This document shows positions 1 through 64,000 of a stretch of 64,000 nucleotides of DNA, piece by piece. Positions within the stretch are counted from its first letter, which is position 1. Every line of letters begins with the position of its first letter. The position numbers were made by a program, and so were the translations under genes. Source of the stretch: Arboricoccus pini (GTDB taxonomy: Bacteria; Pseudomonadota; Alphaproteobacteria; Geminicoccales; Geminicoccaceae). Under the pieces are notes generated by a model. That model was not told the DNA's origin, made no database searches, and saw only the letters and a list, made by a program, of their open reading frames with translations. Location: the NCBI RefSeq assembly GCF_900187945.1, contig NZ_FYEH01000011.1, positions 1 to 64,000 of the forward strand. The letters run 5' to 3'.

Positions 1-252
1 CGTCATCAGCCTGGCCAGCCGCTCCTCGCGCGGCAGACCCGCCAACTCCTTGTAATGGCGAACGAGGGCCTGAAAGCCCTCCTCCCGCATCAGCCGTTCG
101 AGCTCGACCGGTGCGACGCGCTCGGCCGCCGCCACCCGCGCCACCTCGCGGCCGGCCCCCAGCGCCTGCGCCGCGCGCCGCCGATCCCGCCTTGCCGCGA
201 AGGCATAGCGAGGAAGACGATGGCGAGACGCGCTGGGCCCATGCATGATCAT
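1..252 (-). CDS. Unidentified protein, N-terminal part, cut by window edge
   Basis: An open frame runs on the minus strand from an ATG at 252 (a second in-frame ATG is at 246) to the window edge without a stop. The 84 visible residues are rich in Arg, Ala and Glu, with a mostly helical look; the last third reads like a structured helical segment (for example RLMREEGFQALVRHYKELAG). I do not recognise the family. The amino-acid composition in this frame looks coding, whereas the other frames are Pro/Arg/Ser-rich shadows. The 3' end lies outside the window, so length and function cannot be judged. Confidence 0.45.
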   Translation of the reverse strand, partial: MIMHGPSASRHRLPRYAFAARRDRRRAAQALGAGREVARVAAAERVAPVELERLMREEGFQALVRHYKELAGLPREERLARLMT

Positions 253-369
253 GAGATTATAGGAATATAAGCAAGCGCGCAAGCTGGCATGCATGGCTGT
301 TTTACGAAGCTCGCCGACGTCTTTGCCGAAGGAAAGAAGGACCGAGAAAGAGAAGGAAAAACGACGAGA

Positions 370-738
370 TCGGACCTGGCCGCACGGTGCTGTGGAGATA
401 TCGACTGTCTAACCCGGCCGGATTGACGCGCGCTCTGACAGCTCGCGCATGACGCCGTCACGCATCATGAACGGCCTCTCGGACTCGACGCATATGGGCG
501 CATGCTGGAAGGGAATTTTCGCACAATACTGGATCGGCATTGCGCTCCTGCTCGTCGAACCGCCGCATGTGGCCGGCCGCTTACGGTTCGATTGCCGGCC
601 CAAGGGCGATTTTCCCGGTCCGCCGGTGAATGGAATGCGCGTCGTCTTGGCCGAGAACATCTTCTACGAGTTCCAGGACGGCAGGATCTGGCGGTCCTCT
701 CGATCGTCGACAGGGCCGCCATCGCGGCTCGGCTTTAG
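370..738 (+). pseudogene. Decayed SnoaL-like ester cyclase
   Basis: Pieces of a SnoaL-like polyketide/ester cyclase (NTF2 fold) can be read in different frames. A stretch around 391-430 gives DIDCL...RPD then TGA where the family usually has DW, followed by RAL. The frame of 439-520 gives LAHDAVTH, RPLGLDAYGRML and NFRTILD. Another frame from about 530 gives LLLVEPPHVAGRLRFDC, PKGDF, PPVNG and AENIFYEFQDGRIWR. A third shift at about 690 gives LSIVDRAAIAARL and a stop at 736-738. The order matches the family from N- to C-terminus. At least two frameshifts and one Trp-to-stop change make a functional protein unlikely, unless the assembly is poor here. No other gene is visible between 253 and 748. 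Confidence 0.6.
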
Positions 739-748
739 CCAAGGAGGC

Positions 749-1693
749 TCAAGGACCGGCCGGGTCGTCTCCCTGATCAAGAAAAGCCAGGACCATGCGG
801 CTGAAGGCGGCCGGGGTCTGGAGCGGAGCGAAATGTCCCGTGTCGGGGAGAAGTTCCAGCCGCGCGCCGGGGATCGCCGCTGCCATCGACCGAGTATCGT
901 CGGGATCGATGAATTCCTCGTACTGGCCATCGGCGATCAGCGTCCGCGTCCTGATCCGGGCAAGATCGGCCGATGTCCAGGACGGCTCCGTATCCCACAT
1001 TCGCTGCACATCATGCGTGAGACGCTGCCAAGCGGCCGGTCCCGCACCGTCGGCGATGAAATCCTCCTCCGAGCGCTGGCCGATCTCCACCATCACGGGA
1101 TTGATGACTGGCTTGACCAGGGCATCCGCCCGGCTGTTGGCGCCATAGGTGACAAGGCTCTGGAGACGCTCGGGATGGTGCATGGCGATGTCGAGGCCGA
1201 TAATGCCGCCATCGCTCCAGCCAACCAGCGCCACCTTGCTCAGATGAAGGCTGTCGAGCAGGCCCAGATAATCGTCGGCCAACTGGTCATAGGTCATGGG
1301 TGCGCTGCCGCGCTCGCTCCGCCCATGGCCGCGCGTGTCGGCGACGATGACTTGGTGGTGCGCTGCGAGCGGGCCGACCACGGCCGCCCACTGCTCGGCG
1401 TTGCCGAGCCCGCCATGAATGAGGAGGACAGGCGAACCGGCGCCGTAAATGGCATAAGCCATCTTGAAGTCGCCGACCGTGGCGAAGCCCTGCCGGGCCG
1501 GAAGCGGCATCGCCGGCTCGGGCGGCAGGTCGAGCTGCCAGGCATAACGGCTAAAGAGCGGCGAATCGGTCGCCAGCGTGAAGGCGGAACAGCTAAGGGC
1601 GACGACTAGGCTCAAGGGGCCGAGCCAGCGCCACAGGCCGAAGAGCCCCACCTGGCCTTCCCTGCCAATGCCGCTGACCGACGCTGCCTGCAT
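749..1693 (-). CDS. Alpha/beta hydrolase, membrane-anchored or exported
   Basis: Serine hydrolase of the alpha/beta fold; substrate unknown. From the ATG at 1693 the protein has 314 residues and starts with an N-terminal hydrophobic stretch (LSLVVALSCSAFTLA) that could be an uncleaved signal anchor. The core has the oxyanion-region HGGLGNAEQW, the nucleophile elbow VGWSDGG, and a late TGHFAPLQTP that supplies the catalytic His; an Asp in the IADGQYEEFIDP region may complete the triad. The frame is open to 1825, but residues upstream of 1693 are Arg/Ser-rich and not typical, so the internal ATG was chosen. It lies antisense to the decayed cyclase with no shared operon. Confidence 0.85.
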   Translation of the reverse strand: MQAASVSGIGREGQVGLFGLWRWLGPLSLVVALSCSAFTLATDSPLFSRYAWQLDLPPEPAMPLPARQGFATVGDFKMAYAIYGAGSPVLLIHGGLGNAEQWAAVVGPLAAHHQVIVADTRGHGRSERGSAPMTYDQLADDYLGLLDSLHLSKVALVGWSDGGIIGLDIAMHHPERLQSLVTYGANSRADALVKPVINPVMVEIGQRSEEDFIADGAGPAAWQRLTHDVQRMWDTEPSWTSADLARIRTRTLIADGQYEEFIDPDDTRSMAAAIPGARLELLPDTGHFAPLQTPAAFSRMVLAFLDQGDDPAGP

Positions 1694-1821
1694 GACGCAA
1701 TTATCCCTCAAGGCGACGCTCTGTTGCGACTCGAAAGAGGCACTTAGCAATGAAATGTCGTCGCGAAAGCGAAGACTGGCGGGTGGCGCCCTATGGTAAG
1801 CAAAAACGGACCATGCAGGCC

Positions 1822-2406
1822 TCAACCGCCGGCATGGCGGCGGAGGAAGAGAAGGCCCGGCAGACCGGACGCAAGAACGAGGAAGCCGCCGGGGAGCGGC
1901 GTCACGATGGCGCTCGCAACGTTGATGTCGACGAGGTTCGAGACGTATCGTCCACCCTTGGTATCACCGGGGACAACCAGCCGGGCGAAACCCGCGTCGC
2001 CCAGATCATGGCCGTCCTGCCTATAGGCGACCAGAACGCCTGCATTGCCGAAGTCGGTCAGCAATTCGCCCAGCGAGAACACCGCCTTGTAGCCGTCGCT
2101 GCCCGTGGCGGTGACGTAGCGGCTGAGGATCTCGCTCTTGATGCCGGGATTAGTCTTGACCGTCGCCCGGTCGAGAATATCGGTAAGAAGCACGCCCGTG
2201 AACGTCGACGTTACCGACCTCTTGCCGGCAAGATAGGTCACCGTGCGCGTGGTCGAAGGCAGGGCAGCCAGTGCCGCCTGATCATAGGTGGCGGGCGTCG
2301 TGACACCGCCGGACACGGTAAAGGCCGTCGAAAGGGCCGCCATGGCGTTCGAGACCAGCGCCAGGAATATGCTCGCGGCGAGGCCAAGAAGCCTAGTCGA
2401 TGTCAT
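1822..2406 (-). CDS. Molybdopterin-fold (SUOX-like) exported protein with PEP-CTERM-like tail
   Basis: A 194-residue protein. It has a signal peptide (LLGLAASIFLALVSNAMA), then a domain like the oxidoreductase molybdopterin-binding fold: TYLAGKRSVTSTFTGVLL followed by DGYKAVFSLGEL and RLVVPGDTKGGRYVSNL. The usual cofactor-ligating Cys of sulfite oxidases is absent, as in many small secreted homologues. The C-terminus TPLPGGFLVLASGLPGLLFL followed by RRHAGG has the layout of VPLPA/PEP-CTERM sorting tags: a Pro motif, a hydrophobic helix, then a basic cluster. That would imply exosortase processing. The start at 2406 puts the signal peptide at the N-terminus; the longer frame to 2469 does not. 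No exosortase gene lies in this window. Confidence 0.75.
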   Translation of the reverse strand: MTSTRLLGLAASIFLALVSNAMAALSTAFTVSGGVTTPATYDQAALAALPSTTRTVTYLAGKRSVTSTFTGVLLTDILDRATVKTNPGIKSEILSRYVTATGSDGYKAVFSLGELLTDFGNAGVLVAYRQDGHDLGDAGFARLVVPGDTKGGRYVSNLVDINVASAIVTPLPGGFLVLASGLPGLLFLRRHAGG

Positions 2407-2455
2407 TAGATGCCTTCCCCCTTCGGATAAGGGTGATATCTGCATGAATACAACG

Positions 2456-2471
2456 TCATGCTCAAGCATGA
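2456..2471. promoter_or_regulatory. Palindrome in the 2407-2526 divergent gap
   Basis: TCATGCTCAAGCATGA has 7-bp perfect arms and a 2-bp centre. It sits between the divergent starts of the molybdopterin-fold gene (2406, minus) and trmO (2527, plus), a typical place for a shared operator. No adjacent regulator points to a partner, so this is only a candidate. Confidence 0.35.
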
Positions 2472-2526
2472 ACGTCGGCTGGGAGAGCCAATATTGTCAT
2501 CCCAAGATAGGCTTGCGGGCCAGGAT

Positions 2527-2997
2527 ATGCGCGTGGGCGAGATAAGGACCGAGCTTCCCGCCACGCGGAACGCCGGCCTCATCTTCATCGGCCGCATCCG
2601 CACGCCCTGGCAGGACCGCAAAGCCTGCCCCCGCCAGGGACGGCTGGACGGTCCCCTTTGCCGCATCGAGCTGGCGGATCCCTGGGGAAGGGCCCTGGAC
2701 GGCATCGAGGTCTATGATCGGCTCGAGGTGCTCTACTGGCTGGATCGCTCGCGTCGCGATCTCCTGCGCCAGAGCCCGCGCGACGACGGCAGGACGCAAG
2801 GCACCTTCGCGCTGCGCTCGCCCGTGCGGCCAAATCCGATCGGCACCTCGATCGTCCGCCTCGTCGCCCGCGAGGGTGCAACGCTCCTCGTCCAGGGTCT
2901 GGACTGCCTGGATGGCACGCCACTTTTGGACCTGAAGCCGGATCGCAGCGTCTTTGGCCCCCTGGCCCAGGCCGGAGTCAGGGCCGGGAGCCGATAG
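2527..2997 (+). CDS. trmO: TrmO-type tRNA t6A37 N6-methyltransferase (TsaA/YaeB fold)
   Basis: The family uses S-adenosylmethionine to methylate N6-threonylcarbamoyladenosine at position 37 of ANN-decoding tRNAs. The protein has the beta-barrel core motifs: [10 protein letters not shown] near the N-terminus, [12 protein letters not shown] in the middle, and the signature [17 protein letters not shown] followed by [15 protein letters not shown]. At 156 residues from ATG 2527 it matches the short single-domain alphaproteobacterial forms. Upstream in-frame starts (2458) would add an unlike leader and have no better ribosome site. It stands alone between the divergent molybdopterin-fold gene and an aldehyde dehydrogenase. 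Confidence 0.9.
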
Positions 2998-3085
2998 GAA
3001 GCCGGGCCCGTTGTGTCGAGCGACGAATGGCGAGATAAAGAAGAGAGGGCAGCAGATGCTGCCACCCGCGACGAAAGGTTAGGAC

Positions 3086-4516
3086 ATGGGCCACGAAAAA
3101 GAATTCTATATCGATGGCAGTTGGGTCGATCCGATCGTTCCTAAACTACTCGATGTGATCGATCCCTCCAACGAGGAGCCGGTGGCGCAGATCTCGGTGG
3201 GCGGCAAGGCCGACGTCGATCGCGCGGTCGCCGCCGCCAAGGCCGCCTTTCCTTCCTTCTCGCAGGTCAGCCGCGAGGACCGTCTGGCCCTCCTGCGTCG
3301 TATCCTCGAGGTCTATGACCGCCGTGCCGAGGACCTGGCACAGGCCGTCAGCCGCGAAATGGGGGCTCCCCTCAAGTTCGCCCGCGAGGCGCAGGTCGCG
3401 ATCGGTCGCGGGCATCTGGCCCAGATCATCAAGACGCTCGAGAGCTTCGCCTTCACCGAAGCGCGCGGCTCGACCCTGGTCGTCAAGGAGCCCATCGGCG
3501 TCGTCGGCATGATCACGCCATGGAACTGGCCCTTGAACCAGATCACCTGCAAGGTCGGCCCGGCCCTGGCCGCCGGCTGCACCATGGTCCTGAAGCCAAG
3601 CGAGATCGCACCTCTCGATGCGATCATCTTCGCCGAGATCCTGGATGAGGCCGGCGTGCCCAAGGGTGTATTCAACCTCGTCAACGGCGATGGCCCGACC
3701 GTGGGCGAAGCCCTCTCGCATCACCCCGACATCGACATGATGTCCTTCACGGGCTCGACCCGGGCTGGCATCCTGGTCGCCAAGGGCGCGGCCGAGACCG
3801 TCAAGCGCGTCAGCCAGGAATTGGGTGGCAAATCCGCCAACATCCTCCTGCCGGACGTTGATCTCGAGACAGCCGTCACCAAGGGCGTGGCCGGGTGCTT
3901 CGGCAATAGCGGCCAGTCCTGCAACGCGCCAACCCGCATGTTCGTGCCCGCCGATCTCATGGACAAGGCAGCCCTCATCGCCAAGCAGGCGGCCGAGACC
4001 TTCAAGGTCGGGCATCCCAATGCGGGCGACACCGTCCTGGGTCCGGTCGTCAGTGCCGTCCAGTTCGACAAGATCCAGGGCCTGATCCAGTCCGGCATCG
4101 AGGAAGGCGCCGAGCTTGTCGCCGGCGGCCTCGGCCGTCCCGAGGGGCTCAATCGCGGCTACTACGTGCGGCCGACCGTCTTTGCCCATGTCCGCCCCGA
4201 GATGCGCATCTCGCGAGAGGAGATCTTCGGCCCGGTCCTCTCGATCCTCGGCTACGAGAACGAGGAGCAGGCCATCGACCTCGCCAACGACACGCCCTAT
4301 GGCCTGGCCGCCTACGTTCAGTCCAAGGACCTGGATCGGGCGCGCAGGGTCGCGTCCCGCATGCGCGCCGGCAACGTCTTCATCAACTATCCGGCCTGGG
4401 ACTCAGCAGCGCCCTTTGGCGGCTACAAGCAGTCCGGCAACGGGCGCGAATATGCCGATTTCGGCCTGAACGAATTCCTCGAGATCAAGGGCGTGGTGGG
4501 CTACGAGGCCGCCTGA
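3086..4516 (+). CDS. NAD(P)-dependent aldehyde dehydrogenase
   Basis: This 476-residue ALDH superfamily enzyme oxidises an aldehyde to the acid with NAD(P)+. The active-site set is intact: TPWNWPLNQ (catalytic Asn region), SFTGSTRAG (cofactor loop), QELGGKSANILL (general-base Glu) and NSGQSCNAPTRM (nucleophilic Cys). EEIFGPVLSIL and PFGGYKQSGNGRE follow in the usual C-terminal order. The ATG at 3086 is preceded by AAAGGTTAGG. The substrate is not readable from sequence; a broad aliphatic or aromatic semialdehyde is plausible. It converges on a second, divergent-family ALDH, and a strong two-way terminator lies between them. Confidence 0.93.
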   Translation: MGHEKEFYIDGSWVDPIVPKLLDVIDPSNEEPVAQISVGGKADVDRAVAAAKAAFPSFSQVSREDRLALLRRILEVYDRRAEDLAQAVSREMGAPLKFAREAQVAIGRGHLAQIIKTLESFAFTEARGSTLVVKEPIGVVGMITPWNWPLNQITCKVGPALAAGCTMVLKPSEIAPLDAIIFAEILDEAGVPKGVFNLVNGDGPTVGEALSHHPDIDMMSFTGSTRAGILVAKGAAETVKRVSQELGGKSANILLPDVDLETAVTKGVAGCFGNSGQSCNAPTRMFVPADLMDKAALIAKQAAETFKVGHPNAGDTVLGPVVSAVQFDKIQGLIQSGIEEGAELVAGGLGRPEGLNRGYYVRPTVFAHVRPEMRISREEIFGPVLSILGYENEEQAIDLANDTPYGLAAYVQSKDLDRARRVASRMRAGNVFINYPAWDSAAPFGGYKQSGNGREYADFGLNEFLEIKGVVGYEAA

Positions 4517-4566
4517 GGCGCCCTTCCACCGGCCAGCCGGCGGGTCTTCAAGCCCGCCGGCCATCG

Positions 4567-4600
4567 AAAAAGCCCGCCTCCGACAGGCGGGCTTTTTTCT
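4567..4600. terminator. Bidirectional rho-independent terminator
   Basis: AAGCCCGCCT, a 5-nt CCGAC loop and AGGCGGGCTT form a 10-bp GC-rich hairpin with an A-run before it and a T-run after it. It can therefore stop transcription from both sides, between the two convergent aldehyde dehydrogenase genes. Confidence 0.85.
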
Positions 4601-4622
4601 TGCGGCCGGGCGGGGGCGCTGC

Positions 4623-6134
4623 CTAGGCCAGGTCGACCCAGACAGACTTGGTCTGGGTATAGTGGGTGAGGGCTTCGAGGCATTTATCGCGGCCATTGCC
4701 CGACTGCTTGAAGCCACCCCATGGCTGGGTCATGTCGCCATGGTCGAAGCAGTTGACCCAGACGACGCCGGCCTCGACGTCACGGGCGAAAGTAAGCGCC
4801 TTCTTGACGTCACTCGTCCAGATCGAAGCGGCCAGGCCAAAGCTCGTATCGTTCGCGATGGTGAGCGCCTCGGCCAGTCCATCGACCGGCAGGATCGAGG
4901 CCACCGGCCCGAAGATCTCCTCCTTGGCTATGGTCATCTGGTTGGTCACGTCGGCAAAGACCGTGGGGGAGACGAAGGCGCCCTTCTCCAGGCCCGCCGG
5001 CACGCCGCCACCCAACTTCAAGCTGGCCCCCTCGGCCTTGCCCTTCTCGATGAAGCCAAGCACACGCTTTTGCTGCTCGCTGGTGACGAGCGGGCCCATC
5101 GTCGTCTCCGGGGAGAGCGGGTCGCCCGGCTGGTAGCTCTCGGCCGCCACCGTCAGGAAGCGATCGAGGAAGCGATCGTGAACGCTGCGATCGACCAGAA
5201 GCCTGGAGCCCGCATTGCAGACCTCGCCCTGGTTGGCGAAGATGCCGTTCACCGCATAGGTGACCGCGCGATCGAGGTCGGCGACGTCGGGCAGGATGAT
5301 TTGCGGCGTCTTGCCGCCGCATTCGGTCGTCACCCGCTTCATGTTCGACTGACCGGCATAGATCATCATCTTTTTGCCGATCTCGACGGAACCCGTGAAG
5401 CCGATCTTGTCGACATCCATGTGCAGTGCCAGCGCCGCACCTGCCTCGTGGCCCAGGCCCTGAACGACGTTGAACACACCCTCCGGTCCGCCCGCTTCGA
5501 TGAAGAGATCGGCCAAAAGGACAGCACTGGAGGGCGATTGCTCTGCCGGCTTCAGGACGACCGAGTTGCCGCAGGCCAGGGCCGGCGCCAGCTTCCAGAC
5601 GGCCATCATCAAGGGATAGTTCCAAGGCACGATCAGGCCGACCACGCCCAGAGGCTGGCGCAGGATATAATGGAAGGCGTCGAAGGCGGTGCTCGTCACG
5701 GCGCCCTCGATCTTGTCGATCGTCTCGGCGAAGAAGCGCATGCAGGTGGCCGAGCCCGGAACGTCGACATTGACCATGTCCATGACGGGCTTGCCCATGT
5801 CGAGCGTATCGAGCAAGGCAAAGCGCTCGGTATTGGCAGCGATGAGATCGGCGAATGTCGAGAGCACCGCCATCCGCTCGCGGGGGGCCAGCCTCGACCA
5901 GGCGCCGCCGCGAAACGCCTTACGGGCCGACTTGACAGCGACGTCGACGTCCTCGGCCGTGCTCCTTGGCGCCTTTGCCCGTACGGCACCGCTCACCGGG
6001 CTCACCACATCGAAGGTTTGCCCACTAAGCGCGCCCCCATGCCTGCCATCGATGACGTTGACGATCTCGACGGCCAGACCATCGGCCGCACTGTGCCATG
6101 CGGCGGTCGAGCGAGTGGCCAGGGCTTCTGACAT
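4623..6134 (-). CDS. Aldehyde dehydrogenase (betaine/aminobutyraldehyde dehydrogenase-like)
   Basis: A 503-residue ALDH from ATG 6134. Conserved elements are VPWNYPLMMA, GFTGSVEIGKKM, TECGGKTPQIIL (general-base Glu), NQGEVCNAGSRL (nucleophilic Cys), KEEIFGPVASIL and PWGGFKQSGNGRD. Relatives act on amino-aldehydes such as betaine or gamma-glutamyl-aminobutyraldehyde. The assignment to that branch is by general look only. The open frame continues to 6230, but those residues lack family similarity. Its promoter region (6135-6287) is shared with the divergent DUF2325 gene and is full of palindromes. Confidence 0.92.
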   Translation of the reverse strand: MSEALATRSTAAWHSAADGLAVEIVNVIDGRHGGALSGQTFDVVSPVSGAVRAKAPRSTAEDVDVAVKSARKAFRGGAWSRLAPRERMAVLSTFADLIAANTERFALLDTLDMGKPVMDMVNVDVPGSATCMRFFAETIDKIEGAVTSTAFDAFHYILRQPLGVVGLIVPWNYPLMMAVWKLAPALACGNSVVLKPAEQSPSSAVLLADLFIEAGGPEGVFNVVQGLGHEAGAALALHMDVDKIGFTGSVEIGKKMMIYAGQSNMKRVTTECGGKTPQIILPDVADLDRAVTYAVNGIFANQGEVCNAGSRLLVDRSVHDRFLDRFLTVAAESYQPGDPLSPETTMGPLVTSEQQKRVLGFIEKGKAEGASLKLGGGVPAGLEKGAFVSPTVFADVTNQMTIAKEEIFGPVASILPVDGLAEALTIANDTSFGLAASIWTSDVKKALTFARDVEAGVVWVNCFDHGDMTQPWGGFKQSGNGRDKCLEALTHYTQTKSVWVDLA

Positions 6135-6170
6135 GATGGCAATCCTCAATCGTGCGTGGGCGCGTCTGCC

Positions 6171-6239
6171 ATCGCTATAGCGATATGCGTGCCACGTCCT
6201 CAAGCTACGATAGCTTGCCGTTATATTCACATGAATATA
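6171..6239. promoter_or_regulatory. Cluster of three palindromes in a divergent promoter region
   Basis: Three separate inverted repeats lie in 69 bp between the divergent starts at 6134 and 6288. ATCGCTATAGCGAT (6171-6184) is a perfect 14-mer. AAGCTACGATAGCTT (about 6202-6216) has 6-bp arms around CGA. TATATTCACATGAATATA (6222-6239) has 8-bp arms around CA. They are unlike each other, which suggests binding sites for different regulators. No regulator gene adjoins them. Confidence 0.5.
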
Positions 6240-6287
6240 CCGTCGGCCTCCGCGAAATCAGAGTCGCGAGCTTGCAAGGGAGCATGG

Positions 6288-7586
6288 ATGAGCAGGATGC
6301 AGGCAGGCCTCCTCGGCCGGACGATCGGCGGGCCCGCCACGCTCGACCGAGCGGCAGCGATCGCCGCCATGCCGGCCACGCTCCGCCGTGAGCTCGGCCT
6401 GGAGACGGTGGCAGCCCAGCCGGCTTTATCGCGCCGCCGCTCGCTCTGGGAGTTGGACAGCGTCCTGCACTGCTCGATCATCGGCACCTGCCTGACGACC
6501 GGCGAGTTGCGCGCGATCATGGGGCGGGTCGATCCGGCCTTGAAGGACCGCCAGGCGCACGACGATCACGACGTGCATCATGCAGCCGTCCTGGCGGCCG
6601 GCCGGCCCGAGAAGGGTGGCAAGCTGCTGCACAAGGCGCTGGACCTCCGCTTTGCCGGCAAGATCCGCCAGTTCGCCCAGGCGGAGGACGAGGCTGCCCT
6701 GGTCCGGCTCTGGAAGCGGCATCTGGATGAAGGCGACGTTCCCGGCGCCTATTGGGCCGCACTCAGCCATCCAGCCCTCCGCCAGGACAGCCGGGCCCGG
6801 ATCTTCGGCGACGTCCACATGCTCTCCCATCTGGTCGGCGCCTCGAATCGGGCCGCACTCAAGCAGCTCCAGGCGCTGGAGGCCGCCAATGCCACCCTCG
6901 CGGAGGAGCGGCAAAGGCTGCGCGCCGACCTGCAGGCCATGACCGCGCAACGGGACCGCCTCGAACGGGAACTGCATCGCGAGCGGGCAGCCGGCCTTGC
7001 GCATGAGCAGCTTACCGCCCGTCTGACCGGCCAGCTCCAGGACCGCGCGAGCATGGAAGCGCCGCGCGAGTTGCAGGCGGCCCGCGCCGCCGAGGCCACG
7101 GCACGCGGCCAGGCCATCGACCTTGCGAGCGAACTTTCGGCCGAGCGCCAGCGGCGGAGCGAGCTGGAGGCGGCGCTGGCCGACGCTCAGGCCGAGATCG
7201 ACGTCTTGACCCGACTGCCGCAGGACGAGGCCGAAGCCCCGCTCGATCTGGCTGGCGGCCGGGTGCTCCTCGTGGGAGGCCGGACGGGTCAGGCAGCCCA
7301 TGCGCGCGCCTTCGTTGAACGTCGCGGCGGCCGCTTTGCCCACCATGATGGCGGCCTCGAGCGCTCCTGCGCGCAGCTGCCCGCGCTGGCGAGCCAGGCC
7401 GACATCGTGCTGGTGCCGGTCGACTGCGTCAGCCACGAGGCGGCCCAACTGGCCAAGAAGGCGGCCCAGCACGCCGGTGCCGCCTTCATGCCCCTGCCCC
7501 GGAGTGGACTAGGCACCCTGGCACGGGCCCTGGCCGGCTGGACCCAGCAGCGGCGGGACGCAGCAATGCCCAGCGAGTCCGCCTGA
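6288..7586 (+). CDS. DUF2325 domain protein with central coiled coil
   Basis: A 432-residue protein of unknown function. The N-terminal third is a globular region (SLWELDSVLHCSIIGTCL) with an unusual HDDHDVHH stretch. The middle is a long heptad-like coiled coil rich in Ala, Leu, Arg, Gln and Glu (about residues 190-320). The last about 100 residues match DUF2325: GRVLLVGGRTGQAAHARAFV, a GGRFAHHDGG loop, and ADIVLVPVDCVSH then AQLAKKAAQHAG. The family is often found in plasmid or accessory regions of proteobacteria. The ATG at 6288 follows AAGGGA; the upstream part of the frame overlaps palindromic promoter DNA and was excluded. Confidence 0.8.
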   Translation: MSRMQAGLLGRTIGGPATLDRAAAIAAMPATLRRELGLETVAAQPALSRRRSLWELDSVLHCSIIGTCLTTGELRAIMGRVDPALKDRQAHDDHDVHHAAVLAAGRPEKGGKLLHKALDLRFAGKIRQFAQAEDEAALVRLWKRHLDEGDVPGAYWAALSHPALRQDSRARIFGDVHMLSHLVGASNRAALKQLQALEAANATLAEERQRLRADLQAMTAQRDRLERELHRERAAGLAHEQLTARLTGQLQDRASMEAPRELQAARAAEATARGQAIDLASELSAERQRRSELEAALADAQAEIDVLTRLPQDEAEAPLDLAGGRVLLVGGRTGQAAHARAFVERRGGRFAHHDGGLERSCAQLPALASQADIVLVPVDCVSHEAAQLAKKAAQHAGAAFMPLPRSGLGTLARALAGWTQQRRDAAMPSESA

Positions 7587-7637
7587 CGCACCGATCGCGG
7601 CCGTGGTAAACCTCCCGGGGTCGACAACCTGAGGGGA

Positions 7638-8417
7638 ATGCATCAGGTGCAGATAGCGCTCGTCACCGGCACCAGCGGCATCGGCCGCGCGATCGCCCTG
7701 CGCCTGGCTGCCGACGGCATGACCGTCTGGGCACTGGGCATCGACCCCATAATCAACGCGGAGCTCGCCGAGATAGCCAAGGCGCGCGGCCTGGCTTTGT
7801 CCGTGCACGCTGCCGATATCGCCGCACCCGACCAGGTGCAGGCCGTCTTCAACGCGCTGGAGGCCACGCATGGCGGGCTGGACGTCATCGTCAACGCCGC
7901 GGCCATCCACCCCTATGGCGATGCCGTGGAAACCAGCCCGGCCACCTTCATGCGTTGCCTTGAGGTCAATGTGGGCGGGATCCATCTCACCGCCCATTTC
8001 GGAATTCCGCTGATACGCAAACGGGGCAAGGGAGTCATCGTCAACCTCGCCAGCGTCCAGGGCCATGCCTGCCAGGGGGGCGTTACCGCCTATGTCGCAT
8101 CCAAGGGTGCGATCCATGCCATGACCCGAGCCATGGCGATCGACCATGCCAAGGAGGGCATCCGCGTCGTGTCGATCAGCCCGGGTTCGGTCCGAACCCC
8201 CATTCTCGAACTGGCTGCTCGCACCTTCGATGGGGCGGACGCCGATGTCGGGGCGGCCTTCGCCCGCTTCGGCGCCGCCCACCCGCTCGGCCGCATCGGC
8301 GAGCCCGAGGAGGTGGCGGCCCTGGCCGCCTTCCTCGTCTCCGACCAGGCGGCCTTTATCACCGGCGCCGACCATCGCATCGATGGCGGCCTGTTGGCGG
8401 GCCTGGGCGTGCGCTGA
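7638..8417 (+). CDS. Short-chain dehydrogenase/reductase (SDR)
   Basis: Classical SDR of 259 residues using NAD(P)(H). The cofactor motif TGTSGIG lies at the N-terminus, NAA in the middle, the catalytic Ser in NLASVQG, and YVASKGA supplies the Tyr and Lys. SPGSVRTP and the C-terminal ITGADHRIDGG are typical of the family. The substrate is not predictable. It lies upstream of the hydantoinase genes in the same direction, but a 302-bp gap holding two palindromes separates them, so it is probably a separate transcript. Confidence 0.9.
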   Translation: MHQVQIALVTGTSGIGRAIALRLAADGMTVWALGIDPIINAELAEIAKARGLALSVHAADIAAPDQVQAVFNALEATHGGLDVIVNAAAIHPYGDAVETSPATFMRCLEVNVGGIHLTAHFGIPLIRKRGKGVIVNLASVQGHACQGGVTAYVASKGAIHAMTRAMAIDHAKEGIRVVSISPGSVRTPILELAARTFDGADADVGAAFARFGAAHPLGRIGEPEEVAALAAFLVSDQAAFITGADHRIDGGLLAGLGVR

Positions 8418-8719
8418 GCGCACCGCCACGTCGAGCGGGCAGATCCTCCCGTCGTGATCACAGAGGCCGCCCGACTCCCGCCCGGCGCGCCCGGACCGGC
8501 CCTCGCGCTCCTGTAGGGCCACGCAGGTGCAGCAGGCTGCGCATGTTGTGATCACAAATCTGCCCACGTGCTGGGCTGATATTCGCTGCCTGTCGCGACA
8601 AAGGGCGGCGAGGCAGCGATGGAACGAAAGTTGCGACAAGGGCGGCAGGAGCGTTTCGACGGCCGGTCCGGCAGCCGCTACGGCTGCGAAGCAAACGCGC
8701 ATCTTCGCCGGGGAGCGGC
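8418..8719. promoter_or_regulatory. hyuA upstream region with two GTGATCAC operator-like palindromes
   Basis: No gene is visible here. GTGATCAC at 8454-8461 and TTGTGATCACAA at 8546-8557 share the same 8-bp palindromic core, about 94 bp apart. GGGCAGAT near 8437 and ATCTGCCC near 8558 form a further inverted pair around them. Two copies of one operator upstream of hyuA suggest control by a dimeric regulator with DNA looping. GntR- and CRP-type proteins bind sites of this kind, but no such gene is adjacent. Confidence 0.5.
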
Positions 8720-10780
8720 ATGAGCTTTAACGTCTGCATCGATATTGGTGGTACCTTCACCGATTGCCTTGTCGCCGACGAGGCTGGTGCCGTCTCGATC
8801 TTCAAGGCACCGACCACGCCCGGCGCCTTCCACAAAGGCTTCATCAACGTCCTGCACGTGGCCGCGAAGGGCTATGGCCTGGACGCCGCGGCGTTCATGG
8901 CGGCGATCGACGTGATCGTGCACGGCTCGACGGTCTCGACCAACGCCTTGGTCGAGCGCAAGGTCGCCAAGGCCGGCGTCATCGTCAATGCCGGGCATCG
9001 CGACGTGCTGGTGCTGCGTGAAGGGCCGCGCAAGGGCGCCTTCCAGTGGCGTCTCGACTATCCCGAACCTTATATCCCGCGCAGCCGCACCTGTACGGTC
9101 AAGGGTCGGATCGACGCGCGTGGCCACGAACTGGAGCCACTTTGCGAGGCCGACGTGCTGGCGGCCGTCCAGCACTTCAAGAATGAGGGTGTCGAGGCCA
9201 TCGCCGTGGGCCTCCTCTGGTCGATCGTCAACCCGGCGCACGAGATCCGCACGCGCGAGCTCATCCAGGCGGTTTGGCCAGATATCCCCGTGACGCTGAG
9301 CTCGGAGATCAATCCGACGCCGCGCGAATATCGCCGCATCATCGCGGCCGCCATCGACGCCTCGATCAGCCCGATCATCAAGACCTATGTGCGCGCGCTG
9401 GAAACGGCCCTGGCCGAGGAGGGATTCAAGGGCGAACTGCTGCTGGCCAACTGCGTGGGCGGCATGATGCCGCCCAAGGAGATGATCGCCAAGCCGATCT
9501 ACAGCGTCATGTCCGGCCCGACCCTGGCGCCCATCGCCGCCCTGGCCCTCTCGCCCGAGCCCGACATCATCGTCGGCGACATGGGCGGCACGACCTTCGA
9601 CGTCTCGGCCCTGCGGGACCATCAGCTCATCGTCACCGCCGAATCGATGATCCACGACGACGCCCTTGGCATTCCCAAGGTCGACGTGCGCTCGGTCGGC
9701 GCCGGCGGCGGTTCCATCGCCTGGGTCGACGATGGCGGACTTTTGCATGTGGGCCCGCGCAGTGCCGGGGCCAGGCCAGGACCAGCCTGTTACGGCTTCG
9801 GCAACATGGAAGCCACGGTAACCGATGCCAACATCGTCCTTGGGATCATCGATCCAGACTACTTCCTGGGCGGCGCCATCAAGCTCGACCGGGCGCTGGC
9901 AGAGCAGGCGGTGGACGCCATCGCCCAACGGCTGAAGATAGGCCGCCTCGAGGCCGCCTATGCCATCCACACGACGAGCAACCACAACATGGTGGCGGCG
10001 ATCGAGGAGATCACGATCCGCGAGGGGCTGAACCCGCGCGACAGCTATTTCGTCTGCGGCGGCGGTGCCACCGCCTGCCATGTGGCCGAGATGGCCGACA
10101 TATTGGGCCTGAAGCGCTACATGATCCCGCGTTTCATGGCGGGACTCAGCGCCTTTGGCGGCCTCGTCTCGGCATTGCGCTGGGAGCAGAACGGCGTCCT
10201 CTACACGGATGCGAAGCGCTTTGACTTCAAGGGCGTCAATGCCCTCCTGGCCGATCTCAAGGCCACCAGTGCCGCCTTCCTGGCCGATGCGCGTGTGCCG
10301 GCCGAGCGGCAAAGCTTCGAGTTCGCCTTCATGGGCCGCTACGAGTACCAATCCTGGGAGATCGAGGTGCCCTTCGAGATGGAGGGCGACGAACTCCATC
10401 CGGACGAACTGCCCAAGCTGGTCGAGGCCTTCCATCGCATGCATGAGCGGATCTACTCGATCCGGGCCGAGAGCGATCTCGTCGAGTTCACCACCTGGAA
10501 GGTCAAGGCGGCCGGCGGCTATGCGCGCCAGGATCATTGGCGCGACTTCACGCTCGCGCCCCAGTCGGGTCCGGTCGCCGCCAAGGCCAGCCGGCCGCTC
10601 TATGCCCTGGAGGCCAAGGCACAGGAGGAGGTGCCTATCTACGATGCGGCCGCCCTGGGGGCCGGCGCCAGGCTTGCCGGCCCCTGCCTCGTCGAGGCGC
10701 CGACCTTCACCGCCGTCCTGAAGCGGGGGCACGAGGCTCTCGTCGACGATCACGGCAATTTCCTCGTCACCGTCGTCTGA
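8720..10780 (+). CDS. hyuA: Hydantoinase/oxoprolinase subunit A (HyuA family)
   Basis: ATP-dependent amidohydrolase large subunit of the HyuA/5-oxoprolinase/acetone-carboxylase superfamily (686 residues). The N-terminal actin-like phosphate loop is DIGGTFTDCLV. HGSTVSTNALVERKVAK, SSEINPTPREYRR and then SVMSGPTLAPIAAL are family signatures. GDMGGTTFDVSAL is the second ATP-binding motif, and DVRSVGAGGGSIAWVD and GPRSAGARPGPACYG follow. It acts with HyuB, encoded 15 bp downstream. The substrate could be a hydantoin, an oxoproline-like lactam or a related cyclic amide; sequence alone does not decide. Confidence 0.92.
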   Translation: MSFNVCIDIGGTFTDCLVADEAGAVSIFKAPTTPGAFHKGFINVLHVAAKGYGLDAAAFMAAIDVIVHGSTVSTNALVERKVAKAGVIVNAGHRDVLVLREGPRKGAFQWRLDYPEPYIPRSRTCTVKGRIDARGHELEPLCEADVLAAVQHFKNEGVEAIAVGLLWSIVNPAHEIRTRELIQAVWPDIPVTLSSEINPTPREYRRIIAAAIDASISPIIKTYVRALETALAEEGFKGELLLANCVGGMMPPKEMIAKPIYSVMSGPTLAPIAALALSPEPDIIVGDMGGTTFDVSALRDHQLIVTAESMIHDDALGIPKVDVRSVGAGGGSIAWVDDGGLLHVGPRSAGARPGPACYGFGNMEATVTDANIVLGIIDPDYFLGGAIKLDRALAEQAVDAIAQRLKIGRLEAAYAIHTTSNHNMVAAIEEITIREGLNPRDSYFVCGGGATACHVAEMADILGLKRYMIPRFMAGLSAFGGLVSALRWEQNGVLYTDAKRFDFKGVNALLADLKATSAAFLADARVPAERQSFEFAFMGRYEYQSWEIEVPFEMEGDELHPDELPKLVEAFHRMHERIYSIRAESDLVEFTTWKVKAAGGYARQDHWRDFTLAPQSGPVAAKASRPLYALEAKAQEEVPIYDAAALGAGARLAGPCLVEAPTFTAVLKRGHEALVDDHGNFLVTVV

Positions 10781-10795
10781 AGCCGGAGAACAGGC

Positions 10796-12544
10796 ATGAG
10801 CGATCAGCCAAACGCCGCGGCCGAGCCGGCCCTCGAATCAGCCAGCGACACGCGCCGCGTCGATCCCTTCTTGATGGCGGTCCTGAAGAGCCGCTTTGAG
10901 GCCATCGTCCGCGAGATGTCGCTGGTGGTCCTGAAAGCCAGCCGCTCGGCCGTGATCAAGAACGGCCGCGACTTCTCCTGCGCCATCCTCACCTATGACT
11001 GCCGCCTCGTCTCGACCGAGGATGCCCTGCCCATCCACGTGACCTCGATGGACCTGGCGATCCGCCCCATCCTGGAATTCTTCGACGACATCGCGCCCGG
11101 CGACATCTATCTCAATAACTGCCCCTATACCGGCGGCACGCATCACGCCGACATGATCATGGCGATGCCGGTCTTCGTGGACGGCAAGCCGCTCTTTTGG
11201 GCCGTGGCCCTCTCGCACCATGCCGACATGGGCGCACCCATCCCGACCACCTATCTGCCCTTTGCCAAGAACATCTACGAGGAGGGGCTGCATTTCCCTT
11301 GCGTGCGGGTCGTCGAGCGCGGCAAGGAACGCTCGGACGTCATCCGCATCGCCCTGATGAAAATCCGCGCCTCCAAGGTCTGGCATGGCGACTTCCAGGC
11401 CCAGATCGGCGCCTGCCGGACGGCGACGCAGCGGCTGGTCGAGCTCATCGGCCGCTATGGCGTGCCGACGGTCGAGGATTTCGTCGAGGACTGGTTCGAC
11501 TATGGCGAGCGGCGGGCGATCGCCGAGATCAGGAAGCTGCCCGCCGGCACCTACCGTTACGAGACGCGCCACGACCCGGTGCCGGGCGTGGCCGATGCCG
11601 GCATTCCCGTCCGGATCGCGGTGACGGTCGACCCCGAGGCCGGCCGGATCACCGTCGACATCACCGACAATGTCGACAACGTGCCAGGCGGCCTCAACAC
11701 GTCCGAGAACACCGCCTCGGGCTCGTGCCGCATGGGCGTCTTGAACAATCTCGATTCGTCCATTCCCCATAATCACGGCAGCATGAGCCGCATCGACGTG
11801 GTGATGGGAGAGGGCAAGGTCGTCGGCAAGCCACGTTATCCAGTCGGTACGTCGGTCGCCACCACCAACGTCAATGACCGACTGATCACCGCTGGCAACT
11901 GCGCCTTCACCGCGATGGGCGCGCCGCATGGGCAGGCCGAGGGCGGCGGCCACATGCCGGTTGGCAACGGCGTCATATCCGGCCATGACCCCTTCAAGGA
12001 GGGGCAATATTATATCAGCCAGATCTTCATCGGCTATGCCGGCAACGGCGCGCGCCACGGCCATGACGGCTGGCTGACCTTCTGCGGCCCGGCCAATGGC
12101 GGCCTGATCTCGCTGGATTCGATCGAGGTCGACGAATCCATGTATCCGATCATCGTCGAATCCCGCGAGATCCAGGCCGACACGCAAGGCTTTGGCACCT
12201 ATGAGGGCGCGCCGGCCGTGGGCGGTGTCTTCTATCCGATCGATCACGCCATGACCGTCGTCTATGCCTCCGACGGGACGAGCTTCCCACCGGCCGGCGT
12301 GCTGGGTGGCACGGCCGCCGCCTCGGCCATCAACCGCAAGCAGAAGAGCTCGGGCGAAATCGTCGAACTACCGGCCTTCAGCGCCGAGGTGGTCGAGGCG
12401 GGCGAGAAGCTGGTTTTTCGCGCCTGCGGCGGCGGCGGCTATGGCCCGCCGGCCAAGCGCGACCGGGCGCGGGTGGCGGCAAGCGTCGCCAAAGGCTGGC
12501 TCTCTGCCGAAAAGGCCAAGGAAGTCTACGGCTACGAGGCCTGA
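10796..12544 (+). CDS. hyuB: Hydantoinase/oxoprolinase subunit B (HyuB family)
   Basis: Partner of HyuA, 582 residues. Recognisable family segments are VLKASRSAVIKNGRDFSC, ILTYDCRLVS, GDIYLNNCPYTGGTHHADM, HHADMGAPIP, TVDITDNVDNVPGGLN and FRACGGGGYGPP near the C-terminus. HyuB proteins hydrolyse the phosphorylated intermediate formed by HyuA. It starts 15 bp after hyuA with a weak GGAG-type site, which fits one operon. No transporter or racemase for hydantoins lies beside it. Confidence 0.92.
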   Translation: MSDQPNAAAEPALESASDTRRVDPFLMAVLKSRFEAIVREMSLVVLKASRSAVIKNGRDFSCAILTYDCRLVSTEDALPIHVTSMDLAIRPILEFFDDIAPGDIYLNNCPYTGGTHHADMIMAMPVFVDGKPLFWAVALSHHADMGAPIPTTYLPFAKNIYEEGLHFPCVRVVERGKERSDVIRIALMKIRASKVWHGDFQAQIGACRTATQRLVELIGRYGVPTVEDFVEDWFDYGERRAIAEIRKLPAGTYRYETRHDPVPGVADAGIPVRIAVTVDPEAGRITVDITDNVDNVPGGLNTSENTASGSCRMGVLNNLDSSIPHNHGSMSRIDVVMGEGKVVGKPRYPVGTSVATTNVNDRLITAGNCAFTAMGAPHGQAEGGGHMPVGNGVISGHDPFKEGQYYISQIFIGYAGNGARHGHDGWLTFCGPANGGLISLDSIEVDESMYPIIVESREIQADTQGFGTYEGAPAVGGVFYPIDHAMTVVYASDGTSFPPAGVLGGTAAASAINRKQKSSGEIVELPAFSAEVVEAGEKLVFRACGGGGYGPPAKRDRARVAASVAKGWLSAEKAKEVYGYEA

Positions 12545-12874
12545 TTTCGTCGCCAGGACCCGTCAAGGTCGCCTTTGCGCTTTCATGGGGCAGGCGCTGC
12601 AAACTTCGCATGCCTCAGCGAGGCCGGCGCCGCTGCCATGGCCGGCCACCGCGTGATATTTGCGTGCGTCGGTATCCCTTCGTGGATGCCGGCAGGAGTT
12701 GGCAGACCTCGGGAGCCAACCGGGCGTCGATCATCAACGCAAATTTTCGCCGCTCTCCAAAGGGCGGCAACCGTCGTTTGCCGACTCCGCCGTTGCCCTC
12801 CAGAGGCATCGGCGAGCGACGCGCCCGAAATCCCGCGCTCGCGATAAGCGGGACCGATTGAAGCGAAAGCTTGG
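12545..12874. other. Gene-free gap between hyuB and the XRE gene
   Basis: This 330-bp convergent gap shows no coding frame I can support. The only structure seen is a weak inverted repeat TCCCGC ... GCGGGA near 12831-12853 without a T-run, possibly a terminator-like hairpin. Confidence 0.4.
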
Positions 12875-13282
12875 CTAGTCGAGTTCCGCCGCCAGCGAGG
12901 TAGCGAGCTTGCAGACCAGCTCCCGCCCGTCGGTGCTCTTGATCTTGCCGAAATCCTCGATCAGCCGTGCGGCCATGAGGCCATTCTGACCGTCCGCGTG
13001 GTCCGGCGACAACGGATCCAGCGGCAGCAATAAGAGGTCGGTCAGCTGCACCTGCAGGATCTGGGCGATATGCGCCAACCGGGCAATCGATATCCGATTG
13101 GAGCCAACCTCGTATTTGTGCAATTGCTGATAGGAAATGCCCAGGCGCTGCGCCAATTGCGCCAGCCCCATGCCTTTTCTCATGCGCGCCACCCGAATGC
13201 GCGGACCTATGGATCGCTCGAAATCGATCCACTCTTGGGGAATGCTGGGCCCTGCCCTTTCGGGAGTCGCCGCCCCGTTCAT
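12875..13282 (-). CDS. XRE-family helix-turn-helix regulator
   Basis: 135-residue DNA-binding protein. The HTH is clear: IGPRIRVARMRKGMGLAQLA, then QRLGISYQQLHKYEVGSNRI, then ISIARLAHIAQILQVQL, the usual five-helix Cro/CI fold at about residues 28-85. The C-terminal 45 residues are helical (ARLIEDFGKI, LVCKLATSLAAEL) and may be a small dimerisation tail, as in many alphaproteobacterial SinR-like proteins. It faces the hyu genes tail-to-tail and is divergent from the DUF4142 gene. The target is unknown. Confidence 0.88.
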   Translation of the reverse strand: MNGAATPERAGPSIPQEWIDFERSIGPRIRVARMRKGMGLAQLAQRLGISYQQLHKYEVGSNRISIARLAHIAQILQVQLTDLLLLPLDPLSPDHADGQNGLMAARLIEDFGKIKSTDGRELVCKLATSLAAELD

Positions 13283-13816
13283 CGAGAAGCCCGGCCGGCG
13301 ATCGACGAAGTGCCGCGGGCGATAAGGACCGAGCCCGGCCAGGCGAGGTCGCTAATTCGCGCACCCAAAGCGGCAGAACCGGTGAAGCACTGATCGGCGT
13401 TCGAATGTAACACGGGCCATGAACCGCCGATGCGTTCTTTGTGCGACAGCCGGTCTACGCCGATTTTTAGCCTAACATACATTGGGTACTCAGAACATGA
13501 ATACTTGAGAAGAATAGATCGATTTATGAGCCGTTTCTTACCACAAGGCCTCCAAAAAATACAAGTGCATCAAGTTAATATATCATGGCGATGATTTCAG
13601 CATGGCGATACTTAACTCACAGTTAATTATGATGTACGTTGATTAATCAAATGAGTTGCCGCCAACGTTTTGCCCGGTTGCGGCGACTCCGCTCTCGGTC
13701 CGTCAGGGCTATCGTTGGCGCTCGCTTCACGACGATGCTGGCGAACCGCATCCGCCGGAACGCTCTGCAGGCGGGCGCGTTCATCATCGACGGGATAACG
13801 AGCAAGGAGCGCAATC
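13283..13816. other. AT-rich intergenic region upstream of the DUF4142 gene
   Basis: 534 bp without a gene I can support. From about 13480 to 13660 the base composition shifts clearly to AT, unlike the surroundings. This part holds small palindromes (TTAACTCACAGTTAA, TTGATTAATCAA) and a short direct repeat of CATGGCGAT about 16 bp apart. It probably carries the promoters of the divergent XRE and DUF4142 genes; it could also be a silenced or acquired patch. Confidence 0.4.
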
Positions 13817-14389
13817 ATGAAACTGCAATGGCGCACGGCCCTTGGCGGCGCGGCCATGTTGACGCTGACCGCCTGTGGCGGCGGCGATGGAAGCGGTAGC
13901 AACACCGCCACGGCAACGCCGGATGCGGCAACGCGGATGAGTGCCGGCCTCAGCGACGCCGACAAGAGCTTCATTACCGACACCGCGCACGGCAATTACG
14001 GCGAAATCGCCGCCGCGCAGGTGGCGACGCGGAGCAGCAATGCCGCCGTACGCGATTTTGCTGTGAAGATGATCAAAGATCATTCGGCCATGAACAATGA
14101 GTTGGCGGTGCTGGCGACCAAGAAGGGGATCGAGCCACCGACCAACTCTGGCGTGACGAACTCGGCCGAGAACGCCTATCTCAAGCTCCTCCCGGGTGCC
14201 ACATTCGATTCCCAGTATGCCAGCCGCCAGGTAAGCGACCATCAAGCCGTCCTGCAGGCCCTCCAGAATGAAGCCGCCACCACGACGGACTCAGAGCTTC
14301 GTGCTTTCGCGAACAAATATATCCCGATCGTGCGGCAACATCTGACGGCCGCCCAAGCGCTCACGCAAAGCGTCGGCAAGGCGTCCTGA
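13817..14389 (+). CDS. DUF4142 lipoprotein
   Basis: 190-residue predicted outer-membrane or periplasmic lipoprotein. The signal peptide ends in the lipobox LTAC, followed by a Gly/Ser/Thr/Ala linker. The rest matches the helical-bundle DUF4142 fold: DKSFITDTAHGNYGEIAAAQ, then AVRDFAVKMIKDHSAMNNEL, LATKKGIEPP, FDSQYASRQVSDHQAVLQAL and FANKYIPIVRQHL. The family is ferritin-like and its function is unknown; it is often linked to stress. The ATG at 13817 follows GGAGCG. It stands alone before the fds operon. Confidence 0.9.
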   Translation: MKLQWRTALGGAAMLTLTACGGGDGSGSNTATATPDAATRMSAGLSDADKSFITDTAHGNYGEIAAAQVATRSSNAAVRDFAVKMIKDHSAMNNELAVLATKKGIEPPTNSGVTNSAENAYLKLLPGATFDSQYASRQVSDHQAVLQALQNEAATTTDSELRAFANKYIPIVRQHLTAAQALTQSVGKAS

Positions 14390-14512
14390 GGACGGCGTCG
14401 ACCGGCTGATTGATAGAATTTATCGATTGCAGCATCGAAAACAGTGATTTGAACTACTCAAGGGAGGACCGCAGATTTGGAATAAGAGCAAAAATGATCA
14501 GGTGACGTTCAC

Positions 14513-15007
14513 GTGCCAGCCAACCGCACCTTCGACGAGGCGGCAATCAAGGCCATCATCGCGGACATGAGGTCGCTCGACGGGCCCTTGATGCCCATCC
14601 TTCATGCGATCAACGACCGGCTGGGCTATGTCGATCAGCGCGCTTTGCCGCTTATCGCCCAGGAACTCAATCTCAGCCGGGCGGAGGTGCACGGCGTCTT
14701 CACCTTCTATCACGACTTCAGGAAGGCGCCGGCTGGCCGCCACGTCATCAAGGTGTGCGTGGCCGAGGCCTGCCAGTCGATGGGTAGTGACCGGCTGGTC
14801 GATCACCTCAGGGCGGCGTTCGGCATCGGCCTTGGCGAGACCACGCCCGATGGCCGAATCACCGTCGAGCCCATCTATTGCCTGGGCAATTGCGCGCTCT
14901 CGCCCTCAGCCATGATGGACGGCAAACTCTATGGCCGGGTCGAGGGCACGCGCGCCGATCGCCTGGTCCGCAGCGCTAACCTTGCCGCGGCCGGAGATGG
15001 CCGATGA
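14513..15007 (+). CDS. fdsG: NAD-dependent formate dehydrogenase gamma subunit (NuoE-like)
   Basis: 164-residue [2Fe-2S] protein of the FdsG/NuoE/HoxE family, part of the soluble molybdenum formate dehydrogenase that passes electrons from formate to NAD+. The N-terminal half has LDGPLMPILHAINDRLGYVD and LPLIAQELNLSRAEVHGVFT. Ligand Cys residues lie in VCVAEACQSMG and IYCLGNCALSP. The start codon is GTG at 14513; the alanine after it and the length fit the family. The stop overlaps the fdsB start by 4 bp, indicating translational coupling. Confidence 0.93.
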   Translation: MPANRTFDEAAIKAIIADMRSLDGPLMPILHAINDRLGYVDQRALPLIAQELNLSRAEVHGVFTFYHDFRKAPAGRHVIKVCVAEACQSMGSDRLVDHLRAAFGIGLGETTPDGRITVEPIYCLGNCALSPSAMMDGKLYGRVEGTRADRLVRSANLAAAGDGR

Positions 15008-16614
15008 GTCTTCGTCTCTATGTACCGGGCGACGCCTCGGCCCTGGCCATGGGTGCCAGCGATGTCGTCCTGGCCATCAAGGCCGAACTCGCCCGGCGCG
15101 GGATCGAGGCCACAATCATTAGGAACGGCAGCCGGGGTCTCTTTTGGCTGGAACCTTTGGTCGAGGTCGAGACGCCCGAGGGCCGGGTGGGCTACGGCCC
15201 GGTCGAGCCCGAGGATGTTCCCGGCCTGTTCGAGGCCGGTTTCCTCCATGGTGGCGCGCACGCACATCGTGTCGGCCTGGTCGAGGAAATCCCCTATCTT
15301 AAGAAGCAGCAGCGTCTGACCTTTGCCCGCTGCGGCATCATCGATCCCCTCTCCCTTGCCGACTACGAGGCGCATGGCGGCCTCGCCGGCCTGCGTCGCG
15401 CCCTCACACTGAGCGGCGAGGCCATCGTTAAGGAAGTCACCGATTCCGGCCTGCGTGGCCGTGGCGGCGCCGCCTTTCCCACCGGCATCAAGTGGGAGAC
15501 AGTCCGCAAGGCGGAGGCGGCGCAAAAATACATTGTCTGCAACGCCGACGAGGGCGATAGCGGGACCTTCGCCGACCGCATGCTCATGGAAGGCGACCCC
15601 TTCGTCCTGATCGAAGGCATGGCGATCGCCGGACTGGCGGTCGGTGCCACCAAGGGCTTTGTCTACATCCGCTCGGAATATCCGCACGCCTTTCGCCAGA
15701 TGAACCGAGCCATCGACGAGGCGCGGGCGGCGGGCCTGCTCGGCGCCGACATCCTGGGCTCCGGCCGCACCTTCGACATGGAGACGCGACTAGGCGCCGG
15801 CGCCTATATCTGCGGCGAGGAGACCTCGCTGCTCGAGAGCCTCGAGGGCAGGCGCGGCACGATCCGCTTCAAACCGCCTTTGCCGGCGCTGAAGGGCCTC
15901 TTCGGCCAGCCCACCGTCATCAACAACCTGATCTCGCTGGCCAGCGTGCCCATCATCCTGGACAAGGGAAGCGCCTTTTACCGCGACTACGGCATGGGCC
16001 GCTCACGAGGTACCCTGCCCTTCCAGTTGGGCGGCAATATCAAGCATGGCGGCCTCATCGAGCTCGCTTTCGGCCCGACACTGCGCGAGGTGATCGAAGA
16101 GTATGGCGGCGGCACCCATAGCGGTCGGCCGGTGCGCGCCATCCAGGTAGGCGGCCCACTTGGCGCCTATTGGCCGGCCTCGCTCATGGATGTGGCGCTC
16201 GACTATGAGGAATTCATCAAGCACGACGGCATGATCGGCCATGGCGGCATCGTCGTCTTCGACGACACGGTGGACATGGCCAAGCAAGCGCAGTTCGCCT
16301 TCGAGTTCTGCGCGCATGAGAGCTGCGGCAAGTGCACGCCCTGCCGTATCGGCTCGACCAGGGGTGCTGAGACCGTAGCAAAGGTCCGCCGGGGCCAGGA
16401 TGTCGAGGCCAATCTCGTGCTGTTGCGCGATCTGGCGCTGACCATGCGCGACGGCTCGCTTTGCGCCCTGGGCGGTCTGACACCAATGCCGGTCGTCTCG
16501 GCGATCGACCATTTCCCCGAGGACTTTGACGGCGGCGGCCCGATCAATGACAGGCCGCCCAACATACCAGAACCGCATCGCTTGCCGGGTTCGCCCGGGC
16601 TTGCAGCAGAATAA
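15004..16614 (+). CDS. fdsB: Formate dehydrogenase beta subunit, FMN/NADH-binding (NuoF-like)
   Basis: 536-residue diaphorase subunit: it carries FMN and a [4Fe-4S] cluster and reduces NAD+. A thioredoxin-like N-terminus (about residues 1-110) precedes the NuoF core with RGRGGAAFPTGIKWE, CNADEGDSGTFADR, GAGAYICGEETSLLESLEG (FMN and NADH site) and NNLISLASVP. ESCGKCTPCRIGSTRG and a later Cys (SLCALGGL) ligate the cluster. It overlaps fdsG by 4 bp and precedes fdsA by 13 bp. Confidence 0.94.
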   Translation: MSLRLYVPGDASALAMGASDVVLAIKAELARRGIEATIIRNGSRGLFWLEPLVEVETPEGRVGYGPVEPEDVPGLFEAGFLHGGAHAHRVGLVEEIPYLKKQQRLTFARCGIIDPLSLADYEAHGGLAGLRRALTLSGEAIVKEVTDSGLRGRGGAAFPTGIKWETVRKAEAAQKYIVCNADEGDSGTFADRMLMEGDPFVLIEGMAIAGLAVGATKGFVYIRSEYPHAFRQMNRAIDEARAAGLLGADILGSGRTFDMETRLGAGAYICGEETSLLESLEGRRGTIRFKPPLPALKGLFGQPTVINNLISLASVPIILDKGSAFYRDYGMGRSRGTLPFQLGGNIKHGGLIELAFGPTLREVIEEYGGGTHSGRPVRAIQVGGPLGAYWPASLMDVALDYEEFIKHDGMIGHGGIVVFDDTVDMAKQAQFAFEFCAHESCGKCTPCRIGSTRGAETVAKVRRGQDVEANLVLLRDLALTMRDGSLCALGGLTPMPVVSAIDHFPEDFDGGGPINDRPPNIPEPHRLPGSPGLAAE

Positions 16615-16627
16615 GGGAGAGAGAGCC

Positions 16628-19474
16628 ATGGCTATGCTCAAGGAGCAGGATCACGGCACCCCTAGTCGTGTCAGCGAGGAGACGGTGTCGCTCACGATCG
16701 ACGGCCAGCCGGTCAGCGTGCCGAAGGGCTCGTCGGTCATGCATGCCGCCAGCCTCATGGGCACGGCGATTCCCAAGCTTTGCGCCACCGACAGCCTCGA
16801 GCCCTTCGGTTCCTGCCGCCTTTGCCTGGTCGAGATCGAGGGGCGGCGCGGCACGCCCGCTTCGTGCACGACGCTGGTCGAGCCGGGCATGAAGGTGACG
16901 ACCCAGAATGACCGGCTGGCCAAGCTCCGCAAGGGTGTCATGGAGCTCTATATCTCCGACCATCCGCTGGATTGCTTGACCTGTAGCGCCAACGGCGATT
17001 GCGAATTGCAGGACATGGCGGGTGCCGTCGGCCTGCGCGAGGTACGCTATGGCTATGACGGCCAGAACCATCTGGGCCAGGCCAAGGACCTCTCGAACCC
17101 ATATTTCCAGTTCGACCCCTCCAAATGCATCGTCTGCTCGCGCTGCGTGCGCGCCTGCGAAGAGGTTCAGGGCACCTTCGCGCTCACGATCGGCGAGCGA
17201 GGCTTCGGCAGCCACGTCTCCCCCGGCATGGACGAGTCGTTCCTTTCCTCCGAATGCGTTTCCTGCGGCGCCTGCGTCCAGGCCTGCCCGACGGCGACGC
17301 TGATCGACAAGAGCGTCGTGGAGCACGGCCAGCCCGACCGCTCGGTGGTCACGACCTGCGCCTATTGCGGCGTCGGCTGTGCCTTCAAGGCGGAGCTCAA
17401 GGGCAATGAGATCGTCCGAATGATGCCCTACAAGGACGGCAAGGCCAATCACGGCCATAGCTGCGTCAAGGGCCGTTTCGCCTGGGGCTATGCGACCCAC
17501 AAGGATCGCATGCTGAAGCCCATGATCAGGAAATCGATCCGCGAGCCCTGGAAGGAGGTCTCCTGGGAGGAGGCCATCGGTTATGCCGCCGCCGAGTTCA
17601 AACGCATCCAGGCCGATCACGGCCGAGGAGCTGTCGGCGGCCTGACCTCCTCGCGCTGTACCAACGAGGAAGCCTATCTGGTCCAAAAGCTGGTCCGTGC
17701 TGCCTTCGGCAATAATAATGTCGATACCTGTGCCCGCGTCTGCCATTCGCCCACCGGCTATGGCCTGAAGACGGCCTTCGGCACGAGCGCCGGGACGCAG
17801 GATTTCGACAGCGTCATGGATAGCGACGTGATCTTCGTGATCGGCGCCAATCCAACCGACGGCCACCCGGTCTTTGGCAGCCGCATGAAGCGCCGCCTGC
17901 GCGAGGGGGCAAGGCTCATCGTCGCCGACCCGAGGCGGATCGACCTTGTGAAATCGCCGCACATCAAGGCCGATTATCACCTCCAGCTGCGACCCGGCAC
18001 CAACGTCGCCCTGGTCAACGCCCTGGCCTACACGGTGATCGAGGAGGGACTGGCCAACATGCGCTTCATCGAGGAGCGCTGCGACCCGGTCGATTTCGCC
18101 GTCTGGCTCGAATTCATCCAAAGGGACGAGAACCGGCCGGAGGCGGTAGCCGAGCGCATCGGCGTCAAGGCAGACGATATCCGTGCCGCTGCCCGCCTCT
18201 ATGCCACCGGCGGCCGGGCCGCCATCTATTATGGACTGGGTGTGACCGAGCACAGCCAGGGCTCGACCATGGTGATGGGCATGGCCAACCTTGCCATGTT
18301 GACGGGCAATATCGGCCGCCGCGGCGTGGGCATTAACCCTCTGCGCGGTCAAAATAATGTCCAGGGCTCCTGCGACATGGGCTCATTCCCCCACGAATTG
18401 CCAGGCTATCGCCACATCTCGGACGAGGTGACCCGCAGGCTCTTCGAGGCGGCTTGGCAGGTCGAGCTCGATGGCGAGCCCGGCTTTCGCATTCCCAACA
18501 TGCTGGATGCCGCGGTCGAGGGCGGCTTCAAGGGCCTCTATGTGCAGGGCGAGGACATCGCCCAGAGCGATCCCAACACGCAGCACGTCACCGCAGCGCT
18601 CGAGAACATGGAATGCGTCGTCGTCCAGGATCTGTTCTTGAACGAGACGGCGAACTACGCCCATGTCTTCCTGCCGGGCTCATCCTTCCTCGAGAAGGAC
18701 GGCACCTTCACGAATGCGGAGCGTCGCATCAGCCGCGTTCGCCAGGCGATCCCGCCCATGGCCGGCTATGCGGACTGGGAAGTGACGATGATGCTCAGCA
18801 ATGCGCTGGGCTACCCCATGCATTACGACCATCCGAGCCAGATCATGGCGGAGATCGCCGCCCTTACCCCGACCTTCAAGGGCGTTTCTTTCGAGCGCTT
18901 GGAGGAGCTGGGCTCGATCCAGTGGCCCTGCAACGACGAGCACCCCACCGGCACGCCCATCATGCACGAGTCGATGTTCGTGCGCGGCAAAGGCAGCTTC
19001 GTCGTCACCGAGTACATCCCGACGGACGAGAAGGTCGGGCCGCGCTTTCCGCTCCTGCTCACCACCGGGCGCATCCTCAGCCATTATAATGTGGGTGCCC
19101 AGACGCGGCGCACCGCGAACACGGCCTGGCATCCGGAGGATCTGCTAGAGATCCACGCCCATGACGCCGAGGAGCGAGGCATTCGCGAGGGCGATTGGGT
19201 GGCGATCCAGTCGCGGGCCGGCGAGACCAGTCTGCGCGCCAAAATCTCCGATCGCGTGCAGCCCGGCGTGGTCTATACGACCTTCCATCATCCGCTGACC
19301 GGCGCCAACGTCATCACCACGGAAAATTCCGACTGGGCTACCAATTGTCCGGAATACAAGGTCACGGCAGTGCAGGTCAGGCTGACCAATACCGTCTCCC
19401 ACTGGCAGGAAGATTATCAGGCTTTCCGCGAGGTGGCGCGACAGGTCGGCCCCGAGGAGATTGCCGCGGAGTGA
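16628..19474 (+). CDS. fdsA: Formate dehydrogenase alpha subunit, Mo-bis-MGD catalytic
   Basis: 948-residue catalytic subunit. N-terminal [2Fe-2S] ferredoxin ligands lie in CATDSLEPFGSCRLCLVEIE. The NuoG-like His/Cys region is DHPLDCLTCSANGDCELQ. Two ferredoxin clusters follow (CIVCSRCVRACEEVQG and CVSCGACVQACP), then the domain cluster CAYCGVGCAF. The Mo ligand is Cys, in DTCARVCHSPTG; there is no in-frame TGA, so it is not a selenoprotein. The C-terminal dinucleotide-binding domain has LLLTTGRILSHYNVGAQTRR. The ATG at 16628 follows GGGAGAGAG; upstream frame residues overlap fdsB and were dropped. Confidence 0.94.
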   Translation: MAMLKEQDHGTPSRVSEETVSLTIDGQPVSVPKGSSVMHAASLMGTAIPKLCATDSLEPFGSCRLCLVEIEGRRGTPASCTTLVEPGMKVTTQNDRLAKLRKGVMELYISDHPLDCLTCSANGDCELQDMAGAVGLREVRYGYDGQNHLGQAKDLSNPYFQFDPSKCIVCSRCVRACEEVQGTFALTIGERGFGSHVSPGMDESFLSSECVSCGACVQACPTATLIDKSVVEHGQPDRSVVTTCAYCGVGCAFKAELKGNEIVRMMPYKDGKANHGHSCVKGRFAWGYATHKDRMLKPMIRKSIREPWKEVSWEEAIGYAAAEFKRIQADHGRGAVGGLTSSRCTNEEAYLVQKLVRAAFGNNNVDTCARVCHSPTGYGLKTAFGTSAGTQDFDSVMDSDVIFVIGANPTDGHPVFGSRMKRRLREGARLIVADPRRIDLVKSPHIKADYHLQLRPGTNVALVNALAYTVIEEGLANMRFIEERCDPVDFAVWLEFIQRDENRPEAVAERIGVKADDIRAAARLYATGGRAAIYYGLGVTEHSQGSTMVMGMANLAMLTGNIGRRGVGINPLRGQNNVQGSCDMGSFPHELPGYRHISDEVTRRLFEAAWQVELDGEPGFRIPNMLDAAVEGGFKGLYVQGEDIAQSDPNTQHVTAALENMECVVVQDLFLNETANYAHVFLPGSSFLEKDGTFTNAERRISRVRQAIPPMAGYADWEVTMMLSNALGYPMHYDHPSQIMAEIAALTPTFKGVSFERLEELGSIQWPCNDEHPTGTPIMHESMFVRGKGSFVVTEYIPTDEKVGPRFPLLLTTGRILSHYNVGAQTRRTANTAWHPEDLLEIHAHDAEERGIREGDWVAIQSRAGETSLRAKISDRVQPGVVYTTFHHPLTGANVITTENSDWATNCPEYKVTAVQVRLTNTVSHWQEDYQAFREVARQVGPEEIAAE

Positions 19475-19571
19475 GCTTGTCCGTGCGGCGGCCGGCCCGG
19501 TAACGGACGGCTGACTTCTCAAGCCTTAAAGGAGATCGTCAATTTCCAGCGCATCGTCCATCGATCGCCTG

Positions 19572-19835
19572 GTGGTGATGGCCAACCAGATCGCGACATT
19601 CTTCGCCTCCAAGCCTTTCGCTGAAGGAGTGAGCCAAACCGCCGATCACATTCGTCAGTTTTGGGACCCACGCATGCGAGCCAGCCTTTGCGCTCACCTA
19701 GAAGCTGGCGGTGTCGGCCTGTCGCCGCTGGCGCTTGCCGCCGCCCGGGAACTTGCATGCCAGCCGGCGCCGCCGCATGATCCTGTGACCTGGACGAGCC
19801 GTGATAGCACCGAGGCGGATGCTGGATATCCTTAA
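19572..19835 (+). CDS. fdsD: Formate dehydrogenase delta subunit
   Basis: 87-residue small protein of the FdsD family, needed for assembly or stability of the FdsGBA complex. Family features are MANQIATFFAS near the N-terminus, HIRQFWDPRMRASL in the middle and GLSPLALAAAREL. The listed start is GTG 19572 (GTG GTG ATG follow each other), but the only good ribosome site, AAAGGAG at about 19528-19534, lies nearly 40 bp upstream. It stands at a proper distance from an in-frame ATT at 19542 that would give a family-like N-terminus, SSASSIDRLVV. The true start may be that ATT. fdsC (FdhD-like) is not next to it, unlike in common fdsGBACD operons. Confidence 0.85.
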   Translation: MVMANQIATFFASKPFAEGVSQTADHIRQFWDPRMRASLCAHLEAGGVGLSPLALAAARELACQPAPPHDPVTWTSRDSTEADAGYP

Positions 19836-19961
19836 GGCTGAATTACCGATCTTGTACTAGCCGAGTGGTTGGCTTACCTGCGTGCGGACGGGATGTTTCC
19901 TCGTCACAGTGCTCAACGCGACCGTGTCGCACGGTCGGAGCCCATATGGCGAGATATAGGC

Positions 19962-21158
19962 ATGATCCGCATTGGCTATGGTAAGCACGGGCAGGTACAG
20001 ACCGCCGTCGAACAATGCAGGAAGGCGCTTGGTCCAGGCGCGCCGCATTTGCTGTTGGCATTTTGCGGCGGCAAGCATGCGCCGGCCGAAGCCATGGCGG
20101 CCATCCGCGAGAATTTCGGCGCGGACGTACCGGTCGTCGGCGGGTCGGCTGCCGGCGCCATCGCCAGGACCGGTCTTGGATATACCGGCCTTGAGATCGC
20201 CATAGCCGCCTTCGACGACGTCGAGACCCTCCCCTCCCTGCACGTCGCCCACGGCATGGACAGTGGCGAGTTCGAGGCCGGCGAGCGGCTCGGACAATCG
20301 ATAGGGACGGCCGCCAGCGACGGCGCCGTTGTCCTCCTCTTCTATGACAGTGTTGCCGCGCACGAGCCGCTGAGACTGCATAATGCCAGCACATTGCTGC
20401 GCGGCATCAACGCCGGGCTCGCCGGCAAAAGCGTGCGTCTCATCGGCGGCGGCACGCTTACCAACCTTAACCTCTCCGATGGCTGGGTGTTCGACGGTAC
20501 GCAAGCCTGCAAACATGCGGCCGTTGCCCTCGTCTTTCCGCCCTCGGTCGTCGAGGAGACGCGTATCCTCCATGGCTGCCGGCCGGTCAGCACCTTCATG
20601 AAGATCACCAGCATCGACGAGGCAGAGGTCTTCGAACTCGACGGCGAGCCAGCGCTCCAGGTAATCGAAAGCAAGCTTGGCATCTCGGTCGGCGATGGCG
20701 CTGGCGAGGCGCTTTCCTTGATCGCCACCTTGGGTGAGAAGCATGGCGACCTTTATGCGCCCTATGACGAGAACAGCTATGTCAACCGGCTGATCCTCCG
20801 CGCCGATCCGAACAAGGGCTCGATCACGCTGTTCGAAGAGGATTTCAAGCTTGGCTCGACGGTGCAGATCATGGGACGCGACAATGCCTTAATGCTGGAC
20901 AGCGTGCGCGACGGCGTCGCAGCGCTCAATGAACGCCTGCCCCATCTCGATCCCTTTCTCGTGCTCTACATCGACTGCGCCGGGCGCGGCAGCGTGCGCA
21001 GCGGTGCGCCCGTCGAGGAGGCCCAGCTCGTGGTCGATGGCCTGGGCGGACAGACGCCGATGCTCGGTTTCTACTCGGGCGTCGAGGTAGCCCCGGTAGC
21101 TGGCCAGAGCCGGCCGCTCGACTGGACGGGGGTTCTAACTGTACTCGCGATACGATGA
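19962..21158 (+). CDS. FIST-domain signal-sensing protein
   Basis: 398-residue soluble protein with FIST_N (about residues 30-220) and FIST_C (about 225-370) domains, thought to bind small ligands such as amino acids. Family-like stretches are LLLAFCGGKHAPAEAM, VVGGSAAGAIARTGLGY, GGGTLTNLNLSDGWVFDG and the C-terminal LYIDCAGRG followed by MLGFYSGVEVAPV. The ATG at 19962 was preferred to one at 19869 because the earlier residues do not fit. It overlaps the next gene, a histidine kinase, by 4 bp, so the two probably form a ligand sensor and transmitter pair. Confidence 0.9.
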   Translation: MIRIGYGKHGQVQTAVEQCRKALGPGAPHLLLAFCGGKHAPAEAMAAIRENFGADVPVVGGSAAGAIARTGLGYTGLEIAIAAFDDVETLPSLHVAHGMDSGEFEAGERLGQSIGTAASDGAVVLLFYDSVAAHEPLRLHNASTLLRGINAGLAGKSVRLIGGGTLTNLNLSDGWVFDGTQACKHAAVALVFPPSVVEETRILHGCRPVSTFMKITSIDEAEVFELDGEPALQVIESKLGISVGDGAGEALSLIATLGEKHGDLYAPYDENSYVNRLILRADPNKGSITLFEEDFKLGSTVQIMGRDNALMLDSVRDGVAALNERLPHLDPFLVLYIDCAGRGSVRSGAPVEEAQLVVDGLGGQTPMLGFYSGVEVAPVAGQSRPLDWTGVLTVLAIR

Positions 21159-22522
21159 CCACCGAGGGGGATCCGGCCTCTGAACTGGCTCGGGCCCTAG
21201 CCTACTACAAGCAGGAATGCGATGCCCTGGGCGCGCGTCTCCTGCGCATGCAGGAGGAGCAGAGCCAGTATTACCGCGAGGCGCGCCGCAGTCAGGTGGT
21301 CGCCAAGCTGGTCCGCGAAGCCAACCAAATCGCCGACAGGACGCCGGAGGCAGAGCAGATCGGTTATCAGGTCCTCGAGATCGTCGTCGAGAATACGAGC
21401 TGCGACGGGGCGGCGATCCTCGTGGAGGATCCGATCGACAGCCGTGGCTTCAAGATCTGCGACATGCTGGGCATGAATCACCATGCCGACACCTCATTGA
21501 GCCTGTCGACCGTACCCGCCTTCTGCTTCACGAGTTCGCGCGAGCCCCCCAACAGCGCGGCCCAGGAACTGATGCGGTTCTTGGAGTTCCCATTTCTCCT
21601 TTGGGCCTATGACCGCACTACCGGCTACGCCATGGTCATCACCAACCACTCGGAGGCCAACGTGAATCGCGCCTTCGAGGCGCGCGACCGGATGCTGATC
21701 GAGGGCGCGCTTTCGATCTATCTCGACGTGGTGGCACGCAAGCAAGCGCACAGCAAAGTGCGCGAGGCGATGCGCCTGGCGGAGCAGGCCAATCTCACCA
21801 AGGAGGCCTTCCTCGCCACGCTCAGCCATGAATTACGCACACCCTTGAACGCCATCCTGGGCTTGGCAGATATCATGAGCGGCAAGACCCAGCGCGGTCT
21901 GTCCCTGGAGGACTGCCAAAGCTATGCGGCCGAGATCGGCCAGTCAGGTCGGCATCTCCTGCGCCTCATCAACGACATTCTCGATTATTCGAGCATCGGC
22001 CAGGGCAAGCTGACCCTGCAACCGGAATGGATGCGTCTGTCGCAAGGTGTGGGCGCCGCCGTCCGGGCAGCACAGGGTGTAGCCTCTCAGCGTGACGTGG
22101 CGCTTGCCGCTGGTCACATCGATCCGGGGATCGGCGTCTTCGTCGACACGGTACGGTTTCGGCAGATCATGGATAATCTGATCGGCAATGCCATCAAGTT
22201 CACGCCCTCGGGCGGCAGCGTTCGCGTTGAACTGCGCCAGCCGGCGGAAGGAGGTCTGCATATCGAGGTGATCGATACCGGGATCGGAATGTCGCCCGAC
22301 GATATCGAGATTGCCCTGGCGGCTTTCGGCCAGGTCGACAGCGCCTTGAGCCGGCGATCGTCCGGCACGGGCCTGGGCCTGCCCATCACGGTCGGCCTCA
22401 TAGAAGCGCATGGCGGCCATCTGGTCGTCCAAAGCGAGTCCGGCCAGGGCAGCACCTTGCGTGTCGTCCTGCCCGCCAACCGCGTTCGCCTGCCCGAGGC
22501 AACACTCGACCCCGCTGACTGA
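21155..22522 (+). CDS. Soluble hybrid-free histidine kinase with GAF-like input
   Basis: 455-residue sensor kinase without membrane segments. A coiled N-terminus (residues 1-60) is followed by a GAF-like region (about 60-190). The dimerisation domain is FLATLSHELRTPLNAILGL with phospho-acceptor His about 225. HATPase_c follows with DNLIGNAIKFTPSGG (N box), DTGIGMSPDDI (G1) and GTGLGLPITVGLIEAHGG (G2). There is no receiver domain, and no adjacent regulator gene belongs to it. Translational coupling to the FIST gene suggests that FIST ligand state controls it. The PleD-like gene 1.5 kb on is a possible partner, by proximity only. Confidence 0.9.
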   Translation: MTTEGDPASELARALAYYKQECDALGARLLRMQEEQSQYYREARRSQVVAKLVREANQIADRTPEAEQIGYQVLEIVVENTSCDGAAILVEDPIDSRGFKICDMLGMNHHADTSLSLSTVPAFCFTSSREPPNSAAQELMRFLEFPFLLWAYDRTTGYAMVITNHSEANVNRAFEARDRMLIEGALSIYLDVVARKQAHSKVREAMRLAEQANLTKEAFLATLSHELRTPLNAILGLADIMSGKTQRGLSLEDCQSYAAEIGQSGRHLLRLINDILDYSSIGQGKLTLQPEWMRLSQGVGAAVRAAQGVASQRDVALAAGHIDPGIGVFVDTVRFRQIMDNLIGNAIKFTPSGGSVRVELRQPAEGGLHIEVIDTGIGMSPDDIEIALAAFGQVDSALSRRSSGTGLGLPITVGLIEAHGGHLVVQSESGQGSTLRVVLPANRVRLPEATLDPAD

Positions 22523-22527
22523 CCCCG

Positions 22528-22561
22528 TTCAACGCCGTCGCCCCGCAACGGCGACGTTGAA
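22528..22561. terminator. Hairpin between convergent kinase and desaturase genes
   Basis: TTCAAC and GTCGCC pair with GGCGAC and GTTGAA, giving a 12-bp stem with a 3-nt bulge and a 7-nt loop. There is no T-run. Its place directly after the kinase stop and before the converging desaturase stop supports a terminator role. Confidence 0.5.
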
Positions 22562-22585
22562 TGATGTCAGGCACGCGATCCGGTC

Positions 22586-23782
22586 TCAATGCTGCCAATC
22601 CGGCAGGGCATCGCGAGGAGTCGCGGCCAGGGTGCCGAGATTTTCGTCGATGGCGCTAAAGAGGCCCCAGTTCTCGCCATAATTAATGGGAAAGCCCGGG
22701 CAGCCGGCGTCGACGTCGTTCTGGCGACTATGGATATAGCTGGTCCACTCGCCAGCCGGGCGGCGATGGTGAAAGTCGTGACAAGGGGCATCACCCACCA
22801 GCACGGTCAGGCGCACGAACAGCTGGACCGTCAGCATGTTAGCCCACCAGCCGCTCCAGGCGAGAAGGCCCGCGGCCGTGGTCGCCGCCATCTCGGGTGG
22901 CTGCGCGCCGGGAAAGACGCCAGCTGTGGCAAGGCAAATGAACTCACGGCCACGAGCCGCGATCAAGGCCGGCTCGGGAAAGCGATGCTCACAGAGGATC
23001 CGGCCGATCGTCGCCAACTGCAAAAGCAGGGTTACGGGCAGAACCCAGACCAGCAGGAAGGGCAAAAGCAGTCCGCTTGCCGCGGCAAGGGCGAAGGAGC
23101 CGGCCCAAAAGCCGATCGAGACCAGATTATGGGTCCGGTCGGGCGACGTCGTCGCGGCCTTGAGCCGGCGGTACAGAAAGCGCACGTGGAAGCTGGGTGA
23201 AAAGACCACATTCAAGAGAACCCGGCGCCAGAGTTCGCCTTTGCTCAAGGATGGTTCGAGCCGGCACATGCCGAGCACGAAATCGGCGAACTCATCGTCC
23301 TCCGTCAACAATTTGCGGGCATTATGGTGCATCATGTGCTCTTGACGGTAAGCATCGAAATGTTTGAAAAGAAATAAGGCGGAAATAAGACGACCGACAT
23401 CGCGGTTGTGTTTCTTTTCCTTGAAAACGGCTCCGTGACCGCAATGATGAAAAATAACGACCTGGAAAAGACCCAGGCCGGAAGTCGTCAATGTCAGAGA
23501 GATGAATAGCATCAGGCTAAAGATCAGCGTGTCGTCGGCTATGAAAGCTGCGGCCCCCAAGCCGATGCCCGCCACCATGAGACCGATTGCTTCATGCACG
23601 TAATGCGTGGCGGGAAGAGCAGGCGCTGCTTCTCCCGGCGCGGGTCGCGCGGTCAGCCAAGTCAGGAACGGCTGGATCGTGCCCGGAAGCCGATTGGCCA
23701 TGGCCGTTCGGGGATCGAGCTGATAGCCAGCCTGGCTTTTCTGCTCGGTGATTGTATGAACATCGGCGAGGATCGATGACAC
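22586..23782 (-). CDS. Membrane fatty acid desaturase
   Basis: 398-residue integral membrane di-iron desaturase that introduces a double bond into an acyl chain. The three histidine boxes are present: HHCGHG (about residues 112-117), HMMHHN (about 149-154) and HDFHHR (late C-terminal part). Hydrophobic helices flank them (AIGLMVAGIGLGAAAFIA, LIFSLMLFISLTL and a region about 230-270). The regiospecificity cannot be deduced. A role in membrane-lipid adjustment is likely. It converges on the kinase gene and diverges from nothing nearby; its 281-bp upstream gap is AT-rich and holds its promoter. Confidence 0.88.
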   Translation of the reverse strand: MSSILADVHTITEQKSQAGYQLDPRTAMANRLPGTIQPFLTWLTARPAPGEAAPALPATHYVHEAIGLMVAGIGLGAAAFIADDTLIFSLMLFISLTLTTSGLGLFQVVIFHHCGHGAVFKEKKHNRDVGRLISALFLFKHFDAYRQEHMMHHNARKLLTEDDEFADFVLGMCRLEPSLSKGELWRRVLLNVVFSPSFHVRFLYRRLKAATTSPDRTHNLVSIGFWAGSFALAAASGLLLPFLLVWVLPVTLLLQLATIGRILCEHRFPEPALIAARGREFICLATAGVFPGAQPPEMAATTAAGLLAWSGWWANMLTVQLFVRLTVLVGDAPCHDFHHRRPAGEWTSYIHSRQNDVDAGCPGFPINYGENWGLFSAIDENLGTLAATPRDALPDWQH

Positions 23783-24063
23783 TTTGGCCCTCCTTTAGGG
23801 TCTCAACTAGCTCGTATGCGGTAACCTCGGCAGGCTAGAATTCCTGTTAAGCCCGAGCTGTACCGCGCATGACACGACAGACAGAAAGTCAACACCATAG
23901 GTTTACAAACCCAGGGTGTCACAACGCTAAAAAGCTAGCGTGCAGGAATTCATACGAGCAAGATTAATCGCTGCGAACGCAGACTTAGAGTTGCATTCAA
24001 CTTAGCAAACGAATCTAAATCAGAGTTTATCTAAAGTTCAACCCTGGATTGATATACCGCCAG

Positions 24064-25425
24064 TCAAGGCGCCATTGAGATGCAATTGCGCCCAGCCGAC
24101 TTGGCGGCATAGAGAGCACGATCCGCGCGCCTGATCAGCGCATCGCCATCTGTGTTGGCTACAGTGGCGATGGCCACGCCGACGCTTACGGTGACATGCA
24201 GGCCGCGCGCCGCTTCGACGTCAAATCGGCTCTCGTCGATCCGCCTGCGCAGGCGTGCTGCCACACTCGCTATCTCTTCATCCGACATGCCGACGATGAC
24301 GATGATGAACTCCTCGCCGCCCAGCCGTGCCGCGAGGTCGACGATGCGCGTCTCCTCGCTCATCATTCGCGCCACCTGCAAGAGCACGCCATCGCCGACG
24401 GCATGACCAAACCGGTCATTGAATTCTTTGAATCGATCGATATCGATGAGCAGGACGGCCACGCGCGCGAAGGGCTCGGCGGCAAGCTGACTATCGAGAT
24501 GTCGGCGGAAATAGCGCCGATTATAGAGTCCTGTCAGTGGATCGACGAGTGCCAGACGCATGGCGTCGTCGAGGTCCTGCCGTAGACGATCTTGGTAGAG
24601 CTTGCGACGAATGAGATTGCGCGCCCGGACGCGCAATTCGTTAATGTCCAGCGGCCGCACGATCCAGTCATTGGCGCCGAGATCGATGCCGCGCAAAATA
24701 ACGTCGCGCTGATCCGCCTCGGCCACCAGTAGAAGGGGCACATCCCGTCCGAGGGGCGCGGCGCGCAGCCGCGAGGCCAGTCGAAGTGGATCGCCCGTGC
24801 CCAGTGATAGATTGATGACCACAAGATCGAGCGCGACGTTCCGCAGACAGTGCAGCGTCTCGTGTTCATCGCCCGCCCGCATGCAGCTGATACCTTCGTC
24901 GGCCAAAGCCTGGGTGATGCGCTCCGCACCCAGGTCCCAGTCATCGACCAGCAATGCACGTGTCGCCTCGACGCTCACCGCGCCCGGTCCATCGCCCTCG
25001 ATCAGGCCCAGCGAATGCGATGTCTCCCAACGAGCCTGCCACTCGTCGGAGAGCCTCTTTAGACGCACCAGGCTGCGCACCCTTGCCATGGTCGTGGCGG
25101 CCTCGATCGGTCGGGTCAGGAAGTCGTCGGCGCCACATTCGAGACCGCGCAGCTTGGCGGCAGACCCGTCCAGCGCCGTGACCATGATGACCGGGATTTG
25201 TGCCGTTCCTACATTGCGCTTGAGTTGGCGGCAGACCTCATAGCCATCCATGCCTGGCATCATGACATCGAGGATGATGACATCTGGATGCCAGACGGCC
25301 GCCTTTTCCAGCGCCTCGGGGCCGTTGATGGCAGTAGCCACCTCGTAATAATCCTGGGAGGCCATCACGCTGAGGAGGCGGACATTCGCCTCCGTATCGT
25401 CGACGACCAGAATGCGCGCCGTCAT
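24064..25425 (-). CDS. PleD-like response regulator diguanylate cyclase
   Basis: 453 residues: REC1, REC2, GGDEF. REC1 (residues about 1-125) has VVDD and the phospho-acceptor in ILDVMMPGMDGYEV. REC2 (about 155-275) starts ALLVDDWD, but the acceptor position is Asn (VVINLSL) and the conserved Thr and Lys are Ala and Arg, so it is a degenerate receiver that probably serves as a dimerisation adaptor, as in Caulobacter PleD. The GGDEF domain (about 290-450) has an intact GGEEF with the inhibitory RxxD site (RIVD) five residues upstream. It makes cyclic di-GMP when REC1 is phosphorylated. Confidence 0.93.
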   Translation of the reverse strand: MTARILVVDDTEANVRLLSVMASQDYYEVATAINGPEALEKAAVWHPDVIILDVMMPGMDGYEVCRQLKRNVGTAQIPVIMVTALDGSAAKLRGLECGADDFLTRPIEAATTMARVRSLVRLKRLSDEWQARWETSHSLGLIEGDGPGAVSVEATRALLVDDWDLGAERITQALADEGISCMRAGDEHETLHCLRNVALDLVVINLSLGTGDPLRLASRLRAAPLGRDVPLLLVAEADQRDVILRGIDLGANDWIVRPLDINELRVRARNLIRRKLYQDRLRQDLDDAMRLALVDPLTGLYNRRYFRRHLDSQLAAEPFARVAVLLIDIDRFKEFNDRFGHAVGDGVLLQVARMMSEETRIVDLAARLGGEEFIIVIVGMSDEEIASVAARLRRRIDESRFDVEAARGLHVTVSVGVAIATVANTDGDALIRRADRALYAAKSAGRNCISMAP

Positions 25426-25543
25426 GAAAGCCCCTTTAGTTCCGTCTCGCGGTGAGAGCTCTCATCGATTTGGAAGCTTCGTCAGGAAGCGTGGTCCGAT
25501 AAACCAGTTAAGAATCAATCCTACAGTAGGCATGACGCATGTT

Positions 25544-26458
25544 TCAGGCTGCTTCGATATCCCAATAGCTTTTTTGCGGCGTTGACGTACTGCCTTTGGG
25601 ACGGAAATTCACCAGTACGCCTTGCAGACCCCGCGTCGGCGCAGCGGGGGCAAGGCCTTCCTCGCGCATTGCGCGCATGGTGGGCGACGCCGGATGGCGC
25701 ACGATCGCCAAGCTGTATTCGGGAAGTGAATCGGTCTCCTCGACCTTGCGCAACGTGCTGGCGAACTTGGCCAGCGTATCCTCGCAGCCGACACGACGGC
25801 GTAATTTGTCGAGACCGATGACAAAGGAGGCCTGGTTGCCACAATGACTGCGCGCCACTTCATAGAGTCGGCGCTCGATGGGGCCAAGCGTGAAATAGCG
25901 GTGGTCATAGGTGAGAATACGGAGATCTTTGAGGATCGCCCGATAGAGCCAGTCGCAAAGCCGGACTTTGATGGCCTTCAGCCGCCGCTCGCCGGTTCGT
26001 GCTTTTGAGTATTGGACCCTCGCCTCAGACACCCAGGAAAAGAAGCCGTCCTCGCCCTCGCCGCCTGCCTCGATGTTCGTCTTGATCTGCGTGCCTTGCA
26101 GGCGCTCCAGCGCCTTGGTCAGTCGTTCATAGGACCTGGCCGACCGATTAGCCCCCACCACACGCAGGAAATCATGGCCCGTAAACACGAAGTCCTGCTC
26201 AGGTCGTTCGCCACGGTTCATCTTCTCGACCATCAGCGAGGCGATGTAGAGAAGAATTTCCTTATCATAGATCGTCGCGACGCCGATCGAACTCGGCCGC
26301 ACCTCGATCGTCACCCGGCTGTCTGTGAAGACCAGAGGCTGCATGCGCCGCCCCTTGGAGAGATGAAAGAACGGGAATTCCATAATCGACCGCTCGCCTT
26401 TGACCTTGCCGGTCAAAGGACTGTCGTAGAGGGCTAATTCCGTCTGGATGAGCGTCAT
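25544..26458 (-). CDS. RPA-family plasmid replication initiator
   Basis: 304-residue initiator of the replication initiator protein A (RPA) family, found on many alphaproteobacterial plasmids. Recognisable parts are EFPFFHLSKGRRMQPLVF near the N-terminus, IGVATIYDKEILLYIASL, FTGHDFLRVVGANRS, ALERLQGTQIKTNIE and the C-terminal winged-helix part with LDKLRRRVGCEDTLAKFASTLRKV. It binds iterons to open the origin. The iteron field lies directly upstream of its start (26459-26940), so it may also control itself. An FNDR-like or RepABC system is absent; the partition genes are 18 kb away at 44.6-45.6 kb. Confidence 0.9.
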   Translation of the reverse strand: MTLIQTELALYDSPLTGKVKGERSIMEFPFFHLSKGRRMQPLVFTDSRVTIEVRPSSIGVATIYDKEILLYIASLMVEKMNRGERPEQDFVFTGHDFLRVVGANRSARSYERLTKALERLQGTQIKTNIEAGGEGEDGFFSWVSEARVQYSKARTGERRLKAIKVRLCDWLYRAILKDLRILTYDHRYFTLGPIERRLYEVARSHCGNQASFVIGLDKLRRRVGCEDTLAKFASTLRKVEETDSLPEYSLAIVRHPASPTMRAMREEGLAPAAPTRGLQGVLVNFRPKGSTSTPQKSYWDIEAA

Positions 26459-26547
26459 CGGCGTTCTTTATCGATTCGTTTCGGGCAAGTTCGTCGATCG
26501 ATCGAGAATGATAGACATCGCCGTCTTGGTCGATGTCCATACCGTCG

Positions 26548-26940
26548 ATTCGTGCTTTCGCACCAGAATCCGCGTTAGCACGAATCTTAGTCACGAACGA
26601 GAGGCAGGCTCGAGTGACGGTTTCGCCCGCGACTTGGTGGGCATCGTTCGTTTCGTGCTTTCGAGGATTGTTTGGTTAGAAGGTTATGAGAGTCTTAGAG
26701 ATAGGATGTTAACGCTCTGGTATCGTCATGAAAAATATGGATAAAAGACTTCTTTGACGACTCGAAGGCACGAATCTCATGGGGCAAAACCACGAATCAG
26801 CCTGACGGTCAAAGCACGAACGGGCCTTCCTGATCGCACGAAGAGGAAGCTCAGGAACCCTGCGCTGCTGGGCCAGGGTTACGGGGTGTGAAAGCACGAA
26901 AAGTCTGCCATCTCCCGACCCTTCGTGCTTTCGCACCGAT
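26548..26940. repeat. Iteron field, candidate replication origin
   Basis: A 12-bp motif TTCGTGCTTTCG occurs exactly at 26549-26560, 26652-26663 and 26922-26933. Inverted, slightly changed copies lie at about 26763-26774, 26785-26796, 26809-26820 and 26889-26900, and weaker half-copies (GCACGAA) near 26576 and 26835. The copies stand in both orientations around an AT-rich stretch at about 26660-26760. Such iterons next to an RPA initiator are the expected origin. No protein-coding frame here looks real. Confidence 0.85.
26736..26744 (-). promoter_or_regulatory. DnaA-box-like site in the origin
   Basis: TTATCCATA on the minus strand differs from the DnaA consensus TTATCCACA at one base. It lies in the AT-rich centre of the iteron field, where a DnaA box would help opening. 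A 9-mer with one mismatch could be chance. Confidence 0.4.
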
Positions 26941-27044
26941 ATGTGGGCTTACCAATCCGTAAAGACGGAACGAGGCGGCGGTAAGCCCTGTCCTGTTATC
27001 GAAGTCCGTTCTTTGCCCTGCGGGCTCGAAGGAGAAGCAAGACG

Positions 27045-27644
27045 ATGCTTAGACGAATGGTCGACATGGTTGCCACCCGGCGCCGGCCATCCCGACCCAG
27101 CGGGTCGAACCGGACCTATTACAATGCCCCGCATCTGGGCCTCGATGGCCATATGGATTATCGAAGCCGGATTGTTGGCTTCGAGGCCCTCTATCCTTAT
27201 CTGGCCGGCCAGAGCGTCCTGGATCTTGGTTGCGCCGAAGGCCTTATCCTCGACCATCTCCTGCCGGCGGGCCCCGCGTCGATCCATGGCGTGGACAACA
27301 GCCAGCACCGTATCGAGGCGGCGCGTCGGCTTTTCACCGACCCTCGCCTGCGCTTCGACGTGGCCGACCTCAACGATCCCACTTGCTTTCAGTCGTCGAG
27401 CTTCGCGGCCCGCTATGACGTTGTGATGATCCTTGGGGTTTATCAGCATTTGCTGGCCGAGCGCCGTGCCCAGATGCTGGCCGAGGCCCTGGCGCGCTGT
27501 GGCTCCACCTTTATCCTCCGGCTGCCGCGCATACACGCTGACCTCGATGCTGGCGCCGTCGCGCAACATGCGGGCTTCGCGCCAAAGGCCCGCTTCGAGC
27601 GTCCAGGTGGCGACCTACAGGTCTTCGCGCGCGCCCCAGGCTGA
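27045..27644 (+). CDS. Class I SAM-dependent methyltransferase
   Basis: 199-residue methyltransferase. Motif I is VLDLGCAEGLILDHL, and the acidic residue after beta-2 lies in IHGVDNSQHRIEAA. VADLND and DVVMILGVYQHL follow at motif II and the post-II region. The short C-terminus lacks a substrate domain, so the acceptor is unknown. The ATG at 27045 has GGAGAAGC before it. It adjoins the origin and is followed after 80 bp by a response regulator in the same direction. Confidence 0.82.
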   Translation: MLRRMVDMVATRRRPSRPSGSNRTYYNAPHLGLDGHMDYRSRIVGFEALYPYLAGQSVLDLGCAEGLILDHLLPAGPASIHGVDNSQHRIEAARRLFTDPRLRFDVADLNDPTCFQSSSFAARYDVVMILGVYQHLLAERRAQMLAEALARCGSTFILRLPRIHADLDAGAVAQHAGFAPKARFERPGGDLQVFARAPG

Positions 27645-27724
27645 ACCGGCCCCTCATTCGTAAAATTGGTGTTTCAAGCTATTCTCGGGCACACCGGCAT
27701 TGAGCGAACTCAAGCGGAGGCTCC

Positions 27725-28402
27725 TTGCGCATTCTTCTGATCGAGGACGACACCAAGACCGCTGATTTCGTCCGCGCTGGGCTCGAAGAGGCTGGCCATA
27801 CCATCGAGTGGGCGCAAACCGGTAATGACGGCCTGTTCCTAGCGACGACCGAGGCCTTCGATGTGCTGATCGTTGATCGCCTGCTGCCGGCCCTGGACGG
27901 ACTGACGATCGTCAAGATGCTGCGCGCCGGTGAAGTCCGGACGCCCGTCTTATTCCTCAGCACGCTGGCCGGCATCGACGATCGCGTCAGCGGGCTGGAG
28001 GCCGGCGGCGATGATTATCTGGTCAAGCCGTTCGCCTTTTCCGAGTTGCAGGCGCGGGTGAACGCGCTGAGCAGGCGTCCCTCGCTGGTCGACGTGCCTA
28101 GTCTTTTGCGGGCCGGGCATATCGAGATGGATCTGGCCAGGCGGCAAGTGCGCTATCGCGGCCGGCGGATCGACCTGCAGCCGCGCGAGTTCCGGCTGCT
28201 CGAATATCTCCTGCGCAACGCCGATCGCGTGGTCACGCGCACGATGCTGTTGGAGCATGTCTGGGATTTCAGTTTCGATCCCAAGACCAGCCTGGTCGAG
28301 ACCCATATCAGCCGTTTGCGTGGCAAGATCGACAAGGATCACGGGCACGAACTGATCGAGACGGTCAGGGGTGCCGGTTACTGCCTACGTGCCGCCCTTT
28401 AG
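27725..28402 (+). CDS. OmpR-family response regulator
   Basis: 225 residues. The receiver has the acidic pair in LLIEDDTKTADFV, the phospho-acceptor Asp in VLIVDRLLPALDGL, and the Lys in GGDDYLVKPFAFSEL. The winged-helix DNA-binding half has LQPREFRLLEYLLRNADRVV, LEHVWDFSFDPKTSLVETHI and the GAGYCL end. The start is a TTG at 27725 with GGAGG about 4 bp upstream; there is no ATG in frame earlier. It resembles CzcR/QseB-type regulators. It overlaps the kinase gene by 32 bp. Confidence 0.92.
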   Translation: MRILLIEDDTKTADFVRAGLEEAGHTIEWAQTGNDGLFLATTEAFDVLIVDRLLPALDGLTIVKMLRAGEVRTPVLFLSTLAGIDDRVSGLEAGGDDYLVKPFAFSELQARVNALSRRPSLVDVPSLLRAGHIEMDLARRQVRYRGRRIDLQPREFRLLEYLLRNADRVVTRTMLLEHVWDFSFDPKTSLVETHISRLRGKIDKDHGHELIETVRGAGYCLRAAL

Positions 28403-29861
28403 CTTCATCCGCTCGGCCACTTTCCGCATCGTTCTGATCGGCGTCGCCCTCTTCCTTTGCGCCCTCACCCTCGTCTTCAGCGCCACTTATATCTTCACCG
28501 CCCGCGAGCTTTTGCGCATGCTGGACGACGACATCATCTCCGAGATGTCGGAACTGGACACGCAGGCGGCGGCCTCGGGCCTGCCGGCGATCCGTGCCGC
28601 CGTCGAGCTGCGCATGAATGATCCCGCCGGCTCGACTGGCTACTACACACTGATCGATGCCAGCGATCATCTCCTTCTCTCGAACCTGCCGTTGGCCCAG
28701 CCGCGAGACGGCTGGTTCGACCTCCTCCTACCCCATGAACGAGGCGCGCCCGAAACCATCCGGGTCGAAGGCAAGCGGCTGGCCGGCAATTTGTTTCTGG
28801 CGATTGGCCGCTCGCGCGCCGACATCGACACGATTCGCGCTATCTTCGTGCGTAACTTCCTGATCTGCGTGGCAGCAACCATCCTCTTGACCCTGGCCGC
28901 AAGTTCGCTCTTCGTCAGCCGCATCCTCAGGCGGGTTGAGGGCATCAACCACGCGGTTGACGAGATCATGGGCGGGGATCTCAGCCGCCGCGTGCCGACA
29001 GGGCGGCGCACCGACGAGTTCGACGAACTGGCGCTCCGGCTGAACGCCATGCTCGACCGCATCACGGCCTTGATGAGCCAGGTAAGGCAGGTGTCGGACG
29101 ATATCGCTCATGATCTGCGCACGCCGCTGGCACGCCTGCGTCAGGAACTCTATCTTGTGCGCCGCAGGGCAGGCACGATGGCCGATTATGAGGGCGCCGT
29201 CGATGCGGCGATCGAGGAGGCTGATGCGATCATCGCCACCTTCGCCTCCCTTCTGCGCATCGCCCAGGTGGAGGCGGGTGCCAGGCGGGCGGGTTTTCGC
29301 CGTGTCGATCTCTCGGAACTGGCCGAGGCCATGGTCGAGAGCTATACGCCCGTGGCCGAGGACCGCCAGCAGATCCTGGAAGCGGAGGTACGGCCGGGCC
29401 TCGAGGTGGTGGGCGATCGCGAGCTGCTGGGGCAGATGCTGGCTAATCTCATCGAGAACGCGCTCAACCACGGTCCCAAGGGCGCGCGGCTGGACCTGCG
29501 GTTGCGCCAGATCAACGGGACGCCCGAGTTGTGCATGATCGATGACGGGCCCGGCATCCCGACCGAGATGCGCGGCGAGGTATTCAAGCGATTCGTCAGG
29601 CTCGACAAGAGCCGCGGCAAGGGTGGCACCGGGCTGGGCCTCAGCCTCGTTCGTGCTATCGCCGATCTCCATGGGCTCGAGGTGAGGCTCGAGGACGCCT
29701 GGCCTGGCCGGCTTCCGCCCGGGCTCTGCGTTCGCGTCCGCTTCGGCGAGGCCCGCCCGCCGTCGCCCGGCGCCGACGACCCCCGCCAATCGCCTGTGCC
29801 CGGCAAATCCTCTATGGTCAGGGGCCTGACCCCAAACGGCAGCCAGAGGATAATATCATGA
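28371..29861 (+). CDS. Membrane histidine kinase (HAMP, CzcS/QseC type)
   Basis: 496 residues from a GTG start at 28371. Two transmembrane helices (about residues 17-42 and 160-184) frame a periplasmic sensor domain of about 115 residues. HAMP follows with [19 protein letters not shown]. The acceptor His about 247 lies in [18 protein letters not shown]. Catalytic motifs are [13 protein letters not shown] (N), [15 protein letters not shown] (G1/F) and [12 protein letters not shown] (G2). It pairs with the preceding regulator. The signal is unknown; metal or envelope stress is typical. Its stop overlaps the start of the glyoxalase gene. Confidence 0.92.
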
Positions 29862-30280
29862 CATCGAACAGCGGCGACGGGCGCTTTCGCTTCCTCCACA
29901 CGATGGTTCGCGTGCAGGACCTGGAGAAGTCCTTGGACTTCTATACGCGACTCCTCGGCATGAAGCTCCTGCGGCGCAAGGACTATCCCGAGGGCCGCTT
30001 CACCCTGGCCTTTGTCGGCTACGGCCCCGAGGATTCGCATGCGGTCATCGAATTGACCCATAATTGGGATCAGGACCGGCCCTATGATCTGGGTACCGGC
30101 TATGGCCACGTGGCGCTGGGCGTGCGGGACATCTACGCCATCTGCGCGGAACTCGAGAAGGCGGGTGCCAATATTCCGAGGAAACCCGGGCCGATGAAGC
30201 ACGGCACCACCCATATTGCCTTCGTCGAGGATCCCGACGGCTACAAGATTGAACTCATCGACCTTAGCACCAGGGACTGA
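29858..30280 (+). CDS. gloA: Glyoxalase I (lactoylglutathione lyase)
   Basis: 140-residue metal-dependent GloA that turns the methylglyoxal-glutathione hemithioacetal into S-lactoylglutathione. Metal ligands are expected in [18 protein letters not shown] (His), [12 protein letters not shown] (Glu), [11 protein letters not shown] (His) and [11 protein letters not shown] (Glu). The length is in the normal range of 130-140 for bacterial GloA. The 4-bp ATGA overlap with the kinase gene suggests that this detoxification gene is co-transcribed with the two-component system, which is unusual. Confidence 0.95.
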
Positions 30281-30363
30281 GACCCGGCCTCTTTCTTGCG
30301 TGCGTGACCGGGTCAAGGCTGGCGACGCGCCAGCCTATCTTTATCGATAGCGGGGCGTCTTGG

Positions 30364-31134
30364 ATGTTGCGATTGGGGTTCGTCGGTACAGGTGCGCTCA
30401 GCGAGGCGGTGGTGAAGGGCCTGCAATCTTTGCCCGGACAGCGCCAACCCATACTTCTCTCGCCGCGCTCGGCCGCGATCTCGACGGCGCTGGCTGCGGC
30501 CTACCCGCTGGTGACGCGGGCCGAGAGCAACCAGGAGGTCGTGGACGGCAGCGACATCGTCTTCCTGGCCGTGCTGCCGCGCCAGCTCAGGGAGGTGGCG
30601 ACCAGCCTGCGCTTTCGGCCTGAGCAGACGGTGATCAGCCTTGTGGCCGGCGTGATGCTGGCTGAACTCGCCGATTATGTGGCGCCGGCGCGAACGATCT
30701 GCCGGGCCATCCCCCTTCCCCCCATCCGCTTCAAGCGCGGTCCCATCCTGCTCTATCCGCAGATCGAGCCGGCCCTCTCGGTGATGGCCCCTCTGGGCGA
30801 CGTCGTGCCGCTCGATTCCGAGGCGGCGATGGTCAAGCTCACCAGCGCCACCGCGCTGATGTCCAGCTTCTTCGAGGCGCAGAACACGGTTGTCCACTGG
30901 CTGCGGACGCAGGGCTTGGAGGAAGGCACGACCACGTCCTTCGTCCGCTCGCTCTTCGACGGGCTCTCGACCCTGGCGCAGCACGAGGAACAGGCCGGTC
31001 ATCCCCTGATCCCAGCCGAGCACGAGACCAAGGGCGGCCTGAACGAGAGCGTGCGGCGCTATCTCCTGGACAAAGGCTGGTTTGCCGAGTTGCAGGCGGC
31101 TCTCGACCATGTGGCACGCCATCGCCTCACCTGA
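30364..31134 (+). CDS. Pyrroline-5-carboxylate reductase-like NAD(P) oxidoreductase
   Basis: 256 residues from ATG 30364. The N-terminal Rossmann motif is LGFVGTGALSEAVVKGL, with DIVFLAVLPRQL and ISLVAGVML as in ProC. The usual ProC RxMPNTP loop is replaced by RAIPLPPIRF, and the C-terminal GLNESVRRYL aligns only loosely with ProC's dimer domain. It is probably a ProC paralogue with a different substrate, not the housekeeping proline enzyme. Relatives are often annotated only as NADP oxidoreductase, coenzyme F420-dependent. The upstream frame 30304-30363 was excluded because the Rossmann fold begins at the chosen Met. Confidence 0.75.
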   Translation: MLRLGFVGTGALSEAVVKGLQSLPGQRQPILLSPRSAAISTALAAAYPLVTRAESNQEVVDGSDIVFLAVLPRQLREVATSLRFRPEQTVISLVAGVMLAELADYVAPARTICRAIPLPPIRFKRGPILLYPQIEPALSVMAPLGDVVPLDSEAAMVKLTSATALMSSFFEAQNTVVHWLRTQGLEEGTTTSFVRSLFDGLSTLAQHEEQAGHPLIPAEHETKGGLNESVRRYLLDKGWFAELQAALDHVARHRLT

Positions 31135-31194
31135 AGGCTTGGCGGGATCTGCATCTGGCCCTGCTGTGCCTTCAATGGGTCAAGGCAGGACCTG

Positions 31195-32970
31195 TCAGGG
31201 CACGCCGATGGCGCGGCCCATGCTGCCGCGCGAATCGTGCGCGCCGAAAAGTGTGGCGCCGGCGGCCGGCGCCTGTCCGAGCGGCAGCGAGTTCGCCGCG
31301 TTGCCGGGGCTCGCTTTCGTCAGCGTGGGGGCCCCCGTGACGATCGCCTCGGCCATGCCCCAAGGCGCGCTGTCGGTGAAATGATGGCCGCGCTGCTCGA
31401 GGATCGCTCGCGTGTCGGGTGAGAGAGCGAAGGGTTCGAGATAGACAGTGTCGGGCAGCCATTGCTCATGCAGCCGGGGAGCGTCGATGGCCTCCTGCAC
31501 GCTCATGCCGTGATCGACCATGTTCAAGATGGCAAGGAGCGTGATCGTGATGATGCGGGCACCGCCCGGGCTGCCCAGGACGAGCTTGAGGGTACCGTCC
31601 TTGGTGACGATGGTGGGCGACATCGAGCTCAGGGGTGTCTTGCCTGGGGCGATGGCGTTGGCCTCGCCCTGGACCAGGCCATAGGCATTGGGGGTCCCGG
31701 GCTTGGTCGTGAAATCGTCCATCTCGTTGTTCATGAAGATGCCGGTCGAGCCGGCGATCTTGGCGATGCCGAACCAGGAATTGAGCGTGTAGGTCACGGC
31801 CACGGCCATGCCGTCCTTGTCGACGATCGAATAATGCGTCGTGTTGGACCCCTCATGCTGCGGTGTGGCCGGGCCCAGATCCCGGGATGGCGTGGCGCGC
31901 AAGGGGTCGATGGTAGCGCGCAACTTGGCAGCATAGAGCGGGTCCAGCAGCAAGGATGTCGGATTGTCGACGAAGTCGGGATCGCCCAGCTGTGTGTTGC
32001 GGTCGACATAGGCGCGCCGCATGGCCTCGATCAGGAAATGCACCTCGGGTGCCGAGCGATAGCCCAGTGCCGCCAGGTCGTAGCCGCCAAGGATGTTCAA
32101 GGTCTCGCAGATCGCGACACCACCCGAGCTGGGTGGCGGCGGCGCAATGACATGATAACCGCGATAGTCGCAGGTGATGGGCTCGAACTCGCGAACTTTG
32201 TAGGTGGCGAAATCGGCCTCGCTCAAGATCCCGCCGCCGGCTCGCGCGGCGGCCACGATCGCCTTGCCGATCGGCCCCTCGTACATGGCGGCCTCGGGTC
32301 CGTTCAGGGCGATCGCCTCGAGCGAGGCCGCCAGAGCGGGCTGGACCAACCTCTCGCCCGGCTGACGCGGGCGGCCTGCCTGGTCGAGCAGCAGGCTGGA
32401 GGCCGACGGATCGCGCGCCAGGCGGCTGGCGGCGGTGCTGGTGATGGCGACATCGCCGGGTGCGAGCTCGAACCCGTCACGTGCTAGCGCGATGGCTGGC
32501 GCCATCAAGGTCGCGCGCGGCAAGCTGCCGAAATGGCTGCTGGCATACTCGAGACCGGCCGGCGTTCCAGGGACGCCCACGGCCAGCCAGGAATTCTCCG
32601 AGGCGCCGGGAACGAGATTGCCCGCGCGGTCAAGAAACATGCCGCTGGTGGCCGCAAGCGGCGCCTTCTCGCGGAAATCGATGAAATGCGCCTGGCCGTC
32701 CGGGAGGCGCAGGGTCATGAAGCCGCCGCCGCCCAGATTGCCGGCGGCCGGCATGACGACGGCCAGCGCATAGCCGACGGCCACGGCCGCATCGACGGCG
32801 TTGCCGCCCTGCCGCAGGATGTCGGCACCCACCTGCGAGGCCAGATGCTGGGCGGTGACCACCATGCCCTCGCGCCCGGCGATCGGAGCGGGTGACGCCG
32901 CCACGGCCGGCAGTGCGAGGACGAGGCAGGCTGTGAAGGCCGCGAGCGGCGCCAGGCAACGTCGCTGCAT
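31195..32970 (-). CDS. ggt: Gamma-glutamyltransferase (glutathione hydrolase)
   Basis: 591-residue periplasmic proenzyme of the Ntn-hydrolase fold, acting on glutathione. A signal peptide (LAAFTACLVLALPAVAAS) precedes the domain. Family elements are GGNAVDAAVAVGYALAVVMP, NLGGGGFMTL and PPPPSSGGVAI. Autocleavage should occur before the catalytic Thr about 377 in EGSNTTHYSIVDKDG, giving large and small subunits. The small subunit ends with SSMSPTIV and then LGSPGGARIITITLLAILN. It is convergent with the ProC-like gene and 13 bp from the MFS gene behind it on the same strand. Confidence 0.95.
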   Translation of the reverse strand: MQRRCLAPLAAFTACLVLALPAVAASPAPIAGREGMVVTAQHLASQVGADILRQGGNAVDAAVAVGYALAVVMPAAGNLGGGGFMTLRLPDGQAHFIDFREKAPLAATSGMFLDRAGNLVPGASENSWLAVGVPGTPAGLEYASSHFGSLPRATLMAPAIALARDGFELAPGDVAITSTAASRLARDPSASSLLLDQAGRPRQPGERLVQPALAASLEAIALNGPEAAMYEGPIGKAIVAAARAGGGILSEADFATYKVREFEPITCDYRGYHVIAPPPPSSGGVAICETLNILGGYDLAALGYRSAPEVHFLIEAMRRAYVDRNTQLGDPDFVDNPTSLLLDPLYAAKLRATIDPLRATPSRDLGPATPQHEGSNTTHYSIVDKDGMAVAVTYTLNSWFGIAKIAGSTGIFMNNEMDDFTTKPGTPNAYGLVQGEANAIAPGKTPLSSMSPTIVTKDGTLKLVLGSPGGARIITITLLAILNMVDHGMSVQEAIDAPRLHEQWLPDTVYLEPFALSPDTRAILEQRGHHFTDSAPWGMAEAIVTGAPTLTKASPGNAANSLPLGQAPAAGATLFGAHDSRGSMGRAIGVP

Positions 32971-32983
32971 GCGAATCTCCAGG

Positions 32984-34357
32984 TCAGGAACCTTCTCGGA
33001 CCGACGTTTTGCCCGGCAGGAGCCGCAGGCAACTGACACCGGCGGCGCCGGCGGCGACGATGGCGGCGACGACCAGGGTCAGGACAAAGCCGCCCTCGCC
33101 GCCATGCGCGAGGATAAGGGCCGTACAGGCGGCACCCGTCGTCTGGCCCAGCATGCGCGCCGTGCCCAGCATGCCGCTGGCGGCCCCGCTGCGCTCGATC
33201 GGTGCGGCTGCGATCATCGCCCGGTTGTTGGGGGATTGGAAAAGGCCGAACCCTGCCCCGCATAACCCCATCCGCCAGACGATGTCGAACGGGGCGGCAT
33301 GGGGTGGCAGGACCGCCAGGAGGCCAAGGCCGATCGCCAGCATGACCAGCCCGCAGCCGCCAAGGAGCCCGGCCGGGTAGCGATCCGCAAGGCGTCCAGC
33401 CAGGATCGCCGCAAGGCCGGTCATCGTCGGCCAGGGTGTCATGAGCAATCCCGTCATCACCTCGCTCTGCCCGAGCGGGCCCTGGATGAAGAAGGGCAGC
33501 GCCACGAAGGCCATCGTCAGGGCGCCGAAGGAGCAGATCGAGGTCAGGACGGACATCCGGAAGACTGGAATCTTGAAGAGGTCGATCGGGACCAGAGGGG
33601 GTTCGAGCTGGCGCTGGCGGCGGAAGAGGAGGAATCCCGCCACGAGGAGGAGCAGGACGACAAGGGTGGTCAGGCCGAAGCCCTGACTATGGGCAATCGC
33701 GTCGATCGAGCCGATGAAGAGGCTGAGAGTCAGGACATAGAGTCCAGCACTGAGCGGATCGAGGCGTCGATCCTTATGGCGGGGCGTGATCGGCAAGGTG
33801 CGTGACGCCAGAAGGGAGAACAGGCCCAAGGGCACGTTGACCAGGAACAACCAGGGCCATGGTCCGATCGCCAGCAGCGAGGAGGCGAGTGTCGGGCCGA
33901 TGGCGCTCGAGGTGGCCACGACCAGGGCGATCATGCCGATGCCGCGCCCTAGAAGTGCGCGCGGATAGACGAAACGGGTTAGGGCGACGTTGACGCTGAG
34001 GATACCAGCAGCACCCACGGCCTGGACGCCGCGCGCCAGCGTCAGCGTCTCGACCGAGCGGGTCAGCGCGCAGGCGAGCGAGGCCGCGGTGAAGATGACG
34101 ACGCCTGTGCGCGAGATGAGGCGGTAGCCGACGATCTCGCCCAGCGTCGCCAGCGGCAGGAGCAGCACCATGACGACGAGGAGATAGATCTTGACGATCC
34201 AGACCGAGGTTGCCGGGTCCGCGCCCAGGTCATGGCCGATCGACGGCAGGGCGACATTGACGATCGAGCTGTCGAGAACGGAGAGCATCAAGGGCAAAGC
34301 GATGGCGAGGATGCCCCAGTAACGCTGCGGCAAAGGCAGGCCATCTTCCGTAGCCAT
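32984..34357 (-). CDS. MFS drug/solute efflux protein (DHA2-like)
   Basis: 457-residue major facilitator transporter with at least 12 hydrophobic segments. The N-terminal motif LPLMLSVLDSSIVNVALPSI is diagnostic of the DHA2 drug:H+ antiporter group, and GRGIGMIALVVATSSAIGP is antiporter-like (motif C region). It precedes ggt on the same strand by 13 bp and ends after RLADRYPAGLLGG (motif A repeat). The substrate is unknown; co-transcription with ggt suggests a peptide or glutathione-derived solute, but this is inference. Confidence 0.9.
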   Translation of the reverse strand: MATEDGLPLPQRYWGILAIALPLMLSVLDSSIVNVALPSIGHDLGADPATSVWIVKIYLLVVMVLLLPLATLGEIVGYRLISRTGVVIFTAASLACALTRSVETLTLARGVQAVGAAGILSVNVALTRFVYPRALLGRGIGMIALVVATSSAIGPTLASSLLAIGPWPWLFLVNVPLGLFSLLASRTLPITPRHKDRRLDPLSAGLYVLTLSLFIGSIDAIAHSQGFGLTTLVVLLLLVAGFLLFRRQRQLEPPLVPIDLFKIPVFRMSVLTSICSFGALTMAFVALPFFIQGPLGQSEVMTGLLMTPWPTMTGLAAILAGRLADRYPAGLLGGCGLVMLAIGLGLLAVLPPHAAPFDIVWRMGLCGAGFGLFQSPNNRAMIAAAPIERSGAASGMLGTARMLGQTTGAACTALILAHGGEGGFVLTLVVAAIVAAGAAGVSCLRLLPGKTSVREGS

Positions 34358-35294
34358 ATCGAGCGTCGCCTCCTTTGCCGATCACTTGGCCTTCACTGCC
34401 TGCCAGGCTGCCGTGTCGTCAAGGCACGCCAAGCTGGCATGAATTTCGCTTCTGGCTCGCTGACGTATCAGACAGCGAGGCGGTGCAGCATGATCGTGAG
34501 AGCGCGCCACATTGCGCAGAAAGCCGTGCGCCAGTGCCACCGGGTCGCCGCCGTGGTCCATGACTGGATCATGGAGCTGGAGGTGGAAGACCGGGGGCAT
34601 GGCCGGCATTAATCAGGTCTGCCGGGGTACCGGCGGCTTGGACGGGGTCGCGCGGGATACGGAGCGCAGCGTCTACTTCCCTTTTAGCTGACAAAGGCGG
34701 CGATCGTCGGCAGGTCATCCCCATCGCTCGCGCTCGGAGTGAATGAATCTGGCGGCCGACGGCGACGTCGTCGATCCGGCTTCTTTCGCGGATACATGCT
34801 GCCAATTCTGACGGCCATCAGCTTGAGCTACGGAAGGTCGCGATCGGGACCGTCGACTTCACCTTCCTGTTCGGCTTGAAGCGTTCGGCCATGGCGGCGT
34901 GGCGGCCATCAGATGCTGGCGCCTCGCCCTCTCGCCGGCGCCTGCCATGTGCATATGAATGCAAAAAGTGCAGCCCTTGATCAATGAGGTGCCGATCTCC
35001 GCGCACCTTGATGAGGCTACTTATCAGCCTCGCGGCGCTGTCGTCGCGACTGGGCTCCACTGACGGCGTCCTGATCGGGGCGCTTTCGCCAGATATCCTA
35101 ATCTGTCGTAGGGGCCGGTTCAGCTTTTTGGGCGCTGAACGCAGGCAGAGCTGCCCAATCTTTCCGATGTGACTCCCACCTACCATCTTTCAACAATTAC
35201 GAAATTCGGGCCAGAACGATCACAAAAGATCATATTTCTGATTGACCGTGATCGTTTGTTCGCGCATCAACCGCGCCAGCGAGCGGGGACGTCA
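34358..35294. other. Large gene-free gap upstream of the DeoR gene
   Basis: About 940 bp in which I find no frame with recognisable family similarity. Short frames of 60-120 codons on both strands read as Arg/Pro/Ala-rich non-coding. The last 80 bp hold the DeoR operator candidate listed separately. A remnant of a lost gene cannot be excluded. Confidence 0.4.
35215..35256. promoter_or_regulatory. Inverted repeat upstream of the DeoR gene, candidate operator
   Basis: AACGATCAC (35215-35223) and GTGATCGTT (35248-35256) are perfect 9-bp inverted arms 24 bp apart. An extra GATCA lies inside. DeoR repressors bind such spaced arms, and the site is about 40 bp before the DeoR start, so self-control is likely. 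The intervening region is AT-rich, as expected for a promoter. Confidence 0.6.
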
Positions 35295-36074
35295 ATGAAG
35301 CTCAACAGGCAGGCGGCATTGCGTCGCCATCTTTATCTGGATGAAGCGGTAAGTGTCGCCGACCTGGCGCAGCGCATCGGTGCGTCCTTGGCAACGGTGC
35401 GGCGCGACCTGCAGGAACTGGAAGCGCAGGGCGTGGTGGCGCGTTCGCATGGCGGTGCTAGGCTGCTTCAGGGAGCTGCCACCGAGCTTGCCTTCAGGCT
35501 GCGTGAGCAGCAGCGGCTCGACGCCAAGAAGGCAATCGCCCTTGCCGCCTACGCCCTGATCCGCCCGCAATCGACCATTTTTCTTGATGCCGGCACGACC
35601 GTGCTCCAGCTGGCCCGGCAAATTCGCCTGGATCCGATCCCGCTTACGATCGTCACCAACGGCTTGCCCGTGGCGCAGGAACTGGTCGAAGTCGAAGGGA
35701 TCAAGGTCATCATGCTGGCGGGCCAGATCCGCGATGAGAATCTGTCGCTGATCGGCCCGTTGGCCGAGGCTACCCTGGAACGGCTGCATGTCGATCAACT
35801 CTTTTTGGGTGCTTCGGCCATCGCCGACGACCTCAATATCTACGGCCGCGACATGACCGAGGCGCGCCTGAACGAGCGCATGCTGGCCCATGCGAGTGAT
35901 CGCCTGCTCCTGGCGGACGCCGCTAAATTCGGCTGCCACGACAGCTATCTCGTGGCCCCGCTCTCGAGCGTCGGTCAGATCGTTGTGGACGCGGCCCTGT
36001 CGACTGTATGGCGATCGCGGATCGCGGAGGCTGGCATCGGTCTCGTCGAGGCGAGTGGAGCAGCCGAGGCATGA
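35295..36074 (+). CDS. DeoR-family sugar repressor
   Basis: 259 residues from ATG 35295, with GGGGA upstream. The N-terminal winged HTH is LDEAVSVADLAQRIGASLAT followed by VRRDLQELEAQGVVARSHGG. The C-terminal DeoRC sensor domain, a ribose-5-phosphate-isomerase-like fold, has FLDAGTTVLQLARQI, LTIVTNGLPVAQEL and DRLLLADAAKFG. It should bind a sugar phosphate. Its stop overlaps the next start by 4 bp. It heads the likely operon that runs to 41115. Confidence 0.92.
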   Translation: MKLNRQAALRRHLYLDEAVSVADLAQRIGASLATVRRDLQELEAQGVVARSHGGARLLQGAATELAFRLREQQRLDAKKAIALAAYALIRPQSTIFLDAGTTVLQLARQIRLDPIPLTIVTNGLPVAQELVEVEGIKVIMLAGQIRDENLSLIGPLAEATLERLHVDQLFLGASAIADDLNIYGRDMTEARLNERMLAHASDRLLLADAAKFGCHDSYLVAPLSSVGQIVVDAALSTVWRSRIAEAGIGLVEASGAAEA

Positions 36075-37051
36075 GCGAGATCCCGTTGGTCCTGGGTCTC
36101 GACAGCGGCGGCAGCAAGACGCTCGCGGCCGTGGCCGACCCGGCCGGCGGGATCGTCATGTTGGCGATGGCGGGTGGGACAGGCGCCCTCGATCGGCCGG
36201 ATTGGGACGACGTGCTGGCCGGCCTCTTGCGGCGCTGCCTGCGGCCGGGACTGGTGGCAGCCGCGCTCGGGCTTTCCTCCTTCGGCGAGGTTGAGGCCTC
36301 GACGGCGCGTCAGACGGCCCTGGTCCAGGACCTACTGCCCTGCCCCGCTTTGCTGCGTCATCCAGCTCTCCTGCGCAACGATGTCGAGATCGCCTTCCAT
36401 GGCGCCTTCGCCGGCGGTCCCGGCATTCTCCTCCTGGCCGGCACGGGCTCGATGGTGTGGGCGGGTGCGGCCGACGGCACCCGGATTCGTGTCGGTGGCT
36501 GGGGCGACCTCTTCGGCGACGAGGGAAGTGCCTATTGGATCGGCCGCGAGGCGCTCGCCCGGGCCGCCATGGCGCTGGATGGCCGACAGGACGGCAGGGC
36601 CTTCGCCAGCGCCGTTCTCGCGGCGATCGGTGCCGAGGCCGTCGACGCCAGAGAAGGCGGCGCGCTGCTGGATTGGGCCTATGGCCTGGATCATCGCCGC
36701 CCGGCCATCGCCGCCCTCGCCCGCACGGTGGATGCAGAGGCCGTCAAAGGCGATTTGCTCGCCCGCGATCTCCTGGCGGCGGCGGCCGATCATCTAGCCA
36801 TGCATGTGGCGGCGGCCCGGCGCCGACTACCTGGCGGGGCAACGCTTCCCTGGAGCCTCGCCGGCGGTCTTTTCGACAGCAAGACGTTGACCGACCTCGT
36901 GGTCCAGCGGATCGGCAGGGATCCGCTCCCCGCTCGTCTGCCGCCTCTGGGTGGCGCTCTGCTAGCGGCCGCTCGCGCCGCCGGCTGGCCGATCGACGAC
37001 GGCTGGATCGAGCGCGTGCGGGCATCCCTTCTCCAAGCCCGTCCAACCTGA
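36071..37051 (+). CDS. BadF/BadG-type ATPase, N-acetylglucosamine-kinase-like
   Basis: 326-residue ASKHA-fold kinase of the eukaryotic NAGK/BadF group. The phosphate-1 loop is LGLDSGGSKTLAAVADPAGG. GGPGILLLAGTGSMVWAGAA is phosphate-2, GGWGDLFGDEGSAYWIGREA is the family signature, and PWSLAGGLFDSK is the adenosine-loop region. In a locus with an ABC sugar system and an SIS protein it should phosphorylate an amino sugar or its N-acetyl form. The chosen ATG overlaps the DeoR stop, giving ATGA coupling. Confidence 0.85.
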   Translation: MSEIPLVLGLDSGGSKTLAAVADPAGGIVMLAMAGGTGALDRPDWDDVLAGLLRRCLRPGLVAAALGLSSFGEVEASTARQTALVQDLLPCPALLRHPALLRNDVEIAFHGAFAGGPGILLLAGTGSMVWAGAADGTRIRVGGWGDLFGDEGSAYWIGREALARAAMALDGRQDGRAFASAVLAAIGAEAVDAREGGALLDWAYGLDHRRPAIAALARTVDAEAVKGDLLARDLLAAAADHLAMHVAAARRRLPGGATLPWSLAGGLFDSKTLTDLVVQRIGRDPLPARLPPLGGALLAAARAAGWPIDDGWIERVRASLLQARPT

Positions 37052-37074
37052 ACTTCAAGCTGCGGAAACGAACC

Positions 37075-38364
37075 ATGCGTCGCTCCAAACTGCTTCGCGC
37101 CATGCCAATGGCGGCCATGCTGCTTCTCACCGCGGCTGGCGGTGTCCTGCCGGCCGCGGCCATCGCCGCCGACGCTCAACCTTATGCGGGCCAGACGATC
37201 ACGGTGATCCTGCCGCCCTGGGGCACGCTGCCCAAGGCGCTGCTGGACGACTTCACCGCCAAGACGGGCGTCAATGTCGACCTTCAGACCCTGGGCTGGG
37301 ACGATATCCGCACCAAGATCGTGACATCCATGGTGGCGGGCACGGCACCGGCCGACGTCACCGACGTCGACTGGTCCTGGGTCGGCCAGTTTGCCGCCGC
37401 CAACTGGTACCTGCCGCTCAACGACGTCGTCGCGAAAGACGTGCTGAGCGACCTGCCGGCCGCCCCCAATTTCACCGTCGACGGGAAGCTGGTGGCGGTT
37501 CCCTACAACAATGATTTCCGGATTTTGATCGTCAATGGCGCGCATCTGAAGGCGGCCGGCATCACCAGCCTGCCCAAGACGCCGGACGAGCTCCTGACGG
37601 CGGCGCGCGCCATCAAGGCCAAGGGCATCGCGACCTATCCGCTGGCCCTGCCGCTCTCCGCCAGCGAGGGCACATCGACCGCCTGGTATCTGCTCACCAA
37701 GGCCTTTGGCGGCGATCTCTTCAACAAGGACATGCAGCCCGCCTTCACCGATCCACAATCGGGCGGCTACAAGGCCCTGGCCTTCGAGCTGCAGGCCTTG
37801 AAGGAGGGCCTGATCGATCCCGCCATGACCGGCATGACGGATGTGCAGCTCCAGCAGCTTTTCGCCGACGGCAAGGTAAGCATCGATCTCGCGGGCTGGG
37901 CCGGCAACCCTTCGGTCTATGCCGACAAGAGCAAGTCCAAGGTGGCCGACGCGGTGGCAACCGGGCTCGTGCCGAACGTCAGCGGCAAGAGCCGCAGCTA
38001 CGCCTTGCCCGAGGGTCTGGGCATTCCGATTTCCGCCCCGCATAAGGAGGCGGCCCGTCTCTTCGTTGCCTGGTGGACGCAGCCCGACACGCAGCAAGCC
38101 GTCTATGCCGCTCTCGGCGATCTGCCGACACTGACCTCGGCTCTTCAGGCCTTGAACAAGGAGGGCAAGCTCGTGGGCGGCGATACACTCCTGGCGCAGA
38201 CACCGTTCCTCGAGCCCTTGTTCCCGGCCGGTGCGCCTGCCTGGTACGCGGAGTTCAGCAGCGCGGTCTCGACGACGATCAACCAGGCGGCCAAGGGTCA
38301 GCTGGGTCTGGAAGAAGCGATCGCCGCTATTGCCAAGGGTGCCAGGGAGGCTATGGAGCCCTGA
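37075..38364 (+). CDS. ABC sugar-binding protein (extracellular solute-binding, family 1)
   Basis: 429-residue secreted protein. The signal peptide (LLRAMPMAAMLLLTAAGGVL) precedes ITVILPPWGTLPKALLDDF, the start of an SBP_bac_1 fold. YNNDFRILIVN, LPKTPDELLTAARAIKAKG and SEGTSTAWYLLTKAFGGDLF are typical lobe motifs. It has no lipobox, so it is periplasmic. It starts 23 bp after the kinase and its stop shares one base with the first permease gene. The ligand is probably an amino sugar or oligosaccharide. Confidence 0.92.
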   Translation: MRRSKLLRAMPMAAMLLLTAAGGVLPAAAIAADAQPYAGQTITVILPPWGTLPKALLDDFTAKTGVNVDLQTLGWDDIRTKIVTSMVAGTAPADVTDVDWSWVGQFAAANWYLPLNDVVAKDVLSDLPAAPNFTVDGKLVAVPYNNDFRILIVNGAHLKAAGITSLPKTPDELLTAARAIKAKGIATYPLALPLSASEGTSTAWYLLTKAFGGDLFNKDMQPAFTDPQSGGYKALAFELQALKEGLIDPAMTGMTDVQLQQLFADGKVSIDLAGWAGNPSVYADKSKSKVADAVATGLVPNVSGKSRSYALPEGLGIPISAPHKEAARLFVAWWTQPDTQQAVYAALGDLPTLTSALQALNKEGKLVGGDTLLAQTPFLEPLFPAGAPAWYAEFSSAVSTTINQAAKGQLGLEEAIAAIAKGAREAMEP

Positions 38365-39278
38365 TGCCGGCGGCAGCCAGGACGGTCGGCCGGCCAGCGC
38401 GAGGTCTTGGCGGCAGCGATGCCAGGCTCGGCTGGCTGCTCGTAGCGCCGCTCGCTATCGTCATGCTGGCCTTGGTCTTCGTGCCGCTCGGTATGACGCT
38501 CATCGACAGCCTCTACCGCGTCGATCCGATGCGCGCGGCCCAGCCCTTCATCGGCTTGCGGCACTATGTCGACCTCGCGGCCGACACGAATGTGCGGACG
38601 AGCGCGCTCAACACGCTTGCCCTGGTTGCCATCTGCGTCGTGCTGGAGACGGTGGGGGGCATCGCTGCCGCCCTCCTTTTGCAGCGCATCGAGAAAGGCC
38701 GCATGTGGCTTCTCGCGGCCTTGATCGTGCCCTGGGCCTTGCCGCCGGTGGTCAATGCCCTGGTCTGGCTCTGGATCTACCATCCAAGCGTGGGCCTTTT
38801 GAACAATCTGCTGCTTTCAGCCGGCCTGATCAGCCACAAGGTCGTCTGGTTTAACGACAGGGCCACCGCCCTCTTCCTCGTCGCGGTCGTCCATGTCTGG
38901 CGCATGCTGCCCTTGACCGCGATCATCGTCCTGGCTGCCCTCCAGGCTATCCCGACCGATCTTTATGAGGCCGCCAGGCTGGACGGTGCCGGACCGGTGC
39001 GCAGCTTCTTGACCATCACGCTGCCCTTGATAGCCGGCGGCCTCGGCATCGCGATGACGCAATCCACGGTCTTTGCCTTCAACCTGTTCGACGAGGCCTG
39101 GATCCTGGCCGGTGCCAGCCTGGACACGCGAACGGTCCTGATCCAGGTCTACATGTCGGCCTTCCAGCAGCTCCACTTCTCCTACGGCATGGCGCTCTCG
39201 GTCCTGCTCATGCTGGCCTCGCTGGCCGTCTCGATCTTCTACGTCCTTGGCGTCTATCGCGAGACGAGGATCGATTGA
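38364..39278 (+). CDS. ABC sugar permease, MalF-type
   Basis: 304 residues with six predicted membrane helices. The EAA loop that docks with the ATPase is ATDLYEAARLDGAGPVRSFL, in this text as TDLYEAARLDGAGPV, followed by TLPLIAGGLGIAM. The first helix is LGWLLVAPLAIVMLALVF. It is the MalF-like half of the importer. The gene starts on the base that ends the binding-protein stop (TGATG). No ATPase gene lies in this operon. Confidence 0.92.
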   Translation: MPAAARTVGRPARGLGGSDARLGWLLVAPLAIVMLALVFVPLGMTLIDSLYRVDPMRAAQPFIGLRHYVDLAADTNVRTSALNTLALVAICVVLETVGGIAAALLLQRIEKGRMWLLAALIVPWALPPVVNALVWLWIYHPSVGLLNNLLLSAGLISHKVVWFNDRATALFLVAVVHVWRMLPLTAIIVLAALQAIPTDLYEAARLDGAGPVRSFLTITLPLIAGGLGIAMTQSTVFAFNLFDEAWILAGASLDTRTVLIQVYMSAFQQLHFSYGMALSVLLMLASLAVSIFYVLGVYRETRID

Positions 39279-40141
39279 TGCGCCGCCTTCCCGCCCGCTT
39301 GCCGGTCTTCCTGGGCGTTCTGCTCCTCCTTCTCTGGTCGCTCGGGCCGATCTACTGGTCGCTCGTCTCGAGCCTGATGCGGCCAGCCGATCTGGTCGCC
39401 GACCCGCCGCATTATCTGCCGCCCGTCTGGACGTTCGAGCATTACGGCAAGCTTTTGGGAGCGACCAGCTCCTATTTCGGCACGGAGATCCAGTCGGTGT
39501 GGCCGCAATTCAAGCGGGCCTTGATCAACAGCATCGTTACGTCCGGGGCCGCCACGATCGTGACCGTGCTGCTCGCCGCCCTTGGCGGCTATGCTTTCGC
39601 CCGGCTGCGGTTTCCCGGCCGCGACCTCACGTTCGCCCTCATCACGGCAACGCTGGCGATCCCTGCCTATACCGTCATGATCCCCCTCTACCGGATCATG
39701 GTGGCGGCCGGTCTCATCGACACCTATCTGGGCGTGACACTGATCTATGCCTCGGCCTTCCTGCCGCTGGCGCTTTGGCTGATGCGCAGCTTCTACGCGG
39801 TCCTGCCGGCCTCGCTCGAGGAGGCAGCCGCCCTGGATGGTGCCGGGCGGCTCTACACGCTCTTTCGTATCGTCATGCCGCTGGCGGCCCCGGGACTGAT
39901 CGCGGCGGCCCTCCTCACGTTTCTCTCCGCCTGGGGGCAGTTCGTCGTCCCCCTCGTTTTCTCGCCGACCTTGGGGACCAAGCCGCTCACCGTGCTGATC
40001 CCCGAATTCGTCGGCAAGAACTATGTCGATTACGGGCTCATGAATGCCGCCGGCATGCTCTCGATCATCCCGCCCGTTCTCCTTGTCCTCCTCTTGAACC
40101 GCTACCTCATCCGCGGGCTGACCGCGGGTGCCACGAAATGA
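39278..40141 (+). CDS. ABC sugar permease, MalG-type
   Basis: 287 residues from ATG 39278, which overlaps the previous stop by one base; an in-frame TTG just before it is unlikely. It has six membrane helices, and ASLEEAAALDGAGRLYTLF is the EAA loop, followed by RIVMPLAAPGLIAAALLTFL. It forms the second half of the import channel. The missing ATP-binding subunit must be shared with another system, as for MsiK-like ATPases. Confidence 0.92.
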   Translation: MRRLPARLPVFLGVLLLLLWSLGPIYWSLVSSLMRPADLVADPPHYLPPVWTFEHYGKLLGATSSYFGTEIQSVWPQFKRALINSIVTSGAATIVTVLLAALGGYAFARLRFPGRDLTFALITATLAIPAYTVMIPLYRIMVAAGLIDTYLGVTLIYASAFLPLALWLMRSFYAVLPASLEEAAALDGAGRLYTLFRIVMPLAAPGLIAAALLTFLSAWGQFVVPLVFSPTLGTKPLTVLIPEFVGKNYVDYGLMNAAGMLSIIPPVLLVLLLNRYLIRGLTAGATK

Positions 40142-41115
40142 CATCGGAAAAAACCACCATGGCGTTGAATGTCACCGAACGTACGATTTTCGATCAGTTC
40201 CCGTTCTGGCGGAATGTGTTGGGCTTCGAGGCGACCCTGACGCCGGGACGAACGCAGATCGTCGTCGGCTGCGGGACGTCCTATCACCTGGCGCAGTCGA
40301 TTGCCGCCGCCTTGAACGAGAGCGGCACGGGTGCTCTGGCCGTGCCCGGCGGCGAGTGGTCCAGGCGCCATCGGAGCTATTGCCCGGCCAGCGAGGGGCT
40401 CGAGGTCATCGCCCTCTCACGCAGCGGCGAATCCACCGAGACGGTTCAGGCAGCGCAGATCAGTCGGCAGGTCGGCGTGCCCGTCACCGCCCTGACCTGT
40501 GCCGACGGCAGTCTTTCCAGGAATGCCGACAGCGTGCTCTTCGCGCCTACGCATCCCGAGGAAGGCATCGTCATGACAGCCTCGGCCAGCCTCATGCTGC
40601 AGATGGGCCTGATCCAGGCGCGCGTGCCCATGCATGGCGGCACGGTGGAGGCGGCCGAGGAACTCCTGGCCTTGGCCGACAAGCATCTGGCGACGATCAT
40701 CGAGGGCCGGTCGCATTTCGTCTGCCTCGGCGGTGGCGCGCTCTACGGCGTGGCGCAGGAGGCGACGATCAAGCTGCAGGAGATGAGCCTTTCCTGGACG
40801 CAGGCCTATCATCCCATGGAATATCGCCATGGGCCGATTAGCCTGATCGATCAGAGGAGCTTCGTCGCCATGCTCTATCATCCCGACACGGCCGACGAGG
40901 AGGCGCGCATCGCCAGCGAACTGCGCGCGAAGGGCGCCTTCGTCCTGGGCCTTGGCGGTCCCGGCGATCTTTCCCTGCCGGTCAGCGTTCCCGCCAGTGT
41001 CCGTCCCCTCGTCTATCTGCCGACGCTGCAATTGCTGGGCGAGCGGGTGGCACAGATGAAGGGGCTCGACAGCACGGCGCCTCGTCATCTGCAGAAGGTC
41101 GTCGTTCTCTCCTGA
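40138..41115 (+). CDS. SIS-domain sugar isomerase/deaminase (AgaS/GlmS-C-like)
   Basis: 325 residues with two SIS domains, as in the isomerase half of GlmS and in AgaS and FrlB. VGCGTSYHLAQSIAAAL, ALSRSGESTETVQA and the second-domain FVCLGGGALYGVAQEATIKL, then LQEMSLSWTQAYHPMEYRHG, match the family. It probably isomerises or deaminates an amino-sugar phosphate made by the upstream kinase, yielding a ketose phosphate and ammonia. The ATG overlaps the permease stop by 4 bp. A separate NagA deacetylase is not visible. Confidence 0.9.
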   Translation: MTSEKTTMALNVTERTIFDQFPFWRNVLGFEATLTPGRTQIVVGCGTSYHLAQSIAAALNESGTGALAVPGGEWSRRHRSYCPASEGLEVIALSRSGESTETVQAAQISRQVGVPVTALTCADGSLSRNADSVLFAPTHPEEGIVMTASASLMLQMGLIQARVPMHGGTVEAAEELLALADKHLATIIEGRSHFVCLGGGALYGVAQEATIKLQEMSLSWTQAYHPMEYRHGPISLIDQRSFVAMLYHPDTADEEARIASELRAKGAFVLGLGGPGDLSLPVSVPASVRPLVYLPTLQLLGERVAQMKGLDSTAPRHLQKVVVLS

Positions 41116-41179
41116 GTTGCCTTCGCGGTCGTCCTGCATCGCCGTATGCCCTGTGCCGGCATGCCGGGCCACTGAGCGG

Positions 41180-42664
41180 TCAGTGTCGGGCGGCGGCAAA
41201 GCCCGCGAAGCTGGGCCTCACCGTCTGATAGAGGGCACGAAAGGCGGCCAGGCGCTCGCGATAGGGCTCGACCAGATGGCGCTCTGGCTCGACCAGCCTT
41301 TTCAAGCGCGGCTGCCGAAGCGTCGTCTCAGGATCGCCGCCGGCTGCCAGTCTGGCCAGCCGCGCCGCACCGAAGGCGGGCCCGGCCTCGGCCGATTCCA
41401 GGAGGCGGATCGGCATATCCAGGACGGCCGCCAGAATGCGCGCCCAGAGAAGACTTCGCGCGCCACCGCCGATGAAGCCCGCCTGCTCGGGCCGGCGTGC
41501 CACGCTGCAGACGGCATCCAGGCAGTCCGCGATCGTGAAGGCCACGCCTTCTAGGGCCGCCAGGACGAGCGATGATCGCGGCGTGCCGCCATCCAGGCCG
41601 AAGATCACTCCCCTTGCATCGGGATCGTTGTGCGGCGTGCGCTCGCCCGCGAGATAGGGCAGGAAGATGAGGCTGGACGGGCCATTGAACGCGGCCTCGG
41701 CCTCGGCCAGGAGGACTCTGACGTCGCGTTCGCCCAAAAGGCCGGCCACGAAGCCCAGGACACTGGCGCCGTTCAGCATCGCCCCCATCTGGTACCAAGT
41801 GGCCGGCAAAGCGTGCGCGAAGGCGTGCACATAGGCGCCCGGCGCCGGCCGATGGGCGCTGGCCGCCAGGAAGAATTGGCCCGATGTGCCGAGCGAGACC
41901 AAGGCATCGCCGTCACGCACGGCGCCGATGCCGACGCCGCCCACGGCGGTATCGCCGCCCCCTGCGGCGATCACGACGTCATGCTCCATGCCAAAGCGTG
42001 CGGCCAGGGCGGGCCGCAGCCTGCCTGCCTTGGCCGATGCCTCCAGGATCGGCGGCAGGATCGCCATGTCGATGCCTGCAGCGGCCGCCGCCTCGGCGCT
42101 CCATTGTCGCGTCGACTGGTCCATGAGCCAGGTGCCGGCCGCGTCCGAGGCGTCCGTCGCAAGCTCGCCCGAGAGCTCGAGCCGGATGAAATCCTTGGGC
42201 AGGAGGAGATGGCGGGCAGCGTCCATCAGCGACGGCTGATGGCGACGCAGCCACATGAGCTTGGGTGCCGTGAAGCCCGGCATGGCCGGCACGCCAAGGC
42301 TGGCTGCCATCGCCCCTCCAAGCGCTTCAAGCTCGGCTGCTTCCTCCCGCGCCCGGCCATCGTTCCAGAGGATGGCCGGCCCCAGCGGTCGGGCGGCCGC
42401 GTCAAGGAGAAGGGATGCGTGCATCTGGCCGGAAAGGCCTATGGCGCGAACCTGCCGCATCGATTCGGGATGGGCCGCGCGCAATTCGTCCAGGGCCCGC
42501 AGCATGGCGGCATTCCAACTGGCCGGATCCTGCTCCGACCAGCCCGGCCGTGGCCGGCTTGTGTCGAGCGGAACGGTCACCGCTGCGAGCACCGTCTCGT
42601 CCGAATCGACGATGACGGCCTTGAGGCCGGATGTTCCGAGATCGAGACCGATGAAATTGGTCAT
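41180..42664 (-). CDS. xylB: Xylulokinase
   Basis: 494-residue FGGY carbohydrate kinase that phosphorylates D-xylulose or a close ketose. The ATP phosphate loop is IGLDLGTSGLKAVIVD. Family patterns are PGWSEQDPASWNAAM, AIGLSGQMHASLLLDAA, AILWNDGRAREEA, FTAPKLMWLRRHQP and the FGGY signature region GVAFTIADCLDAV, with FIGGGARSLLWARILA. The ATG at 42664 places the phosphate loop at residue 5. The gene is convergent with the SIS gene. No xylose isomerase is present nearby. Confidence 0.92.
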   Translation of the reverse strand: MTNFIGLDLGTSGLKAVIVDSDETVLAAVTVPLDTSRPRPGWSEQDPASWNAAMLRALDELRAAHPESMRQVRAIGLSGQMHASLLLDAAARPLGPAILWNDGRAREEAAELEALGGAMAASLGVPAMPGFTAPKLMWLRRHQPSLMDAARHLLLPKDFIRLELSGELATDASDAAGTWLMDQSTRQWSAEAAAAAGIDMAILPPILEASAKAGRLRPALAARFGMEHDVVIAAGGGDTAVGGVGIGAVRDGDALVSLGTSGQFFLAASAHRPAPGAYVHAFAHALPATWYQMGAMLNGASVLGFVAGLLGERDVRVLLAEAEAAFNGPSSLIFLPYLAGERTPHNDPDARGVIFGLDGGTPRSSLVLAALEGVAFTIADCLDAVCSVARRPEQAGFIGGGARSLLWARILAAVLDMPIRLLESAEAGPAFGAARLARLAAGGDPETTLRQPRLKRLVEPERHLVEPYRERLAAFRALYQTVRPSFAGFAAARH

Positions 42665-42759
42665 GACGCCGCAGCCTCCCTTGCGCAGATGCGGTGTAGC
42701 CGCTGCGGCATCTCCCTCCAAGACAGATGCTGGCGGGTGGCTCGGCCGCCGGTCGGTGA

Positions 42760-43075
42760 TCATTCCGGGCGTTGCTTCAGCGCCGTGAGGTCGGCCATGA
42801 TCAAGCCGGCATCGCGCTTGAATTCGGCATTGGGCATGGCCGGGCTGGCGAAAGCGGGTGAGGACATCCGTGGCATCGCCTTGGAACATCATACGCAGCC
42901 GTGCCTGGATCTCGGGCAGGCCCGGGCGTGCCACCCGATCATTGAGGATATCCCAGCCGTTCGGCGGGCTGAATTCTAGCGTGGTATGGCCAACTGGCGT
43001 TTGCGCCACCCACCCCTTCTCTGCCCGGGCAACTGGCCTTGCGCGAGGCCGGCGCCGGACGGTGAAAGTCTGCAA
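42760..43075 (-). pseudogene. Frameshifted fragment of an unidentified protein
   Basis: Upstream of xylB on the same strand, a frame reads TTLEFSPPNGWDILNDRV, then ARPGLPEIQARLRMMFQGDA and TDVLTRF. At about 42846 one inserted C shifts it; the next frame continues as ASPAMPNAEFKRDAGLIMAD, then LTALKQRPE and stop (TGA at 42760-42762). The join reads like one natural protein, so I interpret it as a single-base frameshift or sequencing error. The family is not recognised. The N-terminal limit is uncertain; the rest of the 531-bp gap (42665-43195) shows nothing else. Confidence 0.4.
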
Positions 43076-43195
43076 TTGCGAGGCAAAGGCATGAGTGCTG
43101 GCAAAGGGCGCGCGATCATCATGCTCAGATGACAGACCGATGGAGGCTCATGCCTCCTGGCTCCGGTCGGCGAGCTGGTCGCGGCTGCTCATCGC

Positions 43196-44380
43196 TCAAT
43201 GCCGCCTGTTGAGGTCGCGTAAAAGGCTTAGTAGTCGATCCAGTTCGGTCTCGTTATTGTAGTAATGCGGCGAGGCGCGCACGACGGCCGGCAGATGACG
43301 GGCTTGCGCGTCCAGAAGCGTGCTATCGGGTCGCGAGACGTTTACGTTGATGCCGGCATTGCCGGCGCTGGCCATGATTTCGTCGGCCGTCCACCCCGCA
43401 ACGGTGAAGCTGACAATGGCAGAGGGTTTGGGCCCGAGATCATGGAGCGTGATGCCGGGTACGGCGCGCAGCCCGTCGCGCAATCGCCCGGCGAGGTGCT
43501 GACAGCGCTCGGCAATGCCTGCCAGCCCAAGGCCCAGCGCATAGTCGATTGCGGCACCGAGGCCTAAAAAAGCGGCCCAGTCCTTCTCCCAGGTCTCGAA
43601 GCGCCGGGCGTCGGCTCGAAGCTCGTAGCGGTCCGGGGCCTTCCAGGGGGCGCCGCCATGATCGATCATGGCAGGCTCGAGATCGTGGCAAAAGCCGGCG
43701 CGCACATAGAGAAAGCCAGTCCCGCGGGGCCCGCGGAGAAATTTGCGGCCAGTGCCTGTCAGCATGTCGCAGCCAATCACTTCCACATCGACCGGAAACT
43801 GCCCTACCGCCTGGCAGGCGTCCAAAAGATAGGGAATGCCGTGCGCGCGAGCGACAGAGCCCACCTCGGCTGCCGGGTTGACCAAGCCGCCATTGGTAGG
43901 CGCCCAGGTGATGGCGATGAGTTTCACGCGCTCGTCAAGCATTTCCGCGAGCGCGGCGGGGTCGAGCACGCCGTCCTGGTCGTCGGGGATGACCTCGATA
44001 CGCGCGCCGGTTCGCCGCGCCACTTGAAGGAATGCCACGTAATTGGCGGCATATTCGGCCCTGGCTGTCAGGATGCGGTCGCCCGGCCCGAAACTGAGCG
44101 CGTAGAATGCGGCCTGCCAGGCGGTGGTGGCGCTTGAAAACAGCGCCACCTCGTCGGCCGTCGCGTTAAGGAGACGAGCGAGACTGTCATAGATTGCCTC
44201 GAAGCGGGGTGCCGCTTCCGCTGCCGCCTCGTAGCCGCCGATCTCGCTTTCCCGCCGCAGATGGCCGATCACCGTCTCCAGAACCGGACTCGACAGGAGG
44301 CTGGCCCCCGCATTGTTCAGGTGGACTCGCCGGCCCACGCCCGGCGTCGCCGCGCGGATGGCTTCTATAGGCAGGTTCAT
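43196..44380 (-). CDS. PLP-dependent class V aminotransferase
   Basis: 394-residue fold-type I PLP enzyme of the class V group (cysteine desulfurase, isopenicillin-N epimerase and EgtE relatives). HLNNAGASLLSSPV is the start motif, ALFSSATTAWQAAFYAL the phosphate-binding region, ITWAPTNGGLVNPAA and YLLDACQAVGQFPVDV the Asp that pairs with the pyridine nitrogen, and TGTGRKFLRGPRGTGFLYV carries the PLP lysine. The C-terminus has VNVSRPDSTLLD and RASPHYYNNETELDRLL. No ergothioneine genes adjoin, so the substrate is open. Confidence 0.88.
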   Translation of the reverse strand: MNLPIEAIRAATPGVGRRVHLNNAGASLLSSPVLETVIGHLRRESEIGGYEAAAEAAPRFEAIYDSLARLLNATADEVALFSSATTAWQAAFYALSFGPGDRILTARAEYAANYVAFLQVARRTGARIEVIPDDQDGVLDPAALAEMLDERVKLIAITWAPTNGGLVNPAAEVGSVARAHGIPYLLDACQAVGQFPVDVEVIGCDMLTGTGRKFLRGPRGTGFLYVRAGFCHDLEPAMIDHGGAPWKAPDRYELRADARRFETWEKDWAAFLGLGAAIDYALGLGLAGIAERCQHLAGRLRDGLRAVPGITLHDLGPKPSAIVSFTVAGWTADEIMASAGNAGINVNVSRPDSTLLDAQARHLPAVVRASPHYYNNETELDRLLSLLRDLNRRH

Positions 44381-44468
44381 CGACGTGCGTCCTTGTCATC
44401 TGGCCATGGTACCTGGTGACAGATCGGGCGGCGCACGCCAAGACCCAGTCGGCATCGATCGAATGACG

Positions 44469-44487
44469 ACAGCCAACTGACAACAGA
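44469..44487 (+). repeat. Isolated copy of the par-region repeat
   Basis: ACAGCCAACTGACAACAGA is 18/19 identical to 46065-46083 on the other side of the parA cassette, 1.6 kb away. It lies in the short gap between the aminotransferase start and the parA operon end. It may be a second centromere or Par-binding site. Confidence 0.5.
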
Positions 44488-44646
44488 TACTGGAGAACAA
44501 ATGACTTCAGTCCAGCCCGGGCTGCCGCCGGCAAGAAGGGGGTACTCGACGCGGATCCGGCTCAGTACGATCCATGATCGGGGCTGTCATCCTCGGCCAA
44601 GCACCTGCGCGGTGCTCGGCCGAGCCGGCGGAGCCAGCGTCACCGG

Positions 44647-45012
44647 TCAATATTGGCGGCGGCCGTCCAGCTCGCGATAGGGCGGCACGTCGATGCCGAA
44701 GGCGCGCATCATCTCGATGAAGAGTTCCTTCTTGCCCCAGCCACGCCGTGCCGCTTCCTCCTCGAACCGGTTGCGGATGGTGACGGGCATATTGTTGAAC
44801 GACATCATGACCCGTTCCTCGCGGCGGATGCGTGAGAGCTCGTCGCTGACAAGGCGCGGACTTTGCGTTGCCAGCTCTTCGAGAGCGGTTCCGACCCGGC
44901 GTGATGGCCCCTCCCCTGCCCGTCGTCGGCGCGCAGGCGATGGTGCGACTGCTGGCGGCGTCTCATCCTCGGCATCGAAGGCGCCCAGATCAAGCGGCTT
45001 TAGTTTTGCCAC
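44647..45012 (-). CDS. Small ParA-partner protein, possible DNA-binding
   Basis: 121-residue basic protein. The first 50 residues are Ala/Pro/Arg-rich and probably disordered; the C-terminal part (SFNNMPVTIRNRFEEEAARR, then GWGKKELFIEMMRAFGIDVP) looks like a compact helical or ribbon-helix-helix-like fold. It overlaps parA by 23 bp in the same direction. Partner proteins of ParA in such cassettes bind the centromere. It shows no ParB HTH or nuclease motif, so the assignment rests mainly on context. Confidence 0.7.
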   Translation of the reverse strand: MAKLKPLDLGAFDAEDETPPAVAPSPARRRRAGEGPSRRVGTALEELATQSPRLVSDELSRIRREERVMMSFNNMPVTIRNRFEEEAARRGWGKKELFIEMMRAFGIDVPPYRELDGRRQY

Positions 45013-45643
45013 GACGGCCTCCCAGAAGTTTGTCGGCCCTGAGGGCCTGGATGAACTCGTGCAGATGACGGGCGGCGGCGCCTTCGGGCAGCTGGCCGGT
45101 CGTGTGCATTTCCTTAAAGCCCGTCAGGCTTGGAAGCCCCGCTTTGTAGAGTGGCGCCTCCGCCGTGGTATAGGCCTCACTGACATTGGCCGTCACGCGG
45201 GCTGCCGGGTTGTGGTTCATCAGCACAATCTGCACCGCCTTCGGCCGGCCGGAGATCGCCTGTACCTGCTTGATTTTCTTCCAGGTGCGGATAGCGCCGG
45301 CCGCGTCGGGGCGGCTGGCCCCGCTCGGGATGAGGACGAGGTCGGCGGCCGCCGCCACGTAGACGATCATCTGGCTGTCGATGCCGGCACTGTCGATCAG
45401 GATGACGTCATATTTGGGCCTGAGCCGGTCGACCACCTCGGTGACATTGTCCTCGTTCGTCTCGGCATAGACGTCAAAGCCCGGGTCCGCCAGATCGTGA
45501 AAGTCCATGCATGTGTGTTGGCGGTCGGTGTCGATGACGAGCACCTTGTCCCCTGCCCGCGCCAGGACAAGAGCCAGGGCGCAGAGCAGCGTGCTCTTCC
45601 CGACGCCACCCTTTTGCTGGATTGCCGCAATAACCTGCGCCAT
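44990..45643 (-). CDS. parA: ParA-type partition ATPase
   Basis: 217-residue P-loop ATPase of the MinD/ParA family. The deviant Walker A is QQKGGVGKSTLLCAL with the signature Lys, VLVIDTDRQHTCMDFHDL is Walker A', and YDVILIDSAGIDSQMIVYVA is Walker B. It lacks an N-terminal HTH, so it is the small (type Ib) class whose partner usually regulates the operon. Together with the overlapping small gene and the upstream repeats, it should segregate the replicon. It is 18 kb from the initiator gene. Confidence 0.93.
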   Translation of the reverse strand: MAQVIAAIQQKGGVGKSTLLCALALVLARAGDKVLVIDTDRQHTCMDFHDLADPGFDVYAETNEDNVTEVVDRLRPKYDVILIDSAGIDSQMIVYVAAAADLVLIPSGASRPDAAGAIRTWKKIKQVQAISGRPKAVQIVLMNHNPAARVTANVSEAYTTAEAPLYKAGLPSLTGFKEMHTTGQLPEGAAARHLHEFIQALRADKLLGGRRGKTKAA

Positions 45644-46438
45644 CCTTCTCCTCCATTCTTTGCGCGCAGCCTACCTGAATTCGGCATACAGTAAACTGTC
45701 ATTAGTTATGTGTCGTCAGCCTATGGGTACAACTGGTGATGCTCCTCGTCCCATGCGGTCGATATACAGTCAACCAAGGTCAGACAACTAACTACAGACA
45801 ACAGACGCATGACCTATAATCCGTTTATGTCCCAGCCTGCCCCGCAGTCAGTGCCTATTGTATTTTGGGCTAGGTCTATCGACAGACGACTGACAACTGC
45901 ATAGCAGCTCCAGCGAACTAACGCCAGGCGACCAATAACCGGCAACCGACAACAGACACCAGATATAAAAAATGCGAACTCGCGGACGACAGCCTTCATC
46001 GAGCGGCCCCGTGCGATGCTTTCTTTCTGCCGCTTTTCGATCATCGCCCAATGGAGGAGCGTCAACAGCCAACTGGCAACAGACAACAGACGACAGACGA
46101 CAGACGACAGACAGATATGAATCTGCGTAAGTGGTTAGACCAATCGTACATACGGTTTCGGGCGAACGGGGGAAGGGCGGCCAACCCGGCACGGGAGCGG
46201 GATCGTCGGGCGTCTTGACAAGGTGGCTCGGCTAACATCGATCGGGCCATGATGAAGGCCGCCGGGGCCGATCGGCAACTTGGGATTGCCAGCGCGATGG
46301 CAAGCGTCTCAAGCAAGAAGCTCTAAGAGACAGGCCGCCATGCCCATGCGCCTGTCGCTGATGGGGCGTTCCGACGTAACCCCGAGGAGGGGAGGGGTGC
46401 CGCCGGCCACTGCGGGATGCCCCGATGGGTGCGAGCGG
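45644..46438. repeat. Candidate centromere region upstream of parA
   Basis: A gene-free 795-bp region with many short repeats of the type RACAACAGAC. Clusters lie near 45783-45812, 45881-45900 (GACAGACGACTGACAAC) and 45943-45963 (CAACCGACAACAGACACCAG). At 46065-46083 is the 19-mer also found at 44469-44487, and 46079-46113 is a perfect tandem of five 7-bp units ACAGAC(A/G). The base composition is lower in GC than the surroundings. Such direct repeats just upstream of a small ParA operon are typical of parC/parS sites. The frames read here are only repeat artefacts. Confidence 0.7.
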
Positions 46439-47611
46439 CTAGGCGCGGGCAGGGCTCAGGCGCCGATCGCCGACTCTGAGGGCCAAGGCGCCCACGAGCC
46501 CGATAGCTGCGAGAATGGCCCATAGTTCCGGCCCGTCTCCCGTCAGCAGGAAGGTCGAACCGAGCAGGCTGCCGATACCGCCGCCCAGCGCGAAGGAGAG
46601 CTCGTAGACACCATAATAGCTGCCGCGCTGGCCGCTGCTGTCGGAATAGTCGCCGAGGGCGAGGTCGACGGCGGGCAGGATCATCGTCTCGCCGATAGCG
46701 CAGACGACCACGCAGCTGAATGTCCAGAAGAGCCCGGCGGGCAGAAGGGGCATCAGCGCCATGCCGCTGGCCATGACGAGGAGGCCCAGGCGAATGAGCG
46801 CGCCGGGGCGCAGGCTCTTAAAGATAGAGCGGAGCGCGAACATGGCGACAAAGCAGCTGCCGCCATTGACCAGCCAGACATAGCCCGCGGCGGCCTGGCC
46901 GCCGACGGCGGTGGCGGCCAGGGGAAAGGCGACGCTTAGCTGGGTGAAGAGAATCCAAAAGCTCGTCATGATCAGGCTGAAGGCCAGGAAGCGATGGTCA
47001 CGCAGGACGATGAGCAGGCCCTGTCGCCGGGGTGGCCGTTCGGCCTGATCCGCGAAATTGGTCACGGAGGCTAGAAGGATGGCGCCAAGGATGAGGATCG
47101 CGGCGGCGACGAGGAGGACGCAGGTCGAACCCCTCTGGATCAGGAGGCTGCCGAGCAGCGGGCCCAAAATGGCACCGAGATTGGCCAATTGGTTAAGCCA
47201 GGTCACAGCCACCCGCCGCGCTTCGCCGGGGCGATCGATGAAGAAGGCGCCGATCAGTGTATGGTAGAAGGCACCTCCTAACCCGGCCAATGCCGCGGCG
47301 GCCAGGAGCGCCGGAAGGCTGCCCGTCAGTGCCAAGCTGCCATAGCCCAGAGCTCGCAGAAGCAGGCCCAACATGATCAGGCGGCGATAGCCAAAGCGTT
47401 CACCAAGGCCGCCGACGAGCAGGGGAGCCGCTTGCTGGACGATCAGCAGCGTGGCCATGACCGAGCCTGCCTGCACGCTCGAGAGATGCTTGACGTCTGC
47501 AAGGGTAACCATGATGAACGGTTGCGCCATGAAGGTGCCGACCGTCATGAGGAGGACGACGCTCAGGAGGGGAGTCCACCCAGCCGGCTCGTTTTCTCGT
47601 GCGCGTACCAA
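46439..47611 (-). CDS. MFS transporter behind RiPP precursor 1
   Basis: 390-residue major facilitator from a TTG at 47611, which has GGGAAGG about 9 bp upstream; a longer frame to 47674 starts with residues unlike the family. It has about 12 membrane segments. GERFGYRRLIMLGLLLRALG is motif A, and GGAFYHTLIGAFFIDRPGEA and NQLANLGAILGPLLGSLL lie in the N-half. It resembles sugar/multidrug efflux proteins. It follows the precursor gene by 77 bp on the same strand, with a hairpin between, so export of the mature product or self-resistance is plausible. Confidence 0.85.
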   Translation of the reverse strand: MVRARENEPAGWTPLLSVVLLMTVGTFMAQPFIMVTLADVKHLSSVQAGSVMATLLIVQQAAPLLVGGLGERFGYRRLIMLGLLLRALGYGSLALTGSLPALLAAAALAGLGGAFYHTLIGAFFIDRPGEARRVAVTWLNQLANLGAILGPLLGSLLIQRGSTCVLLVAAAILILGAILLASVTNFADQAERPPRRQGLLIVLRDHRFLAFSLIMTSFWILFTQLSVAFPLAATAVGGQAAAGYVWLVNGGSCFVAMFALRSIFKSLRPGALIRLGLLVMASGMALMPLLPAGLFWTFSCVVVCAIGETMILPAVDLALGDYSDSSGQRGSYYGVYELSFALGGGIGSLLGSTFLLTGDGPELWAILAAIGLVGALALRVGDRRLSPARA

Positions 47612-47642
47612 GAATTTTCGCCTTCCCTCACAGGGCGAGCCA

Positions 47643-47678
47643 GCGGGTGCAAGGGCAATACCTCGCCCATGCACCCGC
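47643..47678 (-). terminator. Intercistronic hairpin between precursor 1 and MFS gene
   Basis: GCGGGTGCATGGGC and GCCCTTGCACCCGC form a 14-bp stem with one T-T mismatch and an 8-nt loop, in the 77-bp gap. No T-run follows. It can act as a partial terminator or mRNA stabiliser so that the precursor is made in excess over the transporter, a layout common in RiPP operons. Confidence 0.6.
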
Positions 47679-47688
47679 CGCCCTTGCC

Positions 47689-48099
47689 TCAGGCCCGTGC
47701 CCGACGGGCCGTGCTAGCCCGGCGCGTGGCCTCGGTGCGAACCGTCGCCGGATCGTCCGTCTTCGATGCCAACTTCAAAGAAGTGGCACTGTCAACCTGC
47801 GGCAGCGGCATCTTGCACGCACCCAGCATGCTGCGGCCAAGTTCTTCCAGATAGTGGGGATCGGCAAGACGTGTCTGGTCGATTTCGGCTGGCATCATGA
47901 TGTTGAGCGTGGTGGCGTCATCCTCGTGCACGACGACCCGACGCCCGCCCAATGACTCGGCATCGAGGCCGGCCGCGGTAAGGGCTTCGATGGGGTCTGA
48001 CCGGAAAGCCGCACGGGCTTTAGGGTCGACGATGGCGGCAGCGAGTGCTGCGCCCAGTTGGCGAACGATCTGACGATCCTTGACGGTGAAGCGAGCCAT
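47689..48099 (-). CDS. RiPP-type precursor with nitrile-hydratase-like leader (NHLP), paralogue 1
   Basis: 136 residues from ATG 48099, with GAGGA 6 bp upstream (an ATG at 48105 has no spacing). It aligns without gaps to the gene at 54562 over 100 residues with 45 identities. Shared parts are DPxAR near 25, AGxD near 43, RVVVHED at 54-60, MP or IP at 69-70, then RxAD, YLExLGR and LGxCKxP with Cys95. RVVVHED and the following Thr-rich hydrophobic stretch match the leader signature of NHLP precursors. A Ser/Thr/Arg-rich tail of 36 residues follows and is missing in the paralogue. It is divergent from the TPR gene and precedes an MFS gene. Confidence 0.78.
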   Translation of the reverse strand: MARFTVKDRQIVRQLGAALAAAIVDPKARAAFRSDPIEALTAAGLDAESLGGRRVVVHEDDATTLNIMMPAEIDQTRLADPHYLEELGRSMLGACKMPLPQVDSATSLKLASKTDDPATVRTEATRRASTARRARA

Positions 48100-48187
48100 G
48101 TTCATTCCTCGGCTTGGTTGTGCGCTGACGCCCGTGCCCCGACGGAGCACAACCCAGGCGCAAGCAAGCCGATCATAGGGACTAACC

Positions 48188-49378
48188 TTGGTGCAGCGAA
48201 CCAATTTGTCCGGTGCGTCAGATGGCATCAATCTAGGATTGATATTCAGGCTTGATCATGCGGATGCCAATAGCGAGGCCACGTGCGACGCGTTGGAACG
48301 AGGTTTTACCACTTATTTCGGCTTGGGGCATGAAGTCGGCTCGTGCGTCCGTGTGGAACAAGCCGATGCTGCACGCTTCGCCTTCCTTCTTCATCTGAAT
48401 GCTTCGTTCTCGGCCGGGTCCTGTCATATCGGCTACAGGCTGGAGGATCCGGCCGACGGCAGGCAGATCCTGGTCGGCTCGATCGTGTTGCCGGCCGATC
48501 TTGCCAGCATGATCGCTGGCGACGAGGCCGATCGCATCGCCTGCCCGGTCGAGTATGCGATCCTGCTCGAATGCGCCGCTGGGCGGACCATCGCCGGTGA
48601 TGCCGCCATGCGTCGGAGCGAGGCTTTGCGCTTCTTCCATGTGCCGGAGGAAGGCCATCGCGAAGCTGCCCTGGCCCTCCTGCATACGGCACAGACCTTG
48701 AACGGCAATGATCCAGGGGTGCTGACCAGTCTGGCGCGGCTGGAGCTCGAACTGCTGGGCGACGTGATCGGGCCCGCTGCGTATGCCGATAGGGTGCAGG
48801 ATATCGTCAGGTTGGCGGAAAAGGCACGGCTCTGCGATTCGGACCGGCCGATCGCTACCGTCCTTCTCGCCATGGCGCATCTCAGGAGCGGTCGGGCAAC
48901 TCCGGCGCGCGCGCTCCTGGCGCAATTGTCGCCCGATTCCTTCCGCCTGCCCGACATCGCTGTGCTTGCAGCCGAGCTCGGCGCCTATCTGGGTCAGCTC
49001 GACGAGACCCATACCGCCCGAGCGGTGGCGGCACTCTGCCTCCACCCGGCACCGCCGGATTGGTGGCGCCAGTCGCTCATCCCGGTTATGTCCATGGCGG
49101 ACGAGCCGAATGCTCTGGTTCAGGCGCGCATGACCCAATGGCCCACGCTGGCCACGCTTGCCTGGCACGCCATCCTGGCCGAACGCCAGGGGGTTGGGAG
49201 CGAGGCCCGCGAGGCGATCGGCCGATGGCATGCCCGCTGGGGTTCAGATGCGATAGTCGGGAACGGGCGACGTCGCGCGGCTGCCACGGCCTGGCTTCGT
49301 CGGGCAGTGCCTTTCATCGAGAATGCCCGCGCCAACGCGTTGCGCGACCTCTTCCTCCAACTGGCCGGCATGAGCTGA
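48188..49378 (+). CDS. TPR-like protein related to SARP C-terminus, no DNA-binding domain
   Basis: 396 residues, from TTG 48188 with AGGGA 6 bp upstream (GTG 48191 is a close alternative). The N-terminal half (LGLIFRLDHADANSEATC, FLLHLNASFS, YRLEDPADGRQILVGSIVLP) resembles the sensor-like module of cyclase/SARP proteins, seen also in the regulator at 54877. The C-terminal half is a helical TPR-like repeat (ALLHTAQTLNGNDPGVLTSL, RLAEKARLCDSDRPIATVLL). The N-terminal winged helix is absent. It is divergent from precursor 1, so they share a promoter region, and it may act as an accessory regulator or scaffold. Function not proven. Confidence 0.7.
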   Translation: MVQRTNLSGASDGINLGLIFRLDHADANSEATCDALERGFTTYFGLGHEVGSCVRVEQADAARFAFLLHLNASFSAGSCHIGYRLEDPADGRQILVGSIVLPADLASMIAGDEADRIACPVEYAILLECAAGRTIAGDAAMRRSEALRFFHVPEEGHREAALALLHTAQTLNGNDPGVLTSLARLELELLGDVIGPAAYADRVQDIVRLAEKARLCDSDRPIATVLLAMAHLRSGRATPARALLAQLSPDSFRLPDIAVLAAELGAYLGQLDETHTARAVAALCLHPAPPDWWRQSLIPVMSMADEPNALVQARMTQWPTLATLAWHAILAERQGVGSEAREAIGRWHARWGSDAIVGNGRRRAAATAWLRRAVPFIENARANALRDLFLQLAGMS

Positions 49379-49399
49379 CTGGTTCTTTTCCGGAGATGC

Positions 49400-50312
49400 C
49401 GACCGCCCCGACAGGAAACTTCGGCAGTACGTACTCCGCCAATTCCTCCAGCACTTCGGCGACACGCCTTGCGCCTCTTGTCGCTTCCGCAAGGCGATCA
49501 GCGCATTCTTGCCCACGCGGAGGTGACGGCCGACTTGCAGCGGCGCGTCGGGGGCTCATCGAGGCCGAAGAACCCCCTGTAGCCGTAGGGCTTGAACACC
49601 TACCCGTCGCCGCGGGACCGCCATTGAGCCAACAGGTCCGAGAGTCTTGCGAAATCGCTTTGATGCAAGAGCCAGCCATCCACTCGATATCCTTTCCGCA
49701 GCAATCGATCGCCAAAACAGGTAGCCGGCCGTCGGCCGGCTTGGGCGCCAGGTCGAGATTCCTATCAAGCTTGCCGTAGTGCTCGGTCCAGTAACCAGGG
49801 AAGCGGCTTTCGGTGATGGTGCGCAGCAGCGCATGGGCCTCCCTGTAGCATTCCGCTCGGTTGTCGTAGCACCGGGCGACGCTGGGTATTCGGTGGCCCG
49901 GTCGCCTGTAGACAGGCCCGGCAACAGCCGGCCACCCGGCAGCTGATCGACGCTGGTTGCCTGTTTGGCGAGCAGCACCGGGTCGCGCGGCGTCATCGCC
50001 ATACCCGCCGTGCCGATGTCTCGCGTGTTCGCCGCTGGCCAGCCCGCATCGACCATCGGATCGTGAATCTGGCCACATCGCCGAAGTAGGGATCAAGGAA
50101 TGGTATGTCGCGCAGCCAGATTACGGCGAAGCCCAAAGCATCCGCCTGTCGCGCCAAGGCTTCGTGTCTTTCCAGAGTTGGTGCGGGACGCTCCGGGTAG
50201 CCTTCCAGCGGAGCGATAAAGCCGAAGTGAGCAGGCCCGGCCGGAAGACGCGTGCATAGGCATGGCGCTGCGCAAGGTCGGCCGGCAAGCTGCCAGTCTC
50301 GATGGCCATCAT
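49400..50312 (-). pseudogene. Frameshifted luciferase-like (LLM) FMN monooxygenase
   Basis: A flavin-dependent LLM-class oxidoreductase is read in pieces over several minus-strand frames. MMAIETGSLPADLAQRHAYA starts at 50312, then a shift near 50226. FGFIAPLEGYPERP, TLERHEALARQADALGFA and DIPFLDPYFGDV follow. A shift near 50060 gives DIGTAGMAMTPRDPVLLAKQ and STGDRATEYP. Another near 49890 gives YGKLDRNLDLAPKPADGRLP. A last one gives ALRKRQEAQGVS and then EVLEELAEYVLPKFPVG. Five shifted parts in correct order imply loss of function. The 3' end runs into the TPR gene, so it may be truncated. Its ATG overlaps the MFS stop (operon remnant). Confidence 0.75.
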
Positions 50313-51844
50313 GCCCTTTCGCCCTTCGTTCCGTCATGTGCGTTCGACCGCCCCAGCAGAGCGAACACCAGCAGCGCCGTCAATGCAGACGCCGCCGCGA
50401 GCACATAAAGCACCCAGCGGAACGCCGTGTCGTAGGTCGTCAGCAGCAGTTCCTGTTCGCTTGGCAGCGCCGCACCGGCCCGGGCTATATCGCCCAAAGC
50501 TGCACGATTGGCTGCCTCGATCACGGCCGTCGGATCGGATGCGGGCAACGCGCCCAGCAGTCCGCCCTGAATTAGAAAGGCGAGCAGCGCACCAGCCAGG
50601 GCGATGGCAACACCATCGGCCGAGACACGCACACAGTTGAAGATGCCGGTTGCCATGCCGGCACGTTCCTTCTCCACCACGTTGACAGCCATGCCGTCCA
50701 TCAGCCCCCACGGCAGTCCGATGCCGATGCCTATCAACGCCAGCGGTGCCATCAGGGCAGGACCGGCGCCACCGGCCAGCACCTGGCCAAGCCACACAAG
50801 CCCGGCACCTGCCAGCAACAGGCCGATGCCTGACTGAACGCCGGATGTGAGCCACCGCGATAGCAGCGCGGCCAGGAACGGCACGATCAGCAGAGGCGCA
50901 GCGAGCGCGATCATCATCTGCCCGGCTTCGAGGGCGTCCAATCCGTCGATGCCGATGAAGCGGCCTGGCAGCATTACGATCAACGTGACGAAGAAGAACG
51001 CCGGCGATGCTGCAAGCACCTGTACGCCTACGAAGCGGGCGCCGGCGAACAGGGACAGGTCGAGCATCGGCCGGGCGACGCGCCGCTCGATGCGCACGAA
51101 GGCAACGGACAGTAGGGCCGCGATCAGCAACGACCCGATGACCGTGGCGCTACGCCAGCCTTCCTCAGGCGCCAGCAGGATACCGTAGGTGAACAACGTG
51201 AGCGCGGCGGTGAAGCTGATGGCGCCGGGCCAGTCCAGGCCGGTCGCATCCGGGTCGCGGGATTCCGTGGCGCTGGTCCACGCCAGCGCGAAGCCCGCCA
51301 CGCCGATCAGGGCAGTTGTCAGGAAGACCCAGCCCCAGCCCGCTATCTCCACCAGCCATCCAGACGCCAACGGTCCGAAGGCCAGGCCAATCCCGAACGT
51401 GGTGCCGAGAAGGCTGAATACGCGCGTGCGGATCGGGCCGTGGAAGGTCTGTGCCAGCGAAGACATGGCGCCGGCGAAGGCAGCCGCGCCGCCAAGTCCC
51501 TGCGCTAGGCGCAGCCCGTCGATCCAGCCGACCGAAGGGGACAGCGGAATGGCGAACGTCACCAGTGCGAACAGCGCGAGGCCGACCAGCCAGACCCGCT
51601 TGCGGCCATAGGTATCCGCTAGGCTGCCCGCAGCCATCATGGCGCTGCCGTAGGTCAGGATGTAGGCGTTGACCACCCAGTTCAGTTGTAGGGCCGTTCC
51701 CCCGAGTTCTTGACTGATGGACGGCAGCACGACGGCCGGCCCGGTGAAGCACAATGGAATCAGAAGGCCGGTGAGGCAGGCGGCGAACAGTTGCAGCCAG
51801 TCGCGTCGGGTGGTGCCGCTCGCGGCGGCCAAAGTCTGTGTCAT
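50309..51844 (-). CDS. MFS transporter, DHA2 (14-TMS) type
   Basis: 511 residues from ATG 51844. PAVVLPSISQELGGTALQLN and NAYILTYGSAMMAAGSLADT, then YGRKRVWLVGLALFAL, form the N-half with motif A (GSLADTYGRKR); AGAMSSLAQTFHGPIRTRVF and GTTFGIGLAFGPLASGWLVE are the motif B and C regions. The length suits 14 helices. It overlaps the damaged LLM gene by 4 bp and is divergent from the LysR gene at 52012, which should control it. Intact, so still possibly an efflux pump. Confidence 0.92.
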   Translation of the reverse strand: MTQTLAAASGTTRRDWLQLFAACLTGLLIPLCFTGPAVVLPSISQELGGTALQLNWVVNAYILTYGSAMMAAGSLADTYGRKRVWLVGLALFALVTFAIPLSPSVGWIDGLRLAQGLGGAAAFAGAMSSLAQTFHGPIRTRVFSLLGTTFGIGLAFGPLASGWLVEIAGWGWVFLTTALIGVAGFALAWTSATESRDPDATGLDWPGAISFTAALTLFTYGILLAPEEGWRSATVIGSLLIAALLSVAFVRIERRVARPMLDLSLFAGARFVGVQVLAASPAFFFVTLIVMLPGRFIGIDGLDALEAGQMMIALAAPLLIVPFLAALLSRWLTSGVQSGIGLLLAGAGLVWLGQVLAGGAGPALMAPLALIGIGIGLPWGLMDGMAVNVVEKERAGMATGIFNCVRVSADGVAIALAGALLAFLIQGGLLGALPASDPTAVIEAANRAALGDIARAGAALPSEQELLLTTYDTAFRWVLYVLAAASALTALLVFALLGRSNAHDGTKGERA

Positions 51845-52011
51845 GGGGAACGTCCGCAAACAATCCGAGGAAGACCAGGCGGACGCCCGAAACCGCATCC
51901 AGAGCGAGGCAACCGCATCCACCTTGTGAATGCAGGAGCGTAGTGACTAACGCTGATGAGAAAAATTGGCTAAAGTTACGAACATATCGGACGGATTTTC
52001 TTAGATAGAGG

Positions 52012-52905
52012 ATGATGGTGGAGTCCCTCAACGGCATTGCGTTCTTCGTCCGGGCAGCGGAAACCCGTAGCTTTTCCGAGGCTGGGCGAGTCCTCGGCAT
52101 CTCGTCTTCCGCCGTAGGCAAGAGCGTGGCCCGGCTGGAGGATCGGCTGGGTGTGCGCTTGCTCCACCGCAGTACCCGCAGCATCACGCTGACTGCCGAG
52201 GGCTCGTTGTTCCTGGAGCGATGCCGACGCATCCTCTGTGAGATCGAGGCGGCGGAGCTGGAGCTGTCGGAAACCCAGCAGGCCCCTCAAGGCAGGCTGC
52301 GCGTAAGCCTGCCGCTGGTCAGCGGCTTGGTTATGCCGGCCCTGACAGCTTTCATGCACCGCTACCCGGCCATCGAACTGGACATGGATTTCTCGGACCG
52401 GATGGTCGATGTGATCGAGGAAGGCTTCGACGCGGTCATCCGCACAGGCGAGCTGACGGATTCCCGACTGATGTCTCGTCCGCTGGGCAACTTCAGACTG
52501 CTACTCGTCGGCTCACCCCGGTATTTCGCCGAACGCGGTACGCCAGGCACACCCGCCGATCTGACCCGCCACGCTTGCCTGCAACACAAGTTTCCCAGTA
52601 CCGGCAAGTTCGAGCCGTGGCCGCTGCGGATACCGGATGGCGAGGCGGAACCCGTCCTCCCGACCTCAATGGTCTGCAATACCACCGAGGTACTGGTGCA
52701 TGTCGCCCGCGATGGCTTAGGCATTGCCTGCCTACCGGACTTCATGGTGCGCGATGCAATCGCAGCAGGCGACCTAGTGACGGTGCTGGACGACTTCAAC
52801 CGGCATCAGGGTGCCTTCCGCATGCTTTGGCCATCCAGCAAGCATCTGGCGCCGAAACTGCGGGCATTCATCGACTTCATGACGACGGAGCTTTTTAAAG
52901 GCTAA
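52012..52905 (+). CDS. LysR-family regulator
   Basis: 297 residues. The N-terminal HTH is FFVRAAETRSFSEAGRVLGI, then SSSAVGKSVARLEDRLGVRL, then LHRSTRSITLTAEG, as in LTTR proteins. The effector domain has GRLRVSLPLVSGLVMPALTA and MDFSDRMVDVIEEGFDAVIR, typical of the AaeR/DmlR-like group. The start is ATG 52012, with a second ATG directly after it. It is divergent from the DHA2 MFS gene across 167 bp, the usual LysR arrangement for controlling the neighbour. Confidence 0.93.
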   Translation: MMVESLNGIAFFVRAAETRSFSEAGRVLGISSSAVGKSVARLEDRLGVRLLHRSTRSITLTAEGSLFLERCRRILCEIEAAELELSETQQAPQGRLRVSLPLVSGLVMPALTAFMHRYPAIELDMDFSDRMVDVIEEGFDAVIRTGELTDSRLMSRPLGNFRLLLVGSPRYFAERGTPGTPADLTRHACLQHKFPSTGKFEPWPLRIPDGEAEPVLPTSMVCNTTEVLVHVARDGLGIACLPDFMVRDAIAAGDLVTVLDDFNRHQGAFRMLWPSSKHLAPKLRAFIDFMTTELFKG

Positions 52906-53283
52906 TATCTGGGACTAGCCCAACGATTGCCCCTTTGTCGCCCGATTTTCCGCCACATCCCGCTACCACGCATCGTCGCTGCAAGCCGCCGCCCTTCGTC
53001 GGGCGAGACGGCATCCTCGGGCTTCGGCACGGTGCCTTTGCCCAGCATCGCTGTGTTGGTCTTCGACAGCGCTGTGCGTTCGGAGAACTGGCTGTTGATC
53101 CGCCGGCCGAGCTGGCACACGCTTTAGCTGCCGTGCAGGGAAGATTCGCTAGACACTGTCTGGCGAACTGGCCAAGTCAGGAAAAACGATCGCATCTGTT
53201 GCAAGTCCGGGCGGCTGCCCCCCGGAGCTGCGAGTAGTCCGGCGAAGTACCGGGCTCGAGGCATCGTCAAACAAAAACCATCC
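52906..53283. other. Gap between LysR and YcaO genes, no gene seen
   Basis: 378 bp without a frame I can support. A minus-strand frame at 52902-53120 gives SQFSERTALSKTNTAMLGKG, which looks loosely protein-like, but it matches no family I know. The stretch could be the scar of the boundary between the LysR module and the YcaO region. Confidence 0.35.
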
Positions 53284-54435
53284 TCAGATAAGGATTGGGA
53301 CGTCGTTCATATGGCGACGCGCCAGGCGTCGGCGGCGCCAGCCCATCCTTAAGGGGACATCGTAGAGGCGACCTTTCGCAAATCGGGGCCACCAGGGGCG
53401 CAGGCCCGGCACGATGACCCTGGCGACCGGCACACCGATATCAGCTCGGGTGAGATCGACGGCGTAGGCATCAAGGCCGACGGAGGCCAGTGCTGCCAGC
53501 AGGCCCTGGCGATCCAGCCTCTTCTCTGGCCAGTGCTGGGCGGGTTCGGCATCAGGATCCGGGACCAGATGCGGCAGGTCCTCGATCCGGGATTGCGCCG
53601 ACCAGGCGCCAAAGCGCGAGCCCTCACGGTCCCGCGCCGCCAGGGCCGTATGGAAATGGCTCGACAATTCAGCCCGCGCCATCTCGAGCACGGCTTTTTC
53701 CACCGCCAGGGCAGGGGAGGGGGCGGCGCCGAAGCCGTAGGCAATTGTCTTGCCTTCGGGCGTCATCGAGATGGCGGCGACGACGGGCAGCGGAATGTCG
53801 GCGGTAAGGTCGAGGAGATAGGTCAGACGCTGGCGTTCCTTGAGCCACAGCCCGAGCGCGTCCAGTCGGCCGGCCGTTTCCGGCCAAGGCAGAAAAGGGC
53901 GGCGAAGGCGATTATACCACCAGATCGCCACCGCATCGCGCTCGACAAGCTCGATCAGTCCGGCCAGTTCGGCGCCGGCCGATGAGGCATGCGCGGCAAG
54001 ACCGTTGGAATCGGAGACGTTGGCCCGGGCGGTCGCGAGGAGGACGCACTCGGCCGGGACGGCCACCTCGCGGCCGGGCGCTCCCATGGACTGGGCCATG
54101 ATCCAGCCGGCAAGTCCGTCATCCGTCGTTGGCTCGGTATCAAGGAAGATCGATTGTGCCTTCAAATGGGGGAGATCCGCGCGCGTCGCTTCGTTCATGA
54201 GATCAGAGGCGCGCGCCAGGGCACTCTTTCGCTCGGCATACTCAAAGAGGCAGCGAAAAAAGGCAGCGTCCCGCTCGAGTCCGGCGCCACTGACGAACTC
54301 CGTCCCCTGACCATAATCCATCGCCCCCGCGAAAACGGCGATCGGCGAGCCCTTCAGGCCAATATCGAGCATGCGCAACTCGCCCGACTCGAACGGTCGA
54401 CGAAGCGCTTGGGCAAGATCGGGATCGAGGTTCAA
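53284..54435 (-). CDS. YcaO-domain RiPP enzyme (azoline or thioamide type)
   Basis: 383 residues from TTG 54435 (a stop lies upstream in frame). YcaO proteins use ATP to activate backbone amides, making thiazolines, oxazolines, amidines or thioamides. FEYAERKSAL (about 64-73) fits the ExxER ATP-binding pattern, although the usual upstream Ser is Arg. DSNGLAAHASSAGAELAGL, then IELVERDAVAIWWYNRLRRP (about 143-180), are the clearest YcaO signature. The C-terminus ends MNDVPILI and lacks the PxPxP end of TOMM cyclodehydratases. No partner E1-like (ThiF) or TfuA gene is nearby. It is divergent from precursor 2. Confidence 0.85.
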   Translation of the reverse strand: MNLDPDLAQALRRPFESGELRMLDIGLKGSPIAVFAGAMDYGQGTEFVSGAGLERDAAFFRCLFEYAERKSALARASDLMNEATRADLPHLKAQSIFLDTEPTTDDGLAGWIMAQSMGAPGREVAVPAECVLLATARANVSDSNGLAAHASSAGAELAGLIELVERDAVAIWWYNRLRRPFLPWPETAGRLDALGLWLKERQRLTYLLDLTADIPLPVVAAISMTPEGKTIAYGFGAAPSPALAVEKAVLEMARAELSSHFHTALAARDREGSRFGAWSAQSRIEDLPHLVPDPDAEPAQHWPEKRLDRQGLLAALASVGLDAYAVDLTRADIGVPVARVIVPGLRPWWPRFAKGRLYDVPLRMGWRRRRLARRHMNDVPILI

Positions 54436-54561
54436 AGGCGTTATTCTTCACATTCGATCGTTGTGGAATCATTGCTTCCGCGCGCAGGACCTCCATGCTA
54501 TCCACCCTCACGCGAAAGTTGCGCTAAATTTTTATATGATAAATTTCAAAGCGGAAAATCA

Positions 54562-54864
54562 ATGGCAAGAATTCGCGGCGGCACGGCCTCAGTCCTGCAG
54601 AATATTGGCCGCGTAATTGCAGCAGCAACGACCGATCCAGTGGCGCGCAAGGCGCTGCTTAACGATCCCGAGGGCATGCTGGTCAGAGCGGGTATTGATC
54701 CGGTGCACCTCGCAGCGAAACGCGTCGTCGTACATGAGGACACGGCCTCGACGATACACATGGTCATTCCGTACGAATTGGATTCCAACCGGATCGCGGA
54801 CACGGATTATCTGGAAGATCTAGGCCGGGCGGCGTTGGGCCAGTGCAAGGAACCCTCCTCCTAG
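54562..54864 (+). CDS. RiPP-type precursor with nitrile-hydratase-like leader (NHLP), paralogue 2
   Basis: 100 residues, ATG 54562 with GCGGA 7 bp upstream. It has 45 of 100 identities without gaps to the precursor at 47689-48099. VVVHEDTASTIHMVIP (55-70) is the nitrile-hydratase-alpha-like leader signature, and ADTDYLEDLGRAALGQCKEP (79-98) is the conserved tail with Cys95. It stops right after SS, so the shared tail is the likely modified part, with Cys95 as the main candidate residue. It is divergent from ycaO across 126 bp of AT-richer DNA and ends 12 bp before the stop of the converging SARP gene. Confidence 0.8.
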   Translation: MARIRGGTASVLQNIGRVIAAATTDPVARKALLNDPEGMLVRAGIDPVHLAAKRVVVHEDTASTIHMVIPYELDSNRIADTDYLEDLGRAALGQCKEPSS

Positions 54865-54876
54865 AGGAGCGAGTGC

Positions 54877-56841
54877 TTAGCGAAGCTTGACGTTTTCAAG
54901 CAAGGCCGGCCGTATCTGGCCGAGTGTCAGGAGGAATCGCTGACGCAGTTCCGGTTCGCCGATGCAAAGGACGCTATCCAGCCAGGTACCCATTGCATCT
55001 GCGCCCGCGGTCTTGCTTTCAGCCTGGCGCGACCATGCCGACATGAAGCGATCGAGAGACTGACGCGCCCGATCGTGATCGCCGGCTTCCCAATAGCCGG
55101 TTGCCAGCCAGGCGAAATGACTGATCAGGCCCAAGCCTTGCGACGACATCATATCGAGAAAGGCTGGAATATTGCCTGCACTATATTCGATGACGGCGAG
55201 GTAGGAGGCGAAATAGGGCTTGTGGCCGGGCGCAATTTTCATAGCCCGGTTTGCCAGTGTACGCGCCTTGTCCACGAGGCCCAGACGCGCATGCCCCTCG
55301 GCGCAGGCCATGATAACCGCAGTGTCCGCCTGATTTTGCTCAAGGGCATTCTCGAAGTGGCGGCGGGCCAGTCCGTAATCCTTGTTCAGCATATAGGACC
55401 AGGCAGCACTGATATGGTTGCGCGCGTCCCAAGGATCGATCAGCACGGCACGGCGCGCATGTCCGATCGCCTGCTGGATCTTCTGTGCTGCCGCGGGCGA
55501 AGGTCGCAGGAGTTGCCTCATCGACAGGACGGTAGCCAGCCCGGCATGCGCGCGGGCAAAGCTCTTGTCCATCAGCGCCGCATCCTTGAGGAGCTTCTCG
55601 GCGGCGATGACGCCCTCGATGCTGAAATCGTCGGTGAGCCGGTCGGCCTGGGCCCAGAGGCGCCGCGGCTCGTAGATCGTGACAGCCTCACTGGCGAGAT
55701 GACAGGTGAGCCGTCGGTCGATCAGGTTGACGACGCGCTCGATCAGCCGGTCCAGTTCGGGCAGAGGCGCGTCGCCTAGTGCGAACTGCTCGGCCCAGAT
55801 GATCACGCGGCTCGATGCCTCGACGAGCTGCAGCACGAGTCTGCCCGTCTCGCCATTATAAGTCAGGCGGCTCTCGAGCCGATAATCGGCGCTCTGGAAT
55901 TCCTCGGCATGCGCGGCTTCCGGCGAATAGACATAGGAGGCGGGACGGCCGATGACGGAAAGCGTGCGGAAGCGGGCAAGGCTCGTGATCAGATCGGCTG
56001 AGACGATGAACGCCATTTCCTCGACGGTGGCCCTGGGCCCCGTGCAGACAACCGGCAGGACCGCCAGGGTCGGCGTTTTTTTATCGCTCGGGACGATTGC
56101 GGGCGTGCGCAGGGCGACCGGCGCCTGCTGCCGTAGCGTTCCGGCCAGTTGCCTTGTGGCGGCGCTGGGCTCCACGCTGTGATGGTGGCGCAGCGCCTGG
56201 GTGCACATTTCATACTGTGCCAACGCTGCGCCGGTATCACCCTCGTTCAGCCAGCAGCGCATGAGGGTGCGGTGCGCCTCTTCATGCGTCGGGCTGAGGC
56301 GCAAAAGCGCCTGCGCGAATCCTCGGCAGGCATCAAGCGCGTCCGAGTTCAGTGCCGTTGCCATCAGGACGCGTAACTGGTCGATCAGCATCATGCCGCG
56401 CTTATGCGCTGCATGATGGCACCAAGCGCTAGCGCTCGTGTCGGGGAGATCGAACTGATGCACGATCGGCCCGGTGATCAGGTCGAGTGCCGGTCTGGCA
56501 AAGCCGGATGGATAAGCCTGCAGCAACTGCGCGGCCTGGTCGACGTCGATCTCCACCGCTTGCATGTCGAGTGCCAGCGTATTGCGATCGGCCAGGATAG
56601 GTGCGAGGCCGTGGCTGAGAAAGTGAAGCTTGAGCTCGCGGACGAGCTGACGCTGCGACGGGCCGGTCTGCTCCTCGGGCCGTCCTTTCCACAAGAGCTC
56701 GGCAAGGTCGCGGCGGTTCACCGAATGGGTGGGTGCAAGCGCCAAGATGGCAAGCGCAGCACGGGCGCGCTTGCCTACAGGCGTGACGTCCGCGCCCTCG
56801 TTCGCGACGCCAAACGCGCCGAACATCTTGATGCAGATCAC
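54877..56841 (-). CDS. SARP/BTAD-family transcriptional regulator with TPR repeats
   Basis: 654 residues from a GTG start at 56841 with GGGG about 6 bp upstream. The N-terminal winged helix (MFGAFGVANEGADVTPVG, ARAALAILALAPTHSVNRRD, LAELLW) and BTAD domain (YEMCTQALRHHHSVEPSAAT) are typical of antibiotic-pathway regulators. A TolB/adenylate-cyclase-like middle (TLAVLPVVCTGPRATVEEMA) and a C-terminal TPR region (about 420-600) follow. Such proteins activate RiPP and antibiotic genes. It converges on precursor 2 and is the obvious candidate to control it, ycaO and precursor 1. The homology of its middle part to the 48188 protein is suggestive. Confidence 0.85.
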   Translation of the reverse strand: MICIKMFGAFGVANEGADVTPVGKRARAALAILALAPTHSVNRRDLAELLWKGRPEEQTGPSQRQLVRELKLHFLSHGLAPILADRNTLALDMQAVEIDVDQAAQLLQAYPSGFARPALDLITGPIVHQFDLPDTSASAWCHHAAHKRGMMLIDQLRVLMATALNSDALDACRGFAQALLRLSPTHEEAHRTLMRCWLNEGDTGAALAQYEMCTQALRHHHSVEPSAATRQLAGTLRQQAPVALRTPAIVPSDKKTPTLAVLPVVCTGPRATVEEMAFIVSADLITSLARFRTLSVIGRPASYVYSPEAAHAEEFQSADYRLESRLTYNGETGRLVLQLVEASSRVIIWAEQFALGDAPLPELDRLIERVVNLIDRRLTCHLASEAVTIYEPRRLWAQADRLTDDFSIEGVIAAEKLLKDAALMDKSFARAHAGLATVLSMRQLLRPSPAAAQKIQQAIGHARRAVLIDPWDARNHISAAWSYMLNKDYGLARRHFENALEQNQADTAVIMACAEGHARLGLVDKARTLANRAMKIAPGHKPYFASYLAVIEYSAGNIPAFLDMMSSQGLGLISHFAWLATGYWEAGDHDRARQSLDRFMSAWSRQAESKTAGADAMGTWLDSVLCIGEPELRQRFLLTLGQIRPALLENVKLR

Positions 56842-57098
56842 CTTGAACCCCGCTATCGCCTGGGACCGCCGCCTCTCAATCGATGCTTATCCGATGAAAT
56901 CTAGCACCTAGGGGCACGAAGCAACAGCCTATACCGCAAGCCGTTCCCCGCCATCATCGCGTCTAAGGCGATTTTTCAGCGACCATCGCGCAAGCGCCCG
57001 AGCGGTCTCGCCTCCCAGCGGGCGGTTGCGGCGTCCTGTAAGCGGGTTTATGTCGCAGGGCCGCCTCTGGGTGTTCGGATCATGAAGGGATTTGCACC

Positions 57099-58169
57099 GT
57101 GAAGACATTCCGTCTGGCCGTTCTTCCTGGCGATGGAATCGGCAAGGAAGTCGTGCCACCGGCGCAAGATGTCCTTCAGGCCGTGGCTGCCCGGTATGGC
57201 TTTGCTTTTTCCTTCGCGGAATTCGACTGGTCCTGCGAGACGTTCAAAGCCACGGGGCGCATGATGCCCGAGGATGGCATCGAGCGCCTAGCCCAGCATG
57301 ACGCGATCTTCCTGGGTGCGGTGGGTTTTCCCGGCGTGCCCGACCATGTCTCGCTCTGGGGGCTCCTCATCCCGATCCGTCGGGCGTTCGACCAGTATGT
57401 CAATCTGCGTCCGGTCCGGCTCTTGCCGGGCATCCCCTGTCCGCTTGCCGGCAAGCAACCGGGCGACATCGATTTTTGGGTCGTGCGGGAGAACACCGAG
57501 GGCGAATATTCGCAGCTGGGTGGTCGTTTCACGCTGCCCGACGGCGATGAGGCGGTCATGCAGACAGCCGTTTTTACCGCCAAGGGCACGGATCGCATCC
57601 TTCGCTTCGCCTTCGATCTCGCCACGCGCCTCGACCGCCCGCACGTCACCTCGGCCACGAAATCGAACGGCATCTATCATTCGATGCCCTTCTGGGACGA
57701 GCGCTTCGCCAGGATGGCGGGCGCCTATCCGGCGATCCGCACCGATCAGTATCATATCGACATCCTGACGGCGCGCTTTGTCATGTCGCCCGAGCGTTTC
57801 GACGTCGTCGTGGCCTCCAACCTCTTTGGCGACATCCTCTCCGATCTCGGCCCCGGCGTAACCGGAACGATCGCCGTGGCCCCCTCGGCCAACATCAATC
57901 CCGAGCGCCGCCATCCCTCGATGTTCGAGCCCGTGCATGGTTCGGCGCCCGACATTGCCGGCCAGGGCATCGCCAATCCGATCGGCCAGATCTGGTCGGC
58001 CGCCATGATGCTCGATCACCTGGGCGAGCCCGAGGCTGGTGCCACGATCCTCTCGGCCATCGAGACGGTGCTACAGGCACCCGACGCGCCTCGTACGCCC
58101 GACATGGGAGGCAGGTCCAGGACAGCGGAAATGGGCCGGGCCATCGTCGAGGTGGTCCGGCGCGGGTAG
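57099..58169 (+). CDS. Isocitrate/isopropylmalate-family dehydrogenase (tartrate/D-malate dehydrogenase type)
   Basis: 356 residues from GTG 57099, preceded by AAGGGA. LAVLPGDGIGKEVVPPAQDV is the N-terminal signature, VVRENTEGEYSQLGGR and VTSATKSNGIYHSMPFWDER carry the substrate and active-site residues, and DILSDLGPGVTGTIAVAPSA and EPVHGSAPDIAGQGIANPIG form the Mg/NAD region. The family oxidises and decarboxylates D-malate, tartrate or isopropylmalate; the WGLL and YVNLRPVRLLPGIPCPLAG context favours the TtuC/DmlA branch. It precedes the Rieske oxygenase set. Confidence 0.85.
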   Translation: MKTFRLAVLPGDGIGKEVVPPAQDVLQAVAARYGFAFSFAEFDWSCETFKATGRMMPEDGIERLAQHDAIFLGAVGFPGVPDHVSLWGLLIPIRRAFDQYVNLRPVRLLPGIPCPLAGKQPGDIDFWVVRENTEGEYSQLGGRFTLPDGDEAVMQTAVFTAKGTDRILRFAFDLATRLDRPHVTSATKSNGIYHSMPFWDERFARMAGAYPAIRTDQYHIDILTARFVMSPERFDVVVASNLFGDILSDLGPGVTGTIAVAPSANINPERRHPSMFEPVHGSAPDIAGQGIANPIGQIWSAAMMLDHLGEPEAGATILSAIETVLQAPDAPRTPDMGGRSRTAEMGRAIVEVVRRG

Positions 58170-58210
58170 GACGCCGGTACGACAACTGCGCCACGATTGG
58201 GGCTTGCCGG

Positions 58211-58234
58211 TTAATTAAAAGGTCGATTAATTAA
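58211..58234. promoter_or_regulatory. Twin TTAATTAA palindromes before the oxygenase gene
   Basis: TTAATTAA at 58211-58218 and 58227-58234 stand 16 bp centre to centre, one and a half helix turns, in an otherwise GC-rich gap. They could be an operator for the oxygenase genes, or part of an AT-rich promoter. The TetR regulator at 61643-62356 is a possible binder. Confidence 0.45.
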
Positions 58235-58287
58235 TAGCGCCGGGCCGCGGAGCCCGAACCCAACCTCGTGACCGCCGGAGGCGCGGG

Positions 58288-59346
58288 ATGTCCGACCTGC
58301 CGACAGCGCAGCATAGGCCCATCACGGCCAGGGACGGCTGCCAGGACCCGGTTCTTTTGAACGACTGGCACGTCGTCGGCTATGCGAGCGACTTCGCCGT
58401 CGGGTCGATCTACCCGGTCCGCCTCCTGGAGCGCGACCTCATCGTCTGGCGCAGCGCCGACGGCAAGGTTCATTGCTGGGAAGATCTTTGCATTCACCGG
58501 GGCGCCAGGCTGTCCAAGGGCTGGATCAAGAATGACCAGGTCGTCTGCCCCTATCATGGCTGGCAGTATGATCATGCGGGCCGGTGCACGTTGATGCCGG
58601 CCGCCCCGGACGAGAAGCCGATGAGGAAGGCGCTTGCCTTCCCCTATGCGGTGGAGGAACGTTACGGCTTCGTCTGGGTATGTCTGGGCGAGGCGACCGA
58701 CGCGCTGCCGCCCTTTTCCGAATGGGCGGACGAGCGATTCTTGAAGGTGCATAGCGGCCCCTATGTCTATGACGCCAACGGCTATCGTGCCGTCGAGAAC
58801 TTCATCGACGCCTCGCATTTTCCCTTCGTCCATGCCGGGCTGAACGGCCGCATGGAGCAGCCCGACAGGCTCAAGCCTTATTCGGTCGAGGAGACGGCAA
58901 GCGGGCTTTGCTCCTCCGAAGTGGAGGTCTTCCAGCCTGTCGGCGATGCGCGCGGCCAGCCGGTGATGGCGTTCTACACCTACAAGACGTTCCGGCCGCT
59001 GGTTGCCTATTTTTCCAAGCGCACGCAAAAGGCGGATGCGCAGGGCAACATCGTCGCCGACCATTCCGACACGTTCACCACCCTCTTCACCGTGCAGGCG
59101 ATCGATGCCACGCACTCGATCGTGCGTGTCTGCGCCGCCCTGGACGTGCAGCCATACCCGGCACCGGAGAAGGTGAGGGAGCGCGCCGACATCATCTACA
59201 ATCAGGATCGCGACATCGTCGAGACGCAGCGGCCCGAGCGCATCCCGACCGAGCTACGCTACGAATTGCACCACCGCACCGACCTGATGGGCCAGCGTTA
59301 TCGCTCCTGGCTGCGCGGCAAGGGCGTCACCTATGGCGTCATCTGA
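58288..59346 (+). CDS. Rieske ring-hydroxylating oxygenase, alpha (terminal) component
   Basis: 352 residues. The Rieske cluster ligands are Cys68/His70 (CIHRGARLS) and Cys87/His90 (CPYHGWQYDH). The mononuclear iron site is ENFIDASHFPFVHAG with His177 and His182. The C-terminal domain is of the VanA/phthalate-oxygenase type, in which one alpha component suffices. It probably hydroxylates or O-demethylates an aromatic acid or amine. The reductase gene overlaps it by 14 bp. Confidence 0.92.
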   Translation: MSDLPTAQHRPITARDGCQDPVLLNDWHVVGYASDFAVGSIYPVRLLERDLIVWRSADGKVHCWEDLCIHRGARLSKGWIKNDQVVCPYHGWQYDHAGRCTLMPAAPDEKPMRKALAFPYAVEERYGFVWVCLGEATDALPPFSEWADERFLKVHSGPYVYDANGYRAVENFIDASHFPFVHAGLNGRMEQPDRLKPYSVEETASGLCSSEVEVFQPVGDARGQPVMAFYTYKTFRPLVAYFSKRTQKADAQGNIVADHSDTFTTLFTVQAIDATHSIVRVCAALDVQPYPAPEKVRERADIIYNQDRDIVETQRPERIPTELRYELHHRTDLMGQRYRSWLRGKGVTYGVI

Positions 59347-60295
59347 GAAGTTGCGGCTACGCCTTGTCGGCATCACCTATGGGGCCAGCGGCATCAATCT
59401 CTACCGCTTCGCCACGCTGGGCGGCGAACCCCTGCCCGGCTTCGATGCCGGCGCGCATCTGGACCTGACGATCGCACCCGGCCTGACGCGCTCCTACTCG
59501 CTGCTCTGGCCGCCCCCGGCACCGGATTGCTACGAGATCGCCGTCCAGCTTGAGCCCGAGGGGAAAGGCGGCTCCAAGACGCTCCATCACGGCGCCCTGG
59601 TGGGAGCCATCTACGAGACCTCGCCGCCGCGCAACCATTTCGCGCGCTCGTCCGAGCCCGCGCCGGGCCACGCGCTCTTCGCCGGTGGTATCGGCATCAC
59701 GCCGATCATCGGGCATTTTCGCCAGCTCAAGCAGCTTGGTCAGCCGGTCCGGCTTTATTACTGGACGCAGCAGCCGGCCACGACGCTTTTTCTTGCCGAG
59801 TTGGGCAAGGCGGCGCCGGAAGACATGCGGCTCTTCCATACCGGCGTCGATCGGGCAGTCCCGCGGTTGGCCGACGTCCTGGCCACGGTGCCGGCCGACT
59901 TCCAGCTTTATTGCTGCGGCCCGGCGCCGATGATCGAGGCCTTCGAGCGCTTGACGGCGAAACGGCCTGCCGGCCTCGTTCATCGTGAGCGCTTCGCCGC
60001 CGCCCTCCTGGCCGAACCCGGTGCCGGGGACAGGTTCCAGGTGCGGCTGCAGCGCTCCGGCAAGGTGCTGACGATCGATGCCGAGGAGAGCATCCTTGGC
60101 GCCTGTCTCAGCGCCGGCATCGATGCCGCCTATTCCTGCGAGGAAGGCGTTTGCGGCGCCTGCGCCGTGCGGGTTCTCTCCGGCCAGGTGATCCATCGCG
60201 ACAGCGTGCTCACGCCAGCCGAGCGCGAAGCCGCCGACACGATGATGATCTGTTGCTCGCGCGGCAGGGGCGATGCCCTCGTAATCGATCTCTAG
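59333..60295 (+). CDS. Oxygenase reductase (FMN, [2Fe-2S], VanB-like)
   Basis: 320 residues: FMN domain (RSYSLLWPPP is the RxYS motif), NAD domain (HALFAGGIGITPIIGHFRQL, LYCCGPAPMIEAFERL) and C-terminal plant-type ferredoxin with CEEGVCGACAVRVLSG and a later Cys (MMICCSRG). This is the phthalate-dioxygenase-reductase layout. It transfers electrons from NADH to the upstream Rieske component. The overlap shows an operon. Confidence 0.93.
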   Translation: MASSEKLRLRLVGITYGASGINLYRFATLGGEPLPGFDAGAHLDLTIAPGLTRSYSLLWPPPAPDCYEIAVQLEPEGKGGSKTLHHGALVGAIYETSPPRNHFARSSEPAPGHALFAGGIGITPIIGHFRQLKQLGQPVRLYYWTQQPATTLFLAELGKAAPEDMRLFHTGVDRAVPRLADVLATVPADFQLYCCGPAPMIEAFERLTAKRPAGLVHRERFAAALLAEPGAGDRFQVRLQRSGKVLTIDAEESILGACLSAGIDAAYSCEEGVCGACAVRVLSGQVIHRDSVLTPAEREAADTMMICCSRGRGDALVIDL

Positions 60296-60403
60296 CGCGA
60301 TGCCACAGGCGCGCAATCGCAGCCCGCACAACACGAAAGCCGCACGTTCGGGTCACCCGGACGGCGACGGTCACATGATCTTGCACCAGGCGGGGAGGGC
60401 CCC

Positions 60404-61630
60404 ATGAGCAACGGGCTTCGCATCGGCATCATCGGTGGCGGGATCGGCGGCGCGACCCTCGCGCGCAGCCTGGAGCGCCAGGGCATCGACTATCACCTTT
60501 TCGAGCGAGCCTCCGCCTTCGGCGATGTCGGTGCTGGCGTGCAGATGACGCCCAACGCGGTCAAGGTGCTGCGGGCTTTGGGGCTGGAGGGTGCGCTCGA
60601 GGCCTCCGGCTTCCTGCCCGAGGCCATGGTCGGCCGTAACGGGCTGAGCGGTGCCGAGCTCTTCCGCACGCCGCTCAAGGCCAGCTGCCAGGCTTTGTTC
60701 GGCGCGCCCTTCTATCACGTGCACCGCGCCGATCTGCACGCGTTCCTGATCCAGGACATCCCGGCATCGCGCACAACGCTTGGCAGCCAGTGTGTCGGCG
60801 TCCGCGAGGCCGGATCGTCGGCCATCGCCCTCTTCGCCGATGGCAGCAGCTTCGAGGCCGATCTCATCGTCGGGGCCGACGGCGTCCGATCGGCCGTGCG
60901 CGCGGCACTCTGGGGCGACGAGCCCGCGACCTATACGGGCCACATGTGCTGGCGGGCCCTGGTGCCGGTCGAGCATCATCCCTTGCCCTTCGTCGGACCC
61001 GACGCCGCTTTCTGGCTGGGGCCGCGCGGCCATGTGGTGACCTATTACGTCAAGGGCGGTGCGATGGTGAACATCGTGGCCGTCAGCGAAAGCCCGAGCT
61101 GGGTCGAGGAGTCCTGGACGATCAAGAGCAGCCGCGCCGCCCTGTTGGCGGGTTTTTCGGGCTGGCATGAAGATCTCGTCCGCCTGTTCGAGCGCACCGA
61201 CGCGGCCGAGATCTACGAATGGGGCCTCTTCGACCGCGAGCCGATGGCCGCATGGTCGCGCGGCCATGCGACGATCCTGGGCGATGCCGCACATCCGATG
61301 CTGCCTTTCCTCTCCCAGGGTGCCGCCATGGCCATGGAAGACGCCTATGTCCTGGCCCGGGCCCTCGCCCATTACAGCACCGACGTGCAGGCGGCCCTTG
61401 CCGCCTACGAGGGAGAGCGTCTTGCCCGCACGGCCCGCGCGCAACAGGAGGCCCGCGAGCGCGGCAGGACCTATCACATGGCCTCCGCGGCCGAGCTCGA
61501 GGCGCGCGACCGGGCCTTCAAGGCGGCCGAGGCGGCCAACCCCAACGCTGTGGGCATCAAGGCCGAATGGGTCTACCAGTATGATGCGACCAGCTGCGCC
61601 GAGCGCTTCGCCGGTAAATGCGCGGCCTAG
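60404..61630 (+). CDS. FAD-dependent aromatic monooxygenase (salicylate/hydroxynicotinate type)
   Basis: 408 residues. RIGIIGGGIGGATLARSLER is the Rossmann FAD motif, ADLIVGADGVRSAVRAALW is the DG motif, and ILGDAAHPMLPFLSQGAAMA followed by MEDAYVLARAL is the GD motif plus the group-A flavoprotein end. YHVHRADLHAFLI fits salicylate-hydroxylase relatives. It is likely to hydroxylate a phenolic product, following the Rieske system by 108 bp. Confidence 0.9.
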   Translation: MSNGLRIGIIGGGIGGATLARSLERQGIDYHLFERASAFGDVGAGVQMTPNAVKVLRALGLEGALEASGFLPEAMVGRNGLSGAELFRTPLKASCQALFGAPFYHVHRADLHAFLIQDIPASRTTLGSQCVGVREAGSSAIALFADGSSFEADLIVGADGVRSAVRAALWGDEPATYTGHMCWRALVPVEHHPLPFVGPDAAFWLGPRGHVVTYYVKGGAMVNIVAVSESPSWVEESWTIKSSRAALLAGFSGWHEDLVRLFERTDAAEIYEWGLFDREPMAAWSRGHATILGDAAHPMLPFLSQGAAMAMEDAYVLARALAHYSTDVQAALAAYEGERLARTARAQQEARERGRTYHMASAAELEARDRAFKAAEAANPNAVGIKAEWVYQYDATSCAERFAGKCAA

Positions 61631-61642
61631 AGGCGGGGTCGG

Positions 61643-62356
61643 CTAGCGCTGCATGCCGCCCACGATGAAGCGGGTCACGGTCTCGAACATGGCCTCGGTG
61701 TCGTCAGGATCGTAGAGCCCGGGCTCGGTCAGGTCTTCCAGTCGATGCGTGTCGGAGAAGGCGTAGAGATAGGTGCCGATCATGAGCGTGATGCGCCAGT
61801 GCGCCTCGAGTTCGGAAAGCTCGGGCTGCACCTCGCGCAAGGCGGCGATATAGGCCTTCGTCGAGGCATCGTAGGCGCTCTGGCGCAAGGCGTAGGAAAG
61901 ATGCGGCGGCTCCGTGTGCAGGCGGGCCTGGAGACGTAGAAAGGCGCGGCCCTGCCGGGTGGCGCGCAGGCGCAGGCTGGGGGCCAGGAAGGCGCGGACG
62001 ATCGCCTCGAGATTCAAGGGGGTGCCGGCGGCGCGCAGGCTGGCCAGCGTTTCCAGCCTCTGGGCCGAGACCGGGGCGGCACGGCGAAGAAACACTTCGC
62101 CGAACAGGCCGGATTTGGAGCCGAAATAGTAATTGATCAGGGCCTGCGTGACCTTGGCGGCCTGCGAGACCTCGCGCAGCGTCGTGCCGGCATAGCCGAG
62201 ATCGGCAAAGAGCCGCTCGGCCGCGTCCAGTATGTCATCGCGAATCCGGCTGACCCCTTCGGGTCGACCCGGACCCTTGGCTTTTACGGCCGGGCCGCGT
62301 CGCCTTGCCGGCTGGTCGGCTGCGGACTGCATTTTCCTCGGATCGATCCTTGCCAT
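61643..62356 (-). CDS. TetR-family regulator
   Basis: 237 residues. After a 30-residue basic tail the HTH is ILDAAERLFADLGYAGTTLR, then EVSQAAKVTQALINYYFGSK, then SGLFGEVFLRR. The C-terminal domain is TetR_C-like with an all-helical ligand pocket. It converges on the FAD monooxygenase 13 bp away and may control the aromatic cluster; this is from position only. A short Met choice inside (residue 9) is possible. Confidence 0.88.
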   Translation of the reverse strand: MARIDPRKMQSAADQPARRRGPAVKAKGPGRPEGVSRIRDDILDAAERLFADLGYAGTTLREVSQAAKVTQALINYYFGSKSGLFGEVFLRRAAPVSAQRLETLASLRAAGTPLNLEAIVRAFLAPSLRLRATRQGRAFLRLQARLHTEPPHLSYALRQSAYDASTKAYIAALREVQPELSELEAHWRITLMIGTYLYAFSDTHRLEDLTEPGLYDPDDTEAMFETVTRFIVGGMQR

Positions 62357-62438
62357 CGGCCGTCACCCTAGCAGGCGCCTCGGCGCAGGAACATTGCCCG
62401 GCAGGACGACCGGGACTCCTGGCGATCGCGCGATCCGC

Positions 62439-63158
62439 TCAGCCCTGGCGCCGTCCGGCCACGAAGCGGCCATGGCCCTCAGCGCGCAACTGGCAGGCCG
62501 GGCAGGTGCCGCAGCCATGGCCCCAGGCATGGCTGGCTCCGCGTTCGCCCAGATAGCAGGTGTGGCTCTCCTCGACGATCAGGTCGACCAGCGCCTGGCC
62601 GCCCAGCCGTTCCGCCAGCGCCCAGGTCTGGGCCTTGTCGATCCACATGAGCGGCGTTTCGAGGACAAAGCGCTTTTCCATGCCGATATTGAGCGCTACC
62701 TGCAGTGCCTTGATCGCGTCGTCGCGGCAGTCTGGATAGCCCGAATAGTCGGTCTCGCACATGCCGCCGACGATGCGCCGCAGGCCCCGCCGGTAGGCAA
62801 GCGCCGCGGCGAAGGTCAGGAAGATGATGTTGCGGCCCGGAACGAAGGTGTTGGGGAGGCCCGAGGCCTCGATCCTGATCGCCTCGTCGCGGGTCAGCGC
62901 CGTCTCGGATATCTGGCCGAGGCCGTCGAGCGCGATCGTGTGGTCGTCGCCCAGGCGCTCGGCCCAGAGCGGGTTCAAGGCCTGAAGGCCTCGTCGCAAA
63001 TGCTGGCGCTGGTCGAGCTCGATGCGATGGCGCTGGCCATAGTTAAAGCCCACCGTCTCGACGCGGGCGAAGCGCTCCAGCGCCCAGGCAAGGCAGGTCG
63101 TCGAATCCTGGCCGCCGGAGAAGAGGACAAGGGCACCTTCGTCGCTTGGCTGGCTCAT
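62439..63158 (-). CDS. queC: 7-cyano-7-deazaguanine (preQ0) synthase
   Basis: 239 residues. [18 protein letters not shown] is the PP-loop ATP pyrophosphatase motif, [12 protein letters not shown] follows, [20 protein letters not shown] is the family core, and the zinc Cys set lies in [20 protein letters not shown] followed by ACQLR. QueC converts 7-carboxy-7-deazaguanine to preQ0. It is encoded last in queE-queD-queC, overlapping queD by 4 bp. Confidence 0.96.
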
Positions 63159-63511
63159 GTCCCGTCATGCTCCGCCCAGCAGAAGGGTGTCTCGAAGACC
63201 TTGACGCTCGCCAGTTGCGGCAGGCCCGGCTTCACCTGGTCCCAGATCCAGATCGCGATCAGCTCGGCGGTCGGATTGGAGAGGCCCTCGACCTCGTTCA
63301 GCGTATGGTGGTCGAGCCTTGCCAGCACGGGACCGAACGCCGCCTCGACATCGAAGAAATCGACGACGAAGCCCGTCCCCGGATCGACCTTTCCCTCGAG
63401 CGCCAGCTCGACGCGATAGGAATGGCCGTGCATGCGGCTGCAGCGATGCGACGCCGGCACGTTCGGCAACCGGTGCGCGGCTTCAAAGGTGAAGGCCTGA
63501 ACGATCCTCAT
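63155..63511 (-). CDS. queD: 6-carboxy-5,6,7,8-tetrahydropterin synthase
   Basis: 118 residues of the PTPS fold. [13 protein letters not shown] supplies the first zinc His, [13 protein letters not shown] the Cys and two further His, and [20 protein letters not shown] the catalytic Asp/His and Glu region. It makes CPH4 from dihydroneopterin triphosphate for queuosine. The stop overlaps queC by 4 bp and the start lies 10 bp after queE. Confidence 0.96.
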
Positions 63512-63521
63512 GCGGAATGTC

Positions 63522-64000
63522 TCAAGGTATGCCGATCATTTTGTGCGTCTGCAGGCTCAGCCGCCAGCGCGGATGGGCCAGACAATAGGCGATCGCGGCC
63601 TGGACGTTCTGCTCGCGCGTCGGGCCGTCCAGCGGCTGGAGGAAGAAATGCCGGAAGTCGAGGCCGGTGAAGTTCGCCGGATCGAGCCCGTCCTGCGGGT
63701 AGACGAGTTTCAGCTCGTCGCCGGACGCGAGGGCCAGTTCGGCCCGGGCCTTGGGACTGACGCAGACCCAATCCAGCGGCACCGGCGGCAAGAGCGTGCC
63801 GTTCGTCTCGACGGCGACCTCGAACCCCGCCGCGCGGACGGCATCGACCAAGGCCTGGTCGAGCTGGAGAAGGGGCTCGCCGCCCGTGAAGACGACGTAG
63901 CGTAGCTGCTCCTCGCCGTCCCAGGTGTCGACGATCGCCGATGCCAGGCTCGCCGCATCGGCAAAGCGTCCGCCGCCCTCGCCATCCAGCCCGACGAAAT
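63522..64000 (-). CDS. queE: 7-carboxy-7-deazaguanine synthase, 5' end beyond window
   Basis: C-terminal 159 residues are visible. VVFTGGEPLLQLDQALVDAV is the SAM-binding GGEP motif of radical-SAM enzymes, VAVETNGTLLPPVPLDWVCV and SPKA follow, and GDELKLVYPQDGLDP and HFFLQPLDGP are QueE features. The N-terminal CxxxCxxC motif that binds the [4Fe-4S] cluster must lie outside the window. It turns CPH4 into CDG and heads the que set here. Confidence 0.92.
   Translation of the reverse strand, partial: FVGLDGEGGGRFADAASLASAIVDTWDGEEQLRYVVFTGGEPLLQLDQALVDAVRAAGFEVAVETNGTLLPPVPLDWVCVSPKARAELALASGDELKLVYPQDGLDPANFTGLDFRHFFLQPLDGPTREQNVQAAIAYCLAHPRWRLSLQTHKMIGIP

Follow-up and report, generated by a model that had tools for sequence, protein, structure and literature searches.

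A parA cassette in a 64,000-nucleotide stretch of Arboricoccus pini DNA (the window; positions 1 to 64,000 of contig NZ_FYEH01000011.1, here C13) is, judging by its sequence, very probably a type Ib plasmid partition locus, made up of a ParA ATPase, a small, probable ribbon-helix-helix (RHH) DNA-binding partner and, as the putative centromere, arrays of in-phase 7-bp units (heptads) on both sides of the two genes. Observed directly here are both genes, the heptads with their phase, placement on two sides and conservation in relatives, and a replication initiator gene on the same contig.

The parA gene (44990–45643, minus strand) encodes a 217-aa Walker-type ATPase. Its Walker motif, KGGVGKS, occupies residues 11–17, and the protein therefore has no N-terminal DNA-binding domain. 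ParA matches the Pfam families AAA_31 (E = 1.3e-18), CbiA (E = 3.7e-12) and VirC1 (E = 2.7e-11), as well as the NCBIfam model ParA_partition (E = 1e-30, which is below that model's cut-off), and among solved structures in the PDB its best E-value is to ParF (4dzz, 4e-12). The parB-like partner gene (44647–45012, minus strand) encodes 121 aa and begins with a GTG codon within the end of parA, giving an overlap of 23 bp; overlaps of 13–23 bp were found in all 40 cassettes measured, duplicates included. When type Ib systems are defined by a ParB-like partner of 46–131 aa encoded beside parA, this protein belongs among them by size and position. The neighboring genes, which encode a class-V aminotransferase and an MFS transporter, lie on the same strand.

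The repeats described in the first-pass annotation were recovered. Five tandem ACAGAC(A/G) units lie at 46079–46113 with no mismatches (none of 100 shuffles matches even when 3 mismatches are allowed), and the array at 46063–46113 has the top score (60) among the 29 Tandem Repeats Finder rows of the window. The two copies of a 19-bp element (44469–44487 and 46065–46083) are identical at 18 of 19 positions, and further copies with 3 mismatches occur at 45938, 46072 and 46079, where none is expected by chance. RACAACAGAC is present in exactly three copies (45797, 45948 and 46082), with no exact copy elsewhere in the window; allowing one mismatch, 9 of the 10 window matches fall within 44479–46112, compared to 2.9 expected window-wide. 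While these pieces and positions were right, the description was incomplete, as it missed an inverted cluster at 45684–45718 and the full extent of the repeats. The ACAGAC(A/G) units, the RACAACAGAC clusters and the 19-bp element are parts of one period-7 heptad system, whose unit, read in the direction of parA (minus strand), is roughly GTYGNCN, with GTTGTCT as the best form.

The repeats do frame the parA and partner genes, as had been claimed, with five clusters upstream of parA (45684–46115) and one downstream of the partner gene (44464–44505). We mapped the heptads with a matrix made by hand from the window and used for this mapping only. Cluster 1 (46060–46108, minus strand) holds the longest run, seven contiguous heptads that read, from 46108 to 46060, GTCGTCT three times, followed by GTTGTCT, GTTGCCA, GTTGGCT and GTTGACG, with a degenerate eighth unit reaching 46115. 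Cluster 2 (45912–45967, minus strand) has eight in-phase heptads, five of which start with GTT or GTC while the others are degenerate; cluster 3 (45870–45904, minus strand) has three GTT/GTC heptads in phase with degenerate flanking ones; and cluster 4 (45768–45809, minus strand) has six in-phase heptads, three with a GTT start and the others degenerate. Cluster 5 (45684–45718, plus strand) is the inverted one; it lies 41–75 bp before the parA start codon and is a possible operator. The downstream cluster (minus strand) consists of six in-phase heptads past the partner gene and contains the 44469 copy of the 19-bp element. Two minus-strand open frames of 90 aa and 114 aa (45814–46086 and 45848–46192) look like by-products of the repeats and were rejected as genes.

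The period of the upstream region stands far above expectation: GTT/GTC triplets spaced 7 bp apart number 21 in 45644–46143, whereas 500 dinucleotide shuffles average 0.77 and never exceed 4. The autocorrelation of identity over the same segment stands out at lags 7, 14 and 21 (z = 7.3, 7.5 and 4.4); a weaker peak at lag 4 (z = 3.9) arises inside the heptad unit. The downstream cluster taken alone is weak: its three GTT/GTC pairs 7 bp apart are equalled in 4 of 500 shuffles and its single GTT pair at that distance in 15 of 500, the lag-7 z is 2.0, and TGT or CTG pairs 7 bp apart are absent. This cluster is only moderately unusual by itself, and its support comes mainly from the relatives.

Relatives of the partner were found on 13 plasmid records, all from Rhodobacterales, with 34–43% identity over residues 44–120, and in 30 genome-contig loci that, according to their record titles, belong mainly to Rhodobacterales, together with Porphyrobacter, Erythrobacter, Ponticaulis and unassigned alphaproteobacterial bins. 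The partner is present in one of 31 genomes of the host family, the host's own, and in 3 of 385 genomes of the host class, the host's own included. None of 598 pattern matches was confirmed when genome contigs were scanned with the single partner protein, and none of 45 when viral contigs were scanned with the partner alignment. Wherever the fetched stretch held a complete parA, that gene directly precedes the partner gene. In 8 of the 12 plasmid stretches, the gene immediately before parA is in turn an annotated replication initiator (order repA-parA-partner); the other four are either cut by a record boundary (L014 and L016) or have no repA in reach (L018 and L023).

The 42 related loci (12 plasmid, 30 genome) yielded 34 cassettes with distinct upstream DNA, which are not independent samples. 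Three loci were dropped for lack of a complete parA (L014, L054 and L056) and five because their upstream stretch was identical to another; H53, probably a near-copy of H52, was left out, and L061, found later, lies outside the 34. The partner alignment comprises the window protein and 25 of the 30 genome loci (all except L034, L039, L044, L054 and L056). Upstream of parA in the 34 relatives, GTT pairs, a motif chosen by eye before the count, number 110, 98, 78 and 55 at spacings of 7, 14, 21 and 28 bp, and at most 4 at any other spacing up to 30 bp.

We then scored the best three-heptad chain of each relative with leave-one-out heptad matrices against 100 shuffles (300 for the window). No shuffle reaches the score of the upstream array in any of the 34 relatives, and the downstream array outscores every shuffle in 30 of them; in the other four, the downstream score is reached by 7 of 100 shuffles (L015), 6 of 100 (L055) and 1 of 100 (L040 and L050 each). 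For the window the margins over the best of 300 shuffles are narrow, both upstream (22.0 versus 20.9) and downstream (14.5 versus 13.0). Leaving one out removes only the tested locus while its near relatives stay, and training across groups is the stricter comparison. When the matrices came from one strand-motif group and the test cassettes from the other, the upstream array was recovered in 7/7 and 27/27 cassettes and the downstream array in 6/7 and 20/27 (misses 1/7 and 7/27). The relatives' heptad is GTTATCW, and its commonest form, GTTATCT (35 of 264), is one base from the GTTGTCT of the window. Anatomy and conservation together support the earlier suggestion that the repeats are the partition sites of a small ParA system. 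A distant cassette from another alphaproteobacterial family, L061, carries GTTGACG-type heptads in both orientations upstream of parA (L061:2160–2270); by eye, none were seen downstream.

We also scanned all 142,258 bp of C13 with a heptad matrix built from the relatives only, the window left out. Among four-heptad matches, this cassette accounts, with both of its sides counted, for 12 of the best 13 and 16 of the best 25; the remaining nine of the best 25 lie at 84619–84626, 90182–90196 and 112280–112288. Inverted cluster 5 is the best of all three- and four-heptad matches on the contig. For three-heptad chains, 15 of the best 25 are in the cassette, including the top one, and the runner-up, at 90189, lies in DNA that is richer in AT. 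Across the 4.07-Mb genome, a pattern of two heptads derived from the window matches 100 times, ten of these in this cassette, and its reversed control 83 times; the closest pair elsewhere in the genome is 548 bp apart (contig C23). Three other ParA loci of the genome have no array of this kind beside them, their best heptad chains scoring 3.7, 13.3 and 5.6, versus 23.7 here. Outside the window, C13 has two to three more in-phase heptads (GTTGTCAGTTGTC) inside an open frame at 84619–84653, which could be a dispersed extra site of the kind described for plasmid pMF1, or chance. Near another ParA gene, contig C17 has perfect tandem arrays of GCTTGTTCG (6.3 copies, L003:106–162) and CCTGC (14.2 copies, L003:308–378).

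Neither the partner nor its alignment has a significant match in Pfam, NCBIfam, PHROGs or PDB sequence searches, and RHH_1 matches 2 of 26 family members with a best E-value of 0.042, which is not significant. The AlphaFold2 model of the partner is of low confidence overall (mean pLDDT of 63) and has no strand drawn. Residues 71–110 have block means of 82–91 and form two helices after an extended segment; the model of one relative's partner displays similar low-confidence helices (mean pLDDT of 68). When residues 65–108 of the model are compared to the PDB, most matches are to RHH proteins (CopG, MatP, AmrZ, CdbA and ParG, at Z = 3.3–4.8). The best of these matches has a Z of 4.8 and an rmsd of 3.6 over 41 aligned residues, a range in which the tool warns of common arrangements, and Foldseek returned E-values of 2.7 or worse. 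These matches point weakly to an RHH fold, and the partner is probably an RHH centromere-binding protein.

Characterized type Ib systems use repeat sites of this kind (PMC9499535, PMC3235114). As described in PMC9499535, the pSM19035 centromere consists of contiguous, non-palindromic WATCACW heptads, direct and inverted, near promoters; a ParB dimer occupies a single heptad, and full activation of ParA requires four contiguous heptads. The pSM19035 delta/omega system resembles the present cassette in pairing a ParA with a small partner (RHH in pSM19035, RHH-like here) and in its 7-bp units near promoters, and the rule of at least four contiguous heptads (PMC9499535) holds here, with seven at 46060–46108. 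The two systems differ in the unit, which is WATCACW in pSM19035 but GTYGNCN here and GTTATCW in relatives, in the single overlapping operon found here, in phylum, and in the six parS sites of pSM19035. The type Ib parCAB system of Myxococcus plasmid pMF1 likewise has a small ParB, and repeats on both sides of its operon are bound by this protein (PMC3235114); its units are instead related to AGATGTCT, it has a third gene, parC, and its ParB is 75 aa long. TP228 ParF/ParG/parH, also type Ib, provides the best solved match of ParA (ParF) and one of the weak fold matches of the partner (ParG), whereas its parH repeats are separated by AT-rich regions (PMC5016525) and the arrays here are contiguous and two-sided.

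By analogy with pSM19035 and pMF1, we interpret the arrays on the two sides as one heptad centromere, which probably serves as an operator too. One partner dimer would bind one heptad, and dimers would line up next to each other on the in-phase arrays that flank the operon, forming a partition complex. Following pSM19035, TP228 and pMF1, nucleoid-bound ParA in its ATP form would capture this complex, and array-bound partner would then stimulate ATP hydrolysis by ParA, such that ParA is released and sister plasmids are moved apart. The cluster adjoining the parA start probably lets the partner repress its own operon. The pB171 par2 locus is also said to have repeat regions on both sides.

Alternatively, the heptads might be operators only, through which the partner autorepresses parA and its neighbors, with partition taking place at another site or not at all. 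Cluster 5 lies shortly before the parA start, a -35-like word, TTGAC(A/T), occurs in 27 of the 34 related upstream stretches, and type Ib partners repress their own operons, as reported in PMC3235114 and PMC9499535. However, five clusters spread over 430 bp, together with an array beyond the operon's end, exceed a repressor's needs, both sides are kept in most relatives, and the operator and centromere roles are compatible. We therefore regard a purely regulatory function as unlikely. A TA found 16 bases after TTGACW in the same 27 relatives was rejected as a sign of a promoter, given that a TA falls there through heptad phase alone, and a scan for sigma-70 consensus promoters and terminators found none. 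The class-V aminotransferase gene (43196–44380) starts 84 bp from the downstream heptad cluster, which, at 84–125 bp before that start, could be an operator of that gene.

The VirC1 match of ParA raises the question of whether the pair acts as Agrobacterium VirC1/VirC2 does, with an overdrive-like element and in conjugative transfer rather than segregation. ParA scores above the Pfam VirC1 cut-off (43.7 bits versus 24), and a MOBQ relaxase is listed in PLSDB for several relatives, such as L012, L013 and L016. The same protein nevertheless misses the cut-off of the NCBIfam VirC1 equivalog NF010423 (45.2 bits versus 313). In 8 of the 12 plasmid stretches parA follows repA and not mobilization genes, a setting of replication and partition rather than T-DNA transfer. 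A phmmer search of the C13 frames with the L012 MobQ relaxase and coupling protein gave nothing up to E = 10, tblastn with these L012 proteins gave a single match to C13, at chance level (MobQ, E = 0.98), and the MobA/MobL matches of this genome sit on C9 and C17. With relaxases of the MobQ and MobA/MobL families as the ones searched, a transfer function is very unlikely.

Segregation as the function of the cassette is consistent with the replicon on which it resides. An RPA-type replication initiator gene (25544–26458, minus strand; Pfam RPA, E = 1.1e-64) lies 18.5 kb from the cassette, and its product is similar to that of the repA preceding parA in L012. C13 is probably a plasmid or chromid. 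It is a linear contig with no exact terminal overlap, so chromosomal integration is possible, and the window repA stands apart from the cassette, versus directly before parA in most plasmid stretches. The genome has four RPA genes, on C4, C12, C13 and C16, each contig also having a ParA-like match; the host therefore probably harbors several plasmids or chromids together, each of which would require a centromere of its own. The RPA gene of the window is preceded, at 26542–26937, by three dispersed 23-nt repeats (TTCGTGCTTTCG core, 70–100% identity), possibly its iterons.

Direct repeats do occur near plasmid rep genes, and the heptads themselves could accordingly be replication iterons bound by the RPA initiator. 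Yet separate 22-bp tandem repeats lie just upstream of repA in L012, L013 and contig C4, the 23-nt repeats that precede the window repA are of different sequence, the heptads are 18.5 kb from that gene, and they stay with parA and the partner where the fetched stretch shows no repA (L018 and L023), all of which makes such a role extremely improbable. The chance that the heptads arose by accident or by low-complexity microsatellite drift is negligible, for although the unit is short and the downstream cluster alone only moderately unusual, the upstream count was never reached in 500 shuffles and in-phase arrays occur in every one of the 34 relatives.

Partner and heptad may vary together. Among partners in which the strand predicted to contact DNA reads RVQF, 227 of the 274 heptads counted have A as their fourth base (GTTA). 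G is the most frequent fourth base for the two partners in which the Gln is replaced, those of the window (RVMM, Met for Gln; 19 of 38) and of L061 (RTVW, Val for Gln; 7 of 13). These departures are only two in number, the DNA scanned in the window was a longer stretch than in the relatives, and out-of-phase GTC triplets are included in the window count. A pairing of one partner residue with one heptad base may act as a recognition code that separates plasmids sharing a cell; such a code is directly testable, given that a single heptad base and a predicted contact residue distinguish the window from its relatives.

A small type Ib partition locus is a kind of machine already known, but this branch seems to be undescribed, and among the papers listed by literature searches none treats this ParA/partner pair or heptads of the GTTAT type. 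We tentatively suggest, with considerable doubt, a new type Ib branch in which the partner matches none of the profile families searched, the centromere consists of heptads on two sides and specificity has changed naturally. The heptads provide a sequence-level definition of the likely centromere for a ParA/partner pair found on plasmids from Roseivivax, Paracoccus, Phaeobacter, Roseobacter and others; the records of these plasmids either call the partner a hypothetical protein or leave it unannotated. Since centromere sequence can set compatibility, knowledge of the heptads could help to predict which plasmids coexist.

The partner gene is also found in a chromosome record. OX638326.1, a 4.15-Mb MAG chromosome, carries two partner genes (L047 and L054) about 7.4 kb apart near 3.35 Mb, one of them shortened and with no detectable parA, which suggests integrated plasmids.
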